DNA from: Paracoccaceae bacterium
Lineage (GTDB): Bacteria; Pseudomonadota; Alphaproteobacteria; Rhodobacterales; Rhodobacteraceae
Direction of reading: 5' to 3'
Assembly (NCBI GenBank): GCA_020629115.1
Contig: JAHDDY010000004.1
Coordinates: forward strand, 28,751-91,906
DNA: 63,156 nt
Shown here: positions 1 through 63,156 of the stretch, piece by piece
How positions within the stretch are numbered: the first letter of the stretch is position 1
Layout of the letters: each line of letters starts with the position of its first letter
The notes under the pieces: generated by a model
What the model was told of the DNA's origin: nothing
The model's database searches: none
Seen by the model: the letters and a program-made list of their open reading frames with translations, nothing else
Position numbers and translations under genes: made by a program

Positions 1-30
1 CGCGCTCCGGGGCCGGGGGATCGACGCGGC

Positions 31-354
31 CTACCAGTGGTGGCGGTAGCCGTGGTGACGCCGGTGGTGGCGATGGGCGCGGTACGGGCGATGGGGCTTG
101 TAGTAGCTTGCGCCCCAGCCGTGGGACACGACGGGCAGGGTGCCGTAGTAGCGCGGGGTCACCGTACGGTAGTAGGACGGCGCGATCGTGCCGTAGGAGT
201 AGGTCACGCCGTAGGAGGGCGCGACGTAGCTGTACCCGTAGGACGGGGCGGTGTAATAGCCGCTCGAGTAGCCGTGGGAGCCGCCGGCGGAGGCGGGCAC
301 GGACGCGGCGGCGAAGCCGAGGGCCGCGGTGAGGGCGAGGAGGAGCTTTTTCAT
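31..354 (-). CDS. Small secreted Tyr/His-rich protein, function unknown
   Basis: A 107-residue protein with a clear Sec signal peptide: two Lys, a hydrophobic run, then an A-S-A cleavage site after about residue 23. The mature part is low complexity. Its middle is full of Tyr, Ser, Gly and Pro (repeats of the SYG and APSYG type), and the last 20 residues are almost all His, Arg and Tyr. This start is chosen because GAAAGGA lies about 7 nt upstream and the signal peptide begins here; the same frame stays open far upstream but looks non-coding. I do not recognise a domain. Such compositions occur in periplasmic metal-binding or surface proteins of alphaproteobacteria, but that is inference. It is transcribed away from the HAD gene. 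Confidence 0.75.
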   Translation of the reverse strand: MKKLLLALTAALGFAAASVPASAGGSHGYSSGYYTAPSYGYSYVAPSYGVTYSYGTIAPSYYRTVTPRYYGTLPVVSHGWGASYYKPHRPYRAHRHHRRHHGYRHHW

Positions 355-558
355 GATCGGTCCTTTCTGGTCCCGTCGGGTCACATCGCGACACCATGCC
401 GCGAAATGCCCTGTCGATATCCCCTTGCACGCGAGTGCCGCGCCGCTCCGTCGGAATTTTTCGATCGACTTGGCAAAAGACATGGACAGGCGGATTTTCC
501 GTCTCCGGCGCACCGGGTCGTCGGGGCGGCGACGGAAACCGGGACAGGGGGGTCGGCC

Positions 559-3502
<2,944 letters not shown>

Positions 3503-3546
3503 GCGCGCCGGTCCCCGCCCACCGATTCGAGGACCGCGCCGCCCCC

Positions 3547-4164
3547 ATGACCATCGCCGCCCGCCTGTCATCGCTCCTGCCCCAGCCCCGCTATCGCCGG
3601 CGTCCGCGCGTCACGGCGCATCGCCTGGCGCGCGAGACCCTGTCGCGGGAGACGCGCTGGAAGCGGCGGGGGCGCTCGTCGGTGCCGAGGGTCCTGCTGC
3701 TCCTGCTGGCGGGCGGCGGAATCGCGGCGGCGGGCTACGCGGTCTTCCTCGCCGATCCGGGGCCGGCCGCCGAGCCGCTCGCCTTTCCCGACTTCGTGGC
3801 GCAGGCGGAAACGGCCTTTCCCGAGGCGCTGCACGGCCATACCCGCGCCCGGGGCGGCACCCTGTCGAGCGGGGAGGAGGTGCCGGTCGCGCTGTCGCTG
3901 CTGCTGCCCGCCCATGCGCTCGATGCCGCCGATGCCGCGCCCGACGCCCTGACCCGCCTTTCCGCCCCCTTCGTCGGCCGGGACCGCGCGATCTCGGGCG
4001 AGGAGATGGGCGCGCGCATCGCCGCCCTGGCCGATCTCGCCCTGCCCGCCGGGGTCACGCGCTGCTACAGCTATGCCGCCGCGCCGCCGCGCCGGGTCGC
4101 CGTCTCGGACAATCGGATGCTGCACGTGACGCCGCTCGACATCGTGTTCAACCCCGAATGCTGA
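3547..4164 (+). CDS. Single-pass membrane protein, function unknown
   Basis: A 205-residue protein with a very basic N-terminal cytoplasmic stretch (residues 1-47, many Arg), one transmembrane helix at about 48-68 (VLLLLLAGGGIAAAGYAVFL) and a periplasmic domain of about 135 residues. The periplasmic part has a single Cys near CYSYAA plus a C-terminal Cys. No family is recognised. It starts 44 bp after ligA and may share its transcript. The ATG at 3547 is chosen over an upstream in-frame ATG that would overlap the end of ligA. Confidence 0.7.
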   Translation: MTIAARLSSLLPQPRYRRRPRVTAHRLARETLSRETRWKRRGRSSVPRVLLLLLAGGGIAAAGYAVFLADPGPAAEPLAFPDFVAQAETAFPEALHGHTRARGGTLSSGEEVPVALSLLLPAHALDAADAAPDALTRLSAPFVGRDRAISGEEMGARIAALADLALPAGVTRCYSYAAAPPRRVAVSDNRMLHVTPLDIVFNPEC

Positions 4165-4275
4165 GGTTTTCGGTGCGCCGTATGACGATAGCGATTCACG
4201 CCGCCCTCAAAAGGCGATAGTTGAGTCGTAGGCGACGACCCGCCCCCGACCCTACGTGTACCGGAGACCGACCCC

Positions 4276-5679
4276 GTGGATACCGCTCTCGACTGCCTCG
4301 ATCCAGACTGCGCGCCGGGCGAAGCCATCCCGATCTGGCCGCTGACCGAGGAGGGGTTCAGCGCGTGGCTGGAGGCCGCGCCGGAGGCGGACACCGCCTG
4401 GGCGCATGCCAACGGCTTCTCCCCCGCCAAGGGGCTGAGCCTGTGCCTGCCCGGCGAGGGCGGGCGCATCAAGAGCGTGCTGTTCGGGGTCGGGGACGGA
4501 CGGTTCGAGGGGCTGGAATCGCGCGGCTACGGCGTGCTGCCCCACGACCTGCCGGAGGGAACCTACCGCCTCGAAGGCTTGGAGGAGACGGACGCGCGCG
4601 AACAGGCGATGCTGGGCTGGATACTCGGGGCCTACCGCTTCACCCGCTACAAGCGCCCCCGCCGCGCCCCCGCCCGCCTCGTCCCGCCCGAGGGGATCGA
4701 CGCCGCGCGGGTGCGGCGGCTGGGGCGCGGGATGACCCTGGCCCGCGACCTCATCAACACCCCCGCCGAGGAGATGGGGCCGGAGCAGCTCGAAGCGGCC
4801 ATCCGCGCGGTGGCGGAGACCCACGGCGCGCGCGTCGAGACGATCCAGGGCGCGGCGCTGCTGGAGCACAACTATCCGCTCGTCCACTGGGTCGGCCGGG
4901 CGGCGGCCTCGGCGCCGCGCCTCGTGGACCTGCGCTGGGACGGACCGGAGGCGCGCGAGACGATCACGCTCGTCGGCAAGGGCGTGTGCTTCGATACCGG
5001 CGGCCTCGACATCAAGCCCTCGGCGTCGATGCTGCTGATGAAGAAGGACATGGGCGGGGCGGCCTGCATCCTCGCGCTGGCCGCGATGATCATGGATGCG
5101 AAGCTGCCCGTGCGCCTGCGCGTGCTGATCCCGGCGGTCGAGAACAGCGTCGCGGCGAACAGCTTCCGCCCCGGCGACGTGATGACCTCGCGCAAGGGCA
5201 TCACGGTCGAGAACCGCAACACCGACGCCGAAGGCCGCCTCGTCCTCGCCGACGCGCTGGCCGAGGCCGCGACCGAAGAGCCGGACCTCATCGTCGATTT
5301 CGCGACCCTGACCGGGGCCGCGCGGGTGGCCATGGGTGCGGACGTGCCGCCCTTCTTCACCGACGGCGACGAACTGGCCGCGGCGATCCAGGCGGCGGGC
5401 GAAGCGATGGGCGACCCGGTCTGGCGCCTGCCGCTCCACGACGGCTACGAGCGCGACATCGCCTCGTCCATCGCGGACATCACCAATGCCCCGGCGGGGG
5501 GCATGGGCGGGGCGATTACGGCCGCGCTGTTCCTGCGTCGCTTCGTGACGGACCCCGAGAAATGGGTGCATTTCGATATCTACGGCTGGTGCCAGCGGGG
5601 CCGCCCCGGACGGCCCGAAGGCGGCGAGTGCCACGCCGCGATGGCGATGTACAAGGTGATCGAGGACCGCTGTGGCTGA
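4276..5679 (+). CDS. M17 leucyl aminopeptidase family protein
   Basis: A cytosolic zinc/manganese aminopeptidase of family M17, which removes N-terminal residues from peptides. The C-terminal catalytic domain carries the diagnostic signature NTDAEGRL (residues 315-322, with D317 and E319 as metal ligands). It also has K235 and D240 in GKGVCFDTGG and D258 in MKKDMGG. The N-terminal domain is short and divergent, as in the alphaproteobacterial M17 proteins of about 460 residues rather than E. coli PepA (503). The start is GTG at 4276. The gene overlaps the following NlpC/P60 gene by 8 bp. The two are paired in many alphaproteobacteria, which suggests joint turnover of peptides or peptidoglycan stems. 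Confidence 0.92.
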   Translation: MDTALDCLDPDCAPGEAIPIWPLTEEGFSAWLEAAPEADTAWAHANGFSPAKGLSLCLPGEGGRIKSVLFGVGDGRFEGLESRGYGVLPHDLPEGTYRLEGLEETDAREQAMLGWILGAYRFTRYKRPRRAPARLVPPEGIDAARVRRLGRGMTLARDLINTPAEEMGPEQLEAAIRAVAETHGARVETIQGAALLEHNYPLVHWVGRAAASAPRLVDLRWDGPEARETITLVGKGVCFDTGGLDIKPSASMLLMKKDMGGAACILALAAMIMDAKLPVRLRVLIPAVENSVAANSFRPGDVMTSRKGITVENRNTDAEGRLVLADALAEAATEEPDLIVDFATLTGAARVAMGADVPPFFTDGDELAAAIQAAGEAMGDPVWRLPLHDGYERDIASSIADITNAPAGGMGGAITAALFLRRFVTDPEKWVHFDIYGWCQRGRPGRPEGGECHAAMAMYKVIEDRCG

Positions 5680-6478
5680 GGGCGATCCGCGCACCGACCC
5701 GGCGGCGGCGGGCCTGTCCGGCACGCCGCGCCCGATGGTGGTCGAGGCCGCCGTCGCGCCGCTGAAATCGGCCCCCGACCCCTTCGGCCCGCTCGCCTCC
5801 ACCCTGCTGCACGGCGAGACGTTCGAGGTGTACGCCACCGCGGATGGCTGGTGCCACGGGCGCGCGGGGAGCGACGGCTATATCGGCCACGTGCCGCAGA
5901 CGACGCTCAGCGAGCCGAGCGCGGCCATCCCGACGCATACCGTCGCCCTGCCCGCGACCCATCTCTACCCCGCCCCGACCATCAAGGGCGAGCCGGTGGG
6001 CATGGTATTCCTGAACACGCCCGTCACGGTCGACGGCGAGGACGGCGCGTTCGTGCGCCTGTCGAACGGCCTGCATATCGAGAGGACGCATCTCGCCCCG
6101 CTGGGCGCGCCGGCGGAGGATTTCGTCGCCGTCGCGCGGATGTTCCTGCACGCGCCCTACCTGTGGGGCGGCGGCACGGTGCAGGGCATCGACTGCTCGG
6201 GGCTGGTGCAGATGGCCCTGCGCCGCTGCGGGCGCGCGGTGCCCCGCGATTCGGACATGCAGGAGGCGATGGCGGCGGGCGAATCGGTCGATCCCGACGC
6301 CCTGCCCGCGCGGGGCGATCTGGTGTTCTGGCGCGGGCATGTCGGCATCCTCACCGCGTCCGACACCATCCTGCACGCCACCGAATACACCCTGCGCGTC
6401 GTCGAGGAACCGTACGGGGCCATGCGCGCGCGCCTCTCGGCCGCCGGCCTCGACATCACATCCGTAAAGCGCCTCTGA
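5672..6478 (+). CDS. NlpC/P60 family peptidoglycan endopeptidase with SH3-like N-terminus
   Basis: A 268-residue cysteine peptidase expected to cut stem peptides of peptidoglycan. The C-terminal NlpC/P60 domain has catalytic C175 (GIDCSG), H223 (RGHVGI) and a third polar residue near H235 (ILHATE). The first 150 residues hold two bacterial SH3-like segments (for example HGETFEVYATADGWCHGR). No signal peptide is visible, as is common in this alphaproteobacterial subgroup, so the protein may act on imported muropeptides; that is inference. Translation starts at a GTG inside the end of the aminopeptidase gene, so the two are translationally coupled. A lytic transglycosylase gene follows 13 bp downstream. 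Confidence 0.92.
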   Translation: MAEGDPRTDPAAAGLSGTPRPMVVEAAVAPLKSAPDPFGPLASTLLHGETFEVYATADGWCHGRAGSDGYIGHVPQTTLSEPSAAIPTHTVALPATHLYPAPTIKGEPVGMVFLNTPVTVDGEDGAFVRLSNGLHIERTHLAPLGAPAEDFVAVARMFLHAPYLWGGGTVQGIDCSGLVQMALRRCGRAVPRDSDMQEAMAAGESVDPDALPARGDLVFWRGHVGILTASDTILHATEYTLRVVEEPYGAMRARLSAAGLDITSVKRL

Positions 6479-6491
6479 AGGAGAATCCGTC

Positions 6492-7916
6492 ATGCGAAAA
6501 GCCCTTGCAGCCGCCGCCCTCGCCCTGTCCCTCGCGGGGGGCATCGCCCTTCCCATCGCCGCGCAGGAGGAGGTCGCCATCACCGCCGCCATGGCGCAGG
6601 ATTTCGAGCGCTGGAAGCGCGCCTTCCGCGCCGAGGCCCTCGCGCAAGGGATCGCGTCGCAGGTCTACGACGCCGCCTTCGCGGGCGTGACGCTCGATCC
6701 GAAGGTGCTGCGCCTCGACCGCCGCCAGCCGGAATTCTCGCGCCCCATCTGGAAATATCTCGAAAGCGCCGTCTCGCCGACGCGGGTGGCGAACGGGCGG
6801 GAGAAGCTGGCCGAGAACGCGGAGCTGATGGTCGCCATCGAGCGGCGCTACGGGGTCGACAGGCAGGTCGTGCTCGGCATCTGGGGGCTGGAGAGCGCCT
6901 ACGGGTCCTTCTACGGCGACGATTCGGTCATCCGCTCGCTCGCCACGCTCGCCCATGACGGGCGGCGGGAGAAGTTCGCGAAGGAGCAGCTCATCGCCGC
7001 CCTGCGCATCCTGCAACGCGGCGACATCTCGCCGGAACGGATGCGCGGGTCCTGGGCCGGGGCGATGGGGCATACGCAGTTCATCCCGACCAGCTTCGAG
7101 GCCTATGCCGTCGATTTCACCGGCGACGGGCGGCGCGATATCTGGGCCGACGACGCGCAGGACGCGCTGGCGAGCGCGGCCAACTACCTCGCACGCCACG
7201 GCTGGCGGCTGGGCCAGCCCGCCTATGCCGTCGTGCGCCTGCCCGCCGGGATCGACTATTTCGATCTCAACGCCTCGAACAAGCAGCCCGCGCGGTACTG
7301 GGCGTCGCGCGGGGTGACGCTGGCGAACGGCGCGCCCCTGCCGGACCATGGCGACGCTGCCATCGTGATGCCCGCCGGCGCGCGCGGCCCGGCGATCATG
7401 ACCTTCCACAATTTCGGAGTCATCCGGAAGTACAACAACGCGACCAGCTACGCCCTCGGCGTCGCCCATCTGGGCGAGCGGATCATGGGCGCGGGGCCAC
7501 TGACCCTCGCCTGGCCCACCGACGACCGTCCGCTGGGCCGCACCGAACGCAAGACCCTGCAGGAGCAGCTCACCGCGCTCGGCTTCGACACGGACGGCAT
7601 CGACGGCATCCTCGGGCCGAACTCGCGCAAGGCCATCCGCGCCTTCCAGCGCACGCGCGGCCTGCCCGCCGACGGCTACGCCTCGGAAAAGCTGCTGACC
7701 CGGGTGAGCCAAGCCACGAGCGGAACCGAGCCGCTGAGGGCGGGGCAGATCGCCTACATCCAGTCGGCGCTGTCGGCACGCGGCTTCGACGCGGGACCGG
7801 CCGACGGCGTGGCCGGACCGCGCACCCGGGCGGCCATCGCCGCCTTCCAGCGTGCCGTGGGCGCGCCCGCGGACGGCCAGCCGAGCATCCCCCTCCTCCG
7901 CGCGCTGGGCGGCTGA
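6492..7916 (+). CDS. MltB-type lytic murein transglycosylase with two peptidoglycan-binding domains
   Basis: A periplasmic enzyme that cleaves the MurNAc-GlcNAc bond of peptidoglycan to give 1,6-anhydro ends. It has a signal peptide of about 24 residues (cleavage near IAA-QEE). The SLT_2 (MltB) catalytic domain spans roughly residues 30-330, with catalytic E134 in GLESAYG and the AMGHTQFIPTSF block. Two PG_binding_1 repeats follow at about 356-403 and 423-472, each with a DGxxGPxxRxAIxAFQR core. Most MltB homologues have no such repeat or one, so the tandem pair is a mild extension. [11 protein letters not shown] precedes the ATG. It closes a three-gene run of peptidase and murein genes. Confidence 0.94.
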   Translation: MRKALAAAALALSLAGGIALPIAAQEEVAITAAMAQDFERWKRAFRAEALAQGIASQVYDAAFAGVTLDPKVLRLDRRQPEFSRPIWKYLESAVSPTRVANGREKLAENAELMVAIERRYGVDRQVVLGIWGLESAYGSFYGDDSVIRSLATLAHDGRREKFAKEQLIAALRILQRGDISPERMRGSWAGAMGHTQFIPTSFEAYAVDFTGDGRRDIWADDAQDALASAANYLARHGWRLGQPAYAVVRLPAGIDYFDLNASNKQPARYWASRGVTLANGAPLPDHGDAAIVMPAGARGPAIMTFHNFGVIRKYNNATSYALGVAHLGERIMGAGPLTLAWPTDDRPLGRTERKTLQEQLTALGFDTDGIDGILGPNSRKAIRAFQRTRGLPADGYASEKLLTRVSQATSGTEPLRAGQIAYIQSALSARGFDAGPADGVAGPRTRAAIAAFQRAVGAPADGQPSIPLLRALGG

Positions 7917-7998
7917 AGCCCCTCGGCGCTTGACCGACCGCCTCCGGCGCATAGGTTTCGCCTCACGCTTCCGCGATTTAAATGGATAAGGTCATCCC

Positions 7999-8928
7999 AT
8001 GAAAGCCACCCGCGCCGTCCAGAAGATTCTCGCCAACTACGAATCCGACACGCCCGGCGTGAAGGCCAACCTGTGCCGGATGCTGATGAACGGGAAGCTG
8101 GGCGGCACCGGCAAGATGATCATCCTGCCCGTCGATCAGGGCTTCGAGCACGGCCCCGCGCGCAGCTTCGGGCCGAACCCGGACGCCTACGACCCGCACT
8201 ACCACTACCAGCTCGCCATCGACGCGGGGCTGAGCGCCTACGCCGCACCGCTGGGGATGATCGAGGCGGGGGCGGGGACCTTCGCGGGGCAGATTCCTAC
8301 CATTCTCAAGGTCAACTCGGCCAATTCGCTCCTGCCGGACGAGGCCGGCAAGGACCAGGCGGTGACCGGCAGCGTCGACGACGCCCTGCGCCTCGGCTGC
8401 TCGGCCATCGGCTTCACCGTCTACCCCGGCTCGGCCTGCTCGCTCGCGATGTTCGAGGAGATCCGCGCGATGTCCGAGGAGGCCAAGGCCAAGGGCGTGG
8501 CGACCGTCATCTGGTCCTATCCGCGCGGCGAGGCGGTGACCAAGGCGGGCGAACTGGCCATGGACGTCTCGGCCTACGCGGCCCAGATCGCGGCGCTCCT
8601 GGGCGCGCATATCATCAAGGTGAAGCTCTCGACCGCCGACCTGATGCAGGACGAGGCGAAGAAGGTCTACGACAGCCAGAAGATCGCCATCGGTACCCAG
8701 GCCGAGCGCGTCGCGCACGTCATGCAGGCGTCCTTCGCGGGCCGGCGGATCGTGGTGTTCTCGGGCGGGGCGAAGAAGGGCGCGGATTCGGTCTACGACG
8801 ACGCCCGTGCCATCCGCGACGGCGGCGGCAACGGCTCGATCATCGGACGCAACACCTTCCAGCGCGAACGCGGCGAGGCGATGGACATGCTCGCCAGGCT
8901 GATCGACATCTACAGGGGCAAGGGCTGA
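7999..8928 (+). CDS. Class I fructose-bisphosphate aldolase, DhnA/FbaB type
   Basis: This enzyme cleaves fructose 1,6-bisphosphate to dihydroxyacetone phosphate and glyceraldehyde 3-phosphate through a lysine Schiff base in glycolysis and gluconeogenesis. The 309-residue TIM barrel matches the DeoC/LacD-like DhnA branch: an N-terminal PVDQGFEHGP block, then AHIIKVKLS with K207 and K209 (one of them the likely Schiff-base lysine), and the phosphate-binding end FSGGAKKG and GGNGSIIGRN. The length is normal for this branch. The gene stands alone, and its 3' end overlaps the convergent FkbM gene by 19 bp. Confidence 0.9.
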   Translation: MKATRAVQKILANYESDTPGVKANLCRMLMNGKLGGTGKMIILPVDQGFEHGPARSFGPNPDAYDPHYHYQLAIDAGLSAYAAPLGMIEAGAGTFAGQIPTILKVNSANSLLPDEAGKDQAVTGSVDDALRLGCSAIGFTVYPGSACSLAMFEEIRAMSEEAKAKGVATVIWSYPRGEAVTKAGELAMDVSAYAAQIAALLGAHIIKVKLSTADLMQDEAKKVYDSQKIAIGTQAERVAHVMQASFAGRRIVVFSGGAKKGADSVYDDARAIRDGGGNGSIIGRNTFQRERGEAMDMLARLIDIYRGKG

Positions 8929-9785
8929 GCCGCGCGAGGATCGAGGCACAGGATATCGGTCTGCCGACCCTCGCGCAGCGCGGGGACGATGGACGGATCG
9001 TCGTAGGACGTGCCGTTCTTGTCCACGAATCTTCCGAAATGCTCCTTCAGAAGGTTCGATAGCGTGGCGAGACGGTTCTCGCCCAAGGCCGCGGGCGTGA
9101 TCTCCACGCAGATCGCGCTCGCATTCTTTCGCAGGTAGTCCCTTGCCCCTTCGAGGACATCCAGTTCGAACCCTTCCGTATCCACCCACAGGATGCCGGG
9201 CCGGTCGGGGAGGATATCGTCCAGCCGGCGAACCAACACATCCTCCGTTCCATGGCCGTGATCCCGGACGAACGAATGACGACCGCCGGAACTGCGATGG
9301 ATGTTGATCGTCGCCGTCCCTTCCACCGCGCCGATGGCATGATGATGCAGGGCGATATCGGCCCGGCTCGCGACCGAGGCCAGATTGCGCTCCAGAAGGG
9401 CGAAATTACGGGCCACCGGCTCGAACGCGACAATATCGCGAAACCCCGCCTCGACGGCATTCAGGCAGGTCGTCCCGATATTGGCGCCGACGTTGACGAA
9501 CAGATGACTCCGGTCCAGACCATCGGCGGCGGAACTGCGGAACAGATCGTACTGGTTGTGCCCGTGGTGCAGGACATTGCGCGCGACGGCCCCGCCATTC
9601 GTGTCGAGCGCGATCGGGTAGGTTCCGAGATACGTCGTCTCGATCGTCGTCACGCCGAGCGCCCGACAGCCGGCCAGGAGATCCTGCGGGCGCTGCTTCA
9701 CCACCTCGGGCATCATTTTGCCGATATAGCGCGCGCGTCGCTTCGGCAGCAGAAAGGCCTTGAGCAGCCGTTTGACACTGGTCAT
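8910..9785 (-). CDS. FkbM-family SAM-dependent methyltransferase
   Basis: A 291-residue methyltransferase of the FkbM family, which often methylates sugars or other hydroxyls of glycoconjugates. The SAM-binding loop FVNVGANIGTT lies at about residues 96-106. The later family block VDTEGFELDVLEGA is also present. A basic N-terminus (KRLLKAFLLPKRRARYIGK) precedes the fold and may bind a membrane or nucleic acid. A glycosyltransferase gene lies upstream on the same strand, 70 bp away, so the pair may decorate a polysaccharide or lipid; this is inference from neighbourhood. The 3' end overlaps the aldolase gene on the other strand. Confidence 0.85.
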   Translation of the reverse strand: MTSVKRLLKAFLLPKRRARYIGKMMPEVVKQRPQDLLAGCRALGVTTIETTYLGTYPIALDTNGGAVARNVLHHGHNQYDLFRSSAADGLDRSHLFVNVGANIGTTCLNAVEAGFRDIVAFEPVARNFALLERNLASVASRADIALHHHAIGAVEGTATINIHRSSGGRHSFVRDHGHGTEDVLVRRLDDILPDRPGILWVDTEGFELDVLEGARDYLRKNASAICVEITPAALGENRLATLSNLLKEHFGRFVDKNGTSYDDPSIVPALREGRQTDILCLDPRAAQPLPL

Positions 9786-9855
9786 TCGTAGGGCCTCCCG
9801 AACGTTTCGGTCTCATGAGGTATCGGGGGATCGGCGCAGGCTCCGACGGGGCGCG

Positions 9856-10908
9856 TCACGCGCCGCCGTCCGGGGCGGTCACGATGCCCTCGATATCGGC
9901 GACAGTGTCGAAACGGGCTGTCCCGGCATAGCGGGGATTGGTGCGCACGACCTCCTCCATCCGCCTGTAGTACACCGAGTTCCCCGCATGCTGCCCCCGG
10001 GACACGATGCGGCGGATGCCCTCCAGCCCCTGGGTCACGGGATAATGCAGCATCGCGGCACGTTCCGAGGCCAGATTCAGGGGGCGATTCAGCGCGTGGG
10101 CACCGCTGTAGAAGCGCATCCCGCTCTGCCAGCGCACCACGGGTATCTTCGTCATGTTGAGGGGTTTCGTACGACCCGTCCCGTCGGTCAGGCGGCGGAC
10201 GAGGGCGTTGCCCGACCCGCGGTGATCGCGCAATCCGCCGAACGACCGCCGGGCCGCGCGGGTCAACGGCCCGGCTCCGCCGTTCACCTCCTCGATCAGC
10301 CGCTGGCGCATGCCCCCGACGACGGTCATCTCCGGGGTCGGCCAGTTCCGCAGGAAGCGCCCGGGCGCGCGGCGCATCCATACGGAGGCGGGGTCCAGCC
10401 TCGGGTCGTCGAAAAGGGGAAAGACCGGAGCGGGATCGTCGCCCGAAAGGATCTGTTCCGAGATCGGCTTGTCGGCATACATGTCGAGCATGATCGCGAA
10501 CAGCGCCTGCGCCCCTTCGGCGACGATGCGTTCGAGAAGCATGTCGAAGGTCCGCTTCGGGTAGCCGGACCAGACGAGACGCTCGTCGAGGTCCGGGGCG
10601 ATGATCCAGCGGTCGGAGGCGACCCGATCCAGCACCTGCCCCCGCCATTCGCGCTTGTGTTCGGCGAAGGTCGAGCCGGATTTCGGCTCCATGACCGTCA
10701 CGTCCTCCTGAGCGGCGAGGAATTCGGCGGTGCCGTCCGTGCTGCGATCGTCGACGATGACGAAGGTCACGTCCCCGAACGCGCGGTAATGGTCGAGGAA
10801 CGATGCGAGCATGTGCCGCTCGTCATGGGCGAGCGCGATGCACAGGTACCGAGCGCTGCGCGTGCGGTCGATGCCGCGCAGGCTCAGATGCTGTGTCTCC
10901 AGGGTCAT
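9856..10908 (-). CDS. Glycosyltransferase family 2-like protein
   Basis: A 350-residue protein with an N-terminal GT-A nucleotide-sugar fold. The segment VTFVIVDDRSTDGT (about residues 47-60) is the donor-binding beta-strand and Asp motif. PDLDE at about 105-109 stands in place of the DxD metal motif. This matches the Glyco_tranf_2_4 subgroup, often found in polysaccharide loci. The C-terminal half is rich in Arg and has no recognised domain. No membrane helices are evident. It lies just upstream of the FkbM methyltransferase in the same direction. Donor and acceptor are unknown. Confidence 0.8.
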   Translation of the reverse strand: MTLETQHLSLRGIDRTRSARYLCIALAHDERHMLASFLDHYRAFGDVTFVIVDDRSTDGTAEFLAAQEDVTVMEPKSGSTFAEHKREWRGQVLDRVASDRWIIAPDLDERLVWSGYPKRTFDMLLERIVAEGAQALFAIMLDMYADKPISEQILSGDDPAPVFPLFDDPRLDPASVWMRRAPGRFLRNWPTPEMTVVGGMRQRLIEEVNGGAGPLTRAARRSFGGLRDHRGSGNALVRRLTDGTGRTKPLNMTKIPVVRWQSGMRFYSGAHALNRPLNLASERAAMLHYPVTQGLEGIRRIVSRGQHAGNSVYYRRMEEVVRTNPRYAGTARFDTVADIEGIVTAPDGGA

Positions 10909-11009
10909 GCCGGCTCGCCTCGGGACAGTCGTGATCGCGCCGACGCATACGCGCCGGGTTGCCGGATGGCAAGTGTTTACGGCGGTCCGCCCGCGGGAGC
11001 GGCCCGGGA

Positions 11010-12188
11010 TCAGCCCCCCGGCATGAGCCGCAAGAGCCGCCCGTCATTGTCCTCCAGCACGTAGACGGCGCCGTCCGGTCCCTGCTCGACCTCGCGCACC
11101 CGGCGGCCCCATTCGTAGCGCTCGGCCTCGATGCCCGCCGGCTCGGTCTGGCCCGGCTTGGGGGACTGGCCGAGATTGTCGGTCGGGCGCATCTCGAAGC
11201 GGACGCGGACCAGCGCCTGCGAGGACAGGCCGCCGATGAGACCGTGGCCCTGCCAGTCGGTGAACACGTCGCCGTCGTAGATGACGAAGCCTGCCGGGCT
11301 GATGGCCGGAACCCAGTAGATCGCCGGGTTCTCGAAGCGCGGATTGGTGTCGTGGTCGGGGATGGGTTGGCCGCTGTAGTGGTCGCCGTTCGACACCTCT
11401 GGATAGCCGTAGTTCTCGGCGCGGATGATGTAGTTCAGCTCGTCGCCGTGGCGCGGCCCCATCTCGTGTACCCAGAGCCGCCCCTGGGCGTCGAAGTCGA
11501 TCCCGAGGGGGTTGCGGTGGCCCAGCGACCAGACCTGTTCCGTCACGCCGCCCTGCCCGACGAAGGGGTTGTCGGGCGGCACGTCGCCGTTCTCGGTCAG
11601 GCGGATGACCTTGCCGAGGTTCATCGCCATGTTCTGCGAGGGGGTGAACTTCTGCCGCTCGCCCGAGGTGATGAACAGATGCCCGTCCGGGGCGAAGGCG
11701 AGGCGATGGCCGTAATGGCCGTTGCCGGTGGTCTTCGGGATCTGCTCCCAGATGCGCGTGCGGTTCTCCAGCCGCCCCCCGTTCGCGTCCAGCACCAGCC
11801 GCGCGCGGTCGACCGCCGCACCGCTGAGCGAATCGTCGTTCGGATCGCGCTCGACGTAGGAGATGTAGACGCTGCCGTTCTCGGCATAGTCGGGATGGAG
11901 GATCACGTCGCCGAGGCCCCCCTGCCCGCGCGGGACGATGCGGGGCAGGCCCGAGACGGTGCCGGCCTTCCGCCCGTCCGCGCCGAGGAGCCAGAGCGTG
12001 CCGCCCTTCTCCGTCACCAGCGCGCGCCCGTCGGGCAGGAAGGTCATGGCCCAGGGGCCGTCGAAGGTCTCCAGCGCCTCGGCGCGGAGCGTGCCGCCCT
12101 TGTCGCCGGAGATGGCGAAGGTCTCGGCATGGCTGGCGAGAGGGGCGGTCGTGGCGAAGAGGGCGGCGAGGGTGAGGCGTCTGAACAT
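11010..12188 (-). CDS. PQQ-dependent sugar (aldose) dehydrogenase, soluble GDH family
   Basis: A periplasmic six-bladed beta-propeller enzyme that oxidises aldoses with PQQ. It has a signal peptide of about 21 residues (ending ASHA). Family blocks follow: DGPWAMTFLPDGRALVTEKGG, the propeller repeat with GHYGHRLAFAPDGHLFITSGER, SLGHRNPLGIDFDAQGRLWVHEMGP and WVPAISPAGFVIYDGD. The 392-residue length fits the GSDH (YliI-like) family. Whether the host makes PQQ is not shown here, and some YliI-type enzymes depend on added PQQ. The gene stands alone between a glycosyltransferase gene and a long palindrome. Confidence 0.9.
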   Translation of the reverse strand: MFRRLTLAALFATTAPLASHAETFAISGDKGGTLRAEALETFDGPWAMTFLPDGRALVTEKGGTLWLLGADGRKAGTVSGLPRIVPRGQGGLGDVILHPDYAENGSVYISYVERDPNDDSLSGAAVDRARLVLDANGGRLENRTRIWEQIPKTTGNGHYGHRLAFAPDGHLFITSGERQKFTPSQNMAMNLGKVIRLTENGDVPPDNPFVGQGGVTEQVWSLGHRNPLGIDFDAQGRLWVHEMGPRHGDELNYIIRAENYGYPEVSNGDHYSGQPIPDHDTNPRFENPAIYWVPAISPAGFVIYDGDVFTDWQGHGLIGGLSSQALVRVRFEMRPTDNLGQSPKPGQTEPAGIEAERYEWGRRVREVEQGPDGAVYVLEDNDGRLLRLMPGG

Positions 12189-12280
12189 GGGCGGGTCTCC
12201 TTTGCCTGATAAGGTCTAGGACGCCCGGTCGCTTCGGCCAGTCACGATAATATTCGGCGAAACTCGATGACCGTACACGA

Positions 12281-12363
12281 CGTCATTGCCGGACTTGTTC
12301 CGGCAATCCATCCATCAAGGATGGGCTGCACCATGGATTGTCGGGACAAGCCCGACAATGGCG
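12281..12363. repeat. Long imperfect palindrome (interspersed-repeat type)
   Basis: Two 31-nt arms, 12281-12311 and 12333-12363, are reverse complements with 5 mismatches, separated by a 21-nt spacer. Each arm is itself palindromic around a CCGGAC-TTGTTCCGG type core. Transcribed, this would form a long hairpin. The position between the 5' end of the sugar dehydrogenase and the 3' end of the hydratase gene, plus the layout, resemble the small interspersed palindromic elements common in alphaproteobacterial genomes. It lacks a T tract, so a terminator role is less likely. No second full copy is in this window. Confidence 0.7.
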
Positions 12364-12407
12364 GCGCATCAGGTCTCAAAATTCCGTGACGGTCTCGTAG
12401 ACAGGTG

Positions 12408-13193
12408 CTACCGCCCCTTCCAAACCGGATCGCGCTTCTCGGCGAAGGCGCGGGCGCCTTCGAGGTTGTCCTCGGAGCCGTAGAGCGTGTCGACGGTGGG
12501 GAGTTGCCGCCCGGTGATGCGGTTCATGGCGTCCTGAAAGGTGCTGTCCTCGGCGTCGCGCACGATCTCCTTGATCGCCGCGTAGACGAGGGGCGGGCCG
12601 CTGGCGAGGAGGCGGGCCATCTCCCATGCCGCGTCCATCAGGTCGTCGCCGGGATGCAGATGGTTGACCATGCCCCAGCGATGCGCTTCCTCCGCGTCCA
12701 GCCAGCGTCCGGTGAACAGCATCTCCATGGCGATGTGGTAGGGGATGCGCTTCGGCAGCTTCACGCTCGCGGCGTCGGCCACGGTGCCGGAGCGGATCTC
12801 GGGCAGGGCGAAGCTGGCATGGTCGGCGGCGAGGATGATGTCGGCGGACAGCGCCAGCTCCAGCCCCCCGCCGCAGCAGATGCCGTTCACGGCGGCGATG
12901 ACCGGCTTGTTCAGCCCGCGCAGCTCCTGCAACCCGCCGAAGCCGCCGACCCCGTAATCGCCGTCCACCGCATCCCCGTCGGCGGCGGCCTTCAGGTCCC
13001 AGCCGGGGCAGAAGAACTTCTCCCCCGCCCCCGTCACGATGGCGACGCGCAGGTCCGGATCGTCGCGGAAGGCGGCGAAGGTCTCGCCCATGATGCGCGA
13101 CGTGGCCAGGTCGATGGCGTTGGCCTTGGGCCGGTCGAGGGTGACTTCGAGGATGCCCCCCTCGCGGCGGGTTCGGACGGGCGTGTCGGTCAT
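12408..13193 (-). CDS. Enoyl-CoA hydratase/isomerase family, carnitinyl-CoA dehydratase (CaiD)-like
   Basis: A 261-residue crotonase-fold protein acting on a CoA thioester. The oxyanion-hole segments are visible: FFCPGWDLKAAADGD and GICCGGGLELALSADIILA. The later block from ALPEIRSGTVADAAS to WGMVNHLHPGDDLMDAA reads like CaiD (crotonobetainyl-CoA hydratase) rather than FadB-type hydratase, which usually has PGxGGTQRL at this place. No caiA, caiB or caiC gene is adjacent, so a true carnitine role is uncertain. The next gene with a CoA function is the ADP-forming acyl-CoA ligase about 600 bp upstream in transcription, with a small secreted-protein gene in between. Confidence 0.85.
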   Translation of the reverse strand: MTDTPVRTRREGGILEVTLDRPKANAIDLATSRIMGETFAAFRDDPDLRVAIVTGAGEKFFCPGWDLKAAADGDAVDGDYGVGGFGGLQELRGLNKPVIAAVNGICCGGGLELALSADIILAADHASFALPEIRSGTVADAASVKLPKRIPYHIAMEMLFTGRWLDAEEAHRWGMVNHLHPGDDLMDAAWEMARLLASGPPLVYAAIKEIVRDAEDSTFQDAMNRITGRQLPTVDTLYGSEDNLEGARAFAEKRDPVWKGR

Positions 13194-13262
13194 GCGGGCG
13201 CTCCTGACGGCGTTGCGGTCGATGGATTTGTCACCGCTCTGCCGGCCGGATGCAAGGGCGGC

Positions 13263-13712
13263 TCAGCGCCCGGCCTGCGCCCATTCGCCGATCTTCTCCA
13301 GCGTCGCGACGAACACCTCCGGCGTCGAGCCGAGGCGCTCGGGCGTCAGCTTCGCGCAGTTGAACAGCGAGACGGAGTAATCGCGGTAGAGCTTGTCGCC
13401 GTAGCGGCTGTCGATCTGGGCGTCGATGGCCACGCCCTGCTGATCGACCATCGTCTGGATCTCGTCGACGGACATCGACATCTGCGCCGCCGAATCGGCG
13501 ACCTCCTCCGCGATGACCTCGCCCTGGGCGATGGCGAAGGCCTTGAGCACCCCGATCTCGCGCGCGGCCTCGTCCTTCCAGTCCTTCGCTTCGAGGATGC
13601 CGACGACGTGGCGGGCGGTGAGCTGGCAGGTCTGCTGGTTGGTGACATTGCCGGCATGGGCGGGCAGCGCGGCGGCGAAGACGAGGGGCAGGGCAAGGGC
13701 GAAACGGGTCAT
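13263..13712 (-). CDS. Small secreted protein, function unknown
   Basis: A 149-residue protein with a signal peptide of about 20 residues (ending PAHA). Two cysteines remain in the mature part (NQQTCQLTARHV and LFNCAKL), suitable for one disulfide, and the secondary structure looks mostly helical. No family is recognised. The start is fixed by the signal peptide, although the frame stays open a long way upstream into the next gene. It lies between two genes of acyl-CoA metabolism on the same strand, but a shared role is not supported by sequence. Confidence 0.72.
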   Translation of the reverse strand: MTRFALALPLVFAAALPAHAGNVTNQQTCQLTARHVVGILEAKDWKDEAAREIGVLKAFAIAQGEVIAEEVADSAAQMSMSVDEIQTMVDQQGVAIDAQIDSRYGDKLYRDYSVSLFNCAKLTPERLGSTPEVFVATLEKIGEWAQAGR

Positions 13713-13780
13713 GGGGCATATCCTGTCGTGTTGGTCCGCCCCGCTTGTAGCAGAACGGGACGACGAAAGCGTGTCCGGAA

Positions 13781-15820
13781 TTACGGCAGGCGGATGCGGA
13801 GCAGCGCATCGGCGGCCCAGGCCCCTTCCGCGCAGACGATGAGCGGGTTCACGTCCAGCTCCTCCAGCGTTCCGGCATGGTCCGCGGCGAAGCGGGCGAC
13901 GGCGAGGATGGCGGCGAGGGCGGCCGGCGTATCGGCGGGGGAGCCGCCCCGCCATCCGCCGAGGAGCCGCGCGACCCGCAGCCCCGACAGCGCATCGGCG
14001 ACGTCCGCCTCGCTCGCGGGCAGGAGGAGCGTGGCGGTATCGGCGAGCAGCTCGGCCAGCACGCCCCCCGCCCCGACGGTGAGCAGAAGGCCGTAGACCG
14101 GATCGCGGGTCACGCCGACGATCAGCTCGACCAGACCGCCCGGAACCATCCGCTCGACGAGGAGCCGGTCCGAGAGGCGCAGAAGGTCGGCGGCGGCCCC
14201 GGCGACCGCATCCGCGTCGGTCAGGTGCAGCCGCACGCCCCCGGCCTCGGTCTTGTGGGCCATGCCGACCGCCTTGAGCGCCACCGGAAAGCTCAGCGAC
14301 GCGGCGGCGCGGATCGCGGCGTCGATATCGGCGACCTCGACCCCCTCCGGCACGGGCACGCCCGCTTCGGCGAGACGGCGCTTGGCCGCAGGCTCGTCCA
14401 GCAGGCGGGGCGGGGCGTCGACGGGGCGGGCGTCGAGCGGCGCGGACGGGGCGGGCCGCGCCCAGGCCGCGCCGACCCGCGCCGCCGCATCGACCGCCGC
14501 CGCCGTCTCCTCCAGCCCGCACAGGGGAGCGATGCCCGATGCGACGAAGGCGTCGCAGCGCTCCTCGGGCAGCAACTCGCTCAGGGAGGCGACCACCGCT
14601 GCGGGTCGCCCCGTCCGTGCCGCCGCCGCGCCGATGGCCGCGACCGCCGGGTCCCAGCCCGCATCGTCGCAGCGGTCGGCGCGCGGAAAGTCGAGGACGA
14701 GGGCGGCGAGATCGCAGTCGAGGGCCATGGCGGCGGCGAAGGTCTCGGCCATCGCCGCCCCGTCCCCCCAGCTGAAGGTGTGGTAGTCGAGCGGGTTCGC
14801 GACCGTGACCATCGGGTTCAGCGTCGCCGCCACCGCCGCGCGCCCCGCCGCGTCGTAGGGCGGAAAGGTCAGCCCCCGGCGCATGGCGGTATCGGCCATC
14901 AGCGACGCCTCGCCCCCGGAGCAGCTCATGGACAGGAGCCGTCGCCCGCCGAGCGGGCCGTGGACGTGCAGCAGCTTGAGCGTCTCGACCAGGGCGGGCA
15001 GGCTCTCGACCAGCGGGATGCCGAGGCGGGCAAAGAAGGCGCGGCTTCCGGCATCGGACCCGGCGAGCGAGGCGGTATGCGAGACCGTCGCCGCCCGCGC
15101 CTCGTCCGACGCGCCGACCTTGAGCGCCACCACCGGCACCCGCCGCGCCCGGGCCGCGCGCGTCAGCGCTTCGAACGCGCCGGTATCGCCGACACCCTCG
15201 ACATGCAGGCCGATGGCCGTGACCCGCTCGTCCTCCAGCAGCGCGGCAGCCATCCCGGCGAGGCCGATCTGCGCCTGGTTTCCGGCGGTCATCACGTAGG
15301 CGACGGGCAGGCCGCGCCGCTGCATGGTCAGGTTGATGGCGATGTTCGAGGATTGCGTGAGAAGGGCGACCCCGCGCGCCACCCGCCGCCCGCCATGCTG
15401 GTCGGGCCAGAGTGTCGCGCCGTCGAGGTAGTTCAGGAGGCCGTAGCAGTTCGGCCCGACGATGGGCATGTCCCCCGCTGCCGCCAGCAGCGCGTCGTTG
15501 CGCGTCGCCCCGTCCGCCGTCTCCCCGAAGCCGGAGGCGAAGCAGACCGCGCCCCCCGCGCCCATCGCCGACAGCGCGCCCACGATGCCGACGGTCGCGT
15601 CGCGGTTGACGCCGATCCATGCTGCGTCCGGCGCATCGGGCAGAGCCTCGACCGACGGGTAGGCGGGCACGCCGCCCACGGTATCGCGCGATGGATGGAC
15701 GGGCCGGATATCGCCCGCGAAACCGGCCTTCAGAAGCTGCTCGACCACGTTCGCGCCCCAGCCGCCCCCGATGACGGCGACGGAGCGGGGGCGCAGGAGG
15801 CGGGAGAGGTCGAGAGGCAT
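13781..15820 (-). CDS. Acetate/acyl-CoA ligase (ADP-forming) family protein
   Basis: A 679-residue cytosolic enzyme of the NDP-forming acyl-CoA synthetase superfamily: acyl-CoA + ADP + Pi to acid + CoA + ATP, or the reverse. Domain order is a CoA-binding Rossmann domain (residues 1-130, starting LRPRSVAVIGGGWGANV), a succinyl-CoA-ligase-like flavodoxin domain including GPNCYGLLNYLDG, and H248 in VSHTASLAGSD. The last corresponds to the family SHTGxLAG motif with the presumed phospho-histidine. A C-terminal ATP-grasp domain follows from about residue 460 (AAKRRLAEAGVPVPEG to DVNPLIV). There is no GNAT domain, unlike Pat-type fusions. The start at 15820 is taken where the CoA-binding domain begins. 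Confidence 0.9.
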   Translation of the reverse strand: MPLDLSRLLRPRSVAVIGGGWGANVVEQLLKAGFAGDIRPVHPSRDTVGGVPAYPSVEALPDAPDAAWIGVNRDATVGIVGALSAMGAGGAVCFASGFGETADGATRNDALLAAAGDMPIVGPNCYGLLNYLDGATLWPDQHGGRRVARGVALLTQSSNIAINLTMQRRGLPVAYVMTAGNQAQIGLAGMAAALLEDERVTAIGLHVEGVGDTGAFEALTRAARARRVPVVALKVGASDEARAATVSHTASLAGSDAGSRAFFARLGIPLVESLPALVETLKLLHVHGPLGGRRLLSMSCSGGEASLMADTAMRRGLTFPPYDAAGRAAVAATLNPMVTVANPLDYHTFSWGDGAAMAETFAAAMALDCDLAALVLDFPRADRCDDAGWDPAVAAIGAAAARTGRPAAVVASLSELLPEERCDAFVASGIAPLCGLEETAAAVDAAARVGAAWARPAPSAPLDARPVDAPPRLLDEPAAKRRLAEAGVPVPEGVEVADIDAAIRAAASLSFPVALKAVGMAHKTEAGGVRLHLTDADAVAGAAADLLRLSDRLLVERMVPGGLVELIVGVTRDPVYGLLLTVGAGGVLAELLADTATLLLPASEADVADALSGLRVARLLGGWRGGSPADTPAALAAILAVARFAADHAGTLEELDVNPLIVCAEGAWAADALLRIRLP

Positions 15821-15902
15821 GGTGCGGCCCGATCGCGGAGGAAGGCGGGGCGACCTTAGCGGCAAACGCCGTCGGCGCGAGGGGAAAATCGCCGTTGGCG
15901 GC

Positions 15903-16625
15903 TCAGGACGCTTCGGGCGGGTAGACGCCGCGATAGGCATTGCACAGGATCACCGCCGTCGCCACCGACGCGCCGGTCGTGACGACGCTCATCAGCAGGT
16001 AGGACAGGATCGCGGCCAGGGGCTGCGTATCGGTGCCGCCGCCCATCTCGAACACGGTCGTCGCCAGCAGCGTGACGAGGAAGGCCATGGCGGTGACCGC
16101 GACGACGAAGAGCAGCACGCCGACGAGCCGCCAGAAGACCCGGTCGGCCCGCACCCGCGCTCGCGCCGTACCGAGCGACACGTCGCCCCCCGCGAGGATG
16201 GCCGGGTAGACCGTGCCGTAACGCGCCAGCAGAACGAGGAAGGCCACGAAGGCGGCGATCATGGCAAGCGCGGTCAGACCGCTGCCGACGAAAACGCTCA
16301 ACGCGTCCAGAAGAGACAGCGCGACATCCGGGAAGAGGTACGCCATCGCGAAGAGCGTGGCGGTGCGCGCATCGACCCGGCGCAGGAGAACCAGCCCCGA
16401 CGCCGCCCCGCCCGACAGGAGGACGAGGCAACTCGCGGCAAAGACCGCCGCGTCGACCAGCGTCCCGCAGAACATGAGCGGCAACCGCAGGACGGGCACG
16501 TCGGGTATCGCCCCGAGCGCCGCCGTCGCGAGGACGGCCGCGACGAAGAGCATGCGGATCGAGACGATGGTGCGCATCGTCTGGGCGTAGAGACCCCGGG
16601 ACGGGTCGTGGGCGGCGGGGTCCAT
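15903..16625 (-). CDS. Multi-pass membrane protein, function unknown
   Basis: A 240-residue integral membrane protein with about six hydrophobic helices: near residues 19-38, 48-80 (two), 88-135 (two), 163-190 and 203-232. No conserved motif is recognised. It starts only 7 bp after dnaJ on the same strand, so it is probably the last cistron of a dnaK-dnaJ transcript. That placement may be coincidental, and no chaperone-related feature is visible. Confidence 0.75.
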   Translation of the reverse strand: MDPAAHDPSRGLYAQTMRTIVSIRMLFVAAVLATAALGAIPDVPVLRLPLMFCGTLVDAAVFAASCLVLLSGGAASGLVLLRRVDARTATLFAMAYLFPDVALSLLDALSVFVGSGLTALAMIAAFVAFLVLLARYGTVYPAILAGGDVSLGTARARVRADRVFWRLVGVLLFVVAVTAMAFLVTLLATTVFEMGGGTDTQPLAAILSYLLMSVVTTGASVATAVILCNAYRGVYPPEAS

Positions 16626-16632
16626 GGGCCGG

Positions 16633-17787
16633 TCAGCTCGTCATCCGGCCCCAGAAGTCCTTGACCTGACCGAAGAAGCCGTCGGATTCGGGGCTGTTCT
16701 TGTTCGTCTCCCCGATCTGCTGGAATTCCTCCAGCAGCTCCTTCTGGCGCTTGGTCAGGTTGGTCGGCGTCTCCACCCCGACCTCGATATAGAGGTCGCC
16801 CTCGCGGTTCTGGCGCAGGACCGGCATACCCTTGCCGCGCAGGCGGAACTGCTTGCCGCTCTGCGCGCCCGCCGGGATGGCCACGCGCGCGCGGCCCCCG
16901 TCGATGGTCGGGGCCTCGATATGCCCGCCCAGCGCGGCGAGCGCCATGGGAACGGGGATGCGGCAGAAGAGATCCGGCCCCTCGCGGCGGAAGATCGGGT
17001 GCCCCTCGATGTCGATGAAGATGTAGAGATCGCCCGGCGGGCCGCCCATCATCCCCGCCTCGCCCTCGCCGGCGAGCCTGATGCGGTTGCCGTCCTCGAC
17101 GCCCTTCGGGATCTGGACGTTGAGCGTGCGCTCCTCGCGCTTGCGGCCCGCGCCGTTGCAGACGCCGCACGGGTTGGTGATGACCTGCCCGCGTCCGCCG
17201 CAGGTGGGGCAGGCGCGCTCGATGGTGAAGAAGCCCTGCTGCGCGCGCACCTTGCCGTGCCCGGCGCAGGTGGCGCAGGTCTCGGGCTTGGCCCCGGCCT
17301 CCGCGCCGGTGCCGTTGCAGGCGTCGCAGGCCACGGCGGTCGGCACCTTGATGGTCGCCTGCTTGCCCTTGTAGGCGTCCTCCAGCGAGATGGTCAGGTT
17401 GTAGCGCAGGTCCGCGCCGCGCACCTGTCCCCCGCCCCCGCCGCGCTGACGCCCGCCGAACTGGCCGAACAGGTCGTCGAACACGTCCGCGAAGGCCGAG
17501 GAGAAATCGCCCGAACCGCCCGGCCCGCCGCCGCCCCGCGCGCCGAAGCCGCCCCCGCTGCCATCCACGGCCGCATGGCCGAACTGGTCGTAGGCGGCGC
17601 GCTTCTGGGGATCCTTCAGGACGTCGTAGGCCTCGTTGACCTCCTTGAACTTCGTCTCCGCCTCCGGGTTGTCGCGGTTGCGGTCGGGGTGAAGTTCCTT
17701 CGCCTTGGTGCGGAAGGCCTTCTTCATCTCGTCGGCGGACGCCCCGCGCGCCACGCCGAGCACGTCGTAATAGTCACGCTTCGACAT
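16633..17787 (-). CDS. dnaJ: Molecular chaperone DnaJ
   Basis: DnaJ (Hsp40) delivers unfolded proteins to DnaK and stimulates its ATPase. The 384 residues have all expected parts: a J domain at residues 1-70 with HPD at 33-35, a Gly-rich linker (about 75-120), and a cysteine-rich zinc domain with four CxxCxGxG repeats at about 155-215 ([32 protein letters not shown]). Two beta-sandwich client domains follow. It lies 170 bp downstream of dnaK. That gap holds two hairpins, which may make dnaJ expression lower than dnaK; this is inference. Confidence 0.98.
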
Positions 17788-17825
17788 AGATCGTCCTCAC
17801 AGGTCCGTGCGCAGTCCAAAAGGAA

Positions 17826-17862
17826 GGGTGGCCGCGACGGATCGAACCGTTCGCAGCCACCC
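17826..17862 (-). other. Hairpin 2 in the dnaK-dnaJ intergenic region
   Basis: The arms GGGTGGC (17826-17832) and GCCACCC (17856-17862) are perfect complements, extended inward by GCGACGG against CCGTTCGC with one bulge. It lies close upstream of the dnaJ start on the transcript and could affect translation initiation or processing. Confidence 0.6.
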
Positions 17863-17882
17863 CCTCGGGTGTGAAAAGGAGA

Positions 17883-17949
17883 GGCCCGGGCCGAGCGAAA
17901 CACGGCCGTTTCATCGAAAACCGTGGTCGTGTTTCGCTCTCACCGGGCC
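17883..17949 (-). other. Hairpin 1 in the dnaK-dnaJ intergenic region, possible attenuator
   Basis: Arms of about 22 nt, 17883-17904 and 17928-17949, pair with a perfect inner block GAGCGAAACACG and an outer GGCCCGG, with a 3-nt mismatch between. It begins 8 bp after the dnaK stop codon. There is no run of Ts after it on the minus strand, so it looks like an attenuator or processing/stability hairpin rather than a strong terminator. Confidence 0.6.
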
Positions 17950-17957
17950 GACCGTCG

Positions 17958-19886
17958 TCACGAGGACTTGCGCATCGTGTCGTCGACTTCCTCGAAGTCG
18001 GCATCGACCACGTCGTCCCGATCCGCGTCGCGCGCACCGTCCGCCTTGGCGGCGGCCTCGGCATCGGCGTCGTCGGCCTCCTGCGATGCCTTGTAGATGG
18101 CCTCGCCGAGCTTCATCGACGCCTGGGCGAGGGTCTGGCTCTTGGCGTTGATGTCCTCGACATCGTCGCCCTGGAGCGCGGCCTTGAGGTCCTCCATCGC
18201 GACGCCGATGGCCTCGCGCTCGTCCTCGGCCACCTTGTCGCCGTGCTCTTCGAGCGACTTCTCCGACCCGTGCAGCAGGGACTCGGCCTGGTTGCGCGCT
18301 TCCGCCAGCTTCTTGCGGTTGGCGTCCTCCTCGGCATAGCTGGCCGCGTCGGAGACCATCTTGTCGATCTCGTCATCGGACAGGCCGCCCGAGGCCTGGA
18401 TCGAGATGTTCTGCTCCTTGCCGGTGCCCTTGTCCTTCGCCGAGACGTTGACGATGCCGTTCGCGTCGATGTCGAAGGCGACCTCGATCTGCGGCACGCC
18501 CCTAGGAGCAGGAGGGATATCCTCAAGGTTGAACTGGCCCAGCAGCTTGTTGTCCGCCGCCATCTCGCGCTCGCCCTGGAAGACCCGGATCGTCACCGCC
18601 GTCTGGTTGTCGTCGGCGGTCGAGAATATCTGGGACTTCTTCGTCGGGATCGTGGTGTTGCGGTCGATCAGGCGCGTGAACACGCCGCCCTGCGTCTCGA
18701 TGCCGAGCGAGAGCGGGGTCACGTCGAGCAGGACCACATCGGTCACGTCGCCCTGCAGGACGCCCGCCTGGATGGCCGCGCCCATGGCGACGACCTCGTC
18801 GGGGTTCACGCCCTTGTGCGGCTCCTTGCCGAAGAATTCCTTCACCGTCTCGTTGATCTTGGGCATCCGCGTCATGCCGCCGACGAGGACGATCTCGTCC
18901 ACGTCCTTCGCGGACATGCCGGCATCCTTGAGCGCCGCCTTCATCGGGTCGAGCGTGCGCTTGACCAGATCCTCGACCAGCGATTCCAGCTTCGAGCGGG
19001 ACAGCTTGACGGCGAGGTGCTTCGGTCCCGACGCGTCGGCGGTGATGAACGGCAGGTTCACCTCGGTCTGCGTGGACGAGGACAGCTCGGTCTTGGCCTT
19101 CTCGGCGGCTTCCTTCAGGCGCTGGAGCGCGAGCGGGTCCTTGCGCAGGTCGATGCCCTGCTCCTTCTTGAACTCGTCGGCCAGGAACTCGACGATGCGC
19201 AGGTCGAAATCCTCGCCGCCCAGGAAGGTGTCGCCGTTCGTCGCGCGGACCTCGAAGACGCCGTCGCCGATCTCCAGGATCGACACGTCGAACGTGCCGC
19301 CGCCGAGGTCGTAGACCACGATCGTCTTGCCGTCCTGCTTGTCCAGCCCGTAGGCGAGGGCGGCGGCGGTCGGCTCGTTGATGATGCGCAGCACTTCGAG
19401 GCCGGCGATCTTGCCGGCGTCCTTGGTGGCCTGACGCTGCTGGTCGTTGAAGTAGGCCGGGACGGTGATGACGGCCTGCGTGACCGGCTCGCCGAGATAG
19501 CTCTCGGCGGTCTCCTTCATCTTCTGGAGGATGAAGGCGGAGACCTGGGCGGGGGAGTATTTCTCGCCCGACGCCTCGACCCACGCGTCGCCGTTACCGC
19601 CGTTGACGATGGCGTAGGGCACCATGCCCTTGTCCTTGGACACGGCCGGGTCGTCGTAGCGGCGGCCGATCAGGCGCTTGACGGCGAACAGCGTGTCCGT
19701 GGGGTTGGTGACCGCCTGGCGCTTGGCCGACTGGCCGACGAGGCGCTCGTCGTCGCCGGTGAAGGCGACCATGGAAGGCGTCGTGCGCGCGCCTTCCGAG
19801 TTCTCGATCACGCGCGCCTGATTGCCGTCCATGATGGCGACGCAGGAGTTCGTGGTCCCGAGATCGATACCGATTACTTTCGACAT
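17958..19886 (-). CDS. dnaK: Molecular chaperone DnaK (Hsp70)
   Basis: The ATP-driven Hsp70 chaperone, 642 residues. The nucleotide-binding domain starts with [16 protein letters not shown] and includes [20 protein letters not shown] and the connecting [18 protein letters not shown] linker region. The substrate-binding domain follows ([15 protein letters not shown]), then the helical lid, and the C-terminus ends in the usual acidic tail ([17 protein letters not shown]). The length is standard for alphaproteobacteria. It is the first gene of a dnaK-dnaJ-membrane protein run. A candidate RpoH promoter lies about 105 bp upstream of the start codon. Confidence 0.99.
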
Positions 19887-19990
19887 GAATGTCTTCCCTC
19901 TTCAGCAAAAGCCCCGTGGGACGCGCATCGCGCCACCCCGGCGGGCTTTCCCATGGTTTCATCCCTCGCGCTCCGGGCGCGTTCAGGAAA

Positions 19991-20021
19991 CCATATATGA
20001 AGGGCATCGGAGGGGCGCAAG
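19991..20021 (-). promoter_or_regulatory. Candidate RpoH (sigma-32 type) heat-shock promoter of dnaK
   Basis: On the minus strand CTTGCG (20016-20021) is followed after 16 nt by CATATATGG (19991-19999). This resembles the alphaproteobacterial RpoH pattern CTTG-N16/18-CYTATnT with one mismatch in the -10 part. It sits about 105 bp upstream of the dnaK start in the only A+T-rich stretch of this gap. It was found by eye. Confidence 0.5.
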
Positions 20022-20073
20022 CGGGGGAGACGGCAAAAATGCGGCGGCCGTCCCGCGCCCGCGCCGGACGGGA

Positions 20074-21177
20074 CTATCCTACGGCGCGGGCTGCGTTTTC
20101 CGGGCGTTCCATCCGTTCACGGAACAGGGTCTCGTAGCGGGACACCATCCCGTCGAGGGCGTAGTCGGCCCGGGCGCGCGCCGCGTTGGCCGTGCCCAGA
20201 CACGCGCTCAGCGCCGGGTCGGCGGCGAGGGCGGCGAGGGAACGGGCGAGAGCCGCCGTGTCGGCGGCGGGCGTGACGAAGGGGCGGTTCTCCGGAGTCA
20301 CCATGGCCATCGTGTCGCCCACGTCGGTCGCGGCGACGGGCAGGCCCGCGGCCATGGCCTCGACGAGGGAGATGGGCATCTGCTCGGTGTCGGAGCTCAT
20401 GGCGAAATGCGTCATGCGGGCGAGGAAGGGAGCGACGTCGTCCTGCGCGCCCGCGAACGCGACGCCCTGCCCCGCCCGCGCCTCCAGCGCCGCGCGCTCC
20501 GGCCCGTCGCCCACGATCAGCAGGGTCGCATCGGGGATGGCGGCGGCGTGGAAGGCGTCGATCAGCCGGTCGATGCGCTTTTCGGGGCGCAGGGCCGCGA
20601 CGGTGCCGATGACGGGCGTGCCAGTGCGCGGGACCGGCGCGAAGCGGGTGCAGTCGACCCCGTTGGGGATGAGGTGCAGACGGCGGGCGGGCAGCTTCCA
20701 GTCGCGGCGGTAGACATCCGCCAGCACCTGCGACGGCGCGACGCAATGCAGGCCGGGCTTGCGGAACAGCACCCGCCGCGTCCAGAGCCGCTTGGGGTTC
20801 TGCGCGTCGGGCCGCTCGTCGGGGCCGAAGCCGTCCTCGAAATGGATATGCGGCACCGCCGCGCCGCCCGCATTGGCGAGGATCCACTCGACCGACCCCC
20901 AGTTCGAGGTCAGCAGCAGGTCGGGCCGCCGATCCGCCAGCATCGACCGCATCATCGCGAGGTTGGCGCGGGAGACCAGCGCCCCCTTGCGCGCCCGCCC
21001 CTCGATGAGGTCGAGTGGGAGATGAGGGGCGGCGCGGGCGGCGTCGAGGCACCCGTCCATCGCGAAGACTCCGTGCCGCCAGCCGGGGCCGAGCGCCTCG
21101 GCCAGCGTGAGAAACCGCCGCTGTGCCCCGCCGAGGGCAAAGGTGGAAAAGACCCACAGAAGACGAAACGGTTGCAT
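20074..21177 (-). CDS. Glycosyltransferase family 4 (GT-B) protein
   Basis: A 367-residue GT-B glycosyltransferase. The N-terminal half opens with the acceptor domain STFALGGAQRRFLTLAEAL. The C-terminal nucleotide-sugar domain shows VIGTVAALRPEKRIDRLIDAF, then LLIVGDGPERAAL, then the E-x7-E type motif MPISLVEAMAAGLPVAATDVGD. The product is probably part of a polysaccharide or lipid glycan; substrates are unknown. The ATG at 21177 is preferred to one 27 nt further upstream, because GGGAAGGG lies about 7 nt before it. It is convergent with nothing and stands alone upstream of the dnaK promoter region. Confidence 0.88.
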   Translation of the reverse strand: MQPFRLLWVFSTFALGGAQRRFLTLAEALGPGWRHGVFAMDGCLDAARAAPHLPLDLIEGRARKGALVSRANLAMMRSMLADRRPDLLLTSNWGSVEWILANAGGAAVPHIHFEDGFGPDERPDAQNPKRLWTRRVLFRKPGLHCVAPSQVLADVYRRDWKLPARRLHLIPNGVDCTRFAPVPRTGTPVIGTVAALRPEKRIDRLIDAFHAAAIPDATLLIVGDGPERAALEARAGQGVAFAGAQDDVAPFLARMTHFAMSSDTEQMPISLVEAMAAGLPVAATDVGDTMAMVTPENRPFVTPAADTAALARSLAALAADPALSACLGTANAARARADYALDGMVSRYETLFRERMERPENAARAVG

Positions 21178-21305
21178 GGACGGCCCTTCCCGCGATGGCA
21201 TCATCGGCGGGCAGGGTAGCGGCGGGCGGTATCGAAAGGCTTACGGCAACGGGAAAGGGGCGGCATCGCTGCCGCCCCTTCGCAGGGATTGACCCGGCGG
21301 GTCGG

Positions 21306-22046
21306 TCAGAAGAAGGTCGGCATCATCGTGCCGGAGCACTGCACCACGCAGCCGTTGCCCTGGGGCGGGCGCACGTTCGACGGGACGGGACCGGCGGAAG
21401 CCCCGCCGGCGAAGGGCGGGACGCCGAAGCCCTGGGACGTGCCGAAGGCGGGATAGCCCGGCTCGGGGAAGGGCGTGCGCGACAATTGCCCGTTGCGCAT
21501 GAAGACGGGCGGCGCATTCACGACGACCGGCGGCGCGTAGACCGTATCGGCCACGTACCGCTCCGTCGTGGTGCTGACGGCGGGCAGCGGCGGGGGCGGC
21601 GGCGCGACGATCGTCTGCATCGGGGGCGGCGGAGGCGGGGGCGCGTAGACCGTCTGGATCTGGGGCGGCGGCGGGGGCGGTGCATAGACGGTCTGGACCT
21701 GGGGCGCGACGACCTCGACGAGGGGTCGGGAATGCTCGATCGGGGCCGAGTATGCGACCGGGGCCGAGTATGCGACCGGGGCCGAGTGGACGAGCGGCGC
21801 GCTGTAGGTCATGGGCGCGGCGACCTCGACGGGCGCGGAATAGACCTGGACGCCGTGGTTCACGGGCCGCGCGGGGGCGGCCTGCTCGTAGACGCCCGTA
21901 TAGGTCGAATCGATCAGCACCGGCGTTCCGGGCGGATCGCCCACGTCGTTGATGTACTGCACGTCGTCGAAATAATGGCCGTGATTGAACGGCGCACACC
22001 CGGCCAGCAAAAGCGCACCGGCGGTAACTGTCATCAGGAGTCTCAT
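21306..22046 (-). CDS. Proline-rich repeat lipoprotein
   Basis: A 246-residue protein with a lipoprotein signal: hydrophobic residues 4-16 and lipobox LLAGC with C17 as lipidation site, so it is membrane anchored. The mature chain is low complexity. Several YSAPV/YSAPVA units (about residues 68-105) are followed by three blocks of the form QTVYAPPPPPP (about 117-155), then a Gly/Pro-rich C-terminus with two cysteines in GCVVQCSG. The DNA shows matching direct repeats, for example GTATGCGACCGGGGCCGA twice in a row near 21760. Poly-Pro rods like this can span the periplasm or peptidoglycan, which is inference. No family is recognised. Confidence 0.75.
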   Translation of the reverse strand: MRLLMTVTAGALLLAGCAPFNHGHYFDDVQYINDVGDPPGTPVLIDSTYTGVYEQAAPARPVNHGVQVYSAPVEVAAPMTYSAPLVHSAPVAYSAPVAYSAPIEHSRPLVEVVAPQVQTVYAPPPPPPQIQTVYAPPPPPPPMQTIVAPPPPPLPAVSTTTERYVADTVYAPPVVVNAPPVFMRNGQLSRTPFPEPGYPAFGTSQGFGVPPFAGGASAGPVPSNVRPPQGNGCVVQCSGTMMPTFF

Positions 22047-22246
22047 CGGCCCTCTCCACGGTTGGCGTTTGAGGGAACCATGGACCGCTTCGATACAAAA
22101 ATCCAGAAAAATGTTTCGAGTCCGAAAGATAGGTGCGTTTCTTCAAGTGATATGTCGTATATGAGTCCTTTGCGTCACAGGGTACGGGAGGGGTACGCGG
22201 GGCGAAAACGCGTGTACGGTTCGGGGTTTGCGCGGGGACCGGGCGT

Positions 22247-22732
22247 TCAGAAGATACCCATGGCCAGCCCCGCCCCCAGCGCCGCGCCGAGATCGCGGCA
22301 CCGGGCGAGATCGGCCTCCGCGATGGTCTTCGGCGCGAGGATGGCCTCCGGCGTCTGGGCATGGGTGCGCACGATCAACGGCTCCTGCACCGCCTTGAGC
22401 CGCCACCCGGTCGCGATGCGCGCCGTCTGCCGCGCGGCGTTCTCCCCGTCGGACCCGGCGCAGACCATCTGCGCGTAGGGCCGCCCCTCGATCCTCCCGA
22501 GCGCGTCGTAATACGTGCGGTCGAAGAAATCCTTCATCACCCCCGCGATGGCGGCGAGGTTCTCGGGCGCGGCGAAGAGGTAGCCGGACGCGGCGAGCAG
22601 GTCGTCGGCGGTCGCCTCCCCCGCGCACTTGAGGATGGTCTCGCACTCCTCCCGCGCGGCCCCGGCGGCGGCCTCGGCCATCTGCGCCGTGCCGCCGGTG
22701 CGGGAATGGTGGACGATGAGGAGCATGGGCAT
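22247..22732 (-). CDS. Flavodoxin-like / NAD(P)H-dependent FMN reductase family protein
   Basis: A 161-residue flavodoxin-fold protein. The FMN phosphate loop HHSRTGGTAQMAEAAAGA (residues 8-25) has the T/SxTGxT character of flavodoxins, and GYLFAAPENLAAIAGVMKDFFDRTYYD is the typical second flavin-contact block of the FMN reductase/WrbA-like group. VCAGSDGENAARQ supplies the third loop. The role is probably a small flavoprotein oxidoreductase or electron carrier; partner unknown. It stands alone next to the A+T-rich patch. Confidence 0.82.
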   Translation of the reverse strand: MPMLLIVHHSRTGGTAQMAEAAAGAAREECETILKCAGEATADDLLAASGYLFAAPENLAAIAGVMKDFFDRTYYDALGRIEGRPYAQMVCAGSDGENAARQTARIATGWRLKAVQEPLIVRTHAQTPEAILAPKTIAEADLARCRDLGAALGAGLAMGIF

Positions 22733-22803
22733 CGAGTAACCCCATTTCGTTTATCTCTGGAAATCTGGTCAGCATTATCGAGAGTGCCGGTCCAGAGAAA
22801 GCA

Positions 22804-22837
22804 AGCCTGCATTCGATCCGCGGCTCGAATGCAGGCT
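22804..22837. repeat. Perfect 13-bp inverted repeat at the edge of an A+T-rich patch
   Basis: AGCCTGCATTCGA (22804-22816) and TCGAATGCAGGCT (22825-22837) are exact reverse complements with an 8-nt loop TCCGCGGC. It is intergenic, between the flavodoxin gene start and the 3' end of the A+T-rich gene. A second shorter repeat, TCTCTGGA / TCCAGAGA (22754-22761 and 22791-22798), lies just beside it. A regulatory or recombination site is possible. On the minus strand no T tract follows, so it is not a standard terminator for the unknown gene. Confidence 0.65.
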
Positions 22838-22948
22838 CATCCACTTTTCAGCTTCACGCTCCGCCAGCAAGTCCACAACCTGCTCGTAAGCGGCTATGAC
22901 TAAATAGCAAATTGGTTACAACCTCATAGGGGGCAAAAAACGTTACCC

Positions 22949-23746
22949 CTAACTGGCGCTGGGTCGGTCGCTCGGAGTCCCCTCTGGAAGGATTTCGGCG
23001 AAAGCATTCGTTTCAAAGTGAGGTAGCATCAAGGCGCGCCGTATTTGTGCTTTGTCGATCACCTCAGAAACCCATCGGTCAGGATTGTACAAAAGTGACA
23101 ATGCTGGAAAACGCACACCATGGCCCGGATATTCTTTTGCGTAGTCTTCTTTCAGGGGGTCATATTTGAGGTGATCATAATGTATAGCTATAGATAAAGG
23201 AACAGACGGTAACCACCTATGCCAAACTCTTCTTCGATAGTCTTTGATTGCACTTGTCTCGTCCCACAACGCATTTGGGGACTTCTGCTCTTGTAACAAC
23301 TGCCTTATCGGAGCGGCTTCGGTTTTGAAATTTGCCGGAACAGCCACACTGAATGAGTGCGCATCAAAGTGAGCGGCAAACATTTTGGCCATAATACCGA
23401 TACCACGACCACGCCGAAATGATAGTTGCATACCAATCCAAGCTGTTTGTAATGACTGCTCCTGAAATAGGCGACAAGTCTTCAGAACTCTGCGCCTCAT
23501 TTGTGCGGTGGGCAGATTATCTCGGTTTAAACGAAAAGGTGAGCTTCGTATTTTTCCATGATTAATCGCATCTCGAAATATCCATGCGAGTAAAGCATCC
23601 GTCGACTGCTGTCTCTGTTTGATTTGGCTGTACTGTGGATATGCTACAAACGACAGCAGACAAGCGGCGGCACCAAGCAGGTCAGTATCTGAAGGAACAC
23701 AGAATTTTTCAAACGGCTTGCTGTGGATGTACTTCAAGCCGCTCAT
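22949..23746 (-). CDS. Unrecognised protein in an A+T-rich patch, probably acquired
   Basis: A 265-residue soluble-looking protein with no signal peptide or membrane helix and no domain I recognise. It is basic and aromatic in the middle (RRRVWHRWLPSVPLSIAIHYDHLKYDP) and has a helical Arg/Gln-rich first half (SQIKQRQQSTDALLAWIFRDA). Base composition and codon use differ sharply from all neighbours: many A/T-ending codons, while adjacent genes use G/C almost always. A good RBS (GGAGAGGTGA) directly precedes the ATG, so it is probably expressed. It sits between a flavodoxin gene and ilvD without any integrase or transposase nearby. Recent transfer is inferred from composition only. Confidence 0.7.
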   Translation of the reverse strand: MSGLKYIHSKPFEKFCVPSDTDLLGAAACLLSFVAYPQYSQIKQRQQSTDALLAWIFRDAINHGKIRSSPFRLNRDNLPTAQMRRRVLKTCRLFQEQSLQTAWIGMQLSFRRGRGIGIMAKMFAAHFDAHSFSVAVPANFKTEAAPIRQLLQEQKSPNALWDETSAIKDYRRRVWHRWLPSVPLSIAIHYDHLKYDPLKEDYAKEYPGHGVRFPALSLLYNPDRWVSEVIDKAQIRRALMLPHFETNAFAEILPEGTPSDRPSAS

Positions 23747-23802
23747 TCACCTCTCCATTTTGGAGGCTTATCAGCCCTGGATTGCAGATTTATCACCCAC
23801 CC

Positions 23803-25542
23803 TCACAGATCCGGGTACGAATGCCCCTCGTGCTTCCCGCCCGGATGCGTCACCGCGCCGTTCACGGTCGGGCCGACGAGCTGGGCGTATTTCCACAGGG
23901 CACCCGCCCCGTAGATCGTCTGGCGCGGGCCTTTCCAGTCCTTGCGGCGGGCCTCCATCTCCTCGTCCGACACGGCGACGGAAATGTCGCCGGATACCGC
24001 GTCGAGGGTGATGACGTCGCCGTCGCGGAGCAGGCCGATGGGACCGCCGACCGCCGCCTCCGGCCCCACATGGCCCACGCAGAAGCCGCGGGTCGCGCCG
24101 GAGAAACGCCCGTCGGTGATGAGCGCGACCTTCTTGCCCATGCCCTGGCCGGATAGCGCGGCGGTGGTGGCGAGCATCTCGCGCATGCCGGGGCCGCCCT
24201 TCGGCCCCTCGTTGCGGATGACGATCACGTCGCCCTCTTCATACGTGCGGGCCTTCACCGCCTCGAACGCGTCCTCCTCGCAGTCGAAGACGCGCGCGGG
24301 GCCGGTGAAACGCTGGTGCTGACGCTCCATCCCGGCGACCTTCACGATGGCCCCTTCCGGGGCGAGGTTGCCCTTGAGGCCGACCACGCCGCCGGTATCC
24401 GACAGGGGCGTCTCGACGGGGTGGATGACGCGCCCGTCGGCCACGTCCGACACGCCGTCGAGATTCTCGGCCATGGTCATGCCGGTCGCGGTCATGCAGT
24501 CGCCATGCAGCAGGCCCGCCTTCAGGAGCTGCTTCATCACGGCCATCACGCCGCCCACTTCATACAGGTCCTTCGCCACATACTGCCCGCCGGGTTTCAG
24601 ATCGACGAAATACGGGGTCGACTTGAAGATCTCGCACACGTCGAACAGGTCGAAGTCGATCCCCGCCTCGTGGGCGATGGCGGGCAGGTGCAGGCCCGCA
24701 TTGGTCGAGCCGCCCGTGCAGGCGACGACCCGCGCGGCGTTCTCCAGAGACTTGCGGGTCACGATGTCGCGCGCGCGGATATCCTGCGCCAGCAGGTTCA
24801 TCACCGCCTGCCCGCTGGCCACGCAATACTGGTCGCGGCTTTCGTACACCGCCGGCGCGCCCGACGAGTTGGGCAGGGCCAGGCCGATGGCCTCCGATAC
24901 GCAGGCCATGGTGTTGGCCGTGAACTGTCCGCCGCAGGCCCCGGCAGTGGGACAAGCGACCCGCTCCAGCTTCTCCAGTTCGCAGCTGCTCATGTTTCCG
25001 GCCTGGTGCTGGCCGACCGCCTCGAACACGTCCTGCACCGTCACGTCGCGCCCGTCGACGCGCCCGGGCAGGATCGAGCCGCCGTAGACGAAGACCGACG
25101 GCACGTTCAGCCGGACCATGGCCATCATCATCCCCGGCAGCGACTTGTCGCAGCCCGCCAGCCCGACGATGGCGTCGTAGCAATGGCCGCGCATGGTCAG
25201 CTCGACGGTATCGGCGATGGCCTCGCGGGAGGCGAGCGAGGAGCGCATCCCCTCGTGGCCCATCGCGATGCCGTCGGTGACGGTGATGGTGGTGAACTCG
25301 CGCGGGGAGCCGTGCGCCTCCTTCACGCCGAGCTTGGCGGCCTGGGCCTGGCGGTTCAGCGCGATGTTGCAGGGCGCGGCCTCGTTCCAGCAGGTCGCCA
25401 CGCCGACGAGGGGGCGGTGGATCTCCTCGTCCGACATGCCCATGGCGTAGAGGAACGAGCGATGGGGCGCGCGGGCCGGGCCTTCGGTGACGTGGCGGCT
25501 GGGGAGTTTCGACTTGTCGAAGACGGGGTTGGGCGCGTCCAT
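23803..25542 (-). CDS. ilvD: Dihydroxy-acid dehydratase IlvD
   Basis: IlvD dehydrates 2,3-dihydroxy-acids to 2-oxo acids in valine and isoleucine synthesis, using an Fe-S cluster and Mg. The 579 residues match the IlvD/Edd family: C58 (AAPCN), C131 ([11 protein letters not shown]) and C203 (AGACGGQF) fall where the family has its cluster ligands. The C-terminal block [21 protein letters not shown] is present. The related sugar-acid dehydratases of this family share these motifs, so a sugar-acid substrate is possible but less likely. The ATG at 25542 is chosen; 14 extra upstream residues are basic and non-conserved in character. The 3' end lies 56 bp from the A+T-rich gene. Confidence 0.93.
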
Positions 25543-25632
25543 GGAGGGCCTGCCTTTTCGATTGGGTGCACGATCGCGCGGCACGTTAATCGGTCGGCTA
25601 CGAACGCGAAAGCCCTATTCGCCGGCGGCGTC

Positions 25633-27027
25633 CTACTCCGTAATGCGCAAGCCGAGATCGGAGATCAGATCGTCGGTCAACTGGTGCATGCTCTCCCGCA
25701 CACGGGCCTCGTTGTCGGCGCGGTAGGTGCGGCCGTTGCCTGCGCACCGACGCATGTTCTCGTCGGCGTTCGGGGCGAGGGTATTCGCGATGAACGTGTC
25801 GTTGGCGGTGGGTGCGTCCCCGGGGGCGCGCCGGACCGGCAGGTAGACCAGATTCATCCCGACGACCTCCGTATTGTGAAGTCGGCGAAAGACATCGCAG
25901 GCGAGCGGGTCGAGACCTTGCAGGTAGCCCGAACGCGGTTCGAAGGTGCGGAATTCGGGGTCCTGGCCGAACTGGTGATCGGCCCCTCCCTGCACGCCAT
26001 CCTCCGCCACGCTCCATTGCAGCACGTCGGCGACGCCATCGGTGAAGATGGCCACGAAGCGCTTTTCCGGTAGGACGGCACCGGGCGAACGGTCTGCCCG
26101 GGCTATGAGTTCGGCGATATCCTCGAAGGAGGCGTGATAGTTCGTCCCCCCCTGCCAGATGCTGCTCACGGCTTCGACCGCCGCGAGACCGGTCGCAGCG
26201 GCCGTCGCGTCGTTCGTCAGCGGGACCGGATTCTCGGCATCGTTGGAAAAAGTATGCACGGCGACGTAGACTTCGAGGTCCCGTCTGGAGATGCGGGACA
26301 ACTGATTGATGGCCGTATCTATCGCATCCTTGACCACGTCGATCCGAAGCTTCGCGCCGAAAGCGCGCAGGTAGTCGGGATAGTTGCTTTCATTGCCTCT
26401 ATGACAGGCGAAGGCGCAACCGCTCTGGTCGATCATGATCGTCTGATCGTCATAGCTCGCGCCGACATTCATCGAGGGCGATGTGTCGATTACGAAGTGT
26501 ACCTCGACGCGCTGACGCAGCGGCACGCTCACCTTGGTATCGACGTCCATGAAGATACTGGTCGGAAGCAAGGTGCCGAGAACCGTATCGTGTCGCCCGA
26601 CGAAATCCAGCTCGGCATCGACCCGGCTTCCCTGCAACGTGAAGTCCACGTTCAGGGATACCTGGTCGGCGACATCGAACGATCGCATCGCGTTGTCGAA
26701 CGCCTTCGTGGTGACGGAGACAGCCTGAGCTTTCATCGCCGCCTCCGACAGGCCGGAGTTCTGTAGGGCGGCGGCGGCCAGCGATCGCGCGCCGATCAGG
26801 AGAGCGGCATCCGCCGCCCTTTGCGCCCTGTTCTTGTCCGACACCGCCTTTGCGTAATCGAGCGACATCATGCCGGTCGCGGCGATGAGGGGCAACAGGA
26901 GAGCCGTCATTGTTATGATACTGCCCGCGGTGCAGTTCGAGAAGCGCCCGACAGCCTTGAGGAATCCGCACCGCATCGTGCGACGTGGTGGGGAGGCGTC
27001 ATGGACGCGGGCGAACGGTGACGGCAT
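25633..27027 (-). CDS. TadG-like pilus-assembly protein with von Willebrand factor A domain
   Basis: A 464-residue protein with a short cytoplasmic N-terminus, one transmembrane helix at about residues 34-58 (ITMTALLLPLIAATGMMSLDYA, the TadE/TadG-like segment), then a periplasmic or surface part. A vWA domain starts near residue 175 with the MIDAS motif DTSPS (181-185) and later FVAIFTDGVADVLQ. An insertion after the MIDAS contains two cysteines in a short space (SGCAFACHRG). TadG proteins belong to Flp/Tad pili, but no other tad gene is in the window, so this is an orphan copy. ATG 27027 has GAAGGG about 7 nt upstream. A TTG 36 nt earlier is an alternative start. Confidence 0.85.
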   Translation of the reverse strand: MPSPFARVHDASPPRRTMRCGFLKAVGRFSNCTAGSIITMTALLLPLIAATGMMSLDYAKAVSDKNRAQRAADAALLIGARSLAAAALQNSGLSEAAMKAQAVSVTTKAFDNAMRSFDVADQVSLNVDFTLQGSRVDAELDFVGRHDTVLGTLLPTSIFMDVDTKVSVPLRQRVEVHFVIDTSPSMNVGASYDDQTIMIDQSGCAFACHRGNESNYPDYLRAFGAKLRIDVVKDAIDTAINQLSRISRRDLEVYVAVHTFSNDAENPVPLTNDATAAATGLAAVEAVSSIWQGGTNYHASFEDIAELIARADRSPGAVLPEKRFVAIFTDGVADVLQWSVAEDGVQGGADHQFGQDPEFRTFEPRSGYLQGLDPLACDVFRRLHNTEVVGMNLVYLPVRRAPGDAPTANDTFIANTLAPNADENMRRCAGNGRTYRADNEARVRESMHQLTDDLISDLGLRITE

Positions 27028-27155
27028 CGATTGACCCTTCGGACCTGCTTCTGCTGCGGCCAATGTGAACGAAAGCGGTTACGACGGGATGAAGTACCCG
27101 ATACGACCGACGGCCAGTCCGCCACGACGTCTTGCGCTAGTTCGCCGGGGACGGC

Positions 27156-28103
27156 ATGCTCAGCCGCATGAGCACCCTCCTCTACCAGCACGCCGCCTTC
27201 GCCGACCATCGCGTCCCCCAGGGCCATCCCGAGCGGCCCGACCGGGTGCGGGCGACGGCGCGGGCATTGTCGGATGCCGCGTTCGACGGGCTGATACGGC
27301 GCGAGTCGCCGCTGGCCGAGGCGGCGGTCGCCGAACTGGCGCATCCGCCCTCCTACATCGAGTCGATCCTCAAGGCCGCGCCCGCCGAGCGGCTGGTGAA
27401 CCTCGACCCCGATACCTGGATGTCGCCCGGGTCGGTCGAGGCGGCGCTGCGGGCGGTGGGGGCCTCGAATGCCGCCGTGGACGCGGTGATGGCCGGCGAG
27501 GCGCAGAACGCCTTCTGCGACCATCGCCCGCCCGGCCACCATGCCGAGAAGACCCGGGCGATGGGATTCTGCCTCTTCTCCACCGCCGCCATCGCCGCGC
27601 GCCACGCGATCCGCGCGCACGGGTTGGAGCGGGTGGCCGTGGTCGATTTCGACGTGCATCACGGCAACGGCACGCAGGACGTGGTGGAGGGTGATCCGAC
27701 AATTTTCTACGCCTCCTCCCACGAGGGCGGCATCTTTCCCGGCACGGGTCACGCGCACGAGACGGGGGTAGGCAATATCGTCAACGTCCCGCTCGACCAC
27801 GGTGCGGGCGGCATCGCCTTCCGCGCGGCCTACGAGCGGACCATCCTGCCCGCGCTCGACGCCTTCGCGCCGCAACTCCTGATCGTCTCCGCCGGGTTCG
27901 ACGCCCACCGCGCCGACCCGCTCGCCTCTCTGCAGCTGGAGACCGGGGATTTCGCCTGGATCACCGAGCGGCTGTGCGAGGCGGCGGCGGCGCATTGCGA
28001 CGGACGGCTTGTCTCGCTGCTGGAAGGCGGCTACGACCTGACGGCGCTGGGCGAGAGTACCGCCGCCCATGTCGCCACCCTGATGACCGCCGCGAAGGGC
28101 TGA
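27156..28103 (+). CDS. Histone deacetylase-like amidohydrolase (acetoin utilization/HDAC family)
   Basis: A 315-residue zinc amidohydrolase of the arginase/deacetylase fold. Zinc ligands are D166 and H168 (DFDVHHGNGTQDVV) and D249 (SAGFDAHRADPL). The substrate tunnel motif RPPGHHAEKTRAMGFC supplies the catalytic His pair. Bacterial members deacetylate small molecules such as acetylpolyamines or acetylated proteins; the substrate cannot be told here. The ATG at 27156 has GGGGAC upstream; another ATG four codons later lacks an RBS. It is the first gene of the hdac-xseB-ispA run typical of Rhodobacterales, and xseB starts 4 bp after its stop. Confidence 0.92.
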   Translation: MLSRMSTLLYQHAAFADHRVPQGHPERPDRVRATARALSDAAFDGLIRRESPLAEAAVAELAHPPSYIESILKAAPAERLVNLDPDTWMSPGSVEAALRAVGASNAAVDAVMAGEAQNAFCDHRPPGHHAEKTRAMGFCLFSTAAIAARHAIRAHGLERVAVVDFDVHHGNGTQDVVEGDPTIFYASSHEGGIFPGTGHAHETGVGNIVNVPLDHGAGGIAFRAAYERTILPALDAFAPQLLIVSAGFDAHRADPLASLQLETGDFAWITERLCEAAAAHCDGRLVSLLEGGYDLTALGESTAAHVATLMTAAKG

Positions 28104-28107
28104 CCCC

Positions 28108-28374
28108 ATGGCCGAGACGACGACCGATGCGAAGACCCCCGCCGACATCAAGAAGATGAGCTTCGAGCAGGCGATGCGCGAGCTGGAGACGATCATCGAC
28201 AAACTCGACGGCGGCGACGTGCCGCTGGAGGACTCGATCACGATCTACGAACGCGGCGCGGCCCTGCAACGCCATTGCGAAGGCAAGCTGAAGCAGGCCG
28301 AGATGCGGGTGCAGAAGATCGTGGCATCGGCCGACGGCACCGCCGAGCGGGCCGAAGACGCCCGCTTCGACTAA
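28108..28374 (+). CDS. xseB: Exodeoxyribonuclease VII small subunit
   Basis: XseB, the small subunit of exonuclease VII, which degrades single-stranded DNA in both directions together with XseA. At 88 residues it has the normal size. The family core is visible: MSFEQAMRELETIIDKLDGGDVPLEDSI and the following YERGAALQRHCEGKL, an alpha-helical hairpin. The N-terminal 12 residues are low complexity. It is tightly packed between the deacetylase and ispA, 4 bp on each side. xseA is elsewhere. Confidence 0.96.
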   Translation: MAETTTDAKTPADIKKMSFEQAMRELETIIDKLDGGDVPLEDSITIYERGAALQRHCEGKLKQAEMRVQKIVASADGTAERAEDARFD

Positions 28375-28378
28375 GCCG

Positions 28379-29284
28379 ATGACCGACCTGCCCGCCCGCC
28401 TCGCCGAGAACGCCCGCGCCGTCGCCGCCGCGCTCGACACGCTGCTGCCCCGGGCGGAGGTGGACGGGGTGCGCTGCGCCGAGGGGCGGCTGCTCGACGC
28501 CATGCGCTACGGCTCCGAGGGCGGCAAGCGCCTGCGCGCCTTCCTCGCGGTCGAGACGGCGACGCTGTTCGGCACGGAGCGGAGCCACGCCCTGCGCGTG
28601 GGCGCGGCCATCGAGTGCATCCACGCCTATTCGTTGGTCCACGACGACCTGCCGAGCATGGACGACGACGATACGCGCCGGGGGCGGCCGACGACGCATG
28701 TCGCCTTCGACGAGGCGACCGCGATCCTCGCCGGGGACGCGCTCCAGACGATGGCCTTCGCCATCCTCGCGGACGAGGCGACCCACGAGAACCCCTTCAT
28801 CCGCTGCCAGCTCGTCGCCTGCCTCGCCAAGGCGTCGGGCGCGCGGGGGATGGTCGGGGGACAGATGATCGACATCGAGGCGGAGCGCGCGGACGCGCCG
28901 CTGTCGCTGGCCGAGATATCGCGCCTGCAACGCATGAAGACCGGCGCGCTCATCGAGGCGTCGTGCAGCATGGGCGCGATCCTCGGCCAGGCCTCGGCGG
29001 CGAGCCGCCGGGCGGTCGAGTTCTACGCCCGCGACTTCGGCCTCGCCTTCCAGATCCGCGACGACCTGCTCGACGCGACGGGGGATGCGGCGGCGGTGGG
29101 CAAGGCGGTGGCGAAGGATGCCGATGCGGGCAAGGCGACCTTCGTGGACCTCCTCGGCATCGACGGCGCGACCGACCGCGCGGCCCTCCTGACGGAGCAG
29201 GCCAAGGCGCACCTGAAGCCGCTGGGCGCGCGGGCGGATATCCTGCGTGCGCTGGCGGACCATGCGCTGACGCGGGCGTCCTGA
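28379..29284 (+). CDS. ispA: Farnesyl/geranyl diphosphate synthase (IspA-type polyprenyl synthetase)
   Basis: This enzyme joins isopentenyl diphosphate to DMAPP and GPP to give farnesyl diphosphate, the branch point to ubiquinone, carotenoids and bactoprenol. The 301 residues show both Asp-rich motifs: the first aspartate-rich motif begins at D89 (DDLPSMDDDDTRRG) and the second at D228 (DDLLDATGD). The conserved GGKRLRAFL substrate block lies near residue 46. dxs follows after a single intervening gene, so precursor supply and chain elongation are co-located. Product length cannot be fixed by eye, but the pattern before the first motif (IHAYSLVHDDLP) is of the FPP-synthase type. Confidence 0.95.
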   Translation: MTDLPARLAENARAVAAALDTLLPRAEVDGVRCAEGRLLDAMRYGSEGGKRLRAFLAVETATLFGTERSHALRVGAAIECIHAYSLVHDDLPSMDDDDTRRGRPTTHVAFDEATAILAGDALQTMAFAILADEATHENPFIRCQLVACLAKASGARGMVGGQMIDIEAERADAPLSLAEISRLQRMKTGALIEASCSMGAILGQASAASRRAVEFYARDFGLAFQIRDDLLDATGDAAAVGKAVAKDADAGKATFVDLLGIDGATDRAALLTEQAKAHLKPLGARADILRALADHALTRAS

Positions 29285-29394
29285 CCGCCTGCCCTGCCCC
29301 CCGCGAAGGCGACCGTTCGGTACCGCCACTTAACAAACGCGCCCCCCTCGTGTATCCCGGACCGCATTGTCGCGTATGACCCCGGGAGCGTTCC

Positions 29395-29925
29395 ATGCCC
29401 ATCCTTCTCTTCATCATCGGCGTCGCCACCACGGTCGGCATCTGGTACTGGCGCATGAAGCGGGCCGGGGAGCTGGTCGGCGATATCGCGGGGGCGGCGC
29501 AGGACGTGCGCAACGCCGCGCGGCGCTTCGGCTTCCGGCGCAAGACGAACGTGCATCCCGTGGACAGCCTCGACGACGCGCGCGTGGCGGCCGTTGGCGC
29601 GGTGCTGGCCGTCGCGGCCTCGGACGGGGACCTGACGGCGGGCGAGCTGGACGCGGCGCGCGACGAGGCGATGGCCACCTTCGGCATCGACGCGGCGGAG
29701 GCGACCGAGATGGTCGCGCTGGCCCGCTGGACGGTCGGCCAGTGCGGCAATACCGACAACGCCGTCTACCGCCTGACCCGCCGCACCCGCGCGCTGGCCG
29801 GGACCGAGGTGCGCGACGACCTGGAGCGGATGGCCCGCACCGTGGCGGCGGTGGATGCCGGATCGGACGCCGGGCGGACCGAGGACGCCCTCGCCCATAT
29901 CGGGCGGCATTTCCGTACCGGGTAG
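29395..29925 (+). CDS. TerB-family protein with N-terminal membrane anchor
   Basis: A 176-residue protein with one N-terminal hydrophobic helix (residues 2-19, [18 protein letters not shown]) and a helical cytoplasmic domain. The segment [30 protein letters not shown] has the TerB signature of a helix followed by the acidic SDGxLTxxEL loop. TerB-like domains occur in tellurite-resistance and DjlA-type proteins and are thought to bind metal; a function here is unknown. The RBS is only fair (GGGAGCG). It separates ispA and dxs, which are often adjacent in relatives. Confidence 0.8.
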
Positions 29926-30065
29926 GGCGTTCGACCGTCAGGCGGGCGCGACAGGAGGACTGTCACGCATTGGCATCGGGCGTCGATGGCGCTAACGTGG
30001 CGCGTCGATACACACTCCTGCGCCCCGGCCTCCACGCCCCGGCCCGAAGACGGAAGGCCCTGCCC

Positions 30066-32012
30066 GTGACGGATGATGCCCCCGCCCGCCCCGAGACCCC
30101 GCTGCTCGATACGGTCTCCTCGCCCGCAGACCTGAACAGGTTCACCGACGAGCAGCTCAGGCAGCTGGCCGACGAGGTGCGGGCCGAGACCGTTTCGGCG
30201 GTCTCCGTCACCGGCGGGCATCTGGGGGCGAGCCTCGGCGTGGTCGAGCTGACGGTCGCGCTGCATTCGGTCTTCGCGACGCCCATCGACAAGCTGATCT
30301 GGGATGTCGGGCACCAGTGCTATCCGCACAAGATCCTGACCGGACGCCGCGACCGCATCCGCACCCTGCGCCAGGGCGGCGGGCTGGCGGGTTTCACCAA
30401 GCGCGCCGAGAGCGTCTACGACCCCTTCGGCGCGGCCCACAGCTCGACCTCCATCTCGGCGGGCGTGGGTTTTGCCACCGCCGCCAAGCTGAAGGGCGCG
30501 AAGGAGAACGTGATCGCGGTGATCGGCGACGGGTCCATGAGCGCGGGCATGGCCTACGAGGCGATGAACAACGCGGGCGGCCTGAAATCGCGGATGATCG
30601 TCATCCTCAACGACAACGAGATGTCCATCGCCCCGCCCGTGGGCGCGATGAGCGCCTATCTCGCCAAGCTGTGGTCGGGCGGCACCTACAAGACCTTCCG
30701 CGACCTGATGAAGCAGGTCACGAGCATCTTCCCCGAGGGCATCCGCAAGCGCGCCGCCAAGGTGGAGGAATACACCAAGGGCATGGCCGTGGGCGGCACG
30801 CTGTTCGAGGAGCTGGGCTTCTACTACATCGGCCCCATCGACGGGCACAACATGGACCACCTGCTCCCCGTGCTGCGCAACGTGCGCGACCGGCATGACG
30901 GGCCGGTGCTGATCCACTGCATCACGCAGAAGGGGAAAGGCTACGCCCCCGCCGAGGCGAGCGCGGACAAGTATCACGGCGTCTCGAAGTTCGACGTGGT
31001 GACGGGCAAGCAGTCCAAGGCCAAATCCAACGCGCCGAGCTACACGAAGGTCTTCGCCCAAGCGCTGTCGCAGGAGGCCGCCGAGGACAAGGGCGTCGTC
31101 GCCGTCACCGCGGCCATGCCCTCGGGCACGGGGCTGGACCTCTTCGGCGAGGCGTATCCCGAGCGCACCTTCGACGTGGGCATCGCCGAGCAGCACGCCG
31201 TGACGTTCTCGGCCGCGCTGGCCGCCGGCGGGATGAAGCCGTTCTGCGCGATCTACTCGACCTTCCTGCAACGCGGCTACGACCAGATCGTGCATGACGT
31301 GGCGATCCAGCGCCTGCCCGTGCGCTTCGCCATCGACCGCGCGGGACTGGTGGGCGCGGACGGGCCGACCCATGCGGGCAGCTTCGATATCGGCTACCTC
31401 GCCGCCCTGCCCGGCTTCGTCTGCATGGCGGCGGGCGACGAGGCGGACCTCAAGCACATGGTCCGCACCGCGCTGGAGATCGACGACCGGCCCAGCGCCT
31501 TCCGCTACCCGCGCGGCGAGGGGATGGGCGTGGACATGCCCGAACGCGGCGAGGCGCTGGAGATCGGACGGGGCCGGATCATGCGCGAAGGCACCAAGGT
31601 CGCCATCCTCTCGCTCGGCGGGCGGCTGGTGGAGGCGCTGGCGGCGGCGGAGGAGCTGGACGCGCAGGGCCTGTCGACCACGGTCGCGGATGCGCGCTTC
31701 GCCAAGCCCGTCGACATCGACCTCGTGATGCGCCTAGCAAAGGATCACGAGGCCTTGGTCATCGTCGAGGAAGGGGCCATCGGCGGCTTCGGCTCGCATG
31801 TGCTGACCCATCTGGCCGATGCGGGCGCGCTCGACAAGGGCCTTCGGGTGCGCTGCCTGCGCCTGCCCGACACGTTCATCGACCAGGACAGCCCGGCGGC
31901 CATGTACCGCGCCGCCGGCCTCGACAGCAGCGCCATCGCCGCCGCCGCCATGCAGGCGCTCGGCATGGACGAGGCCGAGGTCGCCGCCATGCGCAGCGCG
32001 ATCCTCGCATGA
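30066..32012 (+). CDS. dxs: 1-deoxy-D-xylulose-5-phosphate synthase
   Basis: Dxs condenses pyruvate and glyceraldehyde 3-phosphate to DXP with thiamine diphosphate, the first step of the MEP isoprenoid pathway and a source for thiamine and pyridoxal. The 648 residues carry the TPP motif [16 protein letters not shown] (from about residue 154), the transketolase pyrimidine domain with [15 protein letters not shown] (about 424-438) and the C-terminal domain. H and E active-site blocks such as [10 protein letters not shown] and GIAEQHAV are intact. The start is GTG at 30066; the frame stays open far upstream, but the family N-terminus begins here ([13 protein letters not shown]). DUF1289 overlaps its stop by 4 bp. 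Confidence 0.97.
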
Positions 32013-32269
32013 GCGACGCCACGGACGGCGTCTGGCGGCGGGACGAGATCGAGAGCCCCTGCGTGAAGGTCTGCGTCCTGCACCCGACCGCCAAGCTGTG
32101 CATGGGCTGCTACCGCTCGGGCCGCGAGATCACGCTGTGGTCGCGCATGACGCCGGAGGAGCGACGCACGGTGATGGCGGAACTGCCGACCCGGGCCGAC
32201 ACGATCGAGGGCACGCGCTTCGCCCGCCGGGGCGGACGGGCCGCGCGGTTGAAGCGGGGCGAGGGGTAG
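32009..32269 (+). CDS. DUF1289 small cysteine protein
   Basis: An 86-residue protein of the DUF1289 family: [29 protein letters not shown], with four cysteines arranged as a likely metal or Fe-S site, then a W-x-M-T-P-E-E-R segment. Its function is unknown. It starts inside the dxs stop codon (ATGA overlap) and so is translationally coupled to dxs. The C-terminus is Arg-rich ([12 protein letters not shown]), which could bind nucleic acid, but that is speculation. Confidence 0.9.
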
Positions 32270-32438
32270 GGCTGCGCCCCTGCCGCCGAAACGGCACCCG
32301 ACCTTCCGGTCTATGGCGGGCGCAGGGAAGGTGTCGCCGGAAGCGGCGCGGTTCCCCGTCGATGGCATCCCCCCTTCACATTCCGCCCAGTCGGCCATAC
32401 GTGCGAATGACCCCGCAACCTTTCGCCCCGTGAGCCGC

Positions 32439-33149
32439 ATGACCGATCCTTCCGCGAAGAAACCCGTTCTGGCACCGTGGCGCGCGCCGGTCTCCTCGGC
32501 CATCGCCCTTCTCCTCGCCGGGTGCGGGGCGGTGGAGGGCGACGTGCTGGGCGATACCGATACGCTGATGCGGGCGATCTACCTGCTCGCCCTCCTGGCG
32601 CTCGTCCTGTTCGGCGTGCGCGGGGCCGGCTCGTTCGGGAAGACGGTCAAGTACCTCGTCATCTGGCTCGCCCTGCTGCTGGCGCTGATCTACGCGTACA
32701 GCTTCCGCGACGATGCGCGCGGCGTCTATTCCCGGATCATGGGCGAGTTGCTGCCGAGCGTCGCGCAGGAGGCGGGCGAGGGCGTGGTGACGCTGCGCCG
32801 GGACATCGACGGCCATTTCGCGGCGCGCGTCTTCGTGAACGGACGGCCCGAGACCTTCCTCCTCGATACCGGCGCGTCCAGCGTCGTCCTGCCCTGGCGG
32901 GTGGCCGAGGAACTGGGCTTCGACCCGGCGAACCGCTCCTTCATCGTCTCCGTCAGCACGGCGAACGGCATGGCCTCCGCCGCCCCTCTCCGCATCGAGC
33001 GGATGGAGATCGGCGGGATCGTGGTCGAGGACGTGGCCGCGCTGGTGACGGAGCGCGGGCGATTGTCGCAACCGCTCCTGGGTATGAGCTTCCTCGACCG
33101 GCTGTCGGGGTTCGAGGTATCCGGCAACACGCTGACGCTCAGGCGCTGA
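32439..33149 (+). CDS. Retropepsin-like aspartic protease (TIGR02281 type), membrane-anchored
   Basis: A 236-residue protein. Two hydrophobic segments lie at about residues 44-60 (IYLLALLALVLFGV) and 66-86 (VKYLVIWLALLLALIYAY), and a first one near 20-30 ends in LLLAGCG, which may be a signal or lipobox. The C-terminal 120 residues are a single-domain aspartic protease fold with catalytic D143 in LLDTGASSVVL and the second half LLGMSFLDRLSGFEV. The family is known from alphaproteobacteria, works as a homodimer, and its substrates are mostly unknown. The start is not certain: ATG 32439 has no strong RBS and a GTG 9 nt upstream is possible. Confidence 0.85.
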   Translation: MTDPSAKKPVLAPWRAPVSSAIALLLAGCGAVEGDVLGDTDTLMRAIYLLALLALVLFGVRGAGSFGKTVKYLVIWLALLLALIYAYSFRDDARGVYSRIMGELLPSVAQEAGEGVVTLRRDIDGHFAARVFVNGRPETFLLDTGASSVVLPWRVAEELGFDPANRSFIVSVSTANGMASAAPLRIERMEIGGIVVEDVAALVTERGRLSQPLLGMSFLDRLSGFEVSGNTLTLRR

Positions 33150-33152
33150 GCA

Positions 33153-33944
33153 TCAGGCGGCGAGCCAGCGCACCGGATCGCCGCCGACCGTGTCGGGGCG
33201 GAAATAGGCGACCGCGCGGGGTGGGCCGTCCGGTGCCGTCCACGGCGCGACCCCGTGCAGGGCGAGCGGGTGCACGACGTAGGCCGCCCCCCGGCCCGGC
33301 GCGAGGCGTATCGGCGTACAGGTCGCGAAGCATTCCCGGCGCGCGGCGACGTAGGCGTCCGTGATGTCGATCTCCCGCCAGCGCGCGGGATCGTGCGGGG
33401 CGAGCGCCGCCGACAAAGCCGCGCGCACGATCTCGTGCGAGCCGCGCCACACGACGAAGGCCCCTTCCCCCTCGCCCGCATCGCCGAGGGGAATGCCGAG
33501 CAGAAACCCGTGCGTCTCGGACAGCCTGCGCCGCCGTTCGGGCATGATGCGCTCCAGGCCGTCGACATGCGCGGCGCAGCGTGTCAGGCGGTAGCGATAG
33601 CTCGCCGGCGTATCCTCGGCCCCGTGCCGCGGATAGCCGGGAAAGACGACCGAGACCTGCCCCCGGTCCCAACAGACCGGCCCATCGCACAGCCCCGCCG
33701 CGAAGTCCACCGCCACCCCGCTCAGGGGCGGGATGCGCCCCGGCACCGCGCCGTCCGCATCGTTCGGCAGGACGTTCACGCCCGCGAACCACGTCCCGTC
33801 GCAGCGATACTGACCGGCCAGCGCCGGATCGCGCAGCATCGCCCCGGCCACCGGCGCGCAGGCCCGCGCCCACCCGTCGAGCGCCGGATCGGCGGGAAAG
33901 ACGGCGATGCCGTCCTCGCGGTAGGCCCGGGCCGGGTCAGGCAT
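33153..33944 (-). CDS. Phytanoyl-CoA dioxygenase-like (PhyH) protein
   Basis: A 263-residue protein of the Fe(II)/2-oxoglutarate dioxygenase type. The HxD pair is H126-D128 (CAAHVDGLERI), the distal histidine is H225 or H230 (VVHPLALHGVAPW), and R243 in PPRAVAYFRP fits the 2-oxoglutarate anchor. SETHGFLLGIPLGD and VVWRGSHEIV are typical surrounding blocks of bacterial PhyH proteins. The substrate is unknown. Its start overlaps the end of dusA by 8 bp on the same strand, so the two are likely cotranscribed. Its 3' end is 3 bp from the convergent protease gene. Confidence 0.8.
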   Translation of the reverse strand: MPDPARAYREDGIAVFPADPALDGWARACAPVAGAMLRDPALAGQYRCDGTWFAGVNVLPNDADGAVPGRIPPLSGVAVDFAAGLCDGPVCWDRGQVSVVFPGYPRHGAEDTPASYRYRLTRCAAHVDGLERIMPERRRRLSETHGFLLGIPLGDAGEGEGAFVVWRGSHEIVRAALSAALAPHDPARWREIDITDAYVAARRECFATCTPIRLAPGRGAAYVVHPLALHGVAPWTAPDGPPRAVAYFRPDTVGGDPVRWLAA

Positions 33945-34956
33945 GGGCGGGGCGGCGGGCCATCGCGTCGAATGCCTCGATCAGGGTATGCGGCCCGGCG
34001 TCGGGCAGGTGCATGTGTTCCGACAGGTACCGCCGCCAGACCTTCGCCCCCGGCTGCCCCGCGAAGAGGCCCAGCATGTGCCGCCCCACGGACTTCACCG
34101 GCACGCCGGCGCAGGCGGTGTACGCCGTCATCGTCTCGACCACGGCGCGCGCGTCCACGGGGCGCGGGGCGTCGCCGAAGACGCGTTCGTCCACCCGCGA
34201 CAGCACGGCCCCCGGGGACTGGTAGGCCGCGCGCCCGAGCATCACGCCCTCGAAGCCGTCGGCCAGGTGCCCCGCCGCCGCGTCCAGCGTCTCGATGCCG
34301 CCGTTGAGCGAGACGTGCAGCCCCGGATTCTCGTCCCGCACCGCGCGCACGAGGGCGTAGTCGAGGGGCGGGACGGTGCGGTTCTCCTTGGGCGAGAGGC
34401 CCTGCAACCACGCCTTGCGCGCATGGACGGCGAAGCGGGAGACCCCGGCCGCCGAGACGATGCGCAGGAAGTCGCGCAGGGCGCTCTCCGGCTCCTGCAC
34501 GTCCACCCCGATGCGGCACTTGACCGTGATCTCCGGCCCGCCCGCGCCCTCGGACGCCGCCCGCATCGCCGCGACGCACCGGGCGACCAGTTCCGGCTCG
34601 CGCATGAGGCAGGCCCCGAACGCGCCGTTCTGCACCCGGTCCGACGGGCACCCCACGTTCAGGTTGATCTCGTCATACCCGAAATCGCAGGCGATGCGCA
34701 CCGCCTCGGCCAGCAGCGCCGGGTCCGACCCGCCGAGTTGCAGGGCGACGGGGTGCTCCTCCGGCGAGAAGCCGAGCAGGCGCGCGCGGTCGCCATGCAC
34801 CACCGCCGGGGCCGTGACCATCTCCGTATAGAGCAGCGCCCGGCGGGTCAGCAGGCGGTGGAAGACGCGGCAATGGCGGTCGGTCCAGTCCATCATCGGC
34901 GCGACGGAGAAGCGCGCGGCGGCGCGCACGGCCCGCCCGTCCATCCGCTCGCCCAT
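33937..34956 (-). CDS. dusA: tRNA-dihydrouridine synthase A
   Basis: DusA reduces uridines 20 and 20a of the tRNA D-loop using FMN and NADPH. The 339 residues start with the FMN-barrel block FSVAPMMDWTDRHCR and include catalytic C103 (NLNVGCPSDRVQNGAFG). The DusA-specific segments EMVTAPAVVHGD and HARKAWLQGLSPKENRTVPPLDY are present, as is the C-terminal helical domain with HMLGLFAGQPGAKVWRRYL. ATG 34956 is preceded by GGGAGGGAAGG, a strong RBS, so the ATG 30 nt further upstream is rejected. Confidence 0.97.
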   Translation of the reverse strand: MGERMDGRAVRAAARFSVAPMMDWTDRHCRVFHRLLTRRALLYTEMVTAPAVVHGDRARLLGFSPEEHPVALQLGGSDPALLAEAVRIACDFGYDEINLNVGCPSDRVQNGAFGACLMREPELVARCVAAMRAASEGAGGPEITVKCRIGVDVQEPESALRDFLRIVSAAGVSRFAVHARKAWLQGLSPKENRTVPPLDYALVRAVRDENPGLHVSLNGGIETLDAAAGHLADGFEGVMLGRAAYQSPGAVLSRVDERVFGDAPRPVDARAVVETMTAYTACAGVPVKSVGRHMLGLFAGQPGAKVWRRYLSEHMHLPDAGPHTLIEAFDAMARRPAHA

Positions 34957-35033
34957 GGCCTTCCCTCCCCCGCCCGCGTGGAACATTTCGAGTCGCGGGT
35001 CATTGCCACAAGCCTTTTCAAAGGGAAACCCCC

Positions 35034-35588
35034 ATGTCCGACGATACCGATGTGATGCCGAACGGGTACCGCCCCCCGCAATCGCCCGCCGAGGACAATG
35101 CGGTCGCGCTGGGCCTCAAGATCTCGCTCGCGATGCTCATCGCCGACCTCGTCGCGCGGCGGCTCTTCGGCTTCGAGGCGCCGACCTGGTCGGTCGTCAC
35201 GGCGGCCTATCTCGCCACGAACCCGCCGATAGGATCGGCGGGGTCGGCGCTGCGCAAGGTCGCGGCGATGGTCGTCGGCCTCGGGCTGGGTGCGGCGGGG
35301 GCGTATCTGGGTCAGGCGATGAGCGGTCTACCGAGCGTGCATTTCTTCTTCGTCGGTCTCGTCGGCGGTTGGCTCGCCACCCGGTCGGCGGATTACGTGT
35401 TCGCGGCGGTGGTCGGGGCCATCGTAACCTTCATCGGGCTGAACGGGAACGATCCGATCCACGAGACCCTGGCGAGCACCGCCCTGATGATCGTCATCGG
35501 CTGCACCGTCGGCCCGGCCACCGTCTACGCCATCGAGCGGGCGCGGGCCTGGCTGCACGGACGGCGACACGCGGAGCGGACGGCATGA
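35034..35588 (+). CDS. FUSC/aromatic-acid-exporter-like inner membrane protein
   Basis: A 184-residue membrane protein with about four helices. The opening LGLKISLAMLIADLVARRLF, then APTWSVVTAAYLATNPPIGSAGSALRKVAAMVVGLGLGAAGAYL, is the pattern of the FUSC/ArAE (YccS, DUF939) N-terminal half: an amphipathic start, then V-x-x-A and a G-rich helix with K/R between. It lacks the large cytoplasmic domain of full exporters. Transport of aromatic acids is a family guess only. The stop overlaps the following gene by 4 bp. Confidence 0.75.
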   Translation: MSDDTDVMPNGYRPPQSPAEDNAVALGLKISLAMLIADLVARRLFGFEAPTWSVVTAAYLATNPPIGSAGSALRKVAAMVVGLGLGAAGAYLGQAMSGLPSVHFFFVGLVGGWLATRSADYVFAAVVGAIVTFIGLNGNDPIHETLASTALMIVIGCTVGPATVYAIERARAWLHGRRHAERTA

Positions 35589-35950
35589 GGGCGGCGCTTC
35601 TCGCGGCGATCCTGCTCGCCCTGCCCGTTTCGGCGCGGGCGCAGGAAGGCTCGCTCTCGCTCGGCCATCCCGGGCCGGGGCAGATGATGGCCTCGGCCAT
35701 CGGCAAGGTGCCGGTCTTCGACGCGACAGGCGTGCAGATCGGCGACGCGCAGGGCGTCGTGATGACCTATGACGGGCGGGTGGCGGCGGTGCTGATCGGC
35801 ATCGGCGGGGTGCTGGGCATCCTGGAGCGGCCCGTCGCGGTCCTGTTCGAGCATGTGACCCTCAGTGAGACCGAGGACGGGTCGCGGCGCATCGACCTCG
35901 ACATCCCCCTCGATGCGCTGGACACCGCGCCCGATTTCCGGAAACCCTAG
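35585..35950 (+). CDS. Secreted PRC-barrel-like small protein
   Basis: A 121-residue protein with a signal peptide of about 20 residues (ending ARA-QEG). The middle, FDATGVQIGDAQGVVMTYDGRVAAVLIGIGGVLGI, reads like a PRC-barrel core (a short beta-barrel with a G-x-x-I/L-G-x-V pattern). Such periplasmic PRC-barrel proteins are common in Rhodobacterales and have no known function. It overlaps the FUSC-like gene by ATGA at the start, and by 4 bp at its stop the convergent MoeA-like gene. Confidence 0.75.
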   Translation: MRAALLAAILLALPVSARAQEGSLSLGHPGPGQMMASAIGKVPVFDATGVQIGDAQGVVMTYDGRVAAVLIGIGGVLGILERPVAVLFEHVTLSETEDGSRRIDLDIPLDALDTAPDFRKP

Positions 35951-37176
35951 GCGTAACGGTCGCCGAGGGGCATCCAGCTCACCTGCCCCCCGAAGCGCAC
36001 GCCCTGCCCCGGCAACAGGATGGCCAGCCCGTCGGCGCGGGCGAGGCGGGCGAGGTCGCCTTCGTCCTCGCCCCCCACCGCATCGGCCACCGCTTCGAGC
36101 GTCGGCACCTCCCCCGCCCCGGCGACCCGCACGAGGGGATAGGCGGCGCGGGCGGGATCGGCGGGAAGCGAAAAGGCGGCGATGCCGGTACGGGGGGTGA
36201 CGCGGCCGTGCTGGATGCCCGCGCGGCGGCGCATCGCCGGCCAGCCGAGCACTGCCATCGCCGTCAGCGCGTCCACCGGCTCGACGGGGAGCATCACGAC
36301 GGCGGTACCGCCGAGCATGGCCAGCCCGGCCCCTCCTCCCGGATGCATCGCGAGGCCGTCGAGGACGACCCGCCCGCCCGCCTCGCGCACCGCTCCGGCC
36401 AGCCCGCCCCGGTCCAGCGCGACGATCACGTCGGCTTCCTCCGCGGCCTCCTGAAGGCCGCGCACGAGCCCGCCGCTGCCGATGCCGCCCAGATCACGGC
36501 AGGTGATCCACCGGCGGTCGAGGGCGGCGCCGAGCATCGCCCGGCCCGCCGCGCCCGGCCCGTCCTGTCGTGCCCCGCCCGTCGAGAGGATGGCGACGCG
36601 CAGGGTGCGGCGCACCTTCACCGTTCCGCATCCGGCGGTGGCCAGCACGGCGACGGTGCGCGGGTCGAGCAGGCGGTCGGGCTGGGCCAGCGCGTCGCCG
36701 CAGCGCGCGACCGCGGCGCGGGGGCGGATGCCCGCGCCGGGAACGGGCGGGGCGGCAACGTGGATATACGATCCGTCGCGCCGTACCGTCTCCACCGGCA
36801 AAACGGCGTCGAGGAAGGACGGCATGGACGATCCCGGAGCGACCTTCACCACCTCGCGGGCGACGAGGCCCCCTTTCTCCGGCACGGGATGCGCCGCCGC
36901 GATGCGCCCGGTCACGCGCAGCCGCCACGGCCCCGCCCCCCGGCAGGCCGCGCTCGCCACCGCGTAGCCCTCCACCCCCGCCACGGCGCGCGCGGGCAGG
37001 TCCGCATCGGCGCGCACCCGTTCGGCCAGCACCCGGTCGTAGCTCGTCGCCACCGCTGCCGAGCGTACGGGCAGGGGTGGCAGGGCGGCGATGGCATCGA
37101 GCGCCCGGCGCAGGCCACGCTCGAAGGACGGCTCCTCTAGCTGCAAGGCCGGAACGAGGGGGGCGGTGGCGGGCAT
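35947..37176 (-). CDS. Divergent MoeA-like protein (degenerate molybdopterin molybdotransferase)
   Basis: A 409-residue protein with the MoeA domain order. It has an N-terminal segment, the linker and beta domain (HPVPEKGGLVAREVVKVAPG, comparable to the A-G-x(6)-P-G-E-A-x-x-I-M-T-G region), a MoCF-type central domain beginning RVAILSTGG, and a C-terminal beta-barrel. True MoeA inserts molybdate into adenylylated molybdopterin. Key positions differ: the usual STGDEL is STGGAR, and LPGNP is LPVEP. It therefore probably has no standard MoeA activity, or has another role. No other molybdenum-cofactor gene is nearby. The call rests on pattern and order only. Confidence 0.7.
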   Translation of the reverse strand: MPATAPLVPALQLEEPSFERGLRRALDAIAALPPLPVRSAAVATSYDRVLAERVRADADLPARAVAGVEGYAVASAACRGAGPWRLRVTGRIAAAHPVPEKGGLVAREVVKVAPGSSMPSFLDAVLPVETVRRDGSYIHVAAPPVPGAGIRPRAAVARCGDALAQPDRLLDPRTVAVLATAGCGTVKVRRTLRVAILSTGGARQDGPGAAGRAMLGAALDRRWITCRDLGGIGSGGLVRGLQEAAEEADVIVALDRGGLAGAVREAGGRVVLDGLAMHPGGGAGLAMLGGTAVVMLPVEPVDALTAMAVLGWPAMRRRAGIQHGRVTPRTGIAAFSLPADPARAAYPLVRVAGAGEVPTLEAVADAVGGEDEGDLARLARADGLAILLPGQGVRFGGQVSWMPLGDRYA

Positions 37177-37266
37177 GGCGCGATCCTTCTCGGCTGGGTC
37201 TCTTCGCGGGGGAAGACGGACCGCGTGCCGTAAGGTTCGCGATTCTCACGAAAGCGTGATCGACAT

Positions 37267-38010
37267 TCAGCCGCGCAGGGTCCCGGCCAGCGCGACGAGA
37301 CGCTCGGCGGACACGCCGCCGACGATGCCCGATGCGAGGCCCCGCTCGCGCCAGAAAGCCCCGTGCAACCCGTCGCCCCCGGTCAGCAGCGGGGCCGCCC
37401 CGGTCGCCGCCTCCGGCAGGCCTTCCAGCCCGTCGCTCCCGGCGATGTAGAGGCCGAGGGGCGTGCCCTGCATCTCGATGCTGAAGGCGGCGAGGCGGCG
37501 GCCGACCAGCCAGCACAGGCGGCATCCCAGCAGTCGCCCCCCTTCCGGGGCCACCCGCTCGGGCAGCACGAAGGGCACGCGCGCGGCGGCCCAGGGGCGC
37601 AGGTGCTCGGCTTCGGATGCCACGATGTCGAGGGGGCGGTCGGCGGCGATGCCGGTCGCGAAATCGCCCAGGACGGCATCGCAGAACGCCCCCGCATCGG
37701 CGGTTCCCGGCCGAAGGATCAGGCCCAGTCCCGCGGCCCCCGCCGCCACGGCCCCCAGCCCCGCCAGCACCCGGCGCCGTCCGGGACGCGCGGGCATCCG
37801 CGCCGGTCCGAACAGGCGCTCCTCCAGCGCCGCATCCGGCACCCGGTCGCGGGCGGCCCGGCGCAGGCGCTCGTCGCTGCGCAGGGCGGATGCGCGGTAG
37901 GCGCGGCATGCGGCGCAGCCGGCCACATGGCGCTCGATCCCGGCGGCATCCTCGCCCGCCTCCCCGTCGATCAGGGCATCGACGTCGATCATGCGGTCGC
38001 AGTGGTTCAT
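37267..38010 (-). CDS. Membrane anti-sigma factor with zinc-binding (ZAS) motif
   Basis: A 247-residue protein. The N-terminal ZAS motif is H28-x3-C32-x2-C35 (IERHVAGCAACRAYR), as in ChrR/RsrA-type anti-sigma factors, preceded by DVDALIDGEA. One transmembrane helix lies near residues 77-99 (RRRVLAGLGAVAAGAAGLGL). The periplasmic domain is about 145 residues, with cysteines in LGCRLCWLVG and one more upstream. It should hold the adjacent ECF sigma factor at the membrane; the periplasmic sensor has no recognised fold. Its start overlaps the sigma stop by 4 bp. Confidence 0.88.
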   Translation of the reverse strand: MNHCDRMIDVDALIDGEAGEDAAGIERHVAGCAACRAYRASALRSDERLRRAARDRVPDAALEERLFGPARMPARPGRRRVLAGLGAVAAGAAGLGLILRPGTADAGAFCDAVLGDFATGIAADRPLDIVASEAEHLRPWAAARVPFVLPERVAPEGGRLLGCRLCWLVGRRLAAFSIEMQGTPLGLYIAGSDGLEGLPEAATGAAPLLTGGDGLHGAFWRERGLASGIVGGVSAERLVALAGTLRG

Positions 38011-38564
38011 CGCGATCCCTCCGATGGCGCGATGCGCGGCACACCGGCCTTCTCTTCCTCCAGCATCCGGCGCAGGGTCCGCCGCGCGCGGTTGAGCCGC
38101 GAACGGACGGTCCCGACCGGGATATCGAGCGCCTCCGCCGCCTCGCGGTAGCGCATTCCCTCGATCACCACGAGGGTCAGGATCTCCGCCAGCTCCCCCG
38201 GCATCCGGTCGACCGCCGCCAGCGTGCGCGCGAGCGCTTCTGCCTCGGCCTCGTCGTCATCCCCCGGCACGGGGGGCGGGAGGGGCACCGAAAGCGCCTC
38301 GACCGCCACGTCACTGCGCACGAGGCGCAGATGGGTGCGCCGGGCGCGCAGGCGGTCGGTGCAGAGGTTGCGCAGCACCCGGAACATCAGGCCGCGCGGA
38401 TGCCGCGCGGCCCCGACCCCGGCGAGGCGCAGCCACGTATCCTGCACCGCGTCCTCCGCCTCCTCCCGCTGGCGCAGCAGGGCGTAGGCCAGCCGGTAGA
38501 GCGCCGGCAGGTTCTCGCGGAAGACGCGTTCCGTCGGGGCTGCCTCGTCGGCGCGGCGCGGCAT
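38007..38564 (-). CDS. ECF RNA polymerase sigma factor
   Basis: A 185-residue group IV sigma factor. Region 2 reads LPALYRLAYALLRQREEAEDAVQDTWLRL and RGLMFRVLRNLCTDRLRARR. Region 4 reads DRMPGELAEILTLVVIEGMRYREAAEALDIPVGTVRSRLNRARRTLRRML, with a helix-turn-helix for the -35 element. Start ATG 38564 has AAGGAGAGG about 9 nt upstream. It is coupled to the anti-sigma gene downstream. The divergent META-domain gene begins 216 bp away and is a candidate target. A GGAAC on the minus strand at 38753-38757 fits a generic ECF -35 element, but its spacing partner is not clear. Confidence 0.93.
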   Translation of the reverse strand: MPRRADEAAPTERVFRENLPALYRLAYALLRQREEAEDAVQDTWLRLAGVGAARHPRGLMFRVLRNLCTDRLRARRTHLRLVRSDVAVEALSVPLPPPVPGDDDEAEAEALARTLAAVDRMPGELAEILTLVVIEGMRYREAAEALDIPVGTVRSRLNRARRTLRRMLEEEKAGVPRIAPSEGSR

Positions 38565-38780
38565 GGCGGCGATCCTCTCCTTATGCGTCGTTGCATGGCA
38601 CGAAAGGCCGTCGCGGGCGAAACGAAGACCGGGCGCGGTCACGCAACCGTGACGATTCAACACATTGGCCCGCAGGTTGTGTGAACCGCGCCACAGCGTA
38701 CGGAAAACACGCGCGGCCCCTGCGTCGAATCGTGTCGTTATGGTACTATGGCGTTCCAATGTATTAACAGGAGTGGTGCG

Positions 38781-39806
38781 ATGAGATTGTCTTGGGCGGT
38801 GCTGGCGGTGGGCCTGTTCGGATCGACGGCGGCGATGGCCGACGGGCTGGAATGCCAGGCGAACATTCTCTACGGCGACAACACGACGGTCCTCGACGCG
38901 GCGACCGGCACGAGCGTGACCATCGTGCCCGAGCCGTACCTGCCGACGACGGGCATCTACGGCAGCTACGACTTCAATCTCGGCGGCAGCGGCTACGTCG
39001 CGCCGCCCGCGCCGTACGTGCCCCCCGCGCAGCCCTACGTGCCGCCCGCGGAACCCTACGTGCCCCCCGTCGTGCCGTACACGCCGCCCCCCGCCCCGCC
39101 GGCGCAGCCCGGGACGTCGACCTTTCTCGACGGCACGATGTGGCGGCTCCAGAGTGTGAACGGGCGGCCGGTCGTCGCCACGGCCACGCTCAACTTCGGC
39201 GGCGACGGCCGGTTCGACGGGCGCGCGGCCTGCAATGCCTATAATGGCCAGGTCGGCGTGTTCGACGATTTCGCCATCGACTTCGCCGTCGGCCTCGTCA
39301 CCCGCGCCGCCTGCGCGCAACTCGACGAGGAGCAGGCCTTCTTCGCCGCCCTCGACGCGGCCACGGACTTCCGGCCCGGGCGCGAGGGCGATACGCTCGC
39401 CCTGCTGGACGCCACCGGCGCGACGGTCGCGACCTTCCTGCGCGACGGCGACGTGCCGGGCCAGGCGGGGGCCTCCATCGTCGGGATGTGGACCGTCGCG
39501 GGCGTGCTGATCGACGGAGTGCTGGAGACGGATTCGGGCTTCGGCGCACCGAGCTTCACCTTCATGGAAGGCGGGGAGTTCACCGCCAATCTCGGCTGCA
39601 ACAGCGCCTTCGGCACCTACACCCAGTCCGGCAGCAGCCTGACCTTCGGCACCGTCGGCATCACCGCCCGCGCCTGCCTCGTCCCCGCGCCCTTCGAAGG
39701 CCCGATCTCGCAGCATCTGCGGAATATCCGCATGGTGCAGGCCATCGGCGGGGGCCTCAGCCTGCGCGACGCGAACGGGGTCGAGCTGATCCGCCTGACG
39801 CGGTAG
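38781..39806 (+). CDS. Secreted protein with two META domains and a Pro/Tyr-rich linker
   Basis: A 341-residue protein with a signal peptide of about 20 residues (ending AMA-DG). After a 50-residue N-terminal part comes a tandem linker with repeats of the form PYVPPA-E/Q (about residues 78-108). Two META (HslJ-like) domains follow. The first is around 115-220 (TMWRLQSVNGRPVV to ACNAYNGQVGVFDDF), the second around 235-340 (GMWTVAGVLIDG to GCNSAFGTYTQSGSSLTFG). META domains occur in HslJ, linked to novobiocin and heat stress. The ATG at 38781 has AGGAG 8 nt upstream. It is divergent from the ECF sigma gene. Confidence 0.82.
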   Translation: MRLSWAVLAVGLFGSTAAMADGLECQANILYGDNTTVLDAATGTSVTIVPEPYLPTTGIYGSYDFNLGGSGYVAPPAPYVPPAQPYVPPAEPYVPPVVPYTPPPAPPAQPGTSTFLDGTMWRLQSVNGRPVVATATLNFGGDGRFDGRAACNAYNGQVGVFDDFAIDFAVGLVTRAACAQLDEEQAFFAALDAATDFRPGREGDTLALLDATGATVATFLRDGDVPGQAGASIVGMWTVAGVLIDGVLETDSGFGAPSFTFMEGGEFTANLGCNSAFGTYTQSGSSLTFGTVGITARACLVPAPFEGPISQHLRNIRMVQAIGGGLSLRDANGVELIRLTR

Positions 39807-39816
39807 CGCGATGGGG

Positions 39817-39846
39817 AGTCCCCGCCATGCGGCGGGGGCTTCTCTC
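39817..39846. terminator. Hairpin terminator between convergent genes
   Basis: A 10-bp stem (39817-39826 with 39831-39840, core CCCCGCC/GGCGGGG and one G-T pair) has the loop ATGC and is followed on the plus strand by TTCTCTC. It sits between the META gene and the convergent metallophosphatase gene and can serve the plus-strand transcript. Confidence 0.7.
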
Positions 39847-40597
39847 ACAGGAGGGCGCGGTGGAAGCGGCCCCTTGTCTCGCGCATCTCCAGCATGGCCA
39901 ACTCGCCCGACGAGAAGCACAGGGCATCGACGCCGATCCGGTGATGCGCGGCACCGAAGCCGCAGGGCGTATGGCCATGGACGACCAGGCAGTCGAAGGG
40001 CCAGTCCCGCGGCGGGCAGTCGAGAAACGGGTCGCGTATCCACATCAGGTCCGCAGGCGCCTGCGCATCGAGCGTCAGTGCCGGGTTCAGCCCCGCATGG
40101 ACGAGGATGATCCGCCCCTCCCGGTGCATGAACCGCGTCCCCCGCAGGAAGGCGATGCGCTCCGGTCCCAGCGCGGCGCGCAGTCGCTCCGCGCGCGTAT
40201 CCGGCGGCCACGCGGGGTCGGTGCCGAGATCGTCGACGGTGCTTTCGCCGCCGTGGTGCAGCCAGCGATCCACGAGCGCCTCGTCGATGCCCCCCGGCTC
40301 CAGCCCCGCGCCGTTCATCAGATAGGCGTCGTGGTTGCCGCGCAGGGCGATGCGCTCCAGCCCCGCGACCCCCGGCCCGCGCGCAGCCATCGTCAGCGCG
40401 CCCGGCGAATCTCGCCCCCGGTCGACGTAATCGCCCATATAGACCAGCAACTCTCCCGCCGACGCCCGCTCCCGCAGGACGCCGTGCAGCACCGCGAGAT
40501 GGTCGGTACAGCCGTGGACATCGCCGACGGCCCAGATCGGGCGCGGCGCACGGGCGGCCATCGGCAGGTCGAACCAGTCGCCGGCGACCGCCTTCAT
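39845..40597 (-). CDS. Metallophosphoesterase, Ser/Thr protein phosphatase (PrpA/PrpB-like)
   Basis: A 250-residue calcineurin-like phosphoesterase. The metal motifs are all present: GDVHG (D26, H28), GDYVDRG (D56), RGNHD (N88, H89), then LVHAGLNP and HGHTP. The order and spacing match the bacterial PPP-family protein phosphatases such as lambda phosphatase and PrpA. Substrate unknown; bacterial homologues remove phosphate from Ser, Thr or His residues, or from diadenosine tetraphosphate (ApaH). It starts inside the stop of tspO (ATGA overlap). Confidence 0.92.
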   Translation of the reverse strand: MKAVAGDWFDLPMAARAPRPIWAVGDVHGCTDHLAVLHGVLRERASAGELLVYMGDYVDRGRDSPGALTMAARGPGVAGLERIALRGNHDAYLMNGAGLEPGGIDEALVDRWLHHGGESTVDDLGTDPAWPPDTRAERLRAALGPERIAFLRGTRFMHREGRIILVHAGLNPALTLDAQAPADLMWIRDPFLDCPPRDWPFDCLVVHGHTPCGFGAAHHRIGVDALCFSSGELAMLEMRETRGRFHRALL

Positions 40598-41070
40598 CGG
40601 TTCAGGATCACGATCGTCACGTTCAGATACGCCGCAAAGCCGAGCCAGGCGAGATAGGGCAGGGTCAGCCAGAAAGCAGGGGCCGAGATCGGGCGGTACG
40701 TCCGGGCCATCGCGCCGACGAGCCACAGGAGCAGCCCCAGCACCGGCAGCGCCCAGAGCGGCATCCGCAGGCCGAAGAAGACGACCGACCAGGCCATGCC
40801 GACGATGAGTTGCCAGAAGTGCAGCCGCAGCGCCCGCTTGACCGCCTCCGGCATCCGCCACCCCTGCCGCCAGGCGAGCCAGGCGGCGACGCTCATGGTG
40901 GTGTAGAGCACCGGCCAGACGATGCCGAACAGGGCGTTCGGCGGCGACAGGCGCGGCCGGATCAGGGACGGGTACCACTCGGCCATCGCCGGAGCAGTGA
41001 CCCGCGCGCCGACCCAGCCGGTCAGGAAGGCCAGCACGAGGAAGACGACGAGGGTGGCGGCGCTCTTCAC
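40594..41070 (-). CDS. tspO: TspO/MBR family membrane protein
   Basis: A 158-residue, five-helix membrane protein of the TspO family. The hallmark Trp/Pro block AEWYPSLIRPRLSPPNALFGIVWPVLYTTMSVAAW (residues 30-65 approx.) is clear, and the C-terminal helices include WLTLPYLAWLGFAAYLN. In Rhodobacter, TspO binds porphyrins and acts in the oxygen/tetrapyrrole regulation of photosynthesis genes; bacterial members also bind cholesterol-like ligands. The start is GTG at 41070, overlapping the plsC stop by 4 bp, so it is coupled to the upstream gene. Confidence 0.94.
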   Translation of the reverse strand: MKSAATLVVFLVLAFLTGWVGARVTAPAMAEWYPSLIRPRLSPPNALFGIVWPVLYTTMSVAAWLAWRQGWRMPEAVKRALRLHFWQLIVGMAWSVVFFGLRMPLWALPVLGLLLWLVGAMARTYRPISAPAFWLTLPYLAWLGFAAYLNVTIVILNR

Positions 41071-41831
41071 GCCTTGCGCGCGGCGGCCGCCCGCCAGTCC
41101 ATCCCCTCGCCCTTCGCCTCCGCCTCGGCGTAGAGCGCCGAACAGGCCGTCTCGATCCGGGCCTCGACGGTCTGAAGGAAGTCCTCGGCAGGCAGGCCCG
41201 GCTCGATGGGATCGAGGAACTCGACGACCATGGTCCCGGCGGGGCGCAGGAAATCGGTCTTGCCCCAGAACAGGCCCGTATTCAGCGCGACGGGGATGCA
41301 GGGCATGTCGGGAAAGGCGTTGTGGAGCCGCCACGCGCCGATCTTCCACGGCTTCTCGACGCCGGGGGGCACGCGGGTGCCCTGGGCGAAGATGACGATC
41401 TGACCCGGCCCCTTCGCCTGCAGCTCCCGCACCCCCTTCATCATCGAGGCCAGCGCCTTGCCGCCCTTGCCGCGATGGACGGGCACGACGCCCATGCGCA
41501 TGGCGTACCAGCCGAGGAACGGGGCGAAGCGCAGTTCCTGCTTGATGATGAACTTCGCCGCCGGCAGCGCGCATTGCAGGATCATCATGTCGGCGAAGGA
41601 CTGGTGCTTGCAGACCAGAAGGCACGGCTCCGTCGGCACCGGCCCGCGCACCTCGACCTCGATGCCGAGCAGGTGGCGCATCACCCAGAACATGTGCCGC
41701 GAATAGAAGCGCGTGATCCAGTAGGACCCGGCGCGCGACCACAGGCCCACCGGCGCAAGGCCGATGCCGATGACGGCCATGACGACGTAGACCCAGACGT
41801 TGAACAGCGCCGAGCGCAGGACCAGCATCAT
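41067..41831 (-). CDS. plsC: 1-acyl-sn-glycerol-3-phosphate acyltransferase (PlsC)
   Basis: The enzyme adds the second acyl chain to lysophosphatidic acid in phospholipid synthesis. The 254 residues contain a hydrophobic N-terminal segment (about 10-30) and the HX4D catalytic motif H76-D81 (HQSFAD). IVIFAQGTR stands where PlsC has EGTR, so the Glu of that motif is a Gln here. PCIPVALNTGLFWG is motif IV. The Q for E change is common in some alphaproteobacterial acyltransferases, and the substrate may therefore be another lysolipid. It sits in an ftsE-ftsX-plsC-tspO-phosphatase chain with 4-bp overlaps. Confidence 0.9.
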   Translation of the reverse strand: MMLVLRSALFNVWVYVVMAVIGIGLAPVGLWSRAGSYWITRFYSRHMFWVMRHLLGIEVEVRGPVPTEPCLLVCKHQSFADMMILQCALPAAKFIIKQELRFAPFLGWYAMRMGVVPVHRGKGGKALASMMKGVRELQAKGPGQIVIFAQGTRVPPGVEKPWKIGAWRLHNAFPDMPCIPVALNTGLFWGKTDFLRPAGTMVVEFLDPIEPGLPAEDFLQTVEARIETACSALYAEAEAKGEGMDWRAAAARKA

Positions 41832-42733
41832 CCCCGGTGTCTCAGCGTCGTCATCACCGCCAGCCGCGCCGCCAGCAGCGCGATGCCCCCGCAGGCGATC
41901 ACGATCCCCGCCCAGGCGAGGGGCCAGTAGTAGGGTGCATCCAGCATCGGCAGGGCCGCGCGCACGCTCGCCAGCGCGTCCAGCCCCGCGAAGGCCGCAA
42001 ACGCCAGCCCCGACCCGATCAGCCCGCCCAGACCCCCGAGCCAGAAGAAGCGCTTCTGGTAGAGATTGGCGACGAAGCGGTCCTCGGCCCCCGACAGGCG
42101 CAGCGCCTCGATGGTACCGCGATGGGCGGACATGGCGATGGAGACGACGAGGAACACCGCCCCCGCGATGGCCGCGATGGTCAGGCCCAGCGCCCACCAC
42201 GAGAGCGAGCCGATGGCCCGCGCCGCCCGCGCCGCCCGGTTGCGCCAGCGTCCGTGATCGTCGTAGATCGCCCCCGCGCTCGCCCCGTCCAGCCGGGCCT
42301 GCACGACCGACGGGTCCGGCTCGTCCAGCGGATCGAGCGTCACGGCGACGATGCCGGGCGCGGGCAGTTCGCCCAGATCCGGCGTGCCCCCGAACCACGG
42401 GGTCAGGAGGTCCGCCACGTCCCGCTCGCTCAGCGCCCGGGCATCCACGATGCCCTCCGTGTCGCGCAGGATGTCGAGCACCAGCGAGATGCGCCGCGCC
42501 CGGTCGTCCTCGGTCGCGTCCACCCGCACGGTCGCCTGCCCGGCGAGGCCGTCGGTCCACGTGGCCGCGATGCGCGTGGTGGCGAGCGCCCCGGCGAGGG
42601 CGAAGCAGGCGAGGAAGGCCATGGCGGCGACGATGAGGAGCATGACGCCCCCGCTCGACGCCTGGAACGGGATCAGCGCCCCCTTGCTGCGGATGGTGCT
42701 CGTCGCCGGGGCGGTGCCGGTATCGGTCGTCAT
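41828..42733 (-). CDS. ftsX: Cell division protein FtsX
   Basis: The integral membrane partner of FtsE. The 301 residues show TM1 at about 29-50, a periplasmic loop to about 180 (with DARALSERDVADLLTPWFGG), and three further helices near 190-220, 235-265 and 275-295. This is the FtsX/ECD topology. FtsEX links the divisome to peptidoglycan hydrolases such as EnvC-like amidase activators. Start ATG 42733 overlaps the ftsE stop (ATGA). Confidence 0.93.
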   Translation of the reverse strand: MTTDTGTAPATSTIRSKGALIPFQASSGGVMLLIVAAMAFLACFALAGALATTRIAATWTDGLAGQATVRVDATEDDRARRISLVLDILRDTEGIVDARALSERDVADLLTPWFGGTPDLGELPAPGIVAVTLDPLDEPDPSVVQARLDGASAGAIYDDHGRWRNRAARAARAIGSLSWWALGLTIAAIAGAVFLVVSIAMSAHRGTIEALRLSGAEDRFVANLYQKRFFWLGGLGGLIGSGLAFAAFAGLDALASVRAALPMLDAPYYWPLAWAGIVIACGGIALLAARLAVMTTLRHRG

Positions 42734-43410
42734 GCGGAGCGCCTCTTCTTCGGGGTACCCACCACCACCGTCCCGCCCTGGAGCGTGTTGATGGGCAGCT
42801 TGTGCTGCTCGATCATCGCGAGGTCGTGGCTCGCCACCAGCACGGTCTTGCCCAGGCGGTTCATCTCCACGAACAGCGCCATGATGCGCTCGGCCATGGC
42901 CGGATCGACGCTGCCCGTCGGCTCGTCGGCGAGGATGATGTCGGGCGAGGCGACGACGGCGCGGGCGATGGCGACGCGCTGCTTCTCGCCCCCCGACAGC
43001 TCCGGCGGGCGCACGTCCATCTTGTCGCCGAGGCCGACCCAGTGCAGCATCTCGGTCACGTTGTCGCGATACGCGCTCTCGCGCACGCCCGCGACCGTCA
43101 GCGGAAGCGCGACGTTCTCGGCGGCGCTGAGATGGTCGAGCAGGCGGAAATCCTGGAACACGACACCGATGCGGCGGCGGAACCACGCGATCTCGTCGCG
43201 GGTCAGCGTCGTCACGTCCCGCCCGAAGAGCGAGATGCGCCCCGAGCTGGGTTCGGCATCGAGATAGAGCATCCGCAGCAGCGAGGACTTGCCCGCCCCG
43301 GATGCGCCGGTGATGAACTGGAACGACCCGGCGGGGATCTCCAGATCCACGTTTTGCAGCACTTCCGGGCCGCGCTTGTAGCGGAACCCCACATTCTCGA
43401 ACTGGATCAC
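42730..43410 (-). CDS. ftsE: Cell division ATP-binding protein FtsE
   Basis: ABC-type ATPase of the FtsEX complex, which with FtsX activates murein hydrolysis at the division site. The 226 residues have Walker A GASGAGKSS (K41), the ABC signature LSGGEKQ (138-144) and Walker B ILADEPTG (159-166), followed by DPAMAERIMALFVEMNRLGKTVLVASHD. The start at 43410 is directly upstream of the nucleotide-binding fold. A 155-bp A+T-rich gap separates it from the divergent MJ0042 gene and should contain both promoters. Confidence 0.97.
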   Translation of the reverse strand: MIQFENVGFRYKRGPEVLQNVDLEIPAGSFQFITGASGAGKSSLLRMLYLDAEPSSGRISLFGRDVTTLTRDEIAWFRRRIGVVFQDFRLLDHLSAAENVALPLTVAGVRESAYRDNVTEMLHWVGLGDKMDVRPPELSGGEKQRVAIARAVVASPDIILADEPTGSVDPAMAERIMALFVEMNRLGKTVLVASHDLAMIEQHKLPINTLQGGTVVVGTPKKRRSA

Positions 43411-43566
43411 GGCGTTGCTCCGGGCATGATTGGGCGCGCGTCGGCACGGATACGCGGGGCAACTTCGCAGAGCAAGGGGCTTGCGACAAGGTTTCGATCG
43501 TCGTTAATGTTCGATTTGATGACCCATTATGATACAACTTCACATTACACGGTCCCGGAGCCTTCG

Positions 43567-44283
43567 ATGTCGCAGACGATCGTCCTCGCCTGTCCGAGCT
43601 GCGCCACGCGGTTCAGCGCACCTGTCGAGCAGTTCGTGCCGAAGGGGCGGCGGGTCCGCTGTTCGCAATGCCGGCACATCTGGTTCCACAGGGCACCGGG
43701 AGGGGTCGAGGCATCCGGATCGGAACGGCGCACGCCCCGCCTTGCCCCGCAGCGCGCCGTTGCTGGCCCGATAGCGGAAGAGGCGATGGACGAGCCGCCC
43801 GCCCGTCGGCCCGGGGCCGGCTGGCTGCGGACGCTCCTGTGGCTCGTGCTGGCGCTCCTGATCCTGGCGATCCTCGTCTACCTGCTGCGCGACCCCCTGC
43901 GCCGCGCCGTCCCCGCGCTCGCGCCCGTGCTCGACCCCTACGTGGAGACCGTCGACAGGACAGCGCTGGGCCTGACCGGGCGGACGGCGCAGTACCCGCC
44001 ACTGCGGTGGGAGGGCATCCATTACGATGTGCGCGAGGATGACGGGGACCGGCGGGTGCTGGTCGAGGCGGATGTCGTGAACGACGGCGACGAGGCCCAG
44101 CCCGCCCCGCGCGTGCGCGTGCGGCTGGTCGACGGGGACCGCGACCCGCTCCTCGCCCGGATCATCGAGCCGGAGGACGGATCGGACAGCATCCCCGCGG
44201 GCGGGAGCACGCGCTACTTCGTGCGCATCGACGAGCCGCCCGCCGACTTCGACGCGGTCCTCCTGAACGTCTACGAGGAATAG
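43567..44283 (+). CDS. MJ0042-type zinc-ribbon membrane protein
   Basis: A 238-residue protein. The N-terminal zinc ribbon is CPSCATRF followed by VRCSQCRHIWF (four Cys). A disordered linker follows, then one transmembrane helix at about 88-108 (LLWLVLALLILAILVYLLRD) and a periplasmic domain resembling the DUF3426 type: VLVEADVVNDGDEAQPAPRVRVRLVD. In Rhodobacterales this gene is regularly the divergent neighbour of ftsE. The zinc ribbon is cytoplasmic, and the function is unknown. Confidence 0.9.
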   Translation: MSQTIVLACPSCATRFSAPVEQFVPKGRRVRCSQCRHIWFHRAPGGVEASGSERRTPRLAPQRAVAGPIAEEAMDEPPARRPGAGWLRTLLWLVLALLILAILVYLLRDPLRRAVPALAPVLDPYVETVDRTALGLTGRTAQYPPLRWEGIHYDVREDDGDRRVLVEADVVNDGDEAQPAPRVRVRLVDGDRDPLLARIIEPEDGSDSIPAGGSTRYFVRIDEPPADFDAVLLNVYEE

Positions 44284-44353
44284 CGCCCCGCCGGCGGGGA
44301 ACCCGGACGGCGCGGGGGGCGTTCGGTCGATGAACCCGCCGGAAGGACGCCCC

Positions 44354-45253
44354 ATGCTCCACGACAAGGCCCGCCCCGCCGAACCGTCGGCCTTCGACGA
44401 TTCCGACATCGAGCCTGAGCGCCACCTGACCGCCGAGGAAGCCGCGCTGGTGGACGAGAACCTCAAGCCCTCGGCGCGGGTGGTCTATTCGATCATCCGG
44501 CGCGAGGGCGAGGAGGAGCTGGCCCGCCCGCTCCGCTCCCTGTGGTGGTCGGGCATCGCCGCCGGGATCGGCATCTCGACCTCCGTGCTGGCCGAGGGGG
44601 TGCTCGCCGCCGAGCTGGACGGCCACCCCTACCGGAGCCTCGTCCAGAACCTCGGCTACACGGTCGGCTTCATCCTCGTGATCCTGGGACGGCTTCAGCT
44701 CTTCACGGAGAACACCATCACGCCCGTCCTGCCGGTGCTGGCCCGGGCGAGCGAGGGGTGCCTGCGGCGGATGCTGGTACTCTGGGCGGTGGTCCTCGCC
44801 GCGAACATGGTCGGGACCTTCCTCGCCGCGGGATTCTTCCTGCTCGGGACGGTGACGCCGGATCATCTGGCGGGCATGATGTCGGTCAGCCACCACTACG
44901 CCGAGGCCGCCGGGTGGGATGCGCTGCTGCGCGGCATCCCGGCGGGGTTCCTGATCGCGGTGCTGGTCTGGATGCTGCCCTCGGCCAAGGGAAACGAGCT
45001 GTTCCTCGTGATCATCTTCACCTTCCTCATCGCCGCCGGGGACTTCACCCACGTCGTCGCGGGGGCGGTCGAGGTCTACCTTCTCGTCCTCCAGGGCGAG
45101 CTGTCGCTGGCCGCCGGGGTCGGGACGCTCATCCTGCCGACGCTGGCGGGGAACGTGGTCGGCGGCACCGCGATCTTCACCGTCCTCGCCTTCGCGCAGG
45201 TGCAGGAGGAGATCGTCCCCGCCGGGCAAGCCGCCGCCGACCGGCGTCCTTGA
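44354..45253 (+). CDS. Formate/nitrite transporter (FNT) family channel
   Basis: A 299-residue membrane protein of the FNT family (FocA/NirC/YfdC). About six helices follow a 60-residue cytoplasmic N-terminus with an acidic/His-poor character. Conserved family blocks are visible: LWWSGIAAGIGISTSVLAEGVL, TVGFILVILGRLQLFTENT, FFLLGTV and AGDFTHVVAGAVEVYLL. The long N-terminus (ending in PSARVVYSIIRREGEEE) is that of the YfdC-like branch, which carries small anions, not the FocA branch. ATG 44354 has GGAAGGA 7 nt upstream; an ATG 24 nt earlier is less likely. An EcsC-like gene follows 22 bp later. Confidence 0.88.
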   Translation: MLHDKARPAEPSAFDDSDIEPERHLTAEEAALVDENLKPSARVVYSIIRREGEEELARPLRSLWWSGIAAGIGISTSVLAEGVLAAELDGHPYRSLVQNLGYTVGFILVILGRLQLFTENTITPVLPVLARASEGCLRRMLVLWAVVLAANMVGTFLAAGFFLLGTVTPDHLAGMMSVSHHYAEAAGWDALLRGIPAGFLIAVLVWMLPSAKGNELFLVIIFTFLIAAGDFTHVVAGAVEVYLLVLQGELSLAAGVGTLILPTLAGNVVGGTAIFTVLAFAQVQEEIVPAGQAAADRRP

Positions 45254-45275
45254 CGTCCGCGGGGGAGGATACGAC

Positions 45276-45860
45276 ATGAGGCCCATGGAACAGGATACCC
45301 CCGGTGCCGAGCCACCGCTCACCCTCGCCGAGATCGACGCGATCCGGGTCTACTGCCGGCGGCAGGTGACCCAGCGCGCGGCCTTCTCCGGCGCGGTCGC
45401 GGCCATCCCGCTGCCCTTCGTCGACGCCGCCGCCGACCTGGGCCTGCTCATGCGGCTCCTGCCCAAGATCAGTGCGGAGTTCGACCTGCGGCCCGAGGAT
45501 ATCGCGCGGCAGGACCCGGAGACGCAGGCCGTGGTCTTCACGACCATCAAAACGCTGGGCGACAGCTTCGTGGGCAAGATCGTCACCCGCCGCCTCATCG
45601 CCGCGATGCTGGCGAAGGTGGGGATGAAGGTGGCGGGGAAATCGATGGCGAAATACGCCCCTCTCGTGGGACAGGTCGCCTCGGCCTCCATCAGCTTCGC
45701 GCTGATGCGCCATATCGGCCTCAAGCACGTCGACGACTGCTACGCCGTGGCTCGCGCCCGGGCGGAGGCCAGGCTGTTCGGGGTCGAGGGCGCGGTCATC
45801 GACGGCGAGGCGGTGCGCGAAAGGGGTCGCGGCTCCTACGACGTTTCGCGCAAACGCTGA
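45276..45860 (+). CDS. EcsC-like/DUF697-type membrane-associated protein
   Basis: A 194-residue protein related in pattern to EcsC or the DUF697 group. Helical hydrophobic stretches include AAFSGAVAAIPLPFVDAAADLGLLMRLLPKI, a later GKIVTRRLIAAMLAKVGMKVAGKSMAKYAPLVGQVASASISFALMR region (Gly/Ala-rich amphipathic helix) and a basic C-terminus. The DAAAD and GQVASASIS blocks are typical. It follows the FNT channel gene by 22 bp and is probably cotranscribed. Function unknown. Confidence 0.7.
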   Translation: MRPMEQDTPGAEPPLTLAEIDAIRVYCRRQVTQRAAFSGAVAAIPLPFVDAAADLGLLMRLLPKISAEFDLRPEDIARQDPETQAVVFTTIKTLGDSFVGKIVTRRLIAAMLAKVGMKVAGKSMAKYAPLVGQVASASISFALMRHIGLKHVDDCYAVARARAEARLFGVEGAVIDGEAVRERGRGSYDVSRKR

Positions 45861-45938
45861 GGCATTCCCATCGGCTGTCGCGTTCCAGCCCATGGGGCGA
45901 GAGGCCGCGAAGCCGATTCATCGAATGCGCAGAACGCT

Positions 45939-46406
45939 CTAGCGGCGCACCTGCTCGGCGAGCATCTGCAGGCCGGAGACGAAGTTCTCGCGGATGGCGG
46001 CGGGCAGGGTCTCCAGCATCCTCTGCTCCGCCTCGACCACCTTCGGCTCGACCGCTTCGAGCGCCCTTGCCCCCTTGTCCGTGATCGTGACCAGGTTGGC
46101 GCGCTGATCCGTCTCGGTTCGTTTTGATACAGTGAGACCGCGCTTGCCCATGCGGCTGAGCATGTCCGCCAAGGTGCTGCGATCGATTCCGGTACGGCGT
46201 ACGAGATCGGATTGCGTGGCCGCGCTGTCGTTCTTGAGCGCGAGGAGCACTTCGTACTGGCGCGGGGTCAGGCTGTAGGCTCGCAAAGCCTGCGCCGTCA
46301 CGTCGGCGGCCCGCTGATGGGCGCGATGCAGGAGGTGGGCGGGGGAGGCTTCGAGGCTGTCGAGCATACGGCGGCCATCGCGCCGAGTGGTCCCAATGTC
46401 GTTCAT
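45939..46406 (-). CDS. MarR-family transcriptional regulator
   Basis: A 155-residue winged-helix regulator. The MarR core is visible: LTPRQYEVLLALKNDSAATQSDLVRRTGIDRSTLADMLSRMGKRGLTVSKRTETDQRANLVTITDKGARAL, with recognition helix DRSTLADMLSRM and the wing RTETDQRANLV. Family members are dimers that respond to aromatic acids, oxidants or similar ligands. The start codon lies 17 bp from a small palindrome that could be its own operator. The gene is not adjacent to an obvious transporter target. Confidence 0.9.
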   Translation of the reverse strand: MNDIGTTRRDGRRMLDSLEASPAHLLHRAHQRAADVTAQALRAYSLTPRQYEVLLALKNDSAATQSDLVRRTGIDRSTLADMLSRMGKRGLTVSKRTETDQRANLVTITDKGARALEAVEPKVVEAEQRMLETLPAAIRENFVSGLQMLAEQVRR

Positions 46407-46422
46407 AATCCCACCCTAGCCG

Positions 46423-46434
46423 TTCAACGTTAAA
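46423..46434. promoter_or_regulatory. Possible MarR operator (short palindrome)
   Basis: TTCAACGTTAAA is nearly self-complementary (10 of 12 positions) around AACGTT, in an A+T-rich stretch just before the marR start. MarR proteins often repress their own promoter through such sites. The site is short, so confidence is low. Confidence 0.35.
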
Positions 46435-46564
46435 TTATTTCCCCTGTGATTCCCATAATAGAACAGTCTTCTTTGGAATGCGAGCGGAATATTGCCCTAC
46501 TGACGATTTTTGTCTTTCGTTATCAGTACCTCGAAAGATGTACCAAGAACGGGAACTTGATAGG

Positions 46565-46593
46565 AACAATAAAAGAACGAAGCTATTCTTCGT
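46565..46593 (-). terminator. Putative terminator of the 160-residue secreted-protein gene
   Basis: On the minus strand ACGAAG-AATAG-CTTCGT (46577-46593) forms a perfect 6-bp stem with a 5-nt loop overlapping the stop codon, followed by a T-rich stretch (TCTTTTATTG). It is a weak-stemmed but plausible terminator. Confidence 0.55.
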
Positions 46594-47065
46594 CGACATA
46601 TCCGCGCGTATCGGTATAGCCGTTCAGCGAAAACGGTGCCTCGCGTATCTTACCCCCGTCGGCGGGATGCGAGACGAGAAGTCGGCTTTGCCGCCGCAAC
46701 GCCCGGTCGAGCCGTTCGCCGAAGCCGTCGAGCAGGATCAGGATGGCCGGCCCGGCAACCGTCTCGGTCAGCCGCCAGCCCGTCCCCGGATCGAGGGTGG
46801 CCAGCGGCCTGCCATCCGCCGACAGGTGGATGCGCGCATCCACCGGAATGGCGCGGGCGGGGATGAGCAGCAACCGCGTCTCCCCCACGGGCGGCTCTAT
46901 GAAGGCGAGAGTGTCGCCCCGCCCCGACTTCACCCCCAGCACGCACCCGGCCATGGGCGCGCAATAGGCTTCCCACGCGCCGAAGCGCGCGGCTTCCTGA
47001 GCCGTGACGAGACACGGGAAGAGCGGCGCGAACAACGCCGCCCCCTGAAGAAGCGACCGGATCAT
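46583..47065 (-). CDS. Secreted IalB/DUF1176-like protein (paralogue of the 60415 gene)
   Basis: A 160-residue protein with a signal peptide of about 22 residues (ending VTA-QEA). The mature N-terminus FGAWEAYCAPMAGCVLG has the W-x(3)-C-x(5)-C pattern of the invasion-associated locus B (IalB) type of periplasmic protein. The following LLLIPARAIPVDA and LATLDPGTGWRLTE segments also match its paralogue at 60415-60885 in spacing. IalB-type proteins act in the envelope, but their biochemistry is unclear. It shares a strand with bolA but is 45 bp from it. Confidence 0.7.
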   Translation of the reverse strand: MIRSLLQGAALFAPLFPCLVTAQEAARFGAWEAYCAPMAGCVLGVKSGRGDTLAFIEPPVGETRLLLIPARAIPVDARIHLSADGRPLATLDPGTGWRLTETVAGPAILILLDGFGERLDRALRRQSRLLVSHPADGGKIREAPFSLNGYTDTRGYVDEE

Positions 47066-47110
47066 ACCCCTCGTCTAACCCGCCAACCGTGGCGAGGTCG
47101 TGGCGAATCG

Positions 47111-47395
47111 CTACCCTGCGCGCGCGGCATCCTCCGCCGGGGTCAGGCACCGCATCGACAGGGCATGGACGGGACCGGCCATCTCCTCGGACAGCGCGTC
47201 GAGGATAAGCCGCTGGCGCGCGACCCGGGAGCGCCCCTCGAAGGCCGAGGACACGGCGAGGACGTTGAAATGCGTCTCGCCGCCCTCGCGCCAGCCGCCA
47301 TGGCCGCGATGGCTTTCGGAATCGTCGACCACGTCGAGCCGCGCCGGATCGAGCGCGGCGGACAGCTTGGCCTCAATGGTCTCTCGAACGCTCAT
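47111..47395 (-). CDS. BolA family protein
   Basis: A 94-residue BolA-type protein, a partner of monothiol glutaredoxins in iron-sulfur trafficking and a morphology regulator. The family core is complete: an N-terminal helix (ETIEAKLSAALDPARLDVVDDS), then SHRGHGG, then THFNVLAVSSAFEGRSRVARQRLILDALSEEM. The start at 47395 is the family start; the frame is open another 75 nt upstream without an RBS. The divergent J-domain gene lies 236 bp away, the pairing seen in many Rhodobacterales. Confidence 0.94.
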   Translation of the reverse strand: MSVRETIEAKLSAALDPARLDVVDDSESHRGHGGWREGGETHFNVLAVSSAFEGRSRVARQRLILDALSEEMAGPVHALSMRCLTPAEDAARAG

Positions 47396-47631
47396 GCGAA
47401 CCCTCCTCCGGTCTGTGCGCCCCTTGGTACCGCGCGCGCCGCCCCGTGCAAACCTGCCGCGACATCCCATCCGGCAGAAACTTCACCATGCGGCTTTACG
47501 GGGCGGTCACGACACGTATTATACGCTCCTTCCGCGCCGCAGGGTGCTTCGCGAAGGGCTGGGCCGCAGGGGCCGCCGACACGATCCGACGACACCATTC
47601 GAGGGGGAAAAACCGTCATGGAATGCACGTC

Positions 47632-48303
47632 ATGAGCCGTCTCGGGGACGAATTCGACATCAGCGTCAAGGCCGACAAGAAGCGCCGCAGCCGCCGCAAG
47701 GGCACGGGTGGGGCCTTCACCGATTCCAGCCGGGGATGCGACTGGCCCGACTGCCAGAGCAAGGGCGTGCACCGCGCGCCGGCCTCGCCGCAGGATCTGG
47801 ACTCGTTCCGCTGGTTCTGCGGCGATCACATCAAGGAATACAACAAGCGCTGGGACTACTACAAAGGCATGAGTGCGGACGAGATCGACGCCGCGCGCCG
47901 GGCCGACCAGTCCTGGGACCGCCCCACCTGGAAGATGCAGTCGGCCAAGCCCGTCGGCGCCCATCGCGTCAGCCACGCGGAGGGCCGGTCCTGGGAACGG
48001 TTCGGCTTCTCCGACCCGCTGGAGGTGCTGGGCGAGAACGCAACGATCAACCCCGGCGACGTGCACGAGAAGGAGGCCCGCCGCGCCCGCCGCCGCCTGC
48101 TTCCGAAAGCCGACCTCAAGGCGCTCCAGGCCCTCGACCTCGACGAGACGGCGACGGTCGAAAGCGTGCGCGAACGGTATTCGGCCCTCGTCAAGCAGTT
48201 GCACCCCGATATGAACGGCGGCGATCGCAGCGAGGAAGGCCGCCTGCGCGGGGTCATCACCGCTTGGCACCACCTGAAGAAATCGGCGATGTTCAAGCAG
48301 TAG
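47632..48303 (+). CDS. J-domain-containing protein
   Basis: A 223-residue protein with a C-terminal J domain: DLDETATVESVRERYSALVKQLHPDMNGGDRS, with HPD near residue 190. The N-terminal two-thirds carries a conserved unknown region with CDWPDCQSKGVHRAPASPQDLDSFRWFCGDHIKEYNKRWDYY, probably a zinc site from the Cys and His residues. In Rhodobacterales this gene normally lies between bolA and cobS. Here cobS is absent and an unrelated secreted protein follows. Three in-frame ATGs exist (47488, 47623, 47632); the last matches the family start best. Confidence 0.85.
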   Translation: MSRLGDEFDISVKADKKRRSRRKGTGGAFTDSSRGCDWPDCQSKGVHRAPASPQDLDSFRWFCGDHIKEYNKRWDYYKGMSADEIDAARRADQSWDRPTWKMQSAKPVGAHRVSHAEGRSWERFGFSDPLEVLGENATINPGDVHEKEARRARRRLLPKADLKALQALDLDETATVESVRERYSALVKQLHPDMNGGDRSEEGRLRGVITAWHHLKKSAMFKQ

Positions 48304-48350
48304 GATTTTTCCATATAGAAAATCCTATTGCCCCGGCCTTGAGCCGGGGC
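48301..48350 (+). terminator. Two adjacent hairpins after the J-domain gene
   Basis: Hairpin 1 has a perfect 9-bp stem (TAGGATTTT with AAAATCCTA, 48301-48327) that includes the stop codon. Hairpin 2 has an 8-bp stem (GCCCCGGC/GCCGGGGC, 48330-48350) followed by CTTTGTC. The second resembles the small G+C-rich hairpins scattered in alphaproteobacteria. Together they probably end the plus-strand transcript. Confidence 0.65.
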
Positions 48351-48392
48351 CTTTGTCGACTTGCGCGACTTCCGAGCGGAGCGTTGCGCCGT

Positions 48393-49604
48393 CTACGCCC
48401 CCCGGCACACCCCCGGCTTGCGCGCGCCCTTGAAGGTGGCGTAGCGGGCGATGACGAAGGTGGCGAGGGGGATGTCGAGGGTCTGGTCCAGCGTCAGCAT
48501 CTCGCGCAGCGCCTCGAACTCGGCGCGGCAGGTGTAGACCGGCAATCCCTCCACCGTCGTCGCCAGCCCGATGGCCTCGACCGCCCCCGTGCGGATGCGC
48601 CCCGACGCGCCGTTGCCGTCGTTGGCCAGCACGCGCTGGCGCGGGGCCTCGGAGCGGCAGTCCTCGTCGATGGTCTCGTGCTTGATCTCGACCACGTCCT
48701 CGCCCCGCACGTAGCGGTCGACGGTAAAGGCGACACCCTTCGGGAAGACGGTCTTCGAGGAATACGCCCCGCTGATGCCGAGCCGCGCGCTGACGGGCGA
48801 GAAGAGGGCATCCAGATCCAGCTCCCCCGCCGCGTCGAGCGACCTGGACAGATCCACCACCTGATCGCAGGTCTTGCGCGTCACGAACCGCTTCGCGAAG
48901 GCGTCGGCGATGCGCTTGCGGTCTTCGCGGTCGAGGGAGAAGTCCGACGCGCGGGCCATGATGTCCTCGATCTGGCGCGCTGTGTCGTACGGCTCGAAGG
49001 GGGCGGGAATGCTGTCGGGGTCGATATCCTCGGGGTGGAGAATGGCGAAATCGGCGAGGTCCACGTCGACGGTGTCGTCCCCGGCATAGGCCGCGCCCAT
49101 CTTGTCGCGCCCGACGGTGAGGCGGATGGCGTCGCCGTCGAGGAACGCGAAGGCGTAGGTCTCGCTCGGGGTCAGGGTCAGCGCGCCGTAGCGCGCGGAC
49201 TCGGCGCGGACCTGCGAGGTGACGACGGCGATGGGGCCGCCCGCGCGCAGGCTGCTTTCCAGACCCCTGTGCGGAAAGTAGTGCTCGTTCGCGTCCACCC
49301 GGACGTAGACGAGCAGGCCGTCCCCCGTCACCGTCAGCGCCCATTTGCGCCCCGCCCGGTCCCGGCGCACGTCGCGCAGGACCAGAAGCCGCGTCCCGGC
49401 GGGCAGATAGACAGAGCGCGGCGTCATGCGCAGGGCGGGATCGTGGATGTTGGCGAGGCGGGCGCTCGAACTCTTGGCGATGCGCACGCCGATGACGTCG
49501 TAATCCTTGCCCATGACCGTGCGCGTCTCGGCGTGGGCGGCGGCGAGCGGCAGGGCCATGGCGGCGACCGTCAGGACACAGCGGAGCCGGTCTGCGATTC
49601 TCAT
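48393..49604 (-). CDS. Secreted protein of unknown function, 403 residues
   Basis: A protein with a signal peptide of about 25 residues (ending AHA-ETR). The mature chain is a mix of beta and helix. It has cysteines near KTCDQVVDL, EDCRSEAP, YTCRAEF and the final PGVCRGA, so two disulfides are possible. LTPSETYAFAFLDGDAIRLTVGRD and ASDFSLDREDRKRIADAFAKRFVTRK are its more structured segments. I do not recognise a family. The start at 49604 is set by the signal peptide. It is convergent with the J-domain gene and stands apart from neighbours. Confidence 0.7.
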   Translation of the reverse strand: MRIADRLRCVLTVAAMALPLAAAHAETRTVMGKDYDVIGVRIAKSSSARLANIHDPALRMTPRSVYLPAGTRLLVLRDVRRDRAGRKWALTVTGDGLLVYVRVDANEHYFPHRGLESSLRAGGPIAVVTSQVRAESARYGALTLTPSETYAFAFLDGDAIRLTVGRDKMGAAYAGDDTVDVDLADFAILHPEDIDPDSIPAPFEPYDTARQIEDIMARASDFSLDREDRKRIADAFAKRFVTRKTCDQVVDLSRSLDAAGELDLDALFSPVSARLGISGAYSSKTVFPKGVAFTVDRYVRGEDVVEIKHETIDEDCRSEAPRQRVLANDGNGASGRIRTGAVEAIGLATTVEGLPVYTCRAEFEALREMLTLDQTLDIPLATFVIARYATFKGARKPGVCRGA

Positions 49605-49674
49605 GGTCCGTCCCCCCGGATGCGTGACGCGTTCCGGAATAGCACAGCTTCGGCGTACCCGGAAGGGGCCGGCC

Positions 49675-50571
49675 CTACCGCCTGGGGGAGAGTGCCCCGT
49701 TGACCATCGCCACGCCGAGCGTCCCGATGCCGAGCGCGACGGCATCGAGGACGGACGGCCTCTCCCCCAGCCAGACGACCGCCATCGCCGTAGCCAGGAC
49801 GGGCACCAGCACACTGAAGGAGGCGGCGCGGGCGGTGCCGAGGCGGGTGATGGCCAGGCCGTAGGCGATGGTTGCGACGAACCCGCTCAGGATGCCCTGC
49901 GCCGCGATGTGGAAGGCGAGCGTGGCCGGGGGCAGGCCCGGCAGGGCGCTGCCTGTGGCGAGGATGACGGGCACGAGCAGGAGCGTCGACCACGCGAAGA
50001 CGACCGCCGCCGCCTGCACCGCCGACAGCCCGCTGCGCCGGTAGGCCACCGTGTAGGCGGCCCAGCCGGCGCTCGCCAGCAGCAGGAAGCCGAGCGACGG
50101 CAGGTCCGTCTCCCCGCCCCGACCGGACAGGACGAGCGCGAGGACGAGGGCGGCGGCGACCGCGATGAGGGCGATGCCGGCCCGGCGCTCCGGCGCGATG
50201 CGCTCGCCATGGAGCAGCCAGGCCCCCGCCGCCGCCAGGACGGGCATGGTGCAGGGCACCAGCGCCGCCGTATGGGCAATGCTCGCCCGGTCCATCCCGG
50301 CGGTGACGAACAGGACGAAGGGCGCGCCCCAGCAGAACATCATCGCGACCGACGAAAGCGGCACGCCGCGCGGCAGCAGGCCGATGCGCCAGCACAGCGG
50401 CGCGAGCATCGTCGCCGGGACGCCGTAGCGCAGCAGCGCGATGTCGGTGCCGGTCAGGCCGTCCTCGATGGCGATGCGCGTCGCGGGCAGCCACGCGGCC
50501 CAGATCGTCACGGCGACCAGCGCGAGGCCCAGCCCCGTCCAGTCGCGACCCTGCCGAACCGATGCATCCAT
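49675..50571 (-). CDS. EamA/DMT-family transporter
   Basis: A 298-residue inner-membrane protein with about ten helices in two EamA repeats: the first from ALVAVTIWAAWLPATRIAIEDGLTGTDIALLRYG, the second from LGFLLLASAGWAAYTVAYRRSGLSAVQAAAVVFAW. Members export amino acids and metabolites. Substrate unknown. The start is uncertain: ATG 50571 has GGTGGGAGG immediately before it (no spacer), while an ATG 18 nt upstream has a poorer RBS. Confidence 0.88.
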   Translation of the reverse strand: MDASVRQGRDWTGLGLALVAVTIWAAWLPATRIAIEDGLTGTDIALLRYGVPATMLAPLCWRIGLLPRGVPLSSVAMMFCWGAPFVLFVTAGMDRASIAHTAALVPCTMPVLAAAGAWLLHGERIAPERRAGIALIAVAAALVLALVLSGRGGETDLPSLGFLLLASAGWAAYTVAYRRSGLSAVQAAAVVFAWSTLLLVPVILATGSALPGLPPATLAFHIAAQGILSGFVATIAYGLAITRLGTARAASFSVLVPVLATAMAVVWLGERPSVLDAVALGIGTLGVAMVNGALSPRR

Positions 50572-50652
50572 CCTCCCACCGTCCGCCATGGGCCGCGGGG
50601 ATGCAAGGGCGGAAGCGCCCTGCCCCGGCAGCGGGTCGAAGCCCTGTTCCCC

Positions 50653-50674
50653 GCCCCCGGCGAAGACCGGGGGC
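50653..50674 (+). repeat. REP-like hairpin, copy A
   Basis: An 8-bp perfect stem GCCCCCGG/CCGGGGGC with loop CGAAGA. It shares the loop and flank (CTCGC-N-GGGC) with the copy at 63059-63080 and is in inverted orientation relative to copy B at 50723-50744. The gap 50572-50841 holds no gene; it consists mostly of these hairpins and a weak partial copy at 50804-50820. Confidence 0.7.
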
Positions 50675-50722
50675 CTCGCCGGGCAGGCTATGATCGAGAA
50701 GTTTGTACTCTGCTCCATCGAG

Positions 50723-50744
50723 GTTCCCGGTCTTCGCCGGGAAC
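50723..50744 (-). repeat. REP-like hairpin, copy B (inverted)
   Basis: GTTCCCGG/CCGGGAAC with loop TCTTCG: the reverse complement form of copies A and D. The stem differs from copy A at two positions with both partners changed (C-G to T-A), so base pairing is kept. Confidence 0.7.
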
Positions 50745-50841
50745 GGAGGGAAAAATACTTTCAGGTGATTGCCCTGGCACCCTGCCCCGGCGCTGCGCGC
50801 GGTACGAAGACCGGGAACGGGGCGCTCCCGTCACCGCCGTG

Positions 50842-51261
50842 TCAAGCCGCCCACCCCTTCCCCCGCCGCTGCAGGAAGGGCGGGACGGCGCGGCTCAGGG
50901 CGGCGAGCCACAGCGCCTCCGGCTGGCGCTCGGCCAGGGCGTCGGAGATGGACAGTTCGTCGAAGCCGCAGAAGCGGGCGAAGGGGAACTGGTCCGTGAT
51001 CAGATGCCCCGCCGCCCGGAGTCGCCCGCGATAGCCCAGCGCCCGCAAACGCCGCGCGAGGCTGAACCCGCGCCCGTCCGCGAAGCTCGGGAAGGGGACG
51101 ACGACGAGGGACAGGCGGTCGAAATGCGGTGCGACCGCCGCCGGGTCCGCATCGAGCGGCATGTCGAGCGCCGCGCCCTCCGGCGCATCGGGCAGGGTGC
51201 CGAGGGAGACGAGGGCGGGGGTGTCGTCCGGCGCGAAGCCGGTATCGGTGACGAGGGGCAT
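50842..51261 (-). CDS. DUF934 protein of the sulfite-reductase operon
   Basis: A 139-residue DUF934 protein, found next to sulfite-reductase genes in proteobacteria. Typical blocks are LDMPLDADPAAVAPHFDRLSLVVVPFPSFADGRGFSLARRLRALGYRGRLRAAGHLITDQFPFARFCGFDE. Function unknown; an oxidoreductase-associated role is assumed from linkage. It lies 74 bp after the sulfite-reductase gene, and the cysH gene that often separates them is missing. Confidence 0.9.
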   Translation of the reverse strand: MPLVTDTGFAPDDTPALVSLGTLPDAPEGAALDMPLDADPAAVAPHFDRLSLVVVPFPSFADGRGFSLARRLRALGYRGRLRAAGHLITDQFPFARFCGFDELSISDALAERQPEALWLAALSRAVPPFLQRRGKGWAA

Positions 51262-51335
51262 GGGAAAGTACCTCCGGAAGTGTCAGCTCTGCCCCGGGGT
51301 CGATCCGGAGCCTTTTTCGGCGGGGCGGCGCGTTC

Positions 51336-53006
51336 CTAGGCCGCCGCGTAGAGCGCCGCCTTGAACGGCTCGGCCCCGAGGCGGCGGTAGGTGTCGATGA
51401 ACCGTTCGCCCTCGTCCTCCCGCACGTCGAGATAGGCGTCGACCAGCCGCTCGATGGCCGGGCCGACCTCCTCCGCCGAGATGCCCGGCCCGGCGCGCTC
51501 GCCGATGGCCATGGTCTCGGTATGATCGCCGCCCAGGGTGATCTGGTAGTTCTCGATGCCCGACTTCTCCAGCCCCAGGATGCCGACATGGCCGACATGG
51601 TGATGGCCACAGGCGTTGATGCAGCCGGATATCTTGATGGTGAACTCGCCGATGGCCTTGGCCCGGTCCGGCGCGGCGAAGCGGCGGGAGAGATCCTGCG
51701 CGACCGGGATCGAGCGGGCCGTGGCCAGCGCGCAGTAGTCGAGGCCGGGGCAAGCGATGATGTCGGTGATCAGCCCCGCATTCGCCGTCGCCAGCCCCGC
51801 CTTGCGCAGGGCCGCGAAGACGCCCGGAAGGTCGTCCTTCCTCACATGCGGCAGGATGACGTTCTGCTCGTGCGAGATGCGCAGCTCGTCATGGCTGTAC
51901 CGTTCGCCCAGATCGGCCAGCGCGCGCATCTGCGCGGTGGTCGCGTCGCCCGGTGCCTCGCCCGTGCCCTTGACGGCGACCGTGACGATGGCGTGGCCGG
52001 GGGCGCGGTGGGCGGCGACGTTCGTCTCGACCCAGCGCGCCAGCGCGGCATCCTCGGCCATGGCGGTCTCCAGCGTCTCGGACCGTTCGGGCAGGTCGGC
52101 GAGGGCGGGCGGGGCGAAATACGCCTCGATCCGCGCCACCTGCTCGGGATCGGGCGCGACGACGGGGCCGCCCTCCTCGCGCATCTGCCGCTCGAACTCG
52201 GCCTCGACCTGGGCGCGCATGTCGTCGATGCCGGTCTCGTGGACGAGGATCTTGATGCGCGCCTTGTACTTGTTATCCCGCCGTCCGTGTAGATTGTAGA
52301 CGCGCAGGATCGCCTCCAGGTACGGGAGCAGATGGTCCTTCGGCAGGAAGTCGCGCATGACCTTGCCGATCATGGGCGTGCGGCCCAGGCCGCCGCCGAC
52401 GATGACCTCGTAGCCCGGCGCGCCGCCCTCGCCGCGCACCATGCGCAGGCCGATATCGTGCGCCTTCGTCACCGCGCGGTCGTTGGGCGAGCCGGTGACG
52501 GCGACCTTGAACTTGCGCGGCAGGAAGGCGAATTCGGGATGGGCGGTCGACCATTGCCGGATCAGCTCGGCGGTCGGGCGCGGGTCCTCGATCTCGTCCG
52601 CCGCCGCGCCGGCGAAATGATCCGCCGTCACGTTGCGGATGCAGTTGCCGCTGGTCTGGATCGCGTGCATCTCCACATCCGCCAGCGCGTCGAGGATGTC
52701 GCCCACATCCGTGAGTTTCGTCCAGTTGTACTGGATGTTCTGGCGCGTGGTGAAATGGCCGTAGCCCTCGTCCCAGCGCTCCGCAATGGTGGCGAGGGTG
52801 CGCATCTGGCGGCTCGACAAGGTGCCGTAGGGAATGGCGACGCGCAGCATGTAGGCGTGGAGCTGAAGGTAGAGACCGTTCATCAGGCGCAGGGGCTTGT
52901 ACTCGTCCTCCGTCAGCGCGCCGTCGATGCGGCGCTGCGTCTGGTCGCGGAACTCCGAGACCCGGGCGCGCACGTAGTCGTGGTCGAATTCGTCGTAGCG
53001 GTACAT
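51336..53006 (-). CDS. cysI: Ferredoxin-type nitrite/sulfite reductase (CysI-like hemoprotein)
   Basis: A siroheme [4Fe-4S] enzyme reducing sulfite to sulfide (or nitrite to ammonia) with six electrons. The 556 residues form the twofold-repeat NiR/SiR fold, and the cluster/siroheme ligands are C419-x5-C425 (ACPGLDYCALA) and C462-x3-C466 (SGCINACGHHH). The pattern RQNIQYNWTKLTDVGDI and SGNCIRNVTADH are substrate-side blocks. Sulfite and nitrite reductases of this type are hard to tell apart by eye; the surrounding cysG, DUF2849 and DUF934 favour sulfite assimilation. It lies 11 bp after the DUF2849 gene. Confidence 0.93.
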   Translation of the reverse strand: MYRYDEFDHDYVRARVSEFRDQTQRRIDGALTEDEYKPLRLMNGLYLQLHAYMLRVAIPYGTLSSRQMRTLATIAERWDEGYGHFTTRQNIQYNWTKLTDVGDILDALADVEMHAIQTSGNCIRNVTADHFAGAAADEIEDPRPTAELIRQWSTAHPEFAFLPRKFKVAVTGSPNDRAVTKAHDIGLRMVRGEGGAPGYEVIVGGGLGRTPMIGKVMRDFLPKDHLLPYLEAILRVYNLHGRRDNKYKARIKILVHETGIDDMRAQVEAEFERQMREEGGPVVAPDPEQVARIEAYFAPPALADLPERSETLETAMAEDAALARWVETNVAAHRAPGHAIVTVAVKGTGEAPGDATTAQMRALADLGERYSHDELRISHEQNVILPHVRKDDLPGVFAALRKAGLATANAGLITDIIACPGLDYCALATARSIPVAQDLSRRFAAPDRAKAIGEFTIKISGCINACGHHHVGHVGILGLEKSGIENYQITLGGDHTETMAIGERAGPGISAEEVGPAIERLVDAYLDVREDEGERFIDTYRRLGAEPFKAALYAAA

Positions 53007-53017
53007 GGGTCGTCTCC

Positions 53018-53362
53018 TCAGATGCCGCCCGAGGCGGCCAGCGGCTCGCGGCGTTCGGGGTGGGCGGCCTGCTTGCCGAGATCGGGGCGGGTCGAGGGGC
53101 CGCGCGTGCGGAACTTCTCGCGGAAATGGGTCGGGAAGGGGCGGCCGTCGTCGTCGAGGGCCACGTCGGCGAGATACGGCCCGACCACCCTGTCCTGCTG
53201 CGGCGCGGCGCGGGCCATGAGGGTCTCGCCCTCCTCCGCCGTGTGGGCGATGGCCGCCTCGGCCAGCCGCCGCGTCCAGCCGCCCCCCGAATTCATGTAG
53301 ACGACATCGCCGCGGAACAGGTCGTTCGCGCTGACGATCTTGGGCTTGAAATCGCGGGGCAT
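53018..53362 (-). CDS. DUF2849 protein
   Basis: A 114-residue protein of DUF2849, whose gene is nearly always between cysG and the sulfite reductase in alphaproteobacteria. Core: KIVSANDLFRGDVVYMNSGGGWTRRLAEAAIAHTAEEGETLMARA, an SH3-like small domain. Function unknown; coupling to cysG is tight (4-bp gap), to cysI as well. Confidence 0.88.
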   Translation of the reverse strand: MPRDFKPKIVSANDLFRGDVVYMNSGGGWTRRLAEAAIAHTAEEGETLMARAAPQQDRVVGPYLADVALDDDGRPFPTHFREKFRTRGPSTRPDLGKQAAHPERREPLAASGGI

Positions 53363-53365
53363 GGC

Positions 53366-54784
53366 TCAGAGCACTCCGGTTGCGGGCAGGTCGATATCGT
53401 CGCGCGCGGCCATCGCCTCGCGGGGCGAGAGGCCGAGGAAGAGGATGGCGGGGCCGGTGATGCCCGCCCCCGTCAGCGCGTCGGGCAGGCGGTCCAGCGT
53501 TGTGGCGACGATCCTCTGGTCGAGGCGCGACACGTTCTCGATGGCCGTGACGGGCGTATCCGCCGCCGCGCCGTGCATCAGCAGCCGCCCGGCGAGGAAG
53601 CGCGCGGCGCGCACGCCCATGTAGATGGCCGCCGGTTGCACCGCGCCGCCCTCCCCCGGCTGGGCCAGCCCGCGCCAGTCATGCTCGGCGAACCCGGCCA
53701 CGTCGTGCCCGGTCAGGAGGCGAAAGGCGGCGTTGCGCCCCCGCTTCGTCCAGCTCACCCCGAGGCTCGCCGCCGCCGCCGAGGCCGCCGTGATGCCGGG
53801 AACGATCTCGAAGGGGATGCCGGCGGCGTCGAGCGCGTCCATCTCCTCGTCCAGCCGCCCGAACACCACCGGGTCGCCTGATTTCAGCCGCGCCACATGC
53901 GCGCCGTTCGCGGCGTGCTCGACCATGAGCGCGTCGATATCGGCCTGCTTCCAGGACGGGCCGTTCGGGATCTTGCCGACCTCGACGACGATGGCCTCGC
54001 GTCGGGCCAGCTCCAGGATCTCCGGCGAGACAAGGCGGTCGTGGATGACAACATCGGCCTCGTGCAGCGCCTTGCGCGCCTTGAGCGTCAGCAGCTCCGG
54101 ATCGCCCGGCCCCGCACCGATCAGGGCGACGCGGCCCGTCTCGCCCGCCTCGGCCAGAGTCTCGGCCAGCAACGCGTCGAGCGCCGCGCGCACCGCTTCC
54201 TCGCCGCCCTCGGACAGGGCGCGGGGACCGATCTCGTCGTAGTAGCGCGACCAGAAGCGGCGGCGGGGGCGACCCATGGGCAAGGCGTTCGCCGCCTCGC
54301 GAAAGCCCTGGCCGATCCGGGCGAGCGTGCCGAGCGCGGGGGCGAGGCGCTCCTCGGTCTCGGCCTTGATGCGCCGGGCGAGCACGGGGGCCGCGCCCTC
54401 GGTGCCGATGGCGACGGTCACCGGATCGCGGTCCACGATGGCGGGGGTGATGAAATCGCTGTTGTCGAGGTCGTCGACGATGTTGACCATCGCCCCCGCC
54501 GCGCGGCCGATGCGCGCGGCGCGGGCATCCTCGCCCGCCTCCTCGTTCGCGCCGTAGAGCAGCGCGGCGCACAGCGCATCGCCGTGCCGGACGGGCCGCT
54601 CGACCAGCGTCAGCCGCCCCTCGCCGGCCCAGCGCCGGATCTGCGGATGCGGGTCGGTGCCGTAGACGGCGAGCGTCGCCTCCGTCTTGAGCAGCAGGCG
54701 CAGCTTGGCCACCGCCGCCTCGCCCGCGCCGGACACGACGACGCGGCGGGCGCGCAGATCTCTGAAAACCGGAAAATGACGCAT
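53366..54784 (-). CDS. cysG: Siroheme synthase CysG
   Basis: A trifunctional enzyme making siroheme from uroporphyrinogen III. The N-terminal half (1 to about 205) is the precorrin-2 dehydrogenase/sirohydrochlorin ferrochelatase, with the Rossmann motif GAGEAA (19-24) and NIVDDLDNSDFITPAIVDRDPVTVAIGTEG. The C-terminal half from about 217 is uroporphyrinogen methyltransferase: VALIGAGPGDPELLTLKARKALHEADVVIHDRLV and SGDPVVFGRLDEE. At 472 residues it has the standard length. It opens the operon cysG-DUF2849-cysI-DUF934, all on the minus strand. Confidence 0.96.
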   Translation of the reverse strand: MRHFPVFRDLRARRVVVSGAGEAAVAKLRLLLKTEATLAVYGTDPHPQIRRWAGEGRLTLVERPVRHGDALCAALLYGANEEAGEDARAARIGRAAGAMVNIVDDLDNSDFITPAIVDRDPVTVAIGTEGAAPVLARRIKAETEERLAPALGTLARIGQGFREAANALPMGRPRRRFWSRYYDEIGPRALSEGGEEAVRAALDALLAETLAEAGETGRVALIGAGPGDPELLTLKARKALHEADVVIHDRLVSPEILELARREAIVVEVGKIPNGPSWKQADIDALMVEHAANGAHVARLKSGDPVVFGRLDEEMDALDAAGIPFEIVPGITAASAAAASLGVSWTKRGRNAAFRLLTGHDVAGFAEHDWRGLAQPGEGGAVQPAAIYMGVRAARFLAGRLLMHGAAADTPVTAIENVSRLDQRIVATTLDRLPDALTGAGITGPAILFLGLSPREAMAARDDIDLPATGVL

Positions 54785-55083
54785 GGGGATGCTCCTCTAC
54801 CTGCGACGGAAGATAGGATCATTTTCCAGTTTCGGATAGATTTGCCGCGCCGATAGGAACGCGGTTCCGACATGCGCCGAATACGGGTGATGGCGTTCGA
54901 TATCGGCGGTCGGGACGGACCGTGGCGGCCCGTCACGCGTCCGGGCCGAAATCCCGTTCCCGTCCTCTGCAGGCATCAGCCGGGCAAGCGCGCATAGGAC
55001 GCTCTGTTCCGGGCCGGATGACCGTGGCCTAAATCAATCGAGATGTGTTCCGAAAGACACAATCTGAACCCTATGAAATTTTT
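54785..55083. promoter_or_regulatory. Upstream region of cysG (no gene)
   Basis: Nothing codes here. The cysG-proximal 70 bp are A+T-rich and carry three direct GATAG elements at 54812, 54835 and 54852 (plus strand). No riboswitch pattern is recognised. They might bind a regulator of sulfur metabolism, but this is speculative. The rest, 54860-55020, is high-GC with no obvious feature. Confidence 0.35.
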
Positions 55084-55219
55084 GACCACGTTTTTCGCGC
55101 CGCACACTTGAATTGCTGCATCGCAAAAAGCATCTTCGATCGCATGACGTTCGCGTCATCGCCCTTCGGGGCGTTTCCTCCCTGGACTCGGGCCGCTGTT
55201 CTCAGCGGCCCCTTTTTTT
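55084..55219 (+). ncRNA. Candidate small RNA with two UUCG hairpins, an anti-SD tract and a terminator
   Basis: A plus-strand segment with no reading frame ends in a strong terminator. Its 3' part reads in order: hairpin A ATGACG-TTCG-CGTCAT (55144-55159), hairpin B CGCCC-TTCG-GGGCG (55160-55173), a single-stranded C/U tract TTCCTCCC (55175-55182) complementary to a Shine-Dalgarno sequence, and the terminator at 55190-55219. UUCG tetraloops and a C/U-rich seed are the architecture of alphaproteobacterial anti-SD small RNAs such as the CcsR/alpha-r14 group. The 5' end is unknown; a weak -10 (TATGAA, 55072-55077) would start it near 55084. The neighbours on both sides read the other strand. Confidence 0.6.
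55190..55219 (+). terminator. Strong intrinsic terminator with no upstream protein gene
   Basis: A perfect 9-bp stem GGGCCGCTG/CAGCGGCCC, loop TTCT, then a C and seven Ts. It is oriented plus, whereas both neighbouring genes (cysG and the amidohydrolase) are minus, so it must serve another transcript. Confidence 0.9.
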
Positions 55220-55223
55220 GTCC

Positions 55224-56129
55224 TCACTCGGCCGCCATGGCGGTGCCGAGGCGCAGGGGGAGGCTGGCCAGCTCGGCGATGATAGGGTCGAGCCGCCTTT
55301 TCAGGACCTGGTAGTTCGCGGTCGGGACCATGCGCCTGGCATCGAGATAGAGGCTGCGGTCGATCTCGATCTGGATGGCGTGGATGCCCGCGCGCGGGGT
55401 GCCGTAGCGCTGGGTGATGTACCCCCCGGCGAAGGGCGCGTTGCGGGCCACGCGAAACCCCGCCTCCCGGAAGAGCGCGAAGGCCGCGTCCGAGATATCC
55501 GCATCCGCCGAGGCCCCGTAGCAGTCGCCGATCACGATCTCGGCCCGACGGCTGCCCCGGCGTGCGGTGTCGGGCGGCATGGAATGGCAATCGACCAGCA
55601 GCGCGATGCCGTGACGCTGGCGCGCCCGGTCGAGCGCCTGGGACAGGCGGGCGTGGTAGGGGCGGTAGCAGCATTCGATCCGCGCCGAGACCTCGCCCAT
55701 CGGCAGCTTGCCCTCGTAGATCGGCGTATTCTCCGCGACGATGCGCGGCACCACGCCGAGGCCCGCCGAGACGCGCAGGGTGCGCGGGCGGCGCGACGTG
55801 TAGCGGGCGATCAGCGCGGGGTCCAGTTCGTCGTCGGCCCGGTTCGCGTCGAGGAAGGCGCGGGGGAACTGCGCGGCGACGAGGGGAGCGCCGTAGCGCG
55901 GGGCCACGGCGAAGATGTCGTCCACGAACGCATCCTCGGACGCGCGCAGGACGGTATCGTCCAGCCGGGAGGTCCGCCGAAACGCCTCAGGGTAGTGCCG
56001 GCCGCTATGGGGAGAGCTGAAGACCGCCGCGCTGCCGACATGGCGAGGCTCGTGCACGACGACCGCCTCCCCCGTCCACCCGCACAGGGCCGCCGCATCC
56101 CTCGCCATGCATCGCTCCGGTAATTTCAT
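55224..56129 (-). CDS. N-formylglutamate amidohydrolase family protein
   Basis: A 301-residue zinc amidohydrolase of the N-formylglutamate amidohydrolase (HutG-like) family. Characteristic blocks are FSSPHSGRHYPEAF, ASEDAFVDDIF, DANRADDELDPAL, LLVDCHSMPPDT and PFAGGYITQRYGTPRAGIHAIQIEIDRSLYLDARRM. It would hydrolyse N-formyl-L-glutamate to glutamate and formate, though no other hut gene is present. ATG 56129 is the best start; the gene is divergent from the CpdR-like gene, as in many alphaproteobacteria. Confidence 0.9.
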   Translation of the reverse strand: MKLPERCMARDAAALCGWTGEAVVVHEPRHVGSAAVFSSPHSGRHYPEAFRRTSRLDDTVLRASEDAFVDDIFAVAPRYGAPLVAAQFPRAFLDANRADDELDPALIARYTSRRPRTLRVSAGLGVVPRIVAENTPIYEGKLPMGEVSARIECCYRPYHARLSQALDRARQRHGIALLVDCHSMPPDTARRGSRRAEIVIGDCYGASADADISDAAFALFREAGFRVARNAPFAGGYITQRYGTPRAGIHAIQIEIDRSLYLDARRMVPTANYQVLKRRLDPIIAELASLPLRLGTAMAAE

Positions 56130-56235
56130 GTCGTTCACCCGATGTTTAAGCGAATGGCGCACCTTCGCCAACAGAAACAATGCACGGAAGCCGACAGGTT
56201 CCTTCCCGGGCCTGCTATTTCAAGGGGTGTCGTAC

Positions 56236-56595
56236 ATGGCACAGGTGATGCTGGCGACGAGGAACGACGAGTTGCGTGCCTATCTCGCGGAGAAGTTGAA
56301 GAAATGCGGCCATGCGGTGACGCGGGTCGCCGATCTCGACGCGGCCCTGACCATCCTCGGCGAGGCGGCCTACGACATGCTGCTGACCACCGTCGACATG
56401 GCCAAGTCCGACGAGCTGGACTTCGCGCGCACGGCGCAGGAGATCGACCCGGACATGCGCATCATGTTCATCACCGGGTTCTCGGCGGTGGCGGTCAAGA
56501 AGCCGGACGAGGACAGGATCGACGACGTGCTGTTCGGCGAGCCGGTCCACCTCATGCGCCTGCCCGAGGCGGTCGGACGCCTGGTGGCGGCCTGA
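56236..56595 (+). CDS. CpdR-like pseudo-receiver protein
   Basis: A 119-residue stand-alone receiver-like protein. The C-terminal half is CpdR-like: FARTAQEIDPDMRIMFITGFSAVAV and the end PVHLMRLPEAVGRLVAA match the CpdR pattern MFITGFAAVAL ... KPFHL. The position next to N-formylglutamate amidohydrolase fits cpdR synteny. The phosphorylation machinery is gone: the acidic pair after beta-1 is R9-N10, the phosphoacceptor position is T52 (a lone D54 lies two residues later), and the conserved Lys is E102. CpdR is a ClpXP adaptor that is active when unphosphorylated, so this copy may be locked active; that is inference. Confidence 0.8.
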   Translation: MAQVMLATRNDELRAYLAEKLKKCGHAVTRVADLDAALTILGEAAYDMLLTTVDMAKSDELDFARTAQEIDPDMRIMFITGFSAVAVKKPDEDRIDDVLFGEPVHLMRLPEAVGRLVAA

Positions 56596-56620
56596 TCCGC
56601 GAATATTCCCGAATTTAGGC

Positions 56621-56649
56621 TTGCGTTGCCCCCTGCGCGCCGGTATGTC
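56621..56649 (+). promoter_or_regulatory. Promoter of tRNA-Val
   Basis: TTGCGT (56621-56626) and TATGTC (56644-56649) are separated by 17 nt, a reasonable sigma-70 promoter placed about 60 bp before the tRNA. It lies after the cpdR-like stop. Confidence 0.5.
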
Positions 56650-56711
56650 ACCGCGACCGGGGGCCGAACGGCTTCCCCAAGACTTTCTGTCGTCCGGCTC
56701 GCCGGGCTTCA

Positions 56712-56786
56712 GGGCGCGTAGCTCAGTGGGAGAGCACCTCGTTGACATCGAGGGGGTCGCAAGTTCAATCCTTGCCGCGCCCACCA
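56712..56786 (+). tRNA. tRNA-Val (anticodon GAC)
   Basis: Complete cloverleaf of 75 nt including an encoded CCA. The acceptor stem is GGGCGCG with CGCGCCC. The D arm follows GTAGCTCAGTGGGAGAGC. The anticodon stem CCTCG/CGAGG closes the loop TTGACAT with GAC at 56744-56746. The T arm reads GCAAGTTCAATCCTTGC. The discriminator is A. It decodes GUC and GUU valine codons. Confidence 0.95.
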
Positions 56787-56819
56787 TATTGAACACTTCT
56801 GACGCGGGCGGGAACGGCC

Positions 56820-56945
56820 ATGAAAGTACGAAACTCACTGCGATCCCTGAAGAACCGCCACCGCGATTGTCGCGTCGTGCGCCGGAAGGGCCGCATCTAC
56901 GTCATCAACAAGGTCCAGAAGCGCTTCAAGGCGCGCCAGGGCTGA
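56820..56945 (+). CDS. ykgO: 50S ribosomal protein L36, type B (YkgO-like)
   Basis: A 41-residue protein reading [20 protein letters not shown]..., then [21 protein letters not shown]. This is the longer L36 form with only one cysteine (C17) and no zinc site, the type common in alphaproteobacteria. The start ATG is preceded by GGGAACGGCC. It lies 33 bp after the tRNA-Val and ends before a strong terminator, so both may share a transcript. Confidence 0.96.
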
Positions 56946-56976
56946 TCCAGGGGCCTTTCGGGGTCGACCTTGAAGA

Positions 56977-57002
56977 CCCGCCTCCCCGGAGGCGGGTTTT
57001 TT
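56977..57002 (+). terminator. Intrinsic terminator after L36
   Basis: A 9-bp perfect stem CCCGCCTCC/GGAGGCGGG with a CC loop, followed by six Ts. It closes the plus-strand tRNA-Val/L36 transcript. Confidence 0.9.
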
Positions 57003-57014
57003 CGTGCCCGGACG

Positions 57015-58667
57015 TCACCCATGCTCCTCCTCGTGCGCCTCGACCAGCGCGCGGTTGTAGGCGCGCAGGGCGTCGATGTGGAACAGGACCCCGATGATCG
57101 TGCGCCCGCCCCCTTCCGTCCTCTCGACGACGGGGATGTAGTCGAGCTTCTTCGAGAACATCGAGAGCGCCGTCTGCATCGTGTCGCCCAGGTCGAGGGA
57201 AACGCCCTGCTCCACCAGATCCCATGCCTGGGTCTCGGACGGGCTGCCCTCGGCCCCGCGCGGGAGCATGTAGCTGGCCACCGTCATCGTGTCGAGAAGG
57301 TAGCGCTGCGGCCCGTCGCCCAGATGCAGGCCCCGGTTGCCGAGCCGCCAGTGGAAGTAGCTGCGCTCGATCACCTGCTGTGTCAGGACGGTCGCGACGG
57401 AGACGGAGACCATGACCGCAACCGCCGTCTGGTAATCGCCGGTCAGCTCGAACACGATGAGCGAGGTGGAGATCGGCGCGCCCAGCACCGCCGCCGCCAC
57501 AGCCCCCATCCCGGCGAGGGCGTAGAGACCGTAGGAGCTGGAGAGGTCGGGAAAGATGGCCGTCGCGACGAAGCCGAACGCACCCCCCGTCAGCGCGCCG
57601 AGCATGAGAGACGGCGAGAAGACCCCGCCACCGAATCGCGTAGCCAGCGTGACCGCCGTCGCCGCGACCTTGGCCCCGACGATGCCCACCATCGTCCAGA
57701 AGGGAATCTGCTCGTAGAGGACGCCCGAGGTTGTCTCGTAGCCGACGCCGACCACCTGCGGAAAGACGAGCGCGATGGCGCCGATGAGCAGCCCCCCCGC
57801 CGCCGGCTCCAGCCACAGCGGATAGCTCCAGCGTTCCTGCGCGCGGTCGGTGAGCGTGTCGGTCGCGATGATGGCGGCCATCAGGAAGGTCGCCGTGATC
57901 GCCGAGACGATGCCTAGGAGACCGAAGGCCGGCAGCTCCCAGAACGTCTCCAAGTTGCGGTCCGGTATCTCGAAGGCGGGGAAGTCGCCCAGATGCGAGC
58001 GCGAGACCACCGCGCCCGCCACCGACGCGATGACGATGGGGGCGAAGGCGCGCACGGCGTAGTAGCCCAGCACCACTTCGAGGGCGAAGAGCGCCCCGGC
58101 GATGGGCGCGTTGAACGAGGAGGAGACGGCGGCGGCGGTCGCGCAGCCGAGCAGGATACGCGCCTCGACCTTCGACACCCGCATGAAGCGCGAGAAGATG
58201 GCCGCGAGCGTCGCGCCCAGGTGGACGACCGGACCCTCGCGCCCCGAACTGGCCCCGACCCCGAGCGAGAGCGCCGAGACCACCGCCGAAATCGCGCCCG
58301 AGCGCGCCGACATCTCGCAATCGCGGATGCGGCACGCCTCGATGACCTCCGCCACGCTCGCCACGCGCCCGCTGTCGCTGAACCGGGCGAGGATGAGGCC
58401 GATGACCAGCCCACCGAGCGTGGGCACGGCCAGCACGATCCACCAGTCGAGCATCGCGACGCTCGATTCGATCCCCGCCTCGCTCTCCCCGAAGAACAGG
58501 CGCTGGAGCGCGGAGATCGACCAGTAGAACAGGAGCGCGGCATAGCCCGAGATCGTGCCGACGATCAGGGCGTAGAACCACAGGCGCGGCTGATCGAGGT
58601 CGGAGAGCCGCGTCCAGAACAGGCGCAGAAGGTCGGCCGTGCCGATCCCAAACAATCGTTTCATCAT
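57015..58667 (-). CDS. ClC-family chloride channel/transporter with C-terminal CBS region
   Basis: A 550-residue membrane protein of the ClC family. The selectivity-filter and gate block is GVGASSGREGPVVHLGA with gating Glu E144, and later GGVFSPSLMLGALTGGAFG and GAPISTSLIVFELTGDY are the other helix-N and Y445-like regions. The C-terminal part from about residue 430 has a CBS-like half (MTVASYMLP to LDYIPVVERTEGGGRTIIGVL). Channel or proton-coupled exchanger cannot be decided. The start is uncertain: ATG 58667 has a poor RBS, and a GTG at 58700 is possible. Confidence 0.92.
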   Translation of the reverse strand: MMKRLFGIGTADLLRLFWTRLSDLDQPRLWFYALIVGTISGYAALLFYWSISALQRLFFGESEAGIESSVAMLDWWIVLAVPTLGGLVIGLILARFSDSGRVASVAEVIEACRIRDCEMSARSGAISAVVSALSLGVGASSGREGPVVHLGATLAAIFSRFMRVSKVEARILLGCATAAAVSSSFNAPIAGALFALEVVLGYYAVRAFAPIVIASVAGAVVSRSHLGDFPAFEIPDRNLETFWELPAFGLLGIVSAITATFLMAAIIATDTLTDRAQERWSYPLWLEPAAGGLLIGAIALVFPQVVGVGYETTSGVLYEQIPFWTMVGIVGAKVAATAVTLATRFGGGVFSPSLMLGALTGGAFGFVATAIFPDLSSSYGLYALAGMGAVAAAVLGAPISTSLIVFELTGDYQTAVAVMVSVSVATVLTQQVIERSYFHWRLGNRGLHLGDGPQRYLLDTMTVASYMLPRGAEGSPSETQAWDLVEQGVSLDLGDTMQTALSMFSKKLDYIPVVERTEGGGRTIIGVLFHIDALRAYNRALVEAHEEEHG

Positions 58668-58773
58668 GCGAACAGGAGCCTGCAGCCTCCGGAGGGACAC
58701 TCAAGGGCGCGGCGGCAGGATGCGCCCCGGGGGGATTCGCGCCGTCGTCGAGGCGACCCCGGCGCGGCGCGGC

Positions 58774-59082
58774 CTACCGGCAGACGCCGCCGACCATCCA
58801 CATGCCGGTGCCCTCGTCGAAGACGACGAGACCCTGATCCACGACGAACTCGCCGCCGCGCGTGTCGCAATACTCGGTGTCGAGGCGCGTCTTGGCCTGG
58901 TCCATCGCCTGTACCTGCTCGTCCTTCTCGCCCGTGAAGACGGGCTGGCGGACGACCTCGGCGGCGACGATCTCGGTTCCCGGCAACTGGCCGGTGATCA
59001 TGTTGTAGCTGAAATCCGCGGCGGCGAGCGCCGGGGTGGCGAGCGTCGCGGCGAAGACCGCCGCGGCAAGGCTCTCTCTCAT
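58774..59082 (-). CDS. Small secreted protein, tandem paralogue 1
   Basis: A 102-residue protein with a signal peptide of about 20 residues (ending ALA-AAD). The mature part shares with the next gene the layout MITGQLPGTEIVAAEVVRQP ... AMDQAKTRLDTEYC ... EFVVDQGLVVFDEG ... VGGVCR, with two cysteines near the ends, probably a disulfide. Unknown function. The same size and same stop context as the neighbour show a tandem duplication. Confidence 0.75.
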   Translation of the reverse strand: MRESLAAAVFAATLATPALAAADFSYNMITGQLPGTEIVAAEVVRQPVFTGEKDEQVQAMDQAKTRLDTEYCDTRGGEFVVDQGLVVFDEGTGMWMVGGVCR

Positions 59083-59197
59083 GGTCTCTCTCTCCCTGTC
59101 ATGCCCCTCCGGGCGGGACGATAGCGGGGAGAGAGTCGCTTGGCCATATCGGTCCGGAAATAAAACCGGGAGCGGACGATCCGGGAGGCGCGGGGCC

Positions 59198-59506
59198 TCA
59201 GCGGCAGACGCCGCCCACGAGCCATTCGTTGATGCCCTTGTCGAAGACGATGAGGCCCGGGTCGACGACGAACTCGCTGTCCTGCTTGGCGCAGTAATCG
59301 GCTTCGAGCGCGCGCTTGGCCTGATCCATCGCCTGCGCCTGCTCGTCGCGTTCGCCGGCGAAGGCGGGCTCGCGCACCACGTTGGCGGCGATGATATCCG
59401 TGCCGGGAAGGTTGCCGGTCATCCAGCCGTACTTGTACTCGCCGGTGGCGGATGCGGTTTGCGAGAGGGCCGAGAGGGCAAGGGTCAGGGCCAGAACTTT
59501 CTTCAT
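59198..59506 (-). CDS. Small secreted protein, tandem paralogue 2
   Basis: A 102-residue protein with a signal peptide of about 20 residues (ending ASA-TGE). It follows the pattern of paralogue 1: WMTGNLPGTDIIAANVVREP, AMDQAKRALEADYC, EFVVDPGLIVFDKG and LVGGVCR. Only about half the positions are identical, so the duplication is not recent. The RBS (GGAGAC/AGGAG) is acceptable. No family is recognised. Confidence 0.78.
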   Translation of the reverse strand: MKKVLALTLALSALSQTASATGEYKYGWMTGNLPGTDIIAANVVREPAFAGERDEQAQAMDQAKRALEADYCAKQDSEFVVDPGLIVFDKGINEWLVGGVCR

Positions 59507-59650
59507 CGGGGAGGTCTCCTCTTATACGCCAGCCACGCTTGGACGGGCCGCGCCGTGCCGATCGTGCCTGCACGGACGGCCTCTGCTACGGAACCGCCGC
59601 CGTTTTCCGGCGGCATTCCCGTACGCTAGAAGAAAGAGGATGCGGAAAAG

Positions 59651-60328
59651 TTAATGGGTGTCCGCGAGGGCGGTCGGGTCGAGGACGGGCCGGGCGAAAT
59701 CGCCCGTCTTCGGGTCCATGATCCACAGCTCGCCCGTCGCGATGTCGAACCAGGCCCCGTGCAGCGCGAGGCGGCCCTTGCCTTCGAGCACCTGCACGCA
59801 CGGGAACGTGCGCAGGTTGTCGAGGGAATGGCGGATGGCGATGCGCTCCAGCGCGGTGCCCCGCTCGCCCGGCGTCATGCTCTCGTAAGCGGCCACCTTC
59901 TCGGCGGCGGGGCGCAGGAGGCTCATCCACTTGCCGATGAAGTCCCCGGGCGAGAGCGGCATCTCCAGCGGGGTGAGCGCCGCCCCGATGCCGCCGCAGC
60001 GGGCATGGCCCATGACGACGATGTTCTTCACCTTCAGCGCCTGCACCGCGAATTCCAGCGCGGCGGAGGTGGAATGGTAGGCCCCGTCCGGCTCGTAGGG
60101 CGGGACGAGGTTGGCGACGTTGCGCAGGACGAAGACCTCGCCGGGGATGGTATCGAAGATCTGCTCCGGCGCGGCCCGCGAATCGCAGCACGCGACGATC
60201 ATCGTCTCCGGCTTCTGCCCACCCTCGGCCAGTTCGTGCAGCCGCGCCTGCTGTCGCGGCAGGGCCCCGCCCGCGAAGGCGCGATAGCCTTCGAGCAGGC
60301 GGGGCGGAAAGGGGGTCTCGCGTGCCAT
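59651..60328 (-). CDS. Beta-class carbonic anhydrase
   Basis: The enzyme interconverts CO2 and bicarbonate. The 225 residues show the zinc ligands of beta-CA: C48 with D49-S-R51 (ACCDSRAAP), H108 and C111 (VVMGHARCGG). RNVANLVPPYEPDGAYHSTSAALEFAV is the family connector. Cytosolic, no signal peptide. On the plus strand the SbtA gene begins about 700 bp away; together with SbtB this makes a local inorganic-carbon set. Confidence 0.95.
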   Translation of the reverse strand: MARETPFPPRLLEGYRAFAGGALPRQQARLHELAEGGQKPETMIVACCDSRAAPEQIFDTIPGEVFVLRNVANLVPPYEPDGAYHSTSAALEFAVQALKVKNIVVMGHARCGGIGAALTPLEMPLSPGDFIGKWMSLLRPAAEKVAAYESMTPGERGTALERIAIRHSLDNLRTFPCVQVLEGKGRLALHGAWFDIATGELWIMDPKTGDFARPVLDPTALADTH

Positions 60329-60414
60329 TGCGCCGCTCCGGGAACATGAACAGGTGGGGCGTTCTTTTCCAGATACGGTGCAGACGCGCAAGCCCCCGGG
60401 CGGAGGGAACGTCG

Positions 60415-60885
60415 TCAGCGGTTCGCGTCGATCCAGTCGCGCGCCGCGGCATAGCCCGCAAGCGGGACGACGAAGCGCCGGTCGCTGCCGTCCGCGCCGA
60501 CATAGTCGAACTCCACCGAGGCCGCCGAGCCGAAGCGCGGCTCGAATTCCTCGCGGGTGACGGTGGGCGAGAGCTGGATGGCCTGGCCGCCGCCGTACTC
60601 GACCAGACGCCAGCCGTCGCCGGGGCCGAGGGCCGCGCCGGGGAAGCCGGCGAGGGTCGCCGTCACCATCTCGCCGCGCCCGGGCAGGGCATCGGGAATG
60701 AGGAGGAGCATCGGATCGCCGCTGCGCGGCTCCACGAAGGCGAGCCGCGCGCCCGGCTCCCCCGCATCCATCATGCATCCGGCCTCCTGGCAGATGGCGG
60801 ACCAGTCGTCGAACTGCCTGGCCTCCTCCGCCTGGGCGAGGGTGGGCAGGGCGAGGGCGGCGACGAGGGCGAAGGCGCGTTTCAT
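60415..60885 (-). CDS. Secreted IalB/DUF1176-like protein (paralogue of the 46583 gene)
   Basis: A 156-residue protein with a signal peptide of about 19 residues (ending AQA-EEA). FDDWSAICQEAGCMMDAG has the W-x(3)-C-x(4)-C pattern of IalB-like proteins, as in its paralogue at 46583. LAFVEPRSGDPMLLLIPDALPGRGEMV is another shared segment. ATG 60885 is preceded by AGGAGAACC, a good RBS, so the upstream in-frame ATG is rejected. Function unknown. It is divergent from sbtA. Confidence 0.75.
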   Translation of the reverse strand: MKRAFALVAALALPTLAQAEEARQFDDWSAICQEAGCMMDAGEPGARLAFVEPRSGDPMLLLIPDALPGRGEMVTATLAGFPGAALGPGDGWRLVEYGGGQAIQLSPTVTREEFEPRFGSAASVEFDYVGADGSDRRFVVPLAGYAAARDWIDANR

Positions 60886-61019
60886 GGGATGGTTCTCCTG
60901 CGATCCGGCATGGATCGACCGCAGAACGCGCATCCGGGCCGTTGGTTCCCGCGATGGACCGTCGCCGCCCGACCGCGCCGCCCTATATCGGGTCCGAAGC
61001 TCATCGGGGAGGACGGTCT

Positions 61020-62000
61020 TTGGACGGATTGCTATCGCTGGCGCTGACCAATCTCGGTTCGCCGCTCATCCTGTCGTTCGTCCTCGGGGTCGCGGCGGCG
61101 CTGGGCCGCTCGGACCTCGTGTTCCCGGAGGCGGCGGCGAAGGCGCTGTCGATCTACCTGCTCTTCGCCATCGGCATCAAGGGCGGGGTCAGCGTGGCGG
61201 ATCACGGCATCGACCTGCGCCTCGGCCTGACGGTGCTGGCGGGGGTGGCGCTCTCGGCGGCCCTGCCGCTGCTGGCGTTCCAGCTTCTCAAGGCGATGAC
61301 GAGGCTCGACCGGACGAACGCGGCGGCCGTGGCGGCGCATTACGGGTCGATCTCCATCGTGACCTTCGTGGCCGGCACGTCGGTGCTCCAGACGGCGGGC
61401 ATCCCGTCGGACGGGTTCATGGTCGCCGTCGCCGCCGCGATGGAGGCCCCGGCCATCCTGTCGGCCCTGTGGCTCATCAGCCGGGGCGGGGGGAGCGGGG
61501 CGCAGGTGGATGCGGAACTGTGGCGGGAGATCCTGCTCAACGGCTCCATCGTCCTGCTCATCGGGGCCTTCGCCATCGGGATTATCGTCGGGGCGGATGG
61601 CCTGGCCGAGGTCGAATCCTTCTTCGTCGCGCCGTTCAAGGGCGCGCTGTGCCTGTTCCTGCTGGACATGGGCCTCGTCGCGGGGCGGGGCCTGCGGCGC
61701 AGCCGGGACGTGCTGACGCCGGGGCTGCTGGCCTTCGGTCTGCTGATGCCGGTGGTGGGCGGGGTCCTCGGCGCGATGGCCGGTATGCTGATCGGGCTGC
61801 CGACCGGGTCGCTCTTCCTGCTGACGGTGCTGTCGGCGTCGGCCTCCTACATCGCGGTGCCGGCGGCCATGCGCGTGGCGGTGCCGGATGCGGACCCGGG
61901 CATCTACCTGACGCTCTCGCTCGGGATCACCTTTCCCTTCAACCTGACGCTCGGCCTGCCGCTCTATCTCGCGCTCGCCCGCATGCTTACAGGAGGCTGA
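61020..62000 (+). CDS. sbtA: SbtA-type sodium-dependent bicarbonate transporter
   Basis: A 326-residue membrane protein of the SbtA family (DUF897), about ten helices, in cyanobacteria a high-affinity Na+/HCO3- symporter. Family blocks: ALTNLGSPLILSFVLGVAAALGRSDLVFPEAAAKALSIYLLFAIGIKGG and AAAVAAHYGSISIVTFVAGTSVL, and the later ASASYIAVPAAMRVAVPDA. The start is TTG at 61020 because GGGGAGGACG precedes it with good spacing and the family N-terminus begins here; an ATG at 60954 would add 22 unlike residues. SbtB follows 2 bp downstream. Confidence 0.9.
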   Translation: MDGLLSLALTNLGSPLILSFVLGVAAALGRSDLVFPEAAAKALSIYLLFAIGIKGGVSVADHGIDLRLGLTVLAGVALSAALPLLAFQLLKAMTRLDRTNAAAVAAHYGSISIVTFVAGTSVLQTAGIPSDGFMVAVAAAMEAPAILSALWLISRGGGSGAQVDAELWREILLNGSIVLLIGAFAIGIIVGADGLAEVESFFVAPFKGALCLFLLDMGLVAGRGLRRSRDVLTPGLLAFGLLMPVVGGVLGAMAGMLIGLPTGSLFLLTVLSASASYIAVPAAMRVAVPDADPGIYLTLSLGITFPFNLTLGLPLYLALARMLTGG

Positions 62001-62002
62001 CC

Positions 62003-62314
62003 ATGGAGCAGCACGATGCGAAACGGGTGGTCATCACCATCGAGACGCCCATGCAGCGCCGCCTGCTCGCGGCCATCGAGGAGGCGGGGGTCACGGGCTA
62101 CTCGATCCTGCCGGTCATCGGCGGCTCGGGCCGCTCCGGGCCGTGGAGCGCCGAGGGGCAGGTGGGGCGCGCGGGGGGCATGGTGCAGGTCATCTGCATC
62201 ATCCGCCCCGACCGGCTCGACGGGCTGCTCGACGGCGTGTTCGCCGTGGTCGAGCGGCATATCGGCGTGGTAACGGTGACCGACTGCACGGTGCTGCGCG
62301 CCGAGCGCTTCTGA
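62003..62314 (+). CDS. sbtB: SbtB-like PII family regulator of SbtA
   Basis: A 103-residue PII-like protein. The ferredoxin-like beta-alpha-beta core VVITIETPMQRRLLAAIEEAGVTGYSILPVIGGSGRSGPW has the T-loop-containing PII layout. The C-terminal beta strand ends VVTVTDCTVLRAERF. In cyanobacteria SbtB blocks SbtA and binds adenine nucleotides and cAMP; many homologues end in a CGPxGC redox loop, which is absent here. A perfect AGGAGG precedes the ATG and sbtA stops 2 bp before, so the pair is coupled. Confidence 0.88.
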   Translation: MEQHDAKRVVITIETPMQRRLLAAIEEAGVTGYSILPVIGGSGRSGPWSAEGQVGRAGGMVQVICIIRPDRLDGLLDGVFAVVERHIGVVTVTDCTVLRAERF

Positions 62315-62332
62315 CCTCCGGGAGAGACCCCC

Positions 62333-63028
62333 ATGATCGAGGAACCGCCCCTCCTGACCATCGTCCGGGACCTGCGCCGCCCCGACCCCGCGCAGGTCGC
62401 CGCCTTCCGGGGCGTGCCGACCAGCTTCGTCGTCGATGCGATGCACGGGTCCGGCGCGCTGTCGAGCGTCATCCGGCCCGTGGGCGAGAGCCGCGACCTA
62501 GCGAGCGTGGCGGCGGGACCGGCGCTGACGGCGGGATGCGGGGCCGGGGACATCCTCGCGCTGCTGGCCGCGCTCGGGTCGGTGCGGGAGGGTGACGTGG
62601 TGGTCTCGGCCGTCGACGGTTTCCAAGGCTGCGCCGCCGCCGGGGACCGGGTGTGCGGGATGCTGCGCAATGCCGGGGCGGCGGGTCTGGTGACGGACGG
62701 GCCGGTGCGCGACTACGCGGGGATCGTCGGTATCGGAATGCCCTGCTGGGCGACCGGCCTCACCCCCGCCTCGCCCTACACCAACGGCCCCGGCACGGTC
62801 GGCCTGCCGGTGCAGATCGGCGGGCGGCAGGTGGAGACGGGCGACATGATCGTCGCGGACCATGACGGCGTGGTCGTCGTCCCCTTCGCCCGCATCGACG
62901 CGGTGATCGCGAAGCTGGAGACGGTCAGGGCGCTGGAGGCATCCCTCGACGCCGAGATCGCCGACGGCCTCGCCATCCCGCCCTCGACGGTCGAGCTTCT
63001 GGCGAGCGCGAAGGTGGCCTACATGTGA
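62333..63028 (+). CDS. RraA-family protein (HMG/CHA aldolase-like)
   Basis: A 231-residue protein of the RraA family, which includes RNase E inhibitors and 4-carboxy-4-hydroxy-2-oxoadipate aldolases. The catalytic-type block is GAAGLVTDGPVRDYAGIVGIGMPCWATGLTPASPY (G-x-x-G-x-V-x-D-G-x-x-R-D), with the Arg and Asp of the metal-dependent aldolases. The RraA-inhibitor sub-type usually has a shorter C-terminus. Function therefore probably aldolase or decarboxylase. It follows sbtB by 18 bp in the same direction and may be cotranscribed, but no link to carbon uptake is visible. Confidence 0.85.
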   Translation: MIEEPPLLTIVRDLRRPDPAQVAAFRGVPTSFVVDAMHGSGALSSVIRPVGESRDLASVAAGPALTAGCGAGDILALLAALGSVREGDVVVSAVDGFQGCAAAGDRVCGMLRNAGAAGLVTDGPVRDYAGIVGIGMPCWATGLTPASPYTNGPGTVGLPVQIGGRQVETGDMIVADHDGVVVVPFARIDAVIAKLETVRALEASLDAEIADGLAIPPSTVELLASAKVAYM

Positions 63029-63058
63029 GGACGGGCGCACCGTAACCTCTTTCCCCCG

Positions 63059-63080
63059 CTCCCGGCGAAGACCGGGAGCC
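63059..63080 (+). repeat. REP-like hairpin, copy D
   Basis: An 8-bp perfect stem GCTCCCGG/CCGGGAGC with loop CGAAGA, same orientation as copy A at 50653 and followed like it by CTCGC-N-GGGC. It lies 30 bp after the RraA gene. The remaining 76 bp of the window hold no recognisable feature. Confidence 0.7.
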
Positions 63081-63156
63081 TCGCAGGGCGGCGCGTCGAT
63101 CCTCTAGGCTCAGGACCCATTGACGAGGTACGGTGTTTCTGCCTTACTGCTTTGAA

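Follow-up and report, generated by a model that had tools for sequence, protein, structure and literature searches.

The alpha-r8 group of small RNAs (Rfam RF00519), with a part in the control of carbon storage and nutrient uptake, includes MmgR of S. meliloti and SisA of Caulobacter crescentus, the closest described systems to the locus reported here. MmgR, whose background we take from reviews and later papers, is a 77-nt RNA with three stem-loops and an anti-Shine-Dalgarno (anti-SD) tract (PMC7143759, PMC8401924, PMC12542648), and it is Hfq-dependent and limits PHB (PMC7143759, PMC8401924). The two reviews disagree on phasins, the synthesis of which is preserved by MmgR according to one (PMC7143759) and lowered according to the other (PMC8401924), and no direct pairing partner of MmgR is known, S. 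meliloti included (PMC12559287). The S. meliloti mmgR gene has a conserved dyad between its -35 and -10 elements, with AniA/PhaR as negative and NtrC as positive control (review PMC8401924); an EMSA shift of the mmgR promoter with PhaR is reported in PMC12542648, which also gives the PhaR motif, written out here as WNWDDNYGCRNYGCRNHHWNW. According to section 7 of PMC12559287, alpha-R8 RNAs carry the 10-mer UUUCCUCCCU and have their home position next to an N-formylglutamate amidohydrolase (FGase) gene. SisA has this 10-mer, a place downstream of FGase and a terminator (PMC12559287, section 7); it represses a TonB receptor mRNA via the 10-mer, as supported by compensatory mutations, and acts on further mRNAs too (sections 8 and 9). 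The same source places alpha-R8 in all Alphaproteobacteria but Rickettsiales.

The window analysed here is a stretch of 63,156 nt in which the siroheme synthase and FGase genes, both on the minus strand, enclose a gap at 54785-55223 (Table 1). A cmscan search of positions 54800-55300 against Rfam returned seven families with matches up to an E of 5. RF00519 (suhB), named 'Makes More Granules Regulator RNA (mmgR)', came first; its plus-strand match at 55154-55226 scores 66.4 bits (cut-off, 41) and covers the full length of the model (positions 1-77). Both published marks of alpha-r8 RNAs are present, namely FGase adjacency and the 10-mer, which is placed after a hairpin and before a Rho-independent terminator as the alpha-r8 definition requires. 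The segment is almost certainly an mmgR gene (suhB/MmgR, alpha-r8) for a trans-acting, presumably Hfq-dependent sRNA of about 76 nt, the mode of action of which would follow that of the S. meliloti and Caulobacter members. A previously unannotated gene is thereby assigned to a known family, of which it is an ordinary member.

Table 1. Features of the mmgR locus; positions are those of the window.
Feature	Position	Strand	Basis or description
Siroheme synthase gene	53366-54784	-	TP_methylase, NAD_binding_7 and CysG_dimeriser domains (Pfam)
Putative -35 element TTGAAT	55108-55113	+	Sequence; 17-nt spacer to putative -10
Predicted PhaR/AniA-type operator AATTGCTGCATCGCAAAAAGC	55111-55131	+	Matches the S. 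meliloti PhaR motif at 20/21 positions
Operator core TGCATCGCA	55117-55125	+	Within AATTGCTGCATCGCAAAAAGC
Putative -10 element CATCTT	55131-55136	+	Spacing only; weak consensus match
MmgR/alpha-r8 small RNA, predicted transcript, 76 nt	55144-55219	+	RF00519 match; 5' end predicted, 3' end from terminator
Hairpin 1	55144-55159	+	ATGACG-TTCG-CGTCAT; 6 bp, UUCG loop
Hairpin 2	55160-55173	+	CGCCC-TTCG-GGGCG; 5 bp, C(UUCG)G loop
Anti-Shine-Dalgarno tract TTTCCTCCC	55174-55182	+	Read from sequence
Alpha-r8 10-mer UUUCCUCCCU, anti-Shine-Dalgarno seed	55174-55183	+	Sequence; same as published alpha-R8 10-mer
Intrinsic terminator	55190-55219	+	9-bp stem, UUCU loop, U7 tail
FGase gene, convergent neighbour marking the alpha-r8 locus	55224-56123	-	PF05013, 248.9 bits

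The first-pass annotation had described two UUCG hairpins, the anti-SD tract, a 9-bp terminator stem and seven Ts, and all of these are read directly from the sequence at the positions it gave, the terminator being GGGCCGCTG-TTCT-CAGCGGCCC at 55190-55211 with the Ts at 55213-55219. Its reading of the segment as a plus-strand gene for an anti-SD sRNA that has a terminator to itself is supported by the sequence. In a scan of 54500-55700, the two terminator-like sites (shuffle average, 0.5) are both on the plus strand and both correspond to the sRNA terminator; the flanking genes read minus. The interval 55138-55219 folds at -37.9 kcal/mol, compared with -23.9 +/- 2.88 for 200 dinucleotide shuffles (z = -4.86), none of which is as stable; in the minimum free energy fold, a weak 3-bp UCC/GGA pairing covers part of the 10-mer, so that this stretch, single-stranded in alpha-r8 RNAs, may be partly paired here. 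Compared with the Rfam consensus, the window RNA has GGACUC after the 10-mer instead of AGACUU, and both of its upstream loops are UUCG. The candidate RNA had been drawn at 55084-55219, of which the part from about 55144 to 55219 stands as RNA; we infer that the bases upstream of about 55143 are promoter. In S. meliloti 13 nt separate the end of the PhaR site, 3046699 (PMC12542648), from the mmgR RNA start, which a table in PMC7143759 gives as 3046712. With the same distance, the RNA here would start on the first base of hairpin 1 (55144) and be 76 nt long, compared with 77 nt for MmgR.

The order of hairpins, CU-rich tract and terminator had led the first-pass annotation to compare the RNA with the CcsR and alpha-r14 groups. 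CcsR, which the first-pass annotation places beside a DUF1127 gene, occurs in several copies, and Rfam includes a covariance model for alpha-r14 (NfeR1 group). The general layout is indeed alike, but neither group is named among the seven Rfam families found up to E 5 in 54800-55300, the RNA has one copy in the assembly, its flanks are siroheme synthase and FGase genes and not DUF1127, and the locus bears the alpha-r8 position and promoter marks. The kinship thus gave way to suhB/MmgR, and the chance that the RNA belongs to another anti-SD family, CcsR or alpha-r14, is very small. The single copy differs from the situation in Caulobacter, where four siblings (SisA and SisB-D) and a sponge, CrfA, are found. 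A second candidate from the Rfam search is SorY, the singlet oxygen resistance RNA of Rhodobacter sphaeroides (RF02651), which resembles the window RNA in its CCUCCCU tract, short spacer and GC-rich terminator. Its model gives 33.3 bits on 55161-55218; however, the cut-off is 111 bits, suhB gives 66.4 bits on the same stretch, and the SorY-like GUUGGACUU is not present in the window RNA. The SorY assignment was dropped on these scores, and a SorY-type RNA is very improbable here. More likely, the cross-match reflects distant kinship or a common design of anti-SD tract and terminator; the mutual matching of the SorY and alpha-r8 models hints at distant kinship.

The mechanical open reading frames that run across the segment allow another reading, in which there is no functional sRNA and a terminator stands beside chance hairpins, or a short ORF (e.g. 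55045-55314, plus strand) is what is read. This reading was weighed against the pattern of substitutions among relatives. A MAFFT alignment of the window and 26 relatives (27 rows) was used, in which the family loci L016, L018 and L019 were left out for want of a perfect hairpin 1 and the class loci were not included; the count was then repeated with these three loci (30 rows). With 27 rows, two-sided changes occur in 73 cells over the three helices, compared with 25.7 in shuffles, and the covariation score is 0.383 compared with 0.196; none of 500 shuffles reaches the cell count or the score, and structures slid along the alignment give at most 24 two-sided cells. With 30 rows, the values are 82 cells compared with 30.8, and 0.385 compared with 0.207. 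On four of five measures, no shuffle out of 500 equalled the alignment; the fifth, further pair types, was not above shuffles (30 vs 29.9). In addition, UUCCUCCCU is invariant over the 27 rows but not over the 30, in which L018 and L019 deviate; L019 is without the anti-SD tract and yet above the RF00519 cut-off. The two-sided changes in three helices, together with the invariant UUCCUCCCU of the 27 rows, indicate constraint at the RNA level. By inspection, the hairpin lengths of relatives vary by numbers not divisible by three, which argues against a conserved reading frame. A coding or chance origin of the segment is accordingly very unlikely.

The paired changes in both hairpins that had been named beforehand as a test of the sRNA were found. 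Hairpin 1 has two-sided (compensatory) changes at 6/6 pairs, hairpin 2 at 2/5 pairs with 27 rows and 3/5 with 30 rows, and the terminator stem at 7/9 pairs. Since only 70 to 73% of its cells pair, the alignment or the stem of hairpin 1 is imperfect in some rows. Under a stricter criterion, which asks for four or more uninterrupted pairs in a stem ending at most 5 nt from hairpin 2, hairpin 1 is found in 11/11 genus, 15/18 family and 13/30 class loci, although that of the class locus L070 is no better than in shuffles. UUCG is a frequent loop of hairpin 1 among relatives and is not fixed. Hairpin 2 is paired in the RF00519 model, whereas the match starts at the 3' arm of hairpin 1, so the model leaves hairpin 1 unpaired. 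Hairpin 1 is not new, because MmgR is given three stem-loops in the review PMC7143759.

No sigma-70-like promoter was called by a scan of 54500-55700. A predicted PhaR/AniA-type operator lies between the putative -35 and -10 elements of Table 1, as the dyad does in S. meliloti, and TTG-containing stretches immediately precede the operator in many relatives (by inspection). On the PhaR motif, the window operator and the mmgR site of S. meliloti have equal scores (20/21). In the 80 nt that precede the Rfam match, the motif is present at 19/21 or better in 10/11 genus, 14/18 family and 24/30 class loci, compared with shuffle expectations of 0.94, 1.24 and 1.91, respectively; elsewhere in the same loci, it is present in 107 of 1894 stretches of 80 nt. 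The simpler form TGC-N3-GCA gives 10/11, 13/18 and 19/30, compared with 0.20, 0.30 and 0.50 in shuffles, and occurs in 84 of 1717 other 90-nt stretches. The operator core is absent from the genus loci L017 and L042 and from 6/30 class loci. The strict form CTGCN3GCAG, which is not in the window operator, is found in 1/18 family, 0/11 genus and 1/30 class loci, and a genome search with it was uninformative, since its 72 places per strand fall below the 229 found with the backwards control. The genome encodes PhaR (PF07879; both PHB_acc domains), and the single PF09361 phasin gene found in it has two 21/21 PhaR-motif sites upstream (L160, upstream of position 1381), one of which has TTGCTGCATCGCA, 13 bases, in common with the window operator. 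A literature search found nothing on TTGTGCA with mmgR, nor on a suhB sRNA in Rhodobacter.

The sequence thus shows that the RNA belongs to the family, has a covarying structure, lies beside FGase as is canonical, and carries a PhaR-type operator in its predicted promoter. Most likely, the sRNA gene is real, belongs to a known and widespread family, and sits in the canonical place with a known kind of operator. The S. meliloti circuit, in which the mmgR promoter contains an operator for PhaR, may be wired alike in the family and in 24/30 class loci, and a connection between carbon storage and uptake via PhaR and MmgR becomes testable beyond rhizobia.

From the S. meliloti and Caulobacter members, the following course of events might be expected. 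PhaR (AniA), bound between -35 and -10, would repress mmgR as long as storage polymer is missing; PHB granules, as they build up, would titrate PhaR off the promoter, and the RNA would be made. Its UUUCCUCCCU seed, framed by hairpins 1 and 2 and the terminator, would be available on Hfq, which the genome encodes, to pair with Shine-Dalgarno regions and block the translation of solute-uptake and perhaps storage-related mRNAs. The outcome would be less carbon uptake and less PHB build-up.

Candidate targets were collected with the pattern AGGGAGGA followed by ATG or GTG within 12 nt, of which the genome has 28 instances, 16 on one strand and 12 on the other (backwards control, 8 + 8). The Pfam scan covered 21 of the 28 frames, seven frames of at most 60 aa being left out, and 11 frames have a family above cut-off and the look of a true gene start. 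Six of these belong to solute uptake (L106, L114, L115, L117, L118 and L124); L117 and L118 share a contig and a strand, with about 2.4 kb between them, and probably form a single transporter operon. Among the genes with the pattern are four solute-binding proteins, two ABC permeases, ribosomal L16, an AMP-binding enzyme and a PQQ-dependent dehydrogenase (L109), the last with AGGGAGGAAAC directly before its start (position 63), 11 nt that are fully complementary to the sRNA seed region. The control pattern AAGGAGGA has 35 genome occurrences (backwards control, 8 + 11); 26 frames among 30 loci were scanned, the remainder being three short frames and a duplicate, and 11 true starts were obtained, two of them for uptake (L133 and L138). 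With true and internal starts sorted by judgement after the matches were seen, the enrichment of uptake genes, 6/11 vs 2/11, is not significant (Fisher one-sided p = 0.091, or 0.14 with L117 and L118 as one), and the excess among the pairing candidates is a hint at most. Pairing at the phasin start (-16.5 kcal/mol) is no better than at sites inside the phasin gene (-9.9 to -20.7 kcal/mol), and three other candidates tested pair more strongly, at -22.8 to -27.7 kcal/mol; a direct effect on phasin is not supported by these predictions. Because of the uptake counts and of the phasin start being no better than internal sites, we propose that the RNA acts by the standard alpha-r8 mechanism and that its likelier targets are uptake mRNAs.

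RF00519 matches above cut-off were found in 13/14 genomes of the genus, the own genome included (the exception is 68% complete), and, under strict filters, in only 19/248 genomes of the family, the own included, and in 155/385 genomes of the class (E up to 1e-7). In the family, 107/248 genomes have a match at E 0.001 or better, mostly weak. These tallies are below the published spread of alpha-R8, for which filters, divergence or loss may be the causes. The strong relatives examined number 59, the window not counted: 18 loci from the family search (L017 belongs to the same genus; a second above-cut-off match in genome G074 is omitted), 11 more from the genus, and 30 among the class matches. 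FGase lies within 1.5 kb of the RNA in 46 of the 59 and is convergent in all 46, and a CpdR-like response regulator gene follows beyond FGase in 25 of the 59 (the L045 sequence ends too soon to tell). The first-pass annotation had set the 'sulfur/CpdR junction' apart from the DUF1127 setting of CcsR. The junction is not odd, because the FGase side is the published alpha-r8 home (PMC12559287, section 7) and the CpdR-like gene recurs beyond FGase. A response regulator domain (31.4 bits; cut-off, 30.2) is the sole Pfam result for the 'CpdR' of the window, and a tRNA gene is found downstream of it at 56712-56783 on the plus strand.

From the FGase end to 330 nt upstream of the RNA match, no intrinsic terminator on the minus strand was seen in 17 of 22 loci (the window, 11 genus and 10 family-search loci), in all of which the same script detected the plus-strand terminator; the other five have a minus-strand signal, that of L011 being fair. 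By inspection, the FGase stop codon TAA of L036, L037 and L039 appears inside the complement of the sRNA U-tail (cf. 55213-55226 in the window). With no minus-strand terminator and with stop codons in the U-tail complement, the FGase mRNA may therefore cross mmgR as a perfect antisense. That this pairing is functional, with FGase mRNA or read-through towards the siroheme synthase gene sponging or destroying MmgR, seems unlikely to us; Rho-dependent termination or simple inheritance of the map would explain the FGase arrangement without any function. If it were true, it would be a cis-encoded counterpart of CrfA, the trans sponge of Caulobacter, and would account for the mmgR-FGase pair staying joined across the class. 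A literature search, with the founding MmgR papers outside its scope, found nothing on mmgR with N-formylglutamate or on FGase antisense to an alphaproteobacterial sRNA.

Among the weaker RF00519 matches (n = 18; 11 from the family and 7 from the genus), FGase is beside two and convergent in one. Five of the weak family matches (L025, L028, L029, L030 and L031) have a SorY-like CCUCCCUGUUGGACUU and a GGCCGAG-type terminator, and, unlike the window, these loci have no FGase within 1.5 kb. L021, L024 and L026 represent another type of weak match, with CCUCCCUGUCAGACUGG before the terminator, and possibly form a separate group of anti-SD RNAs.
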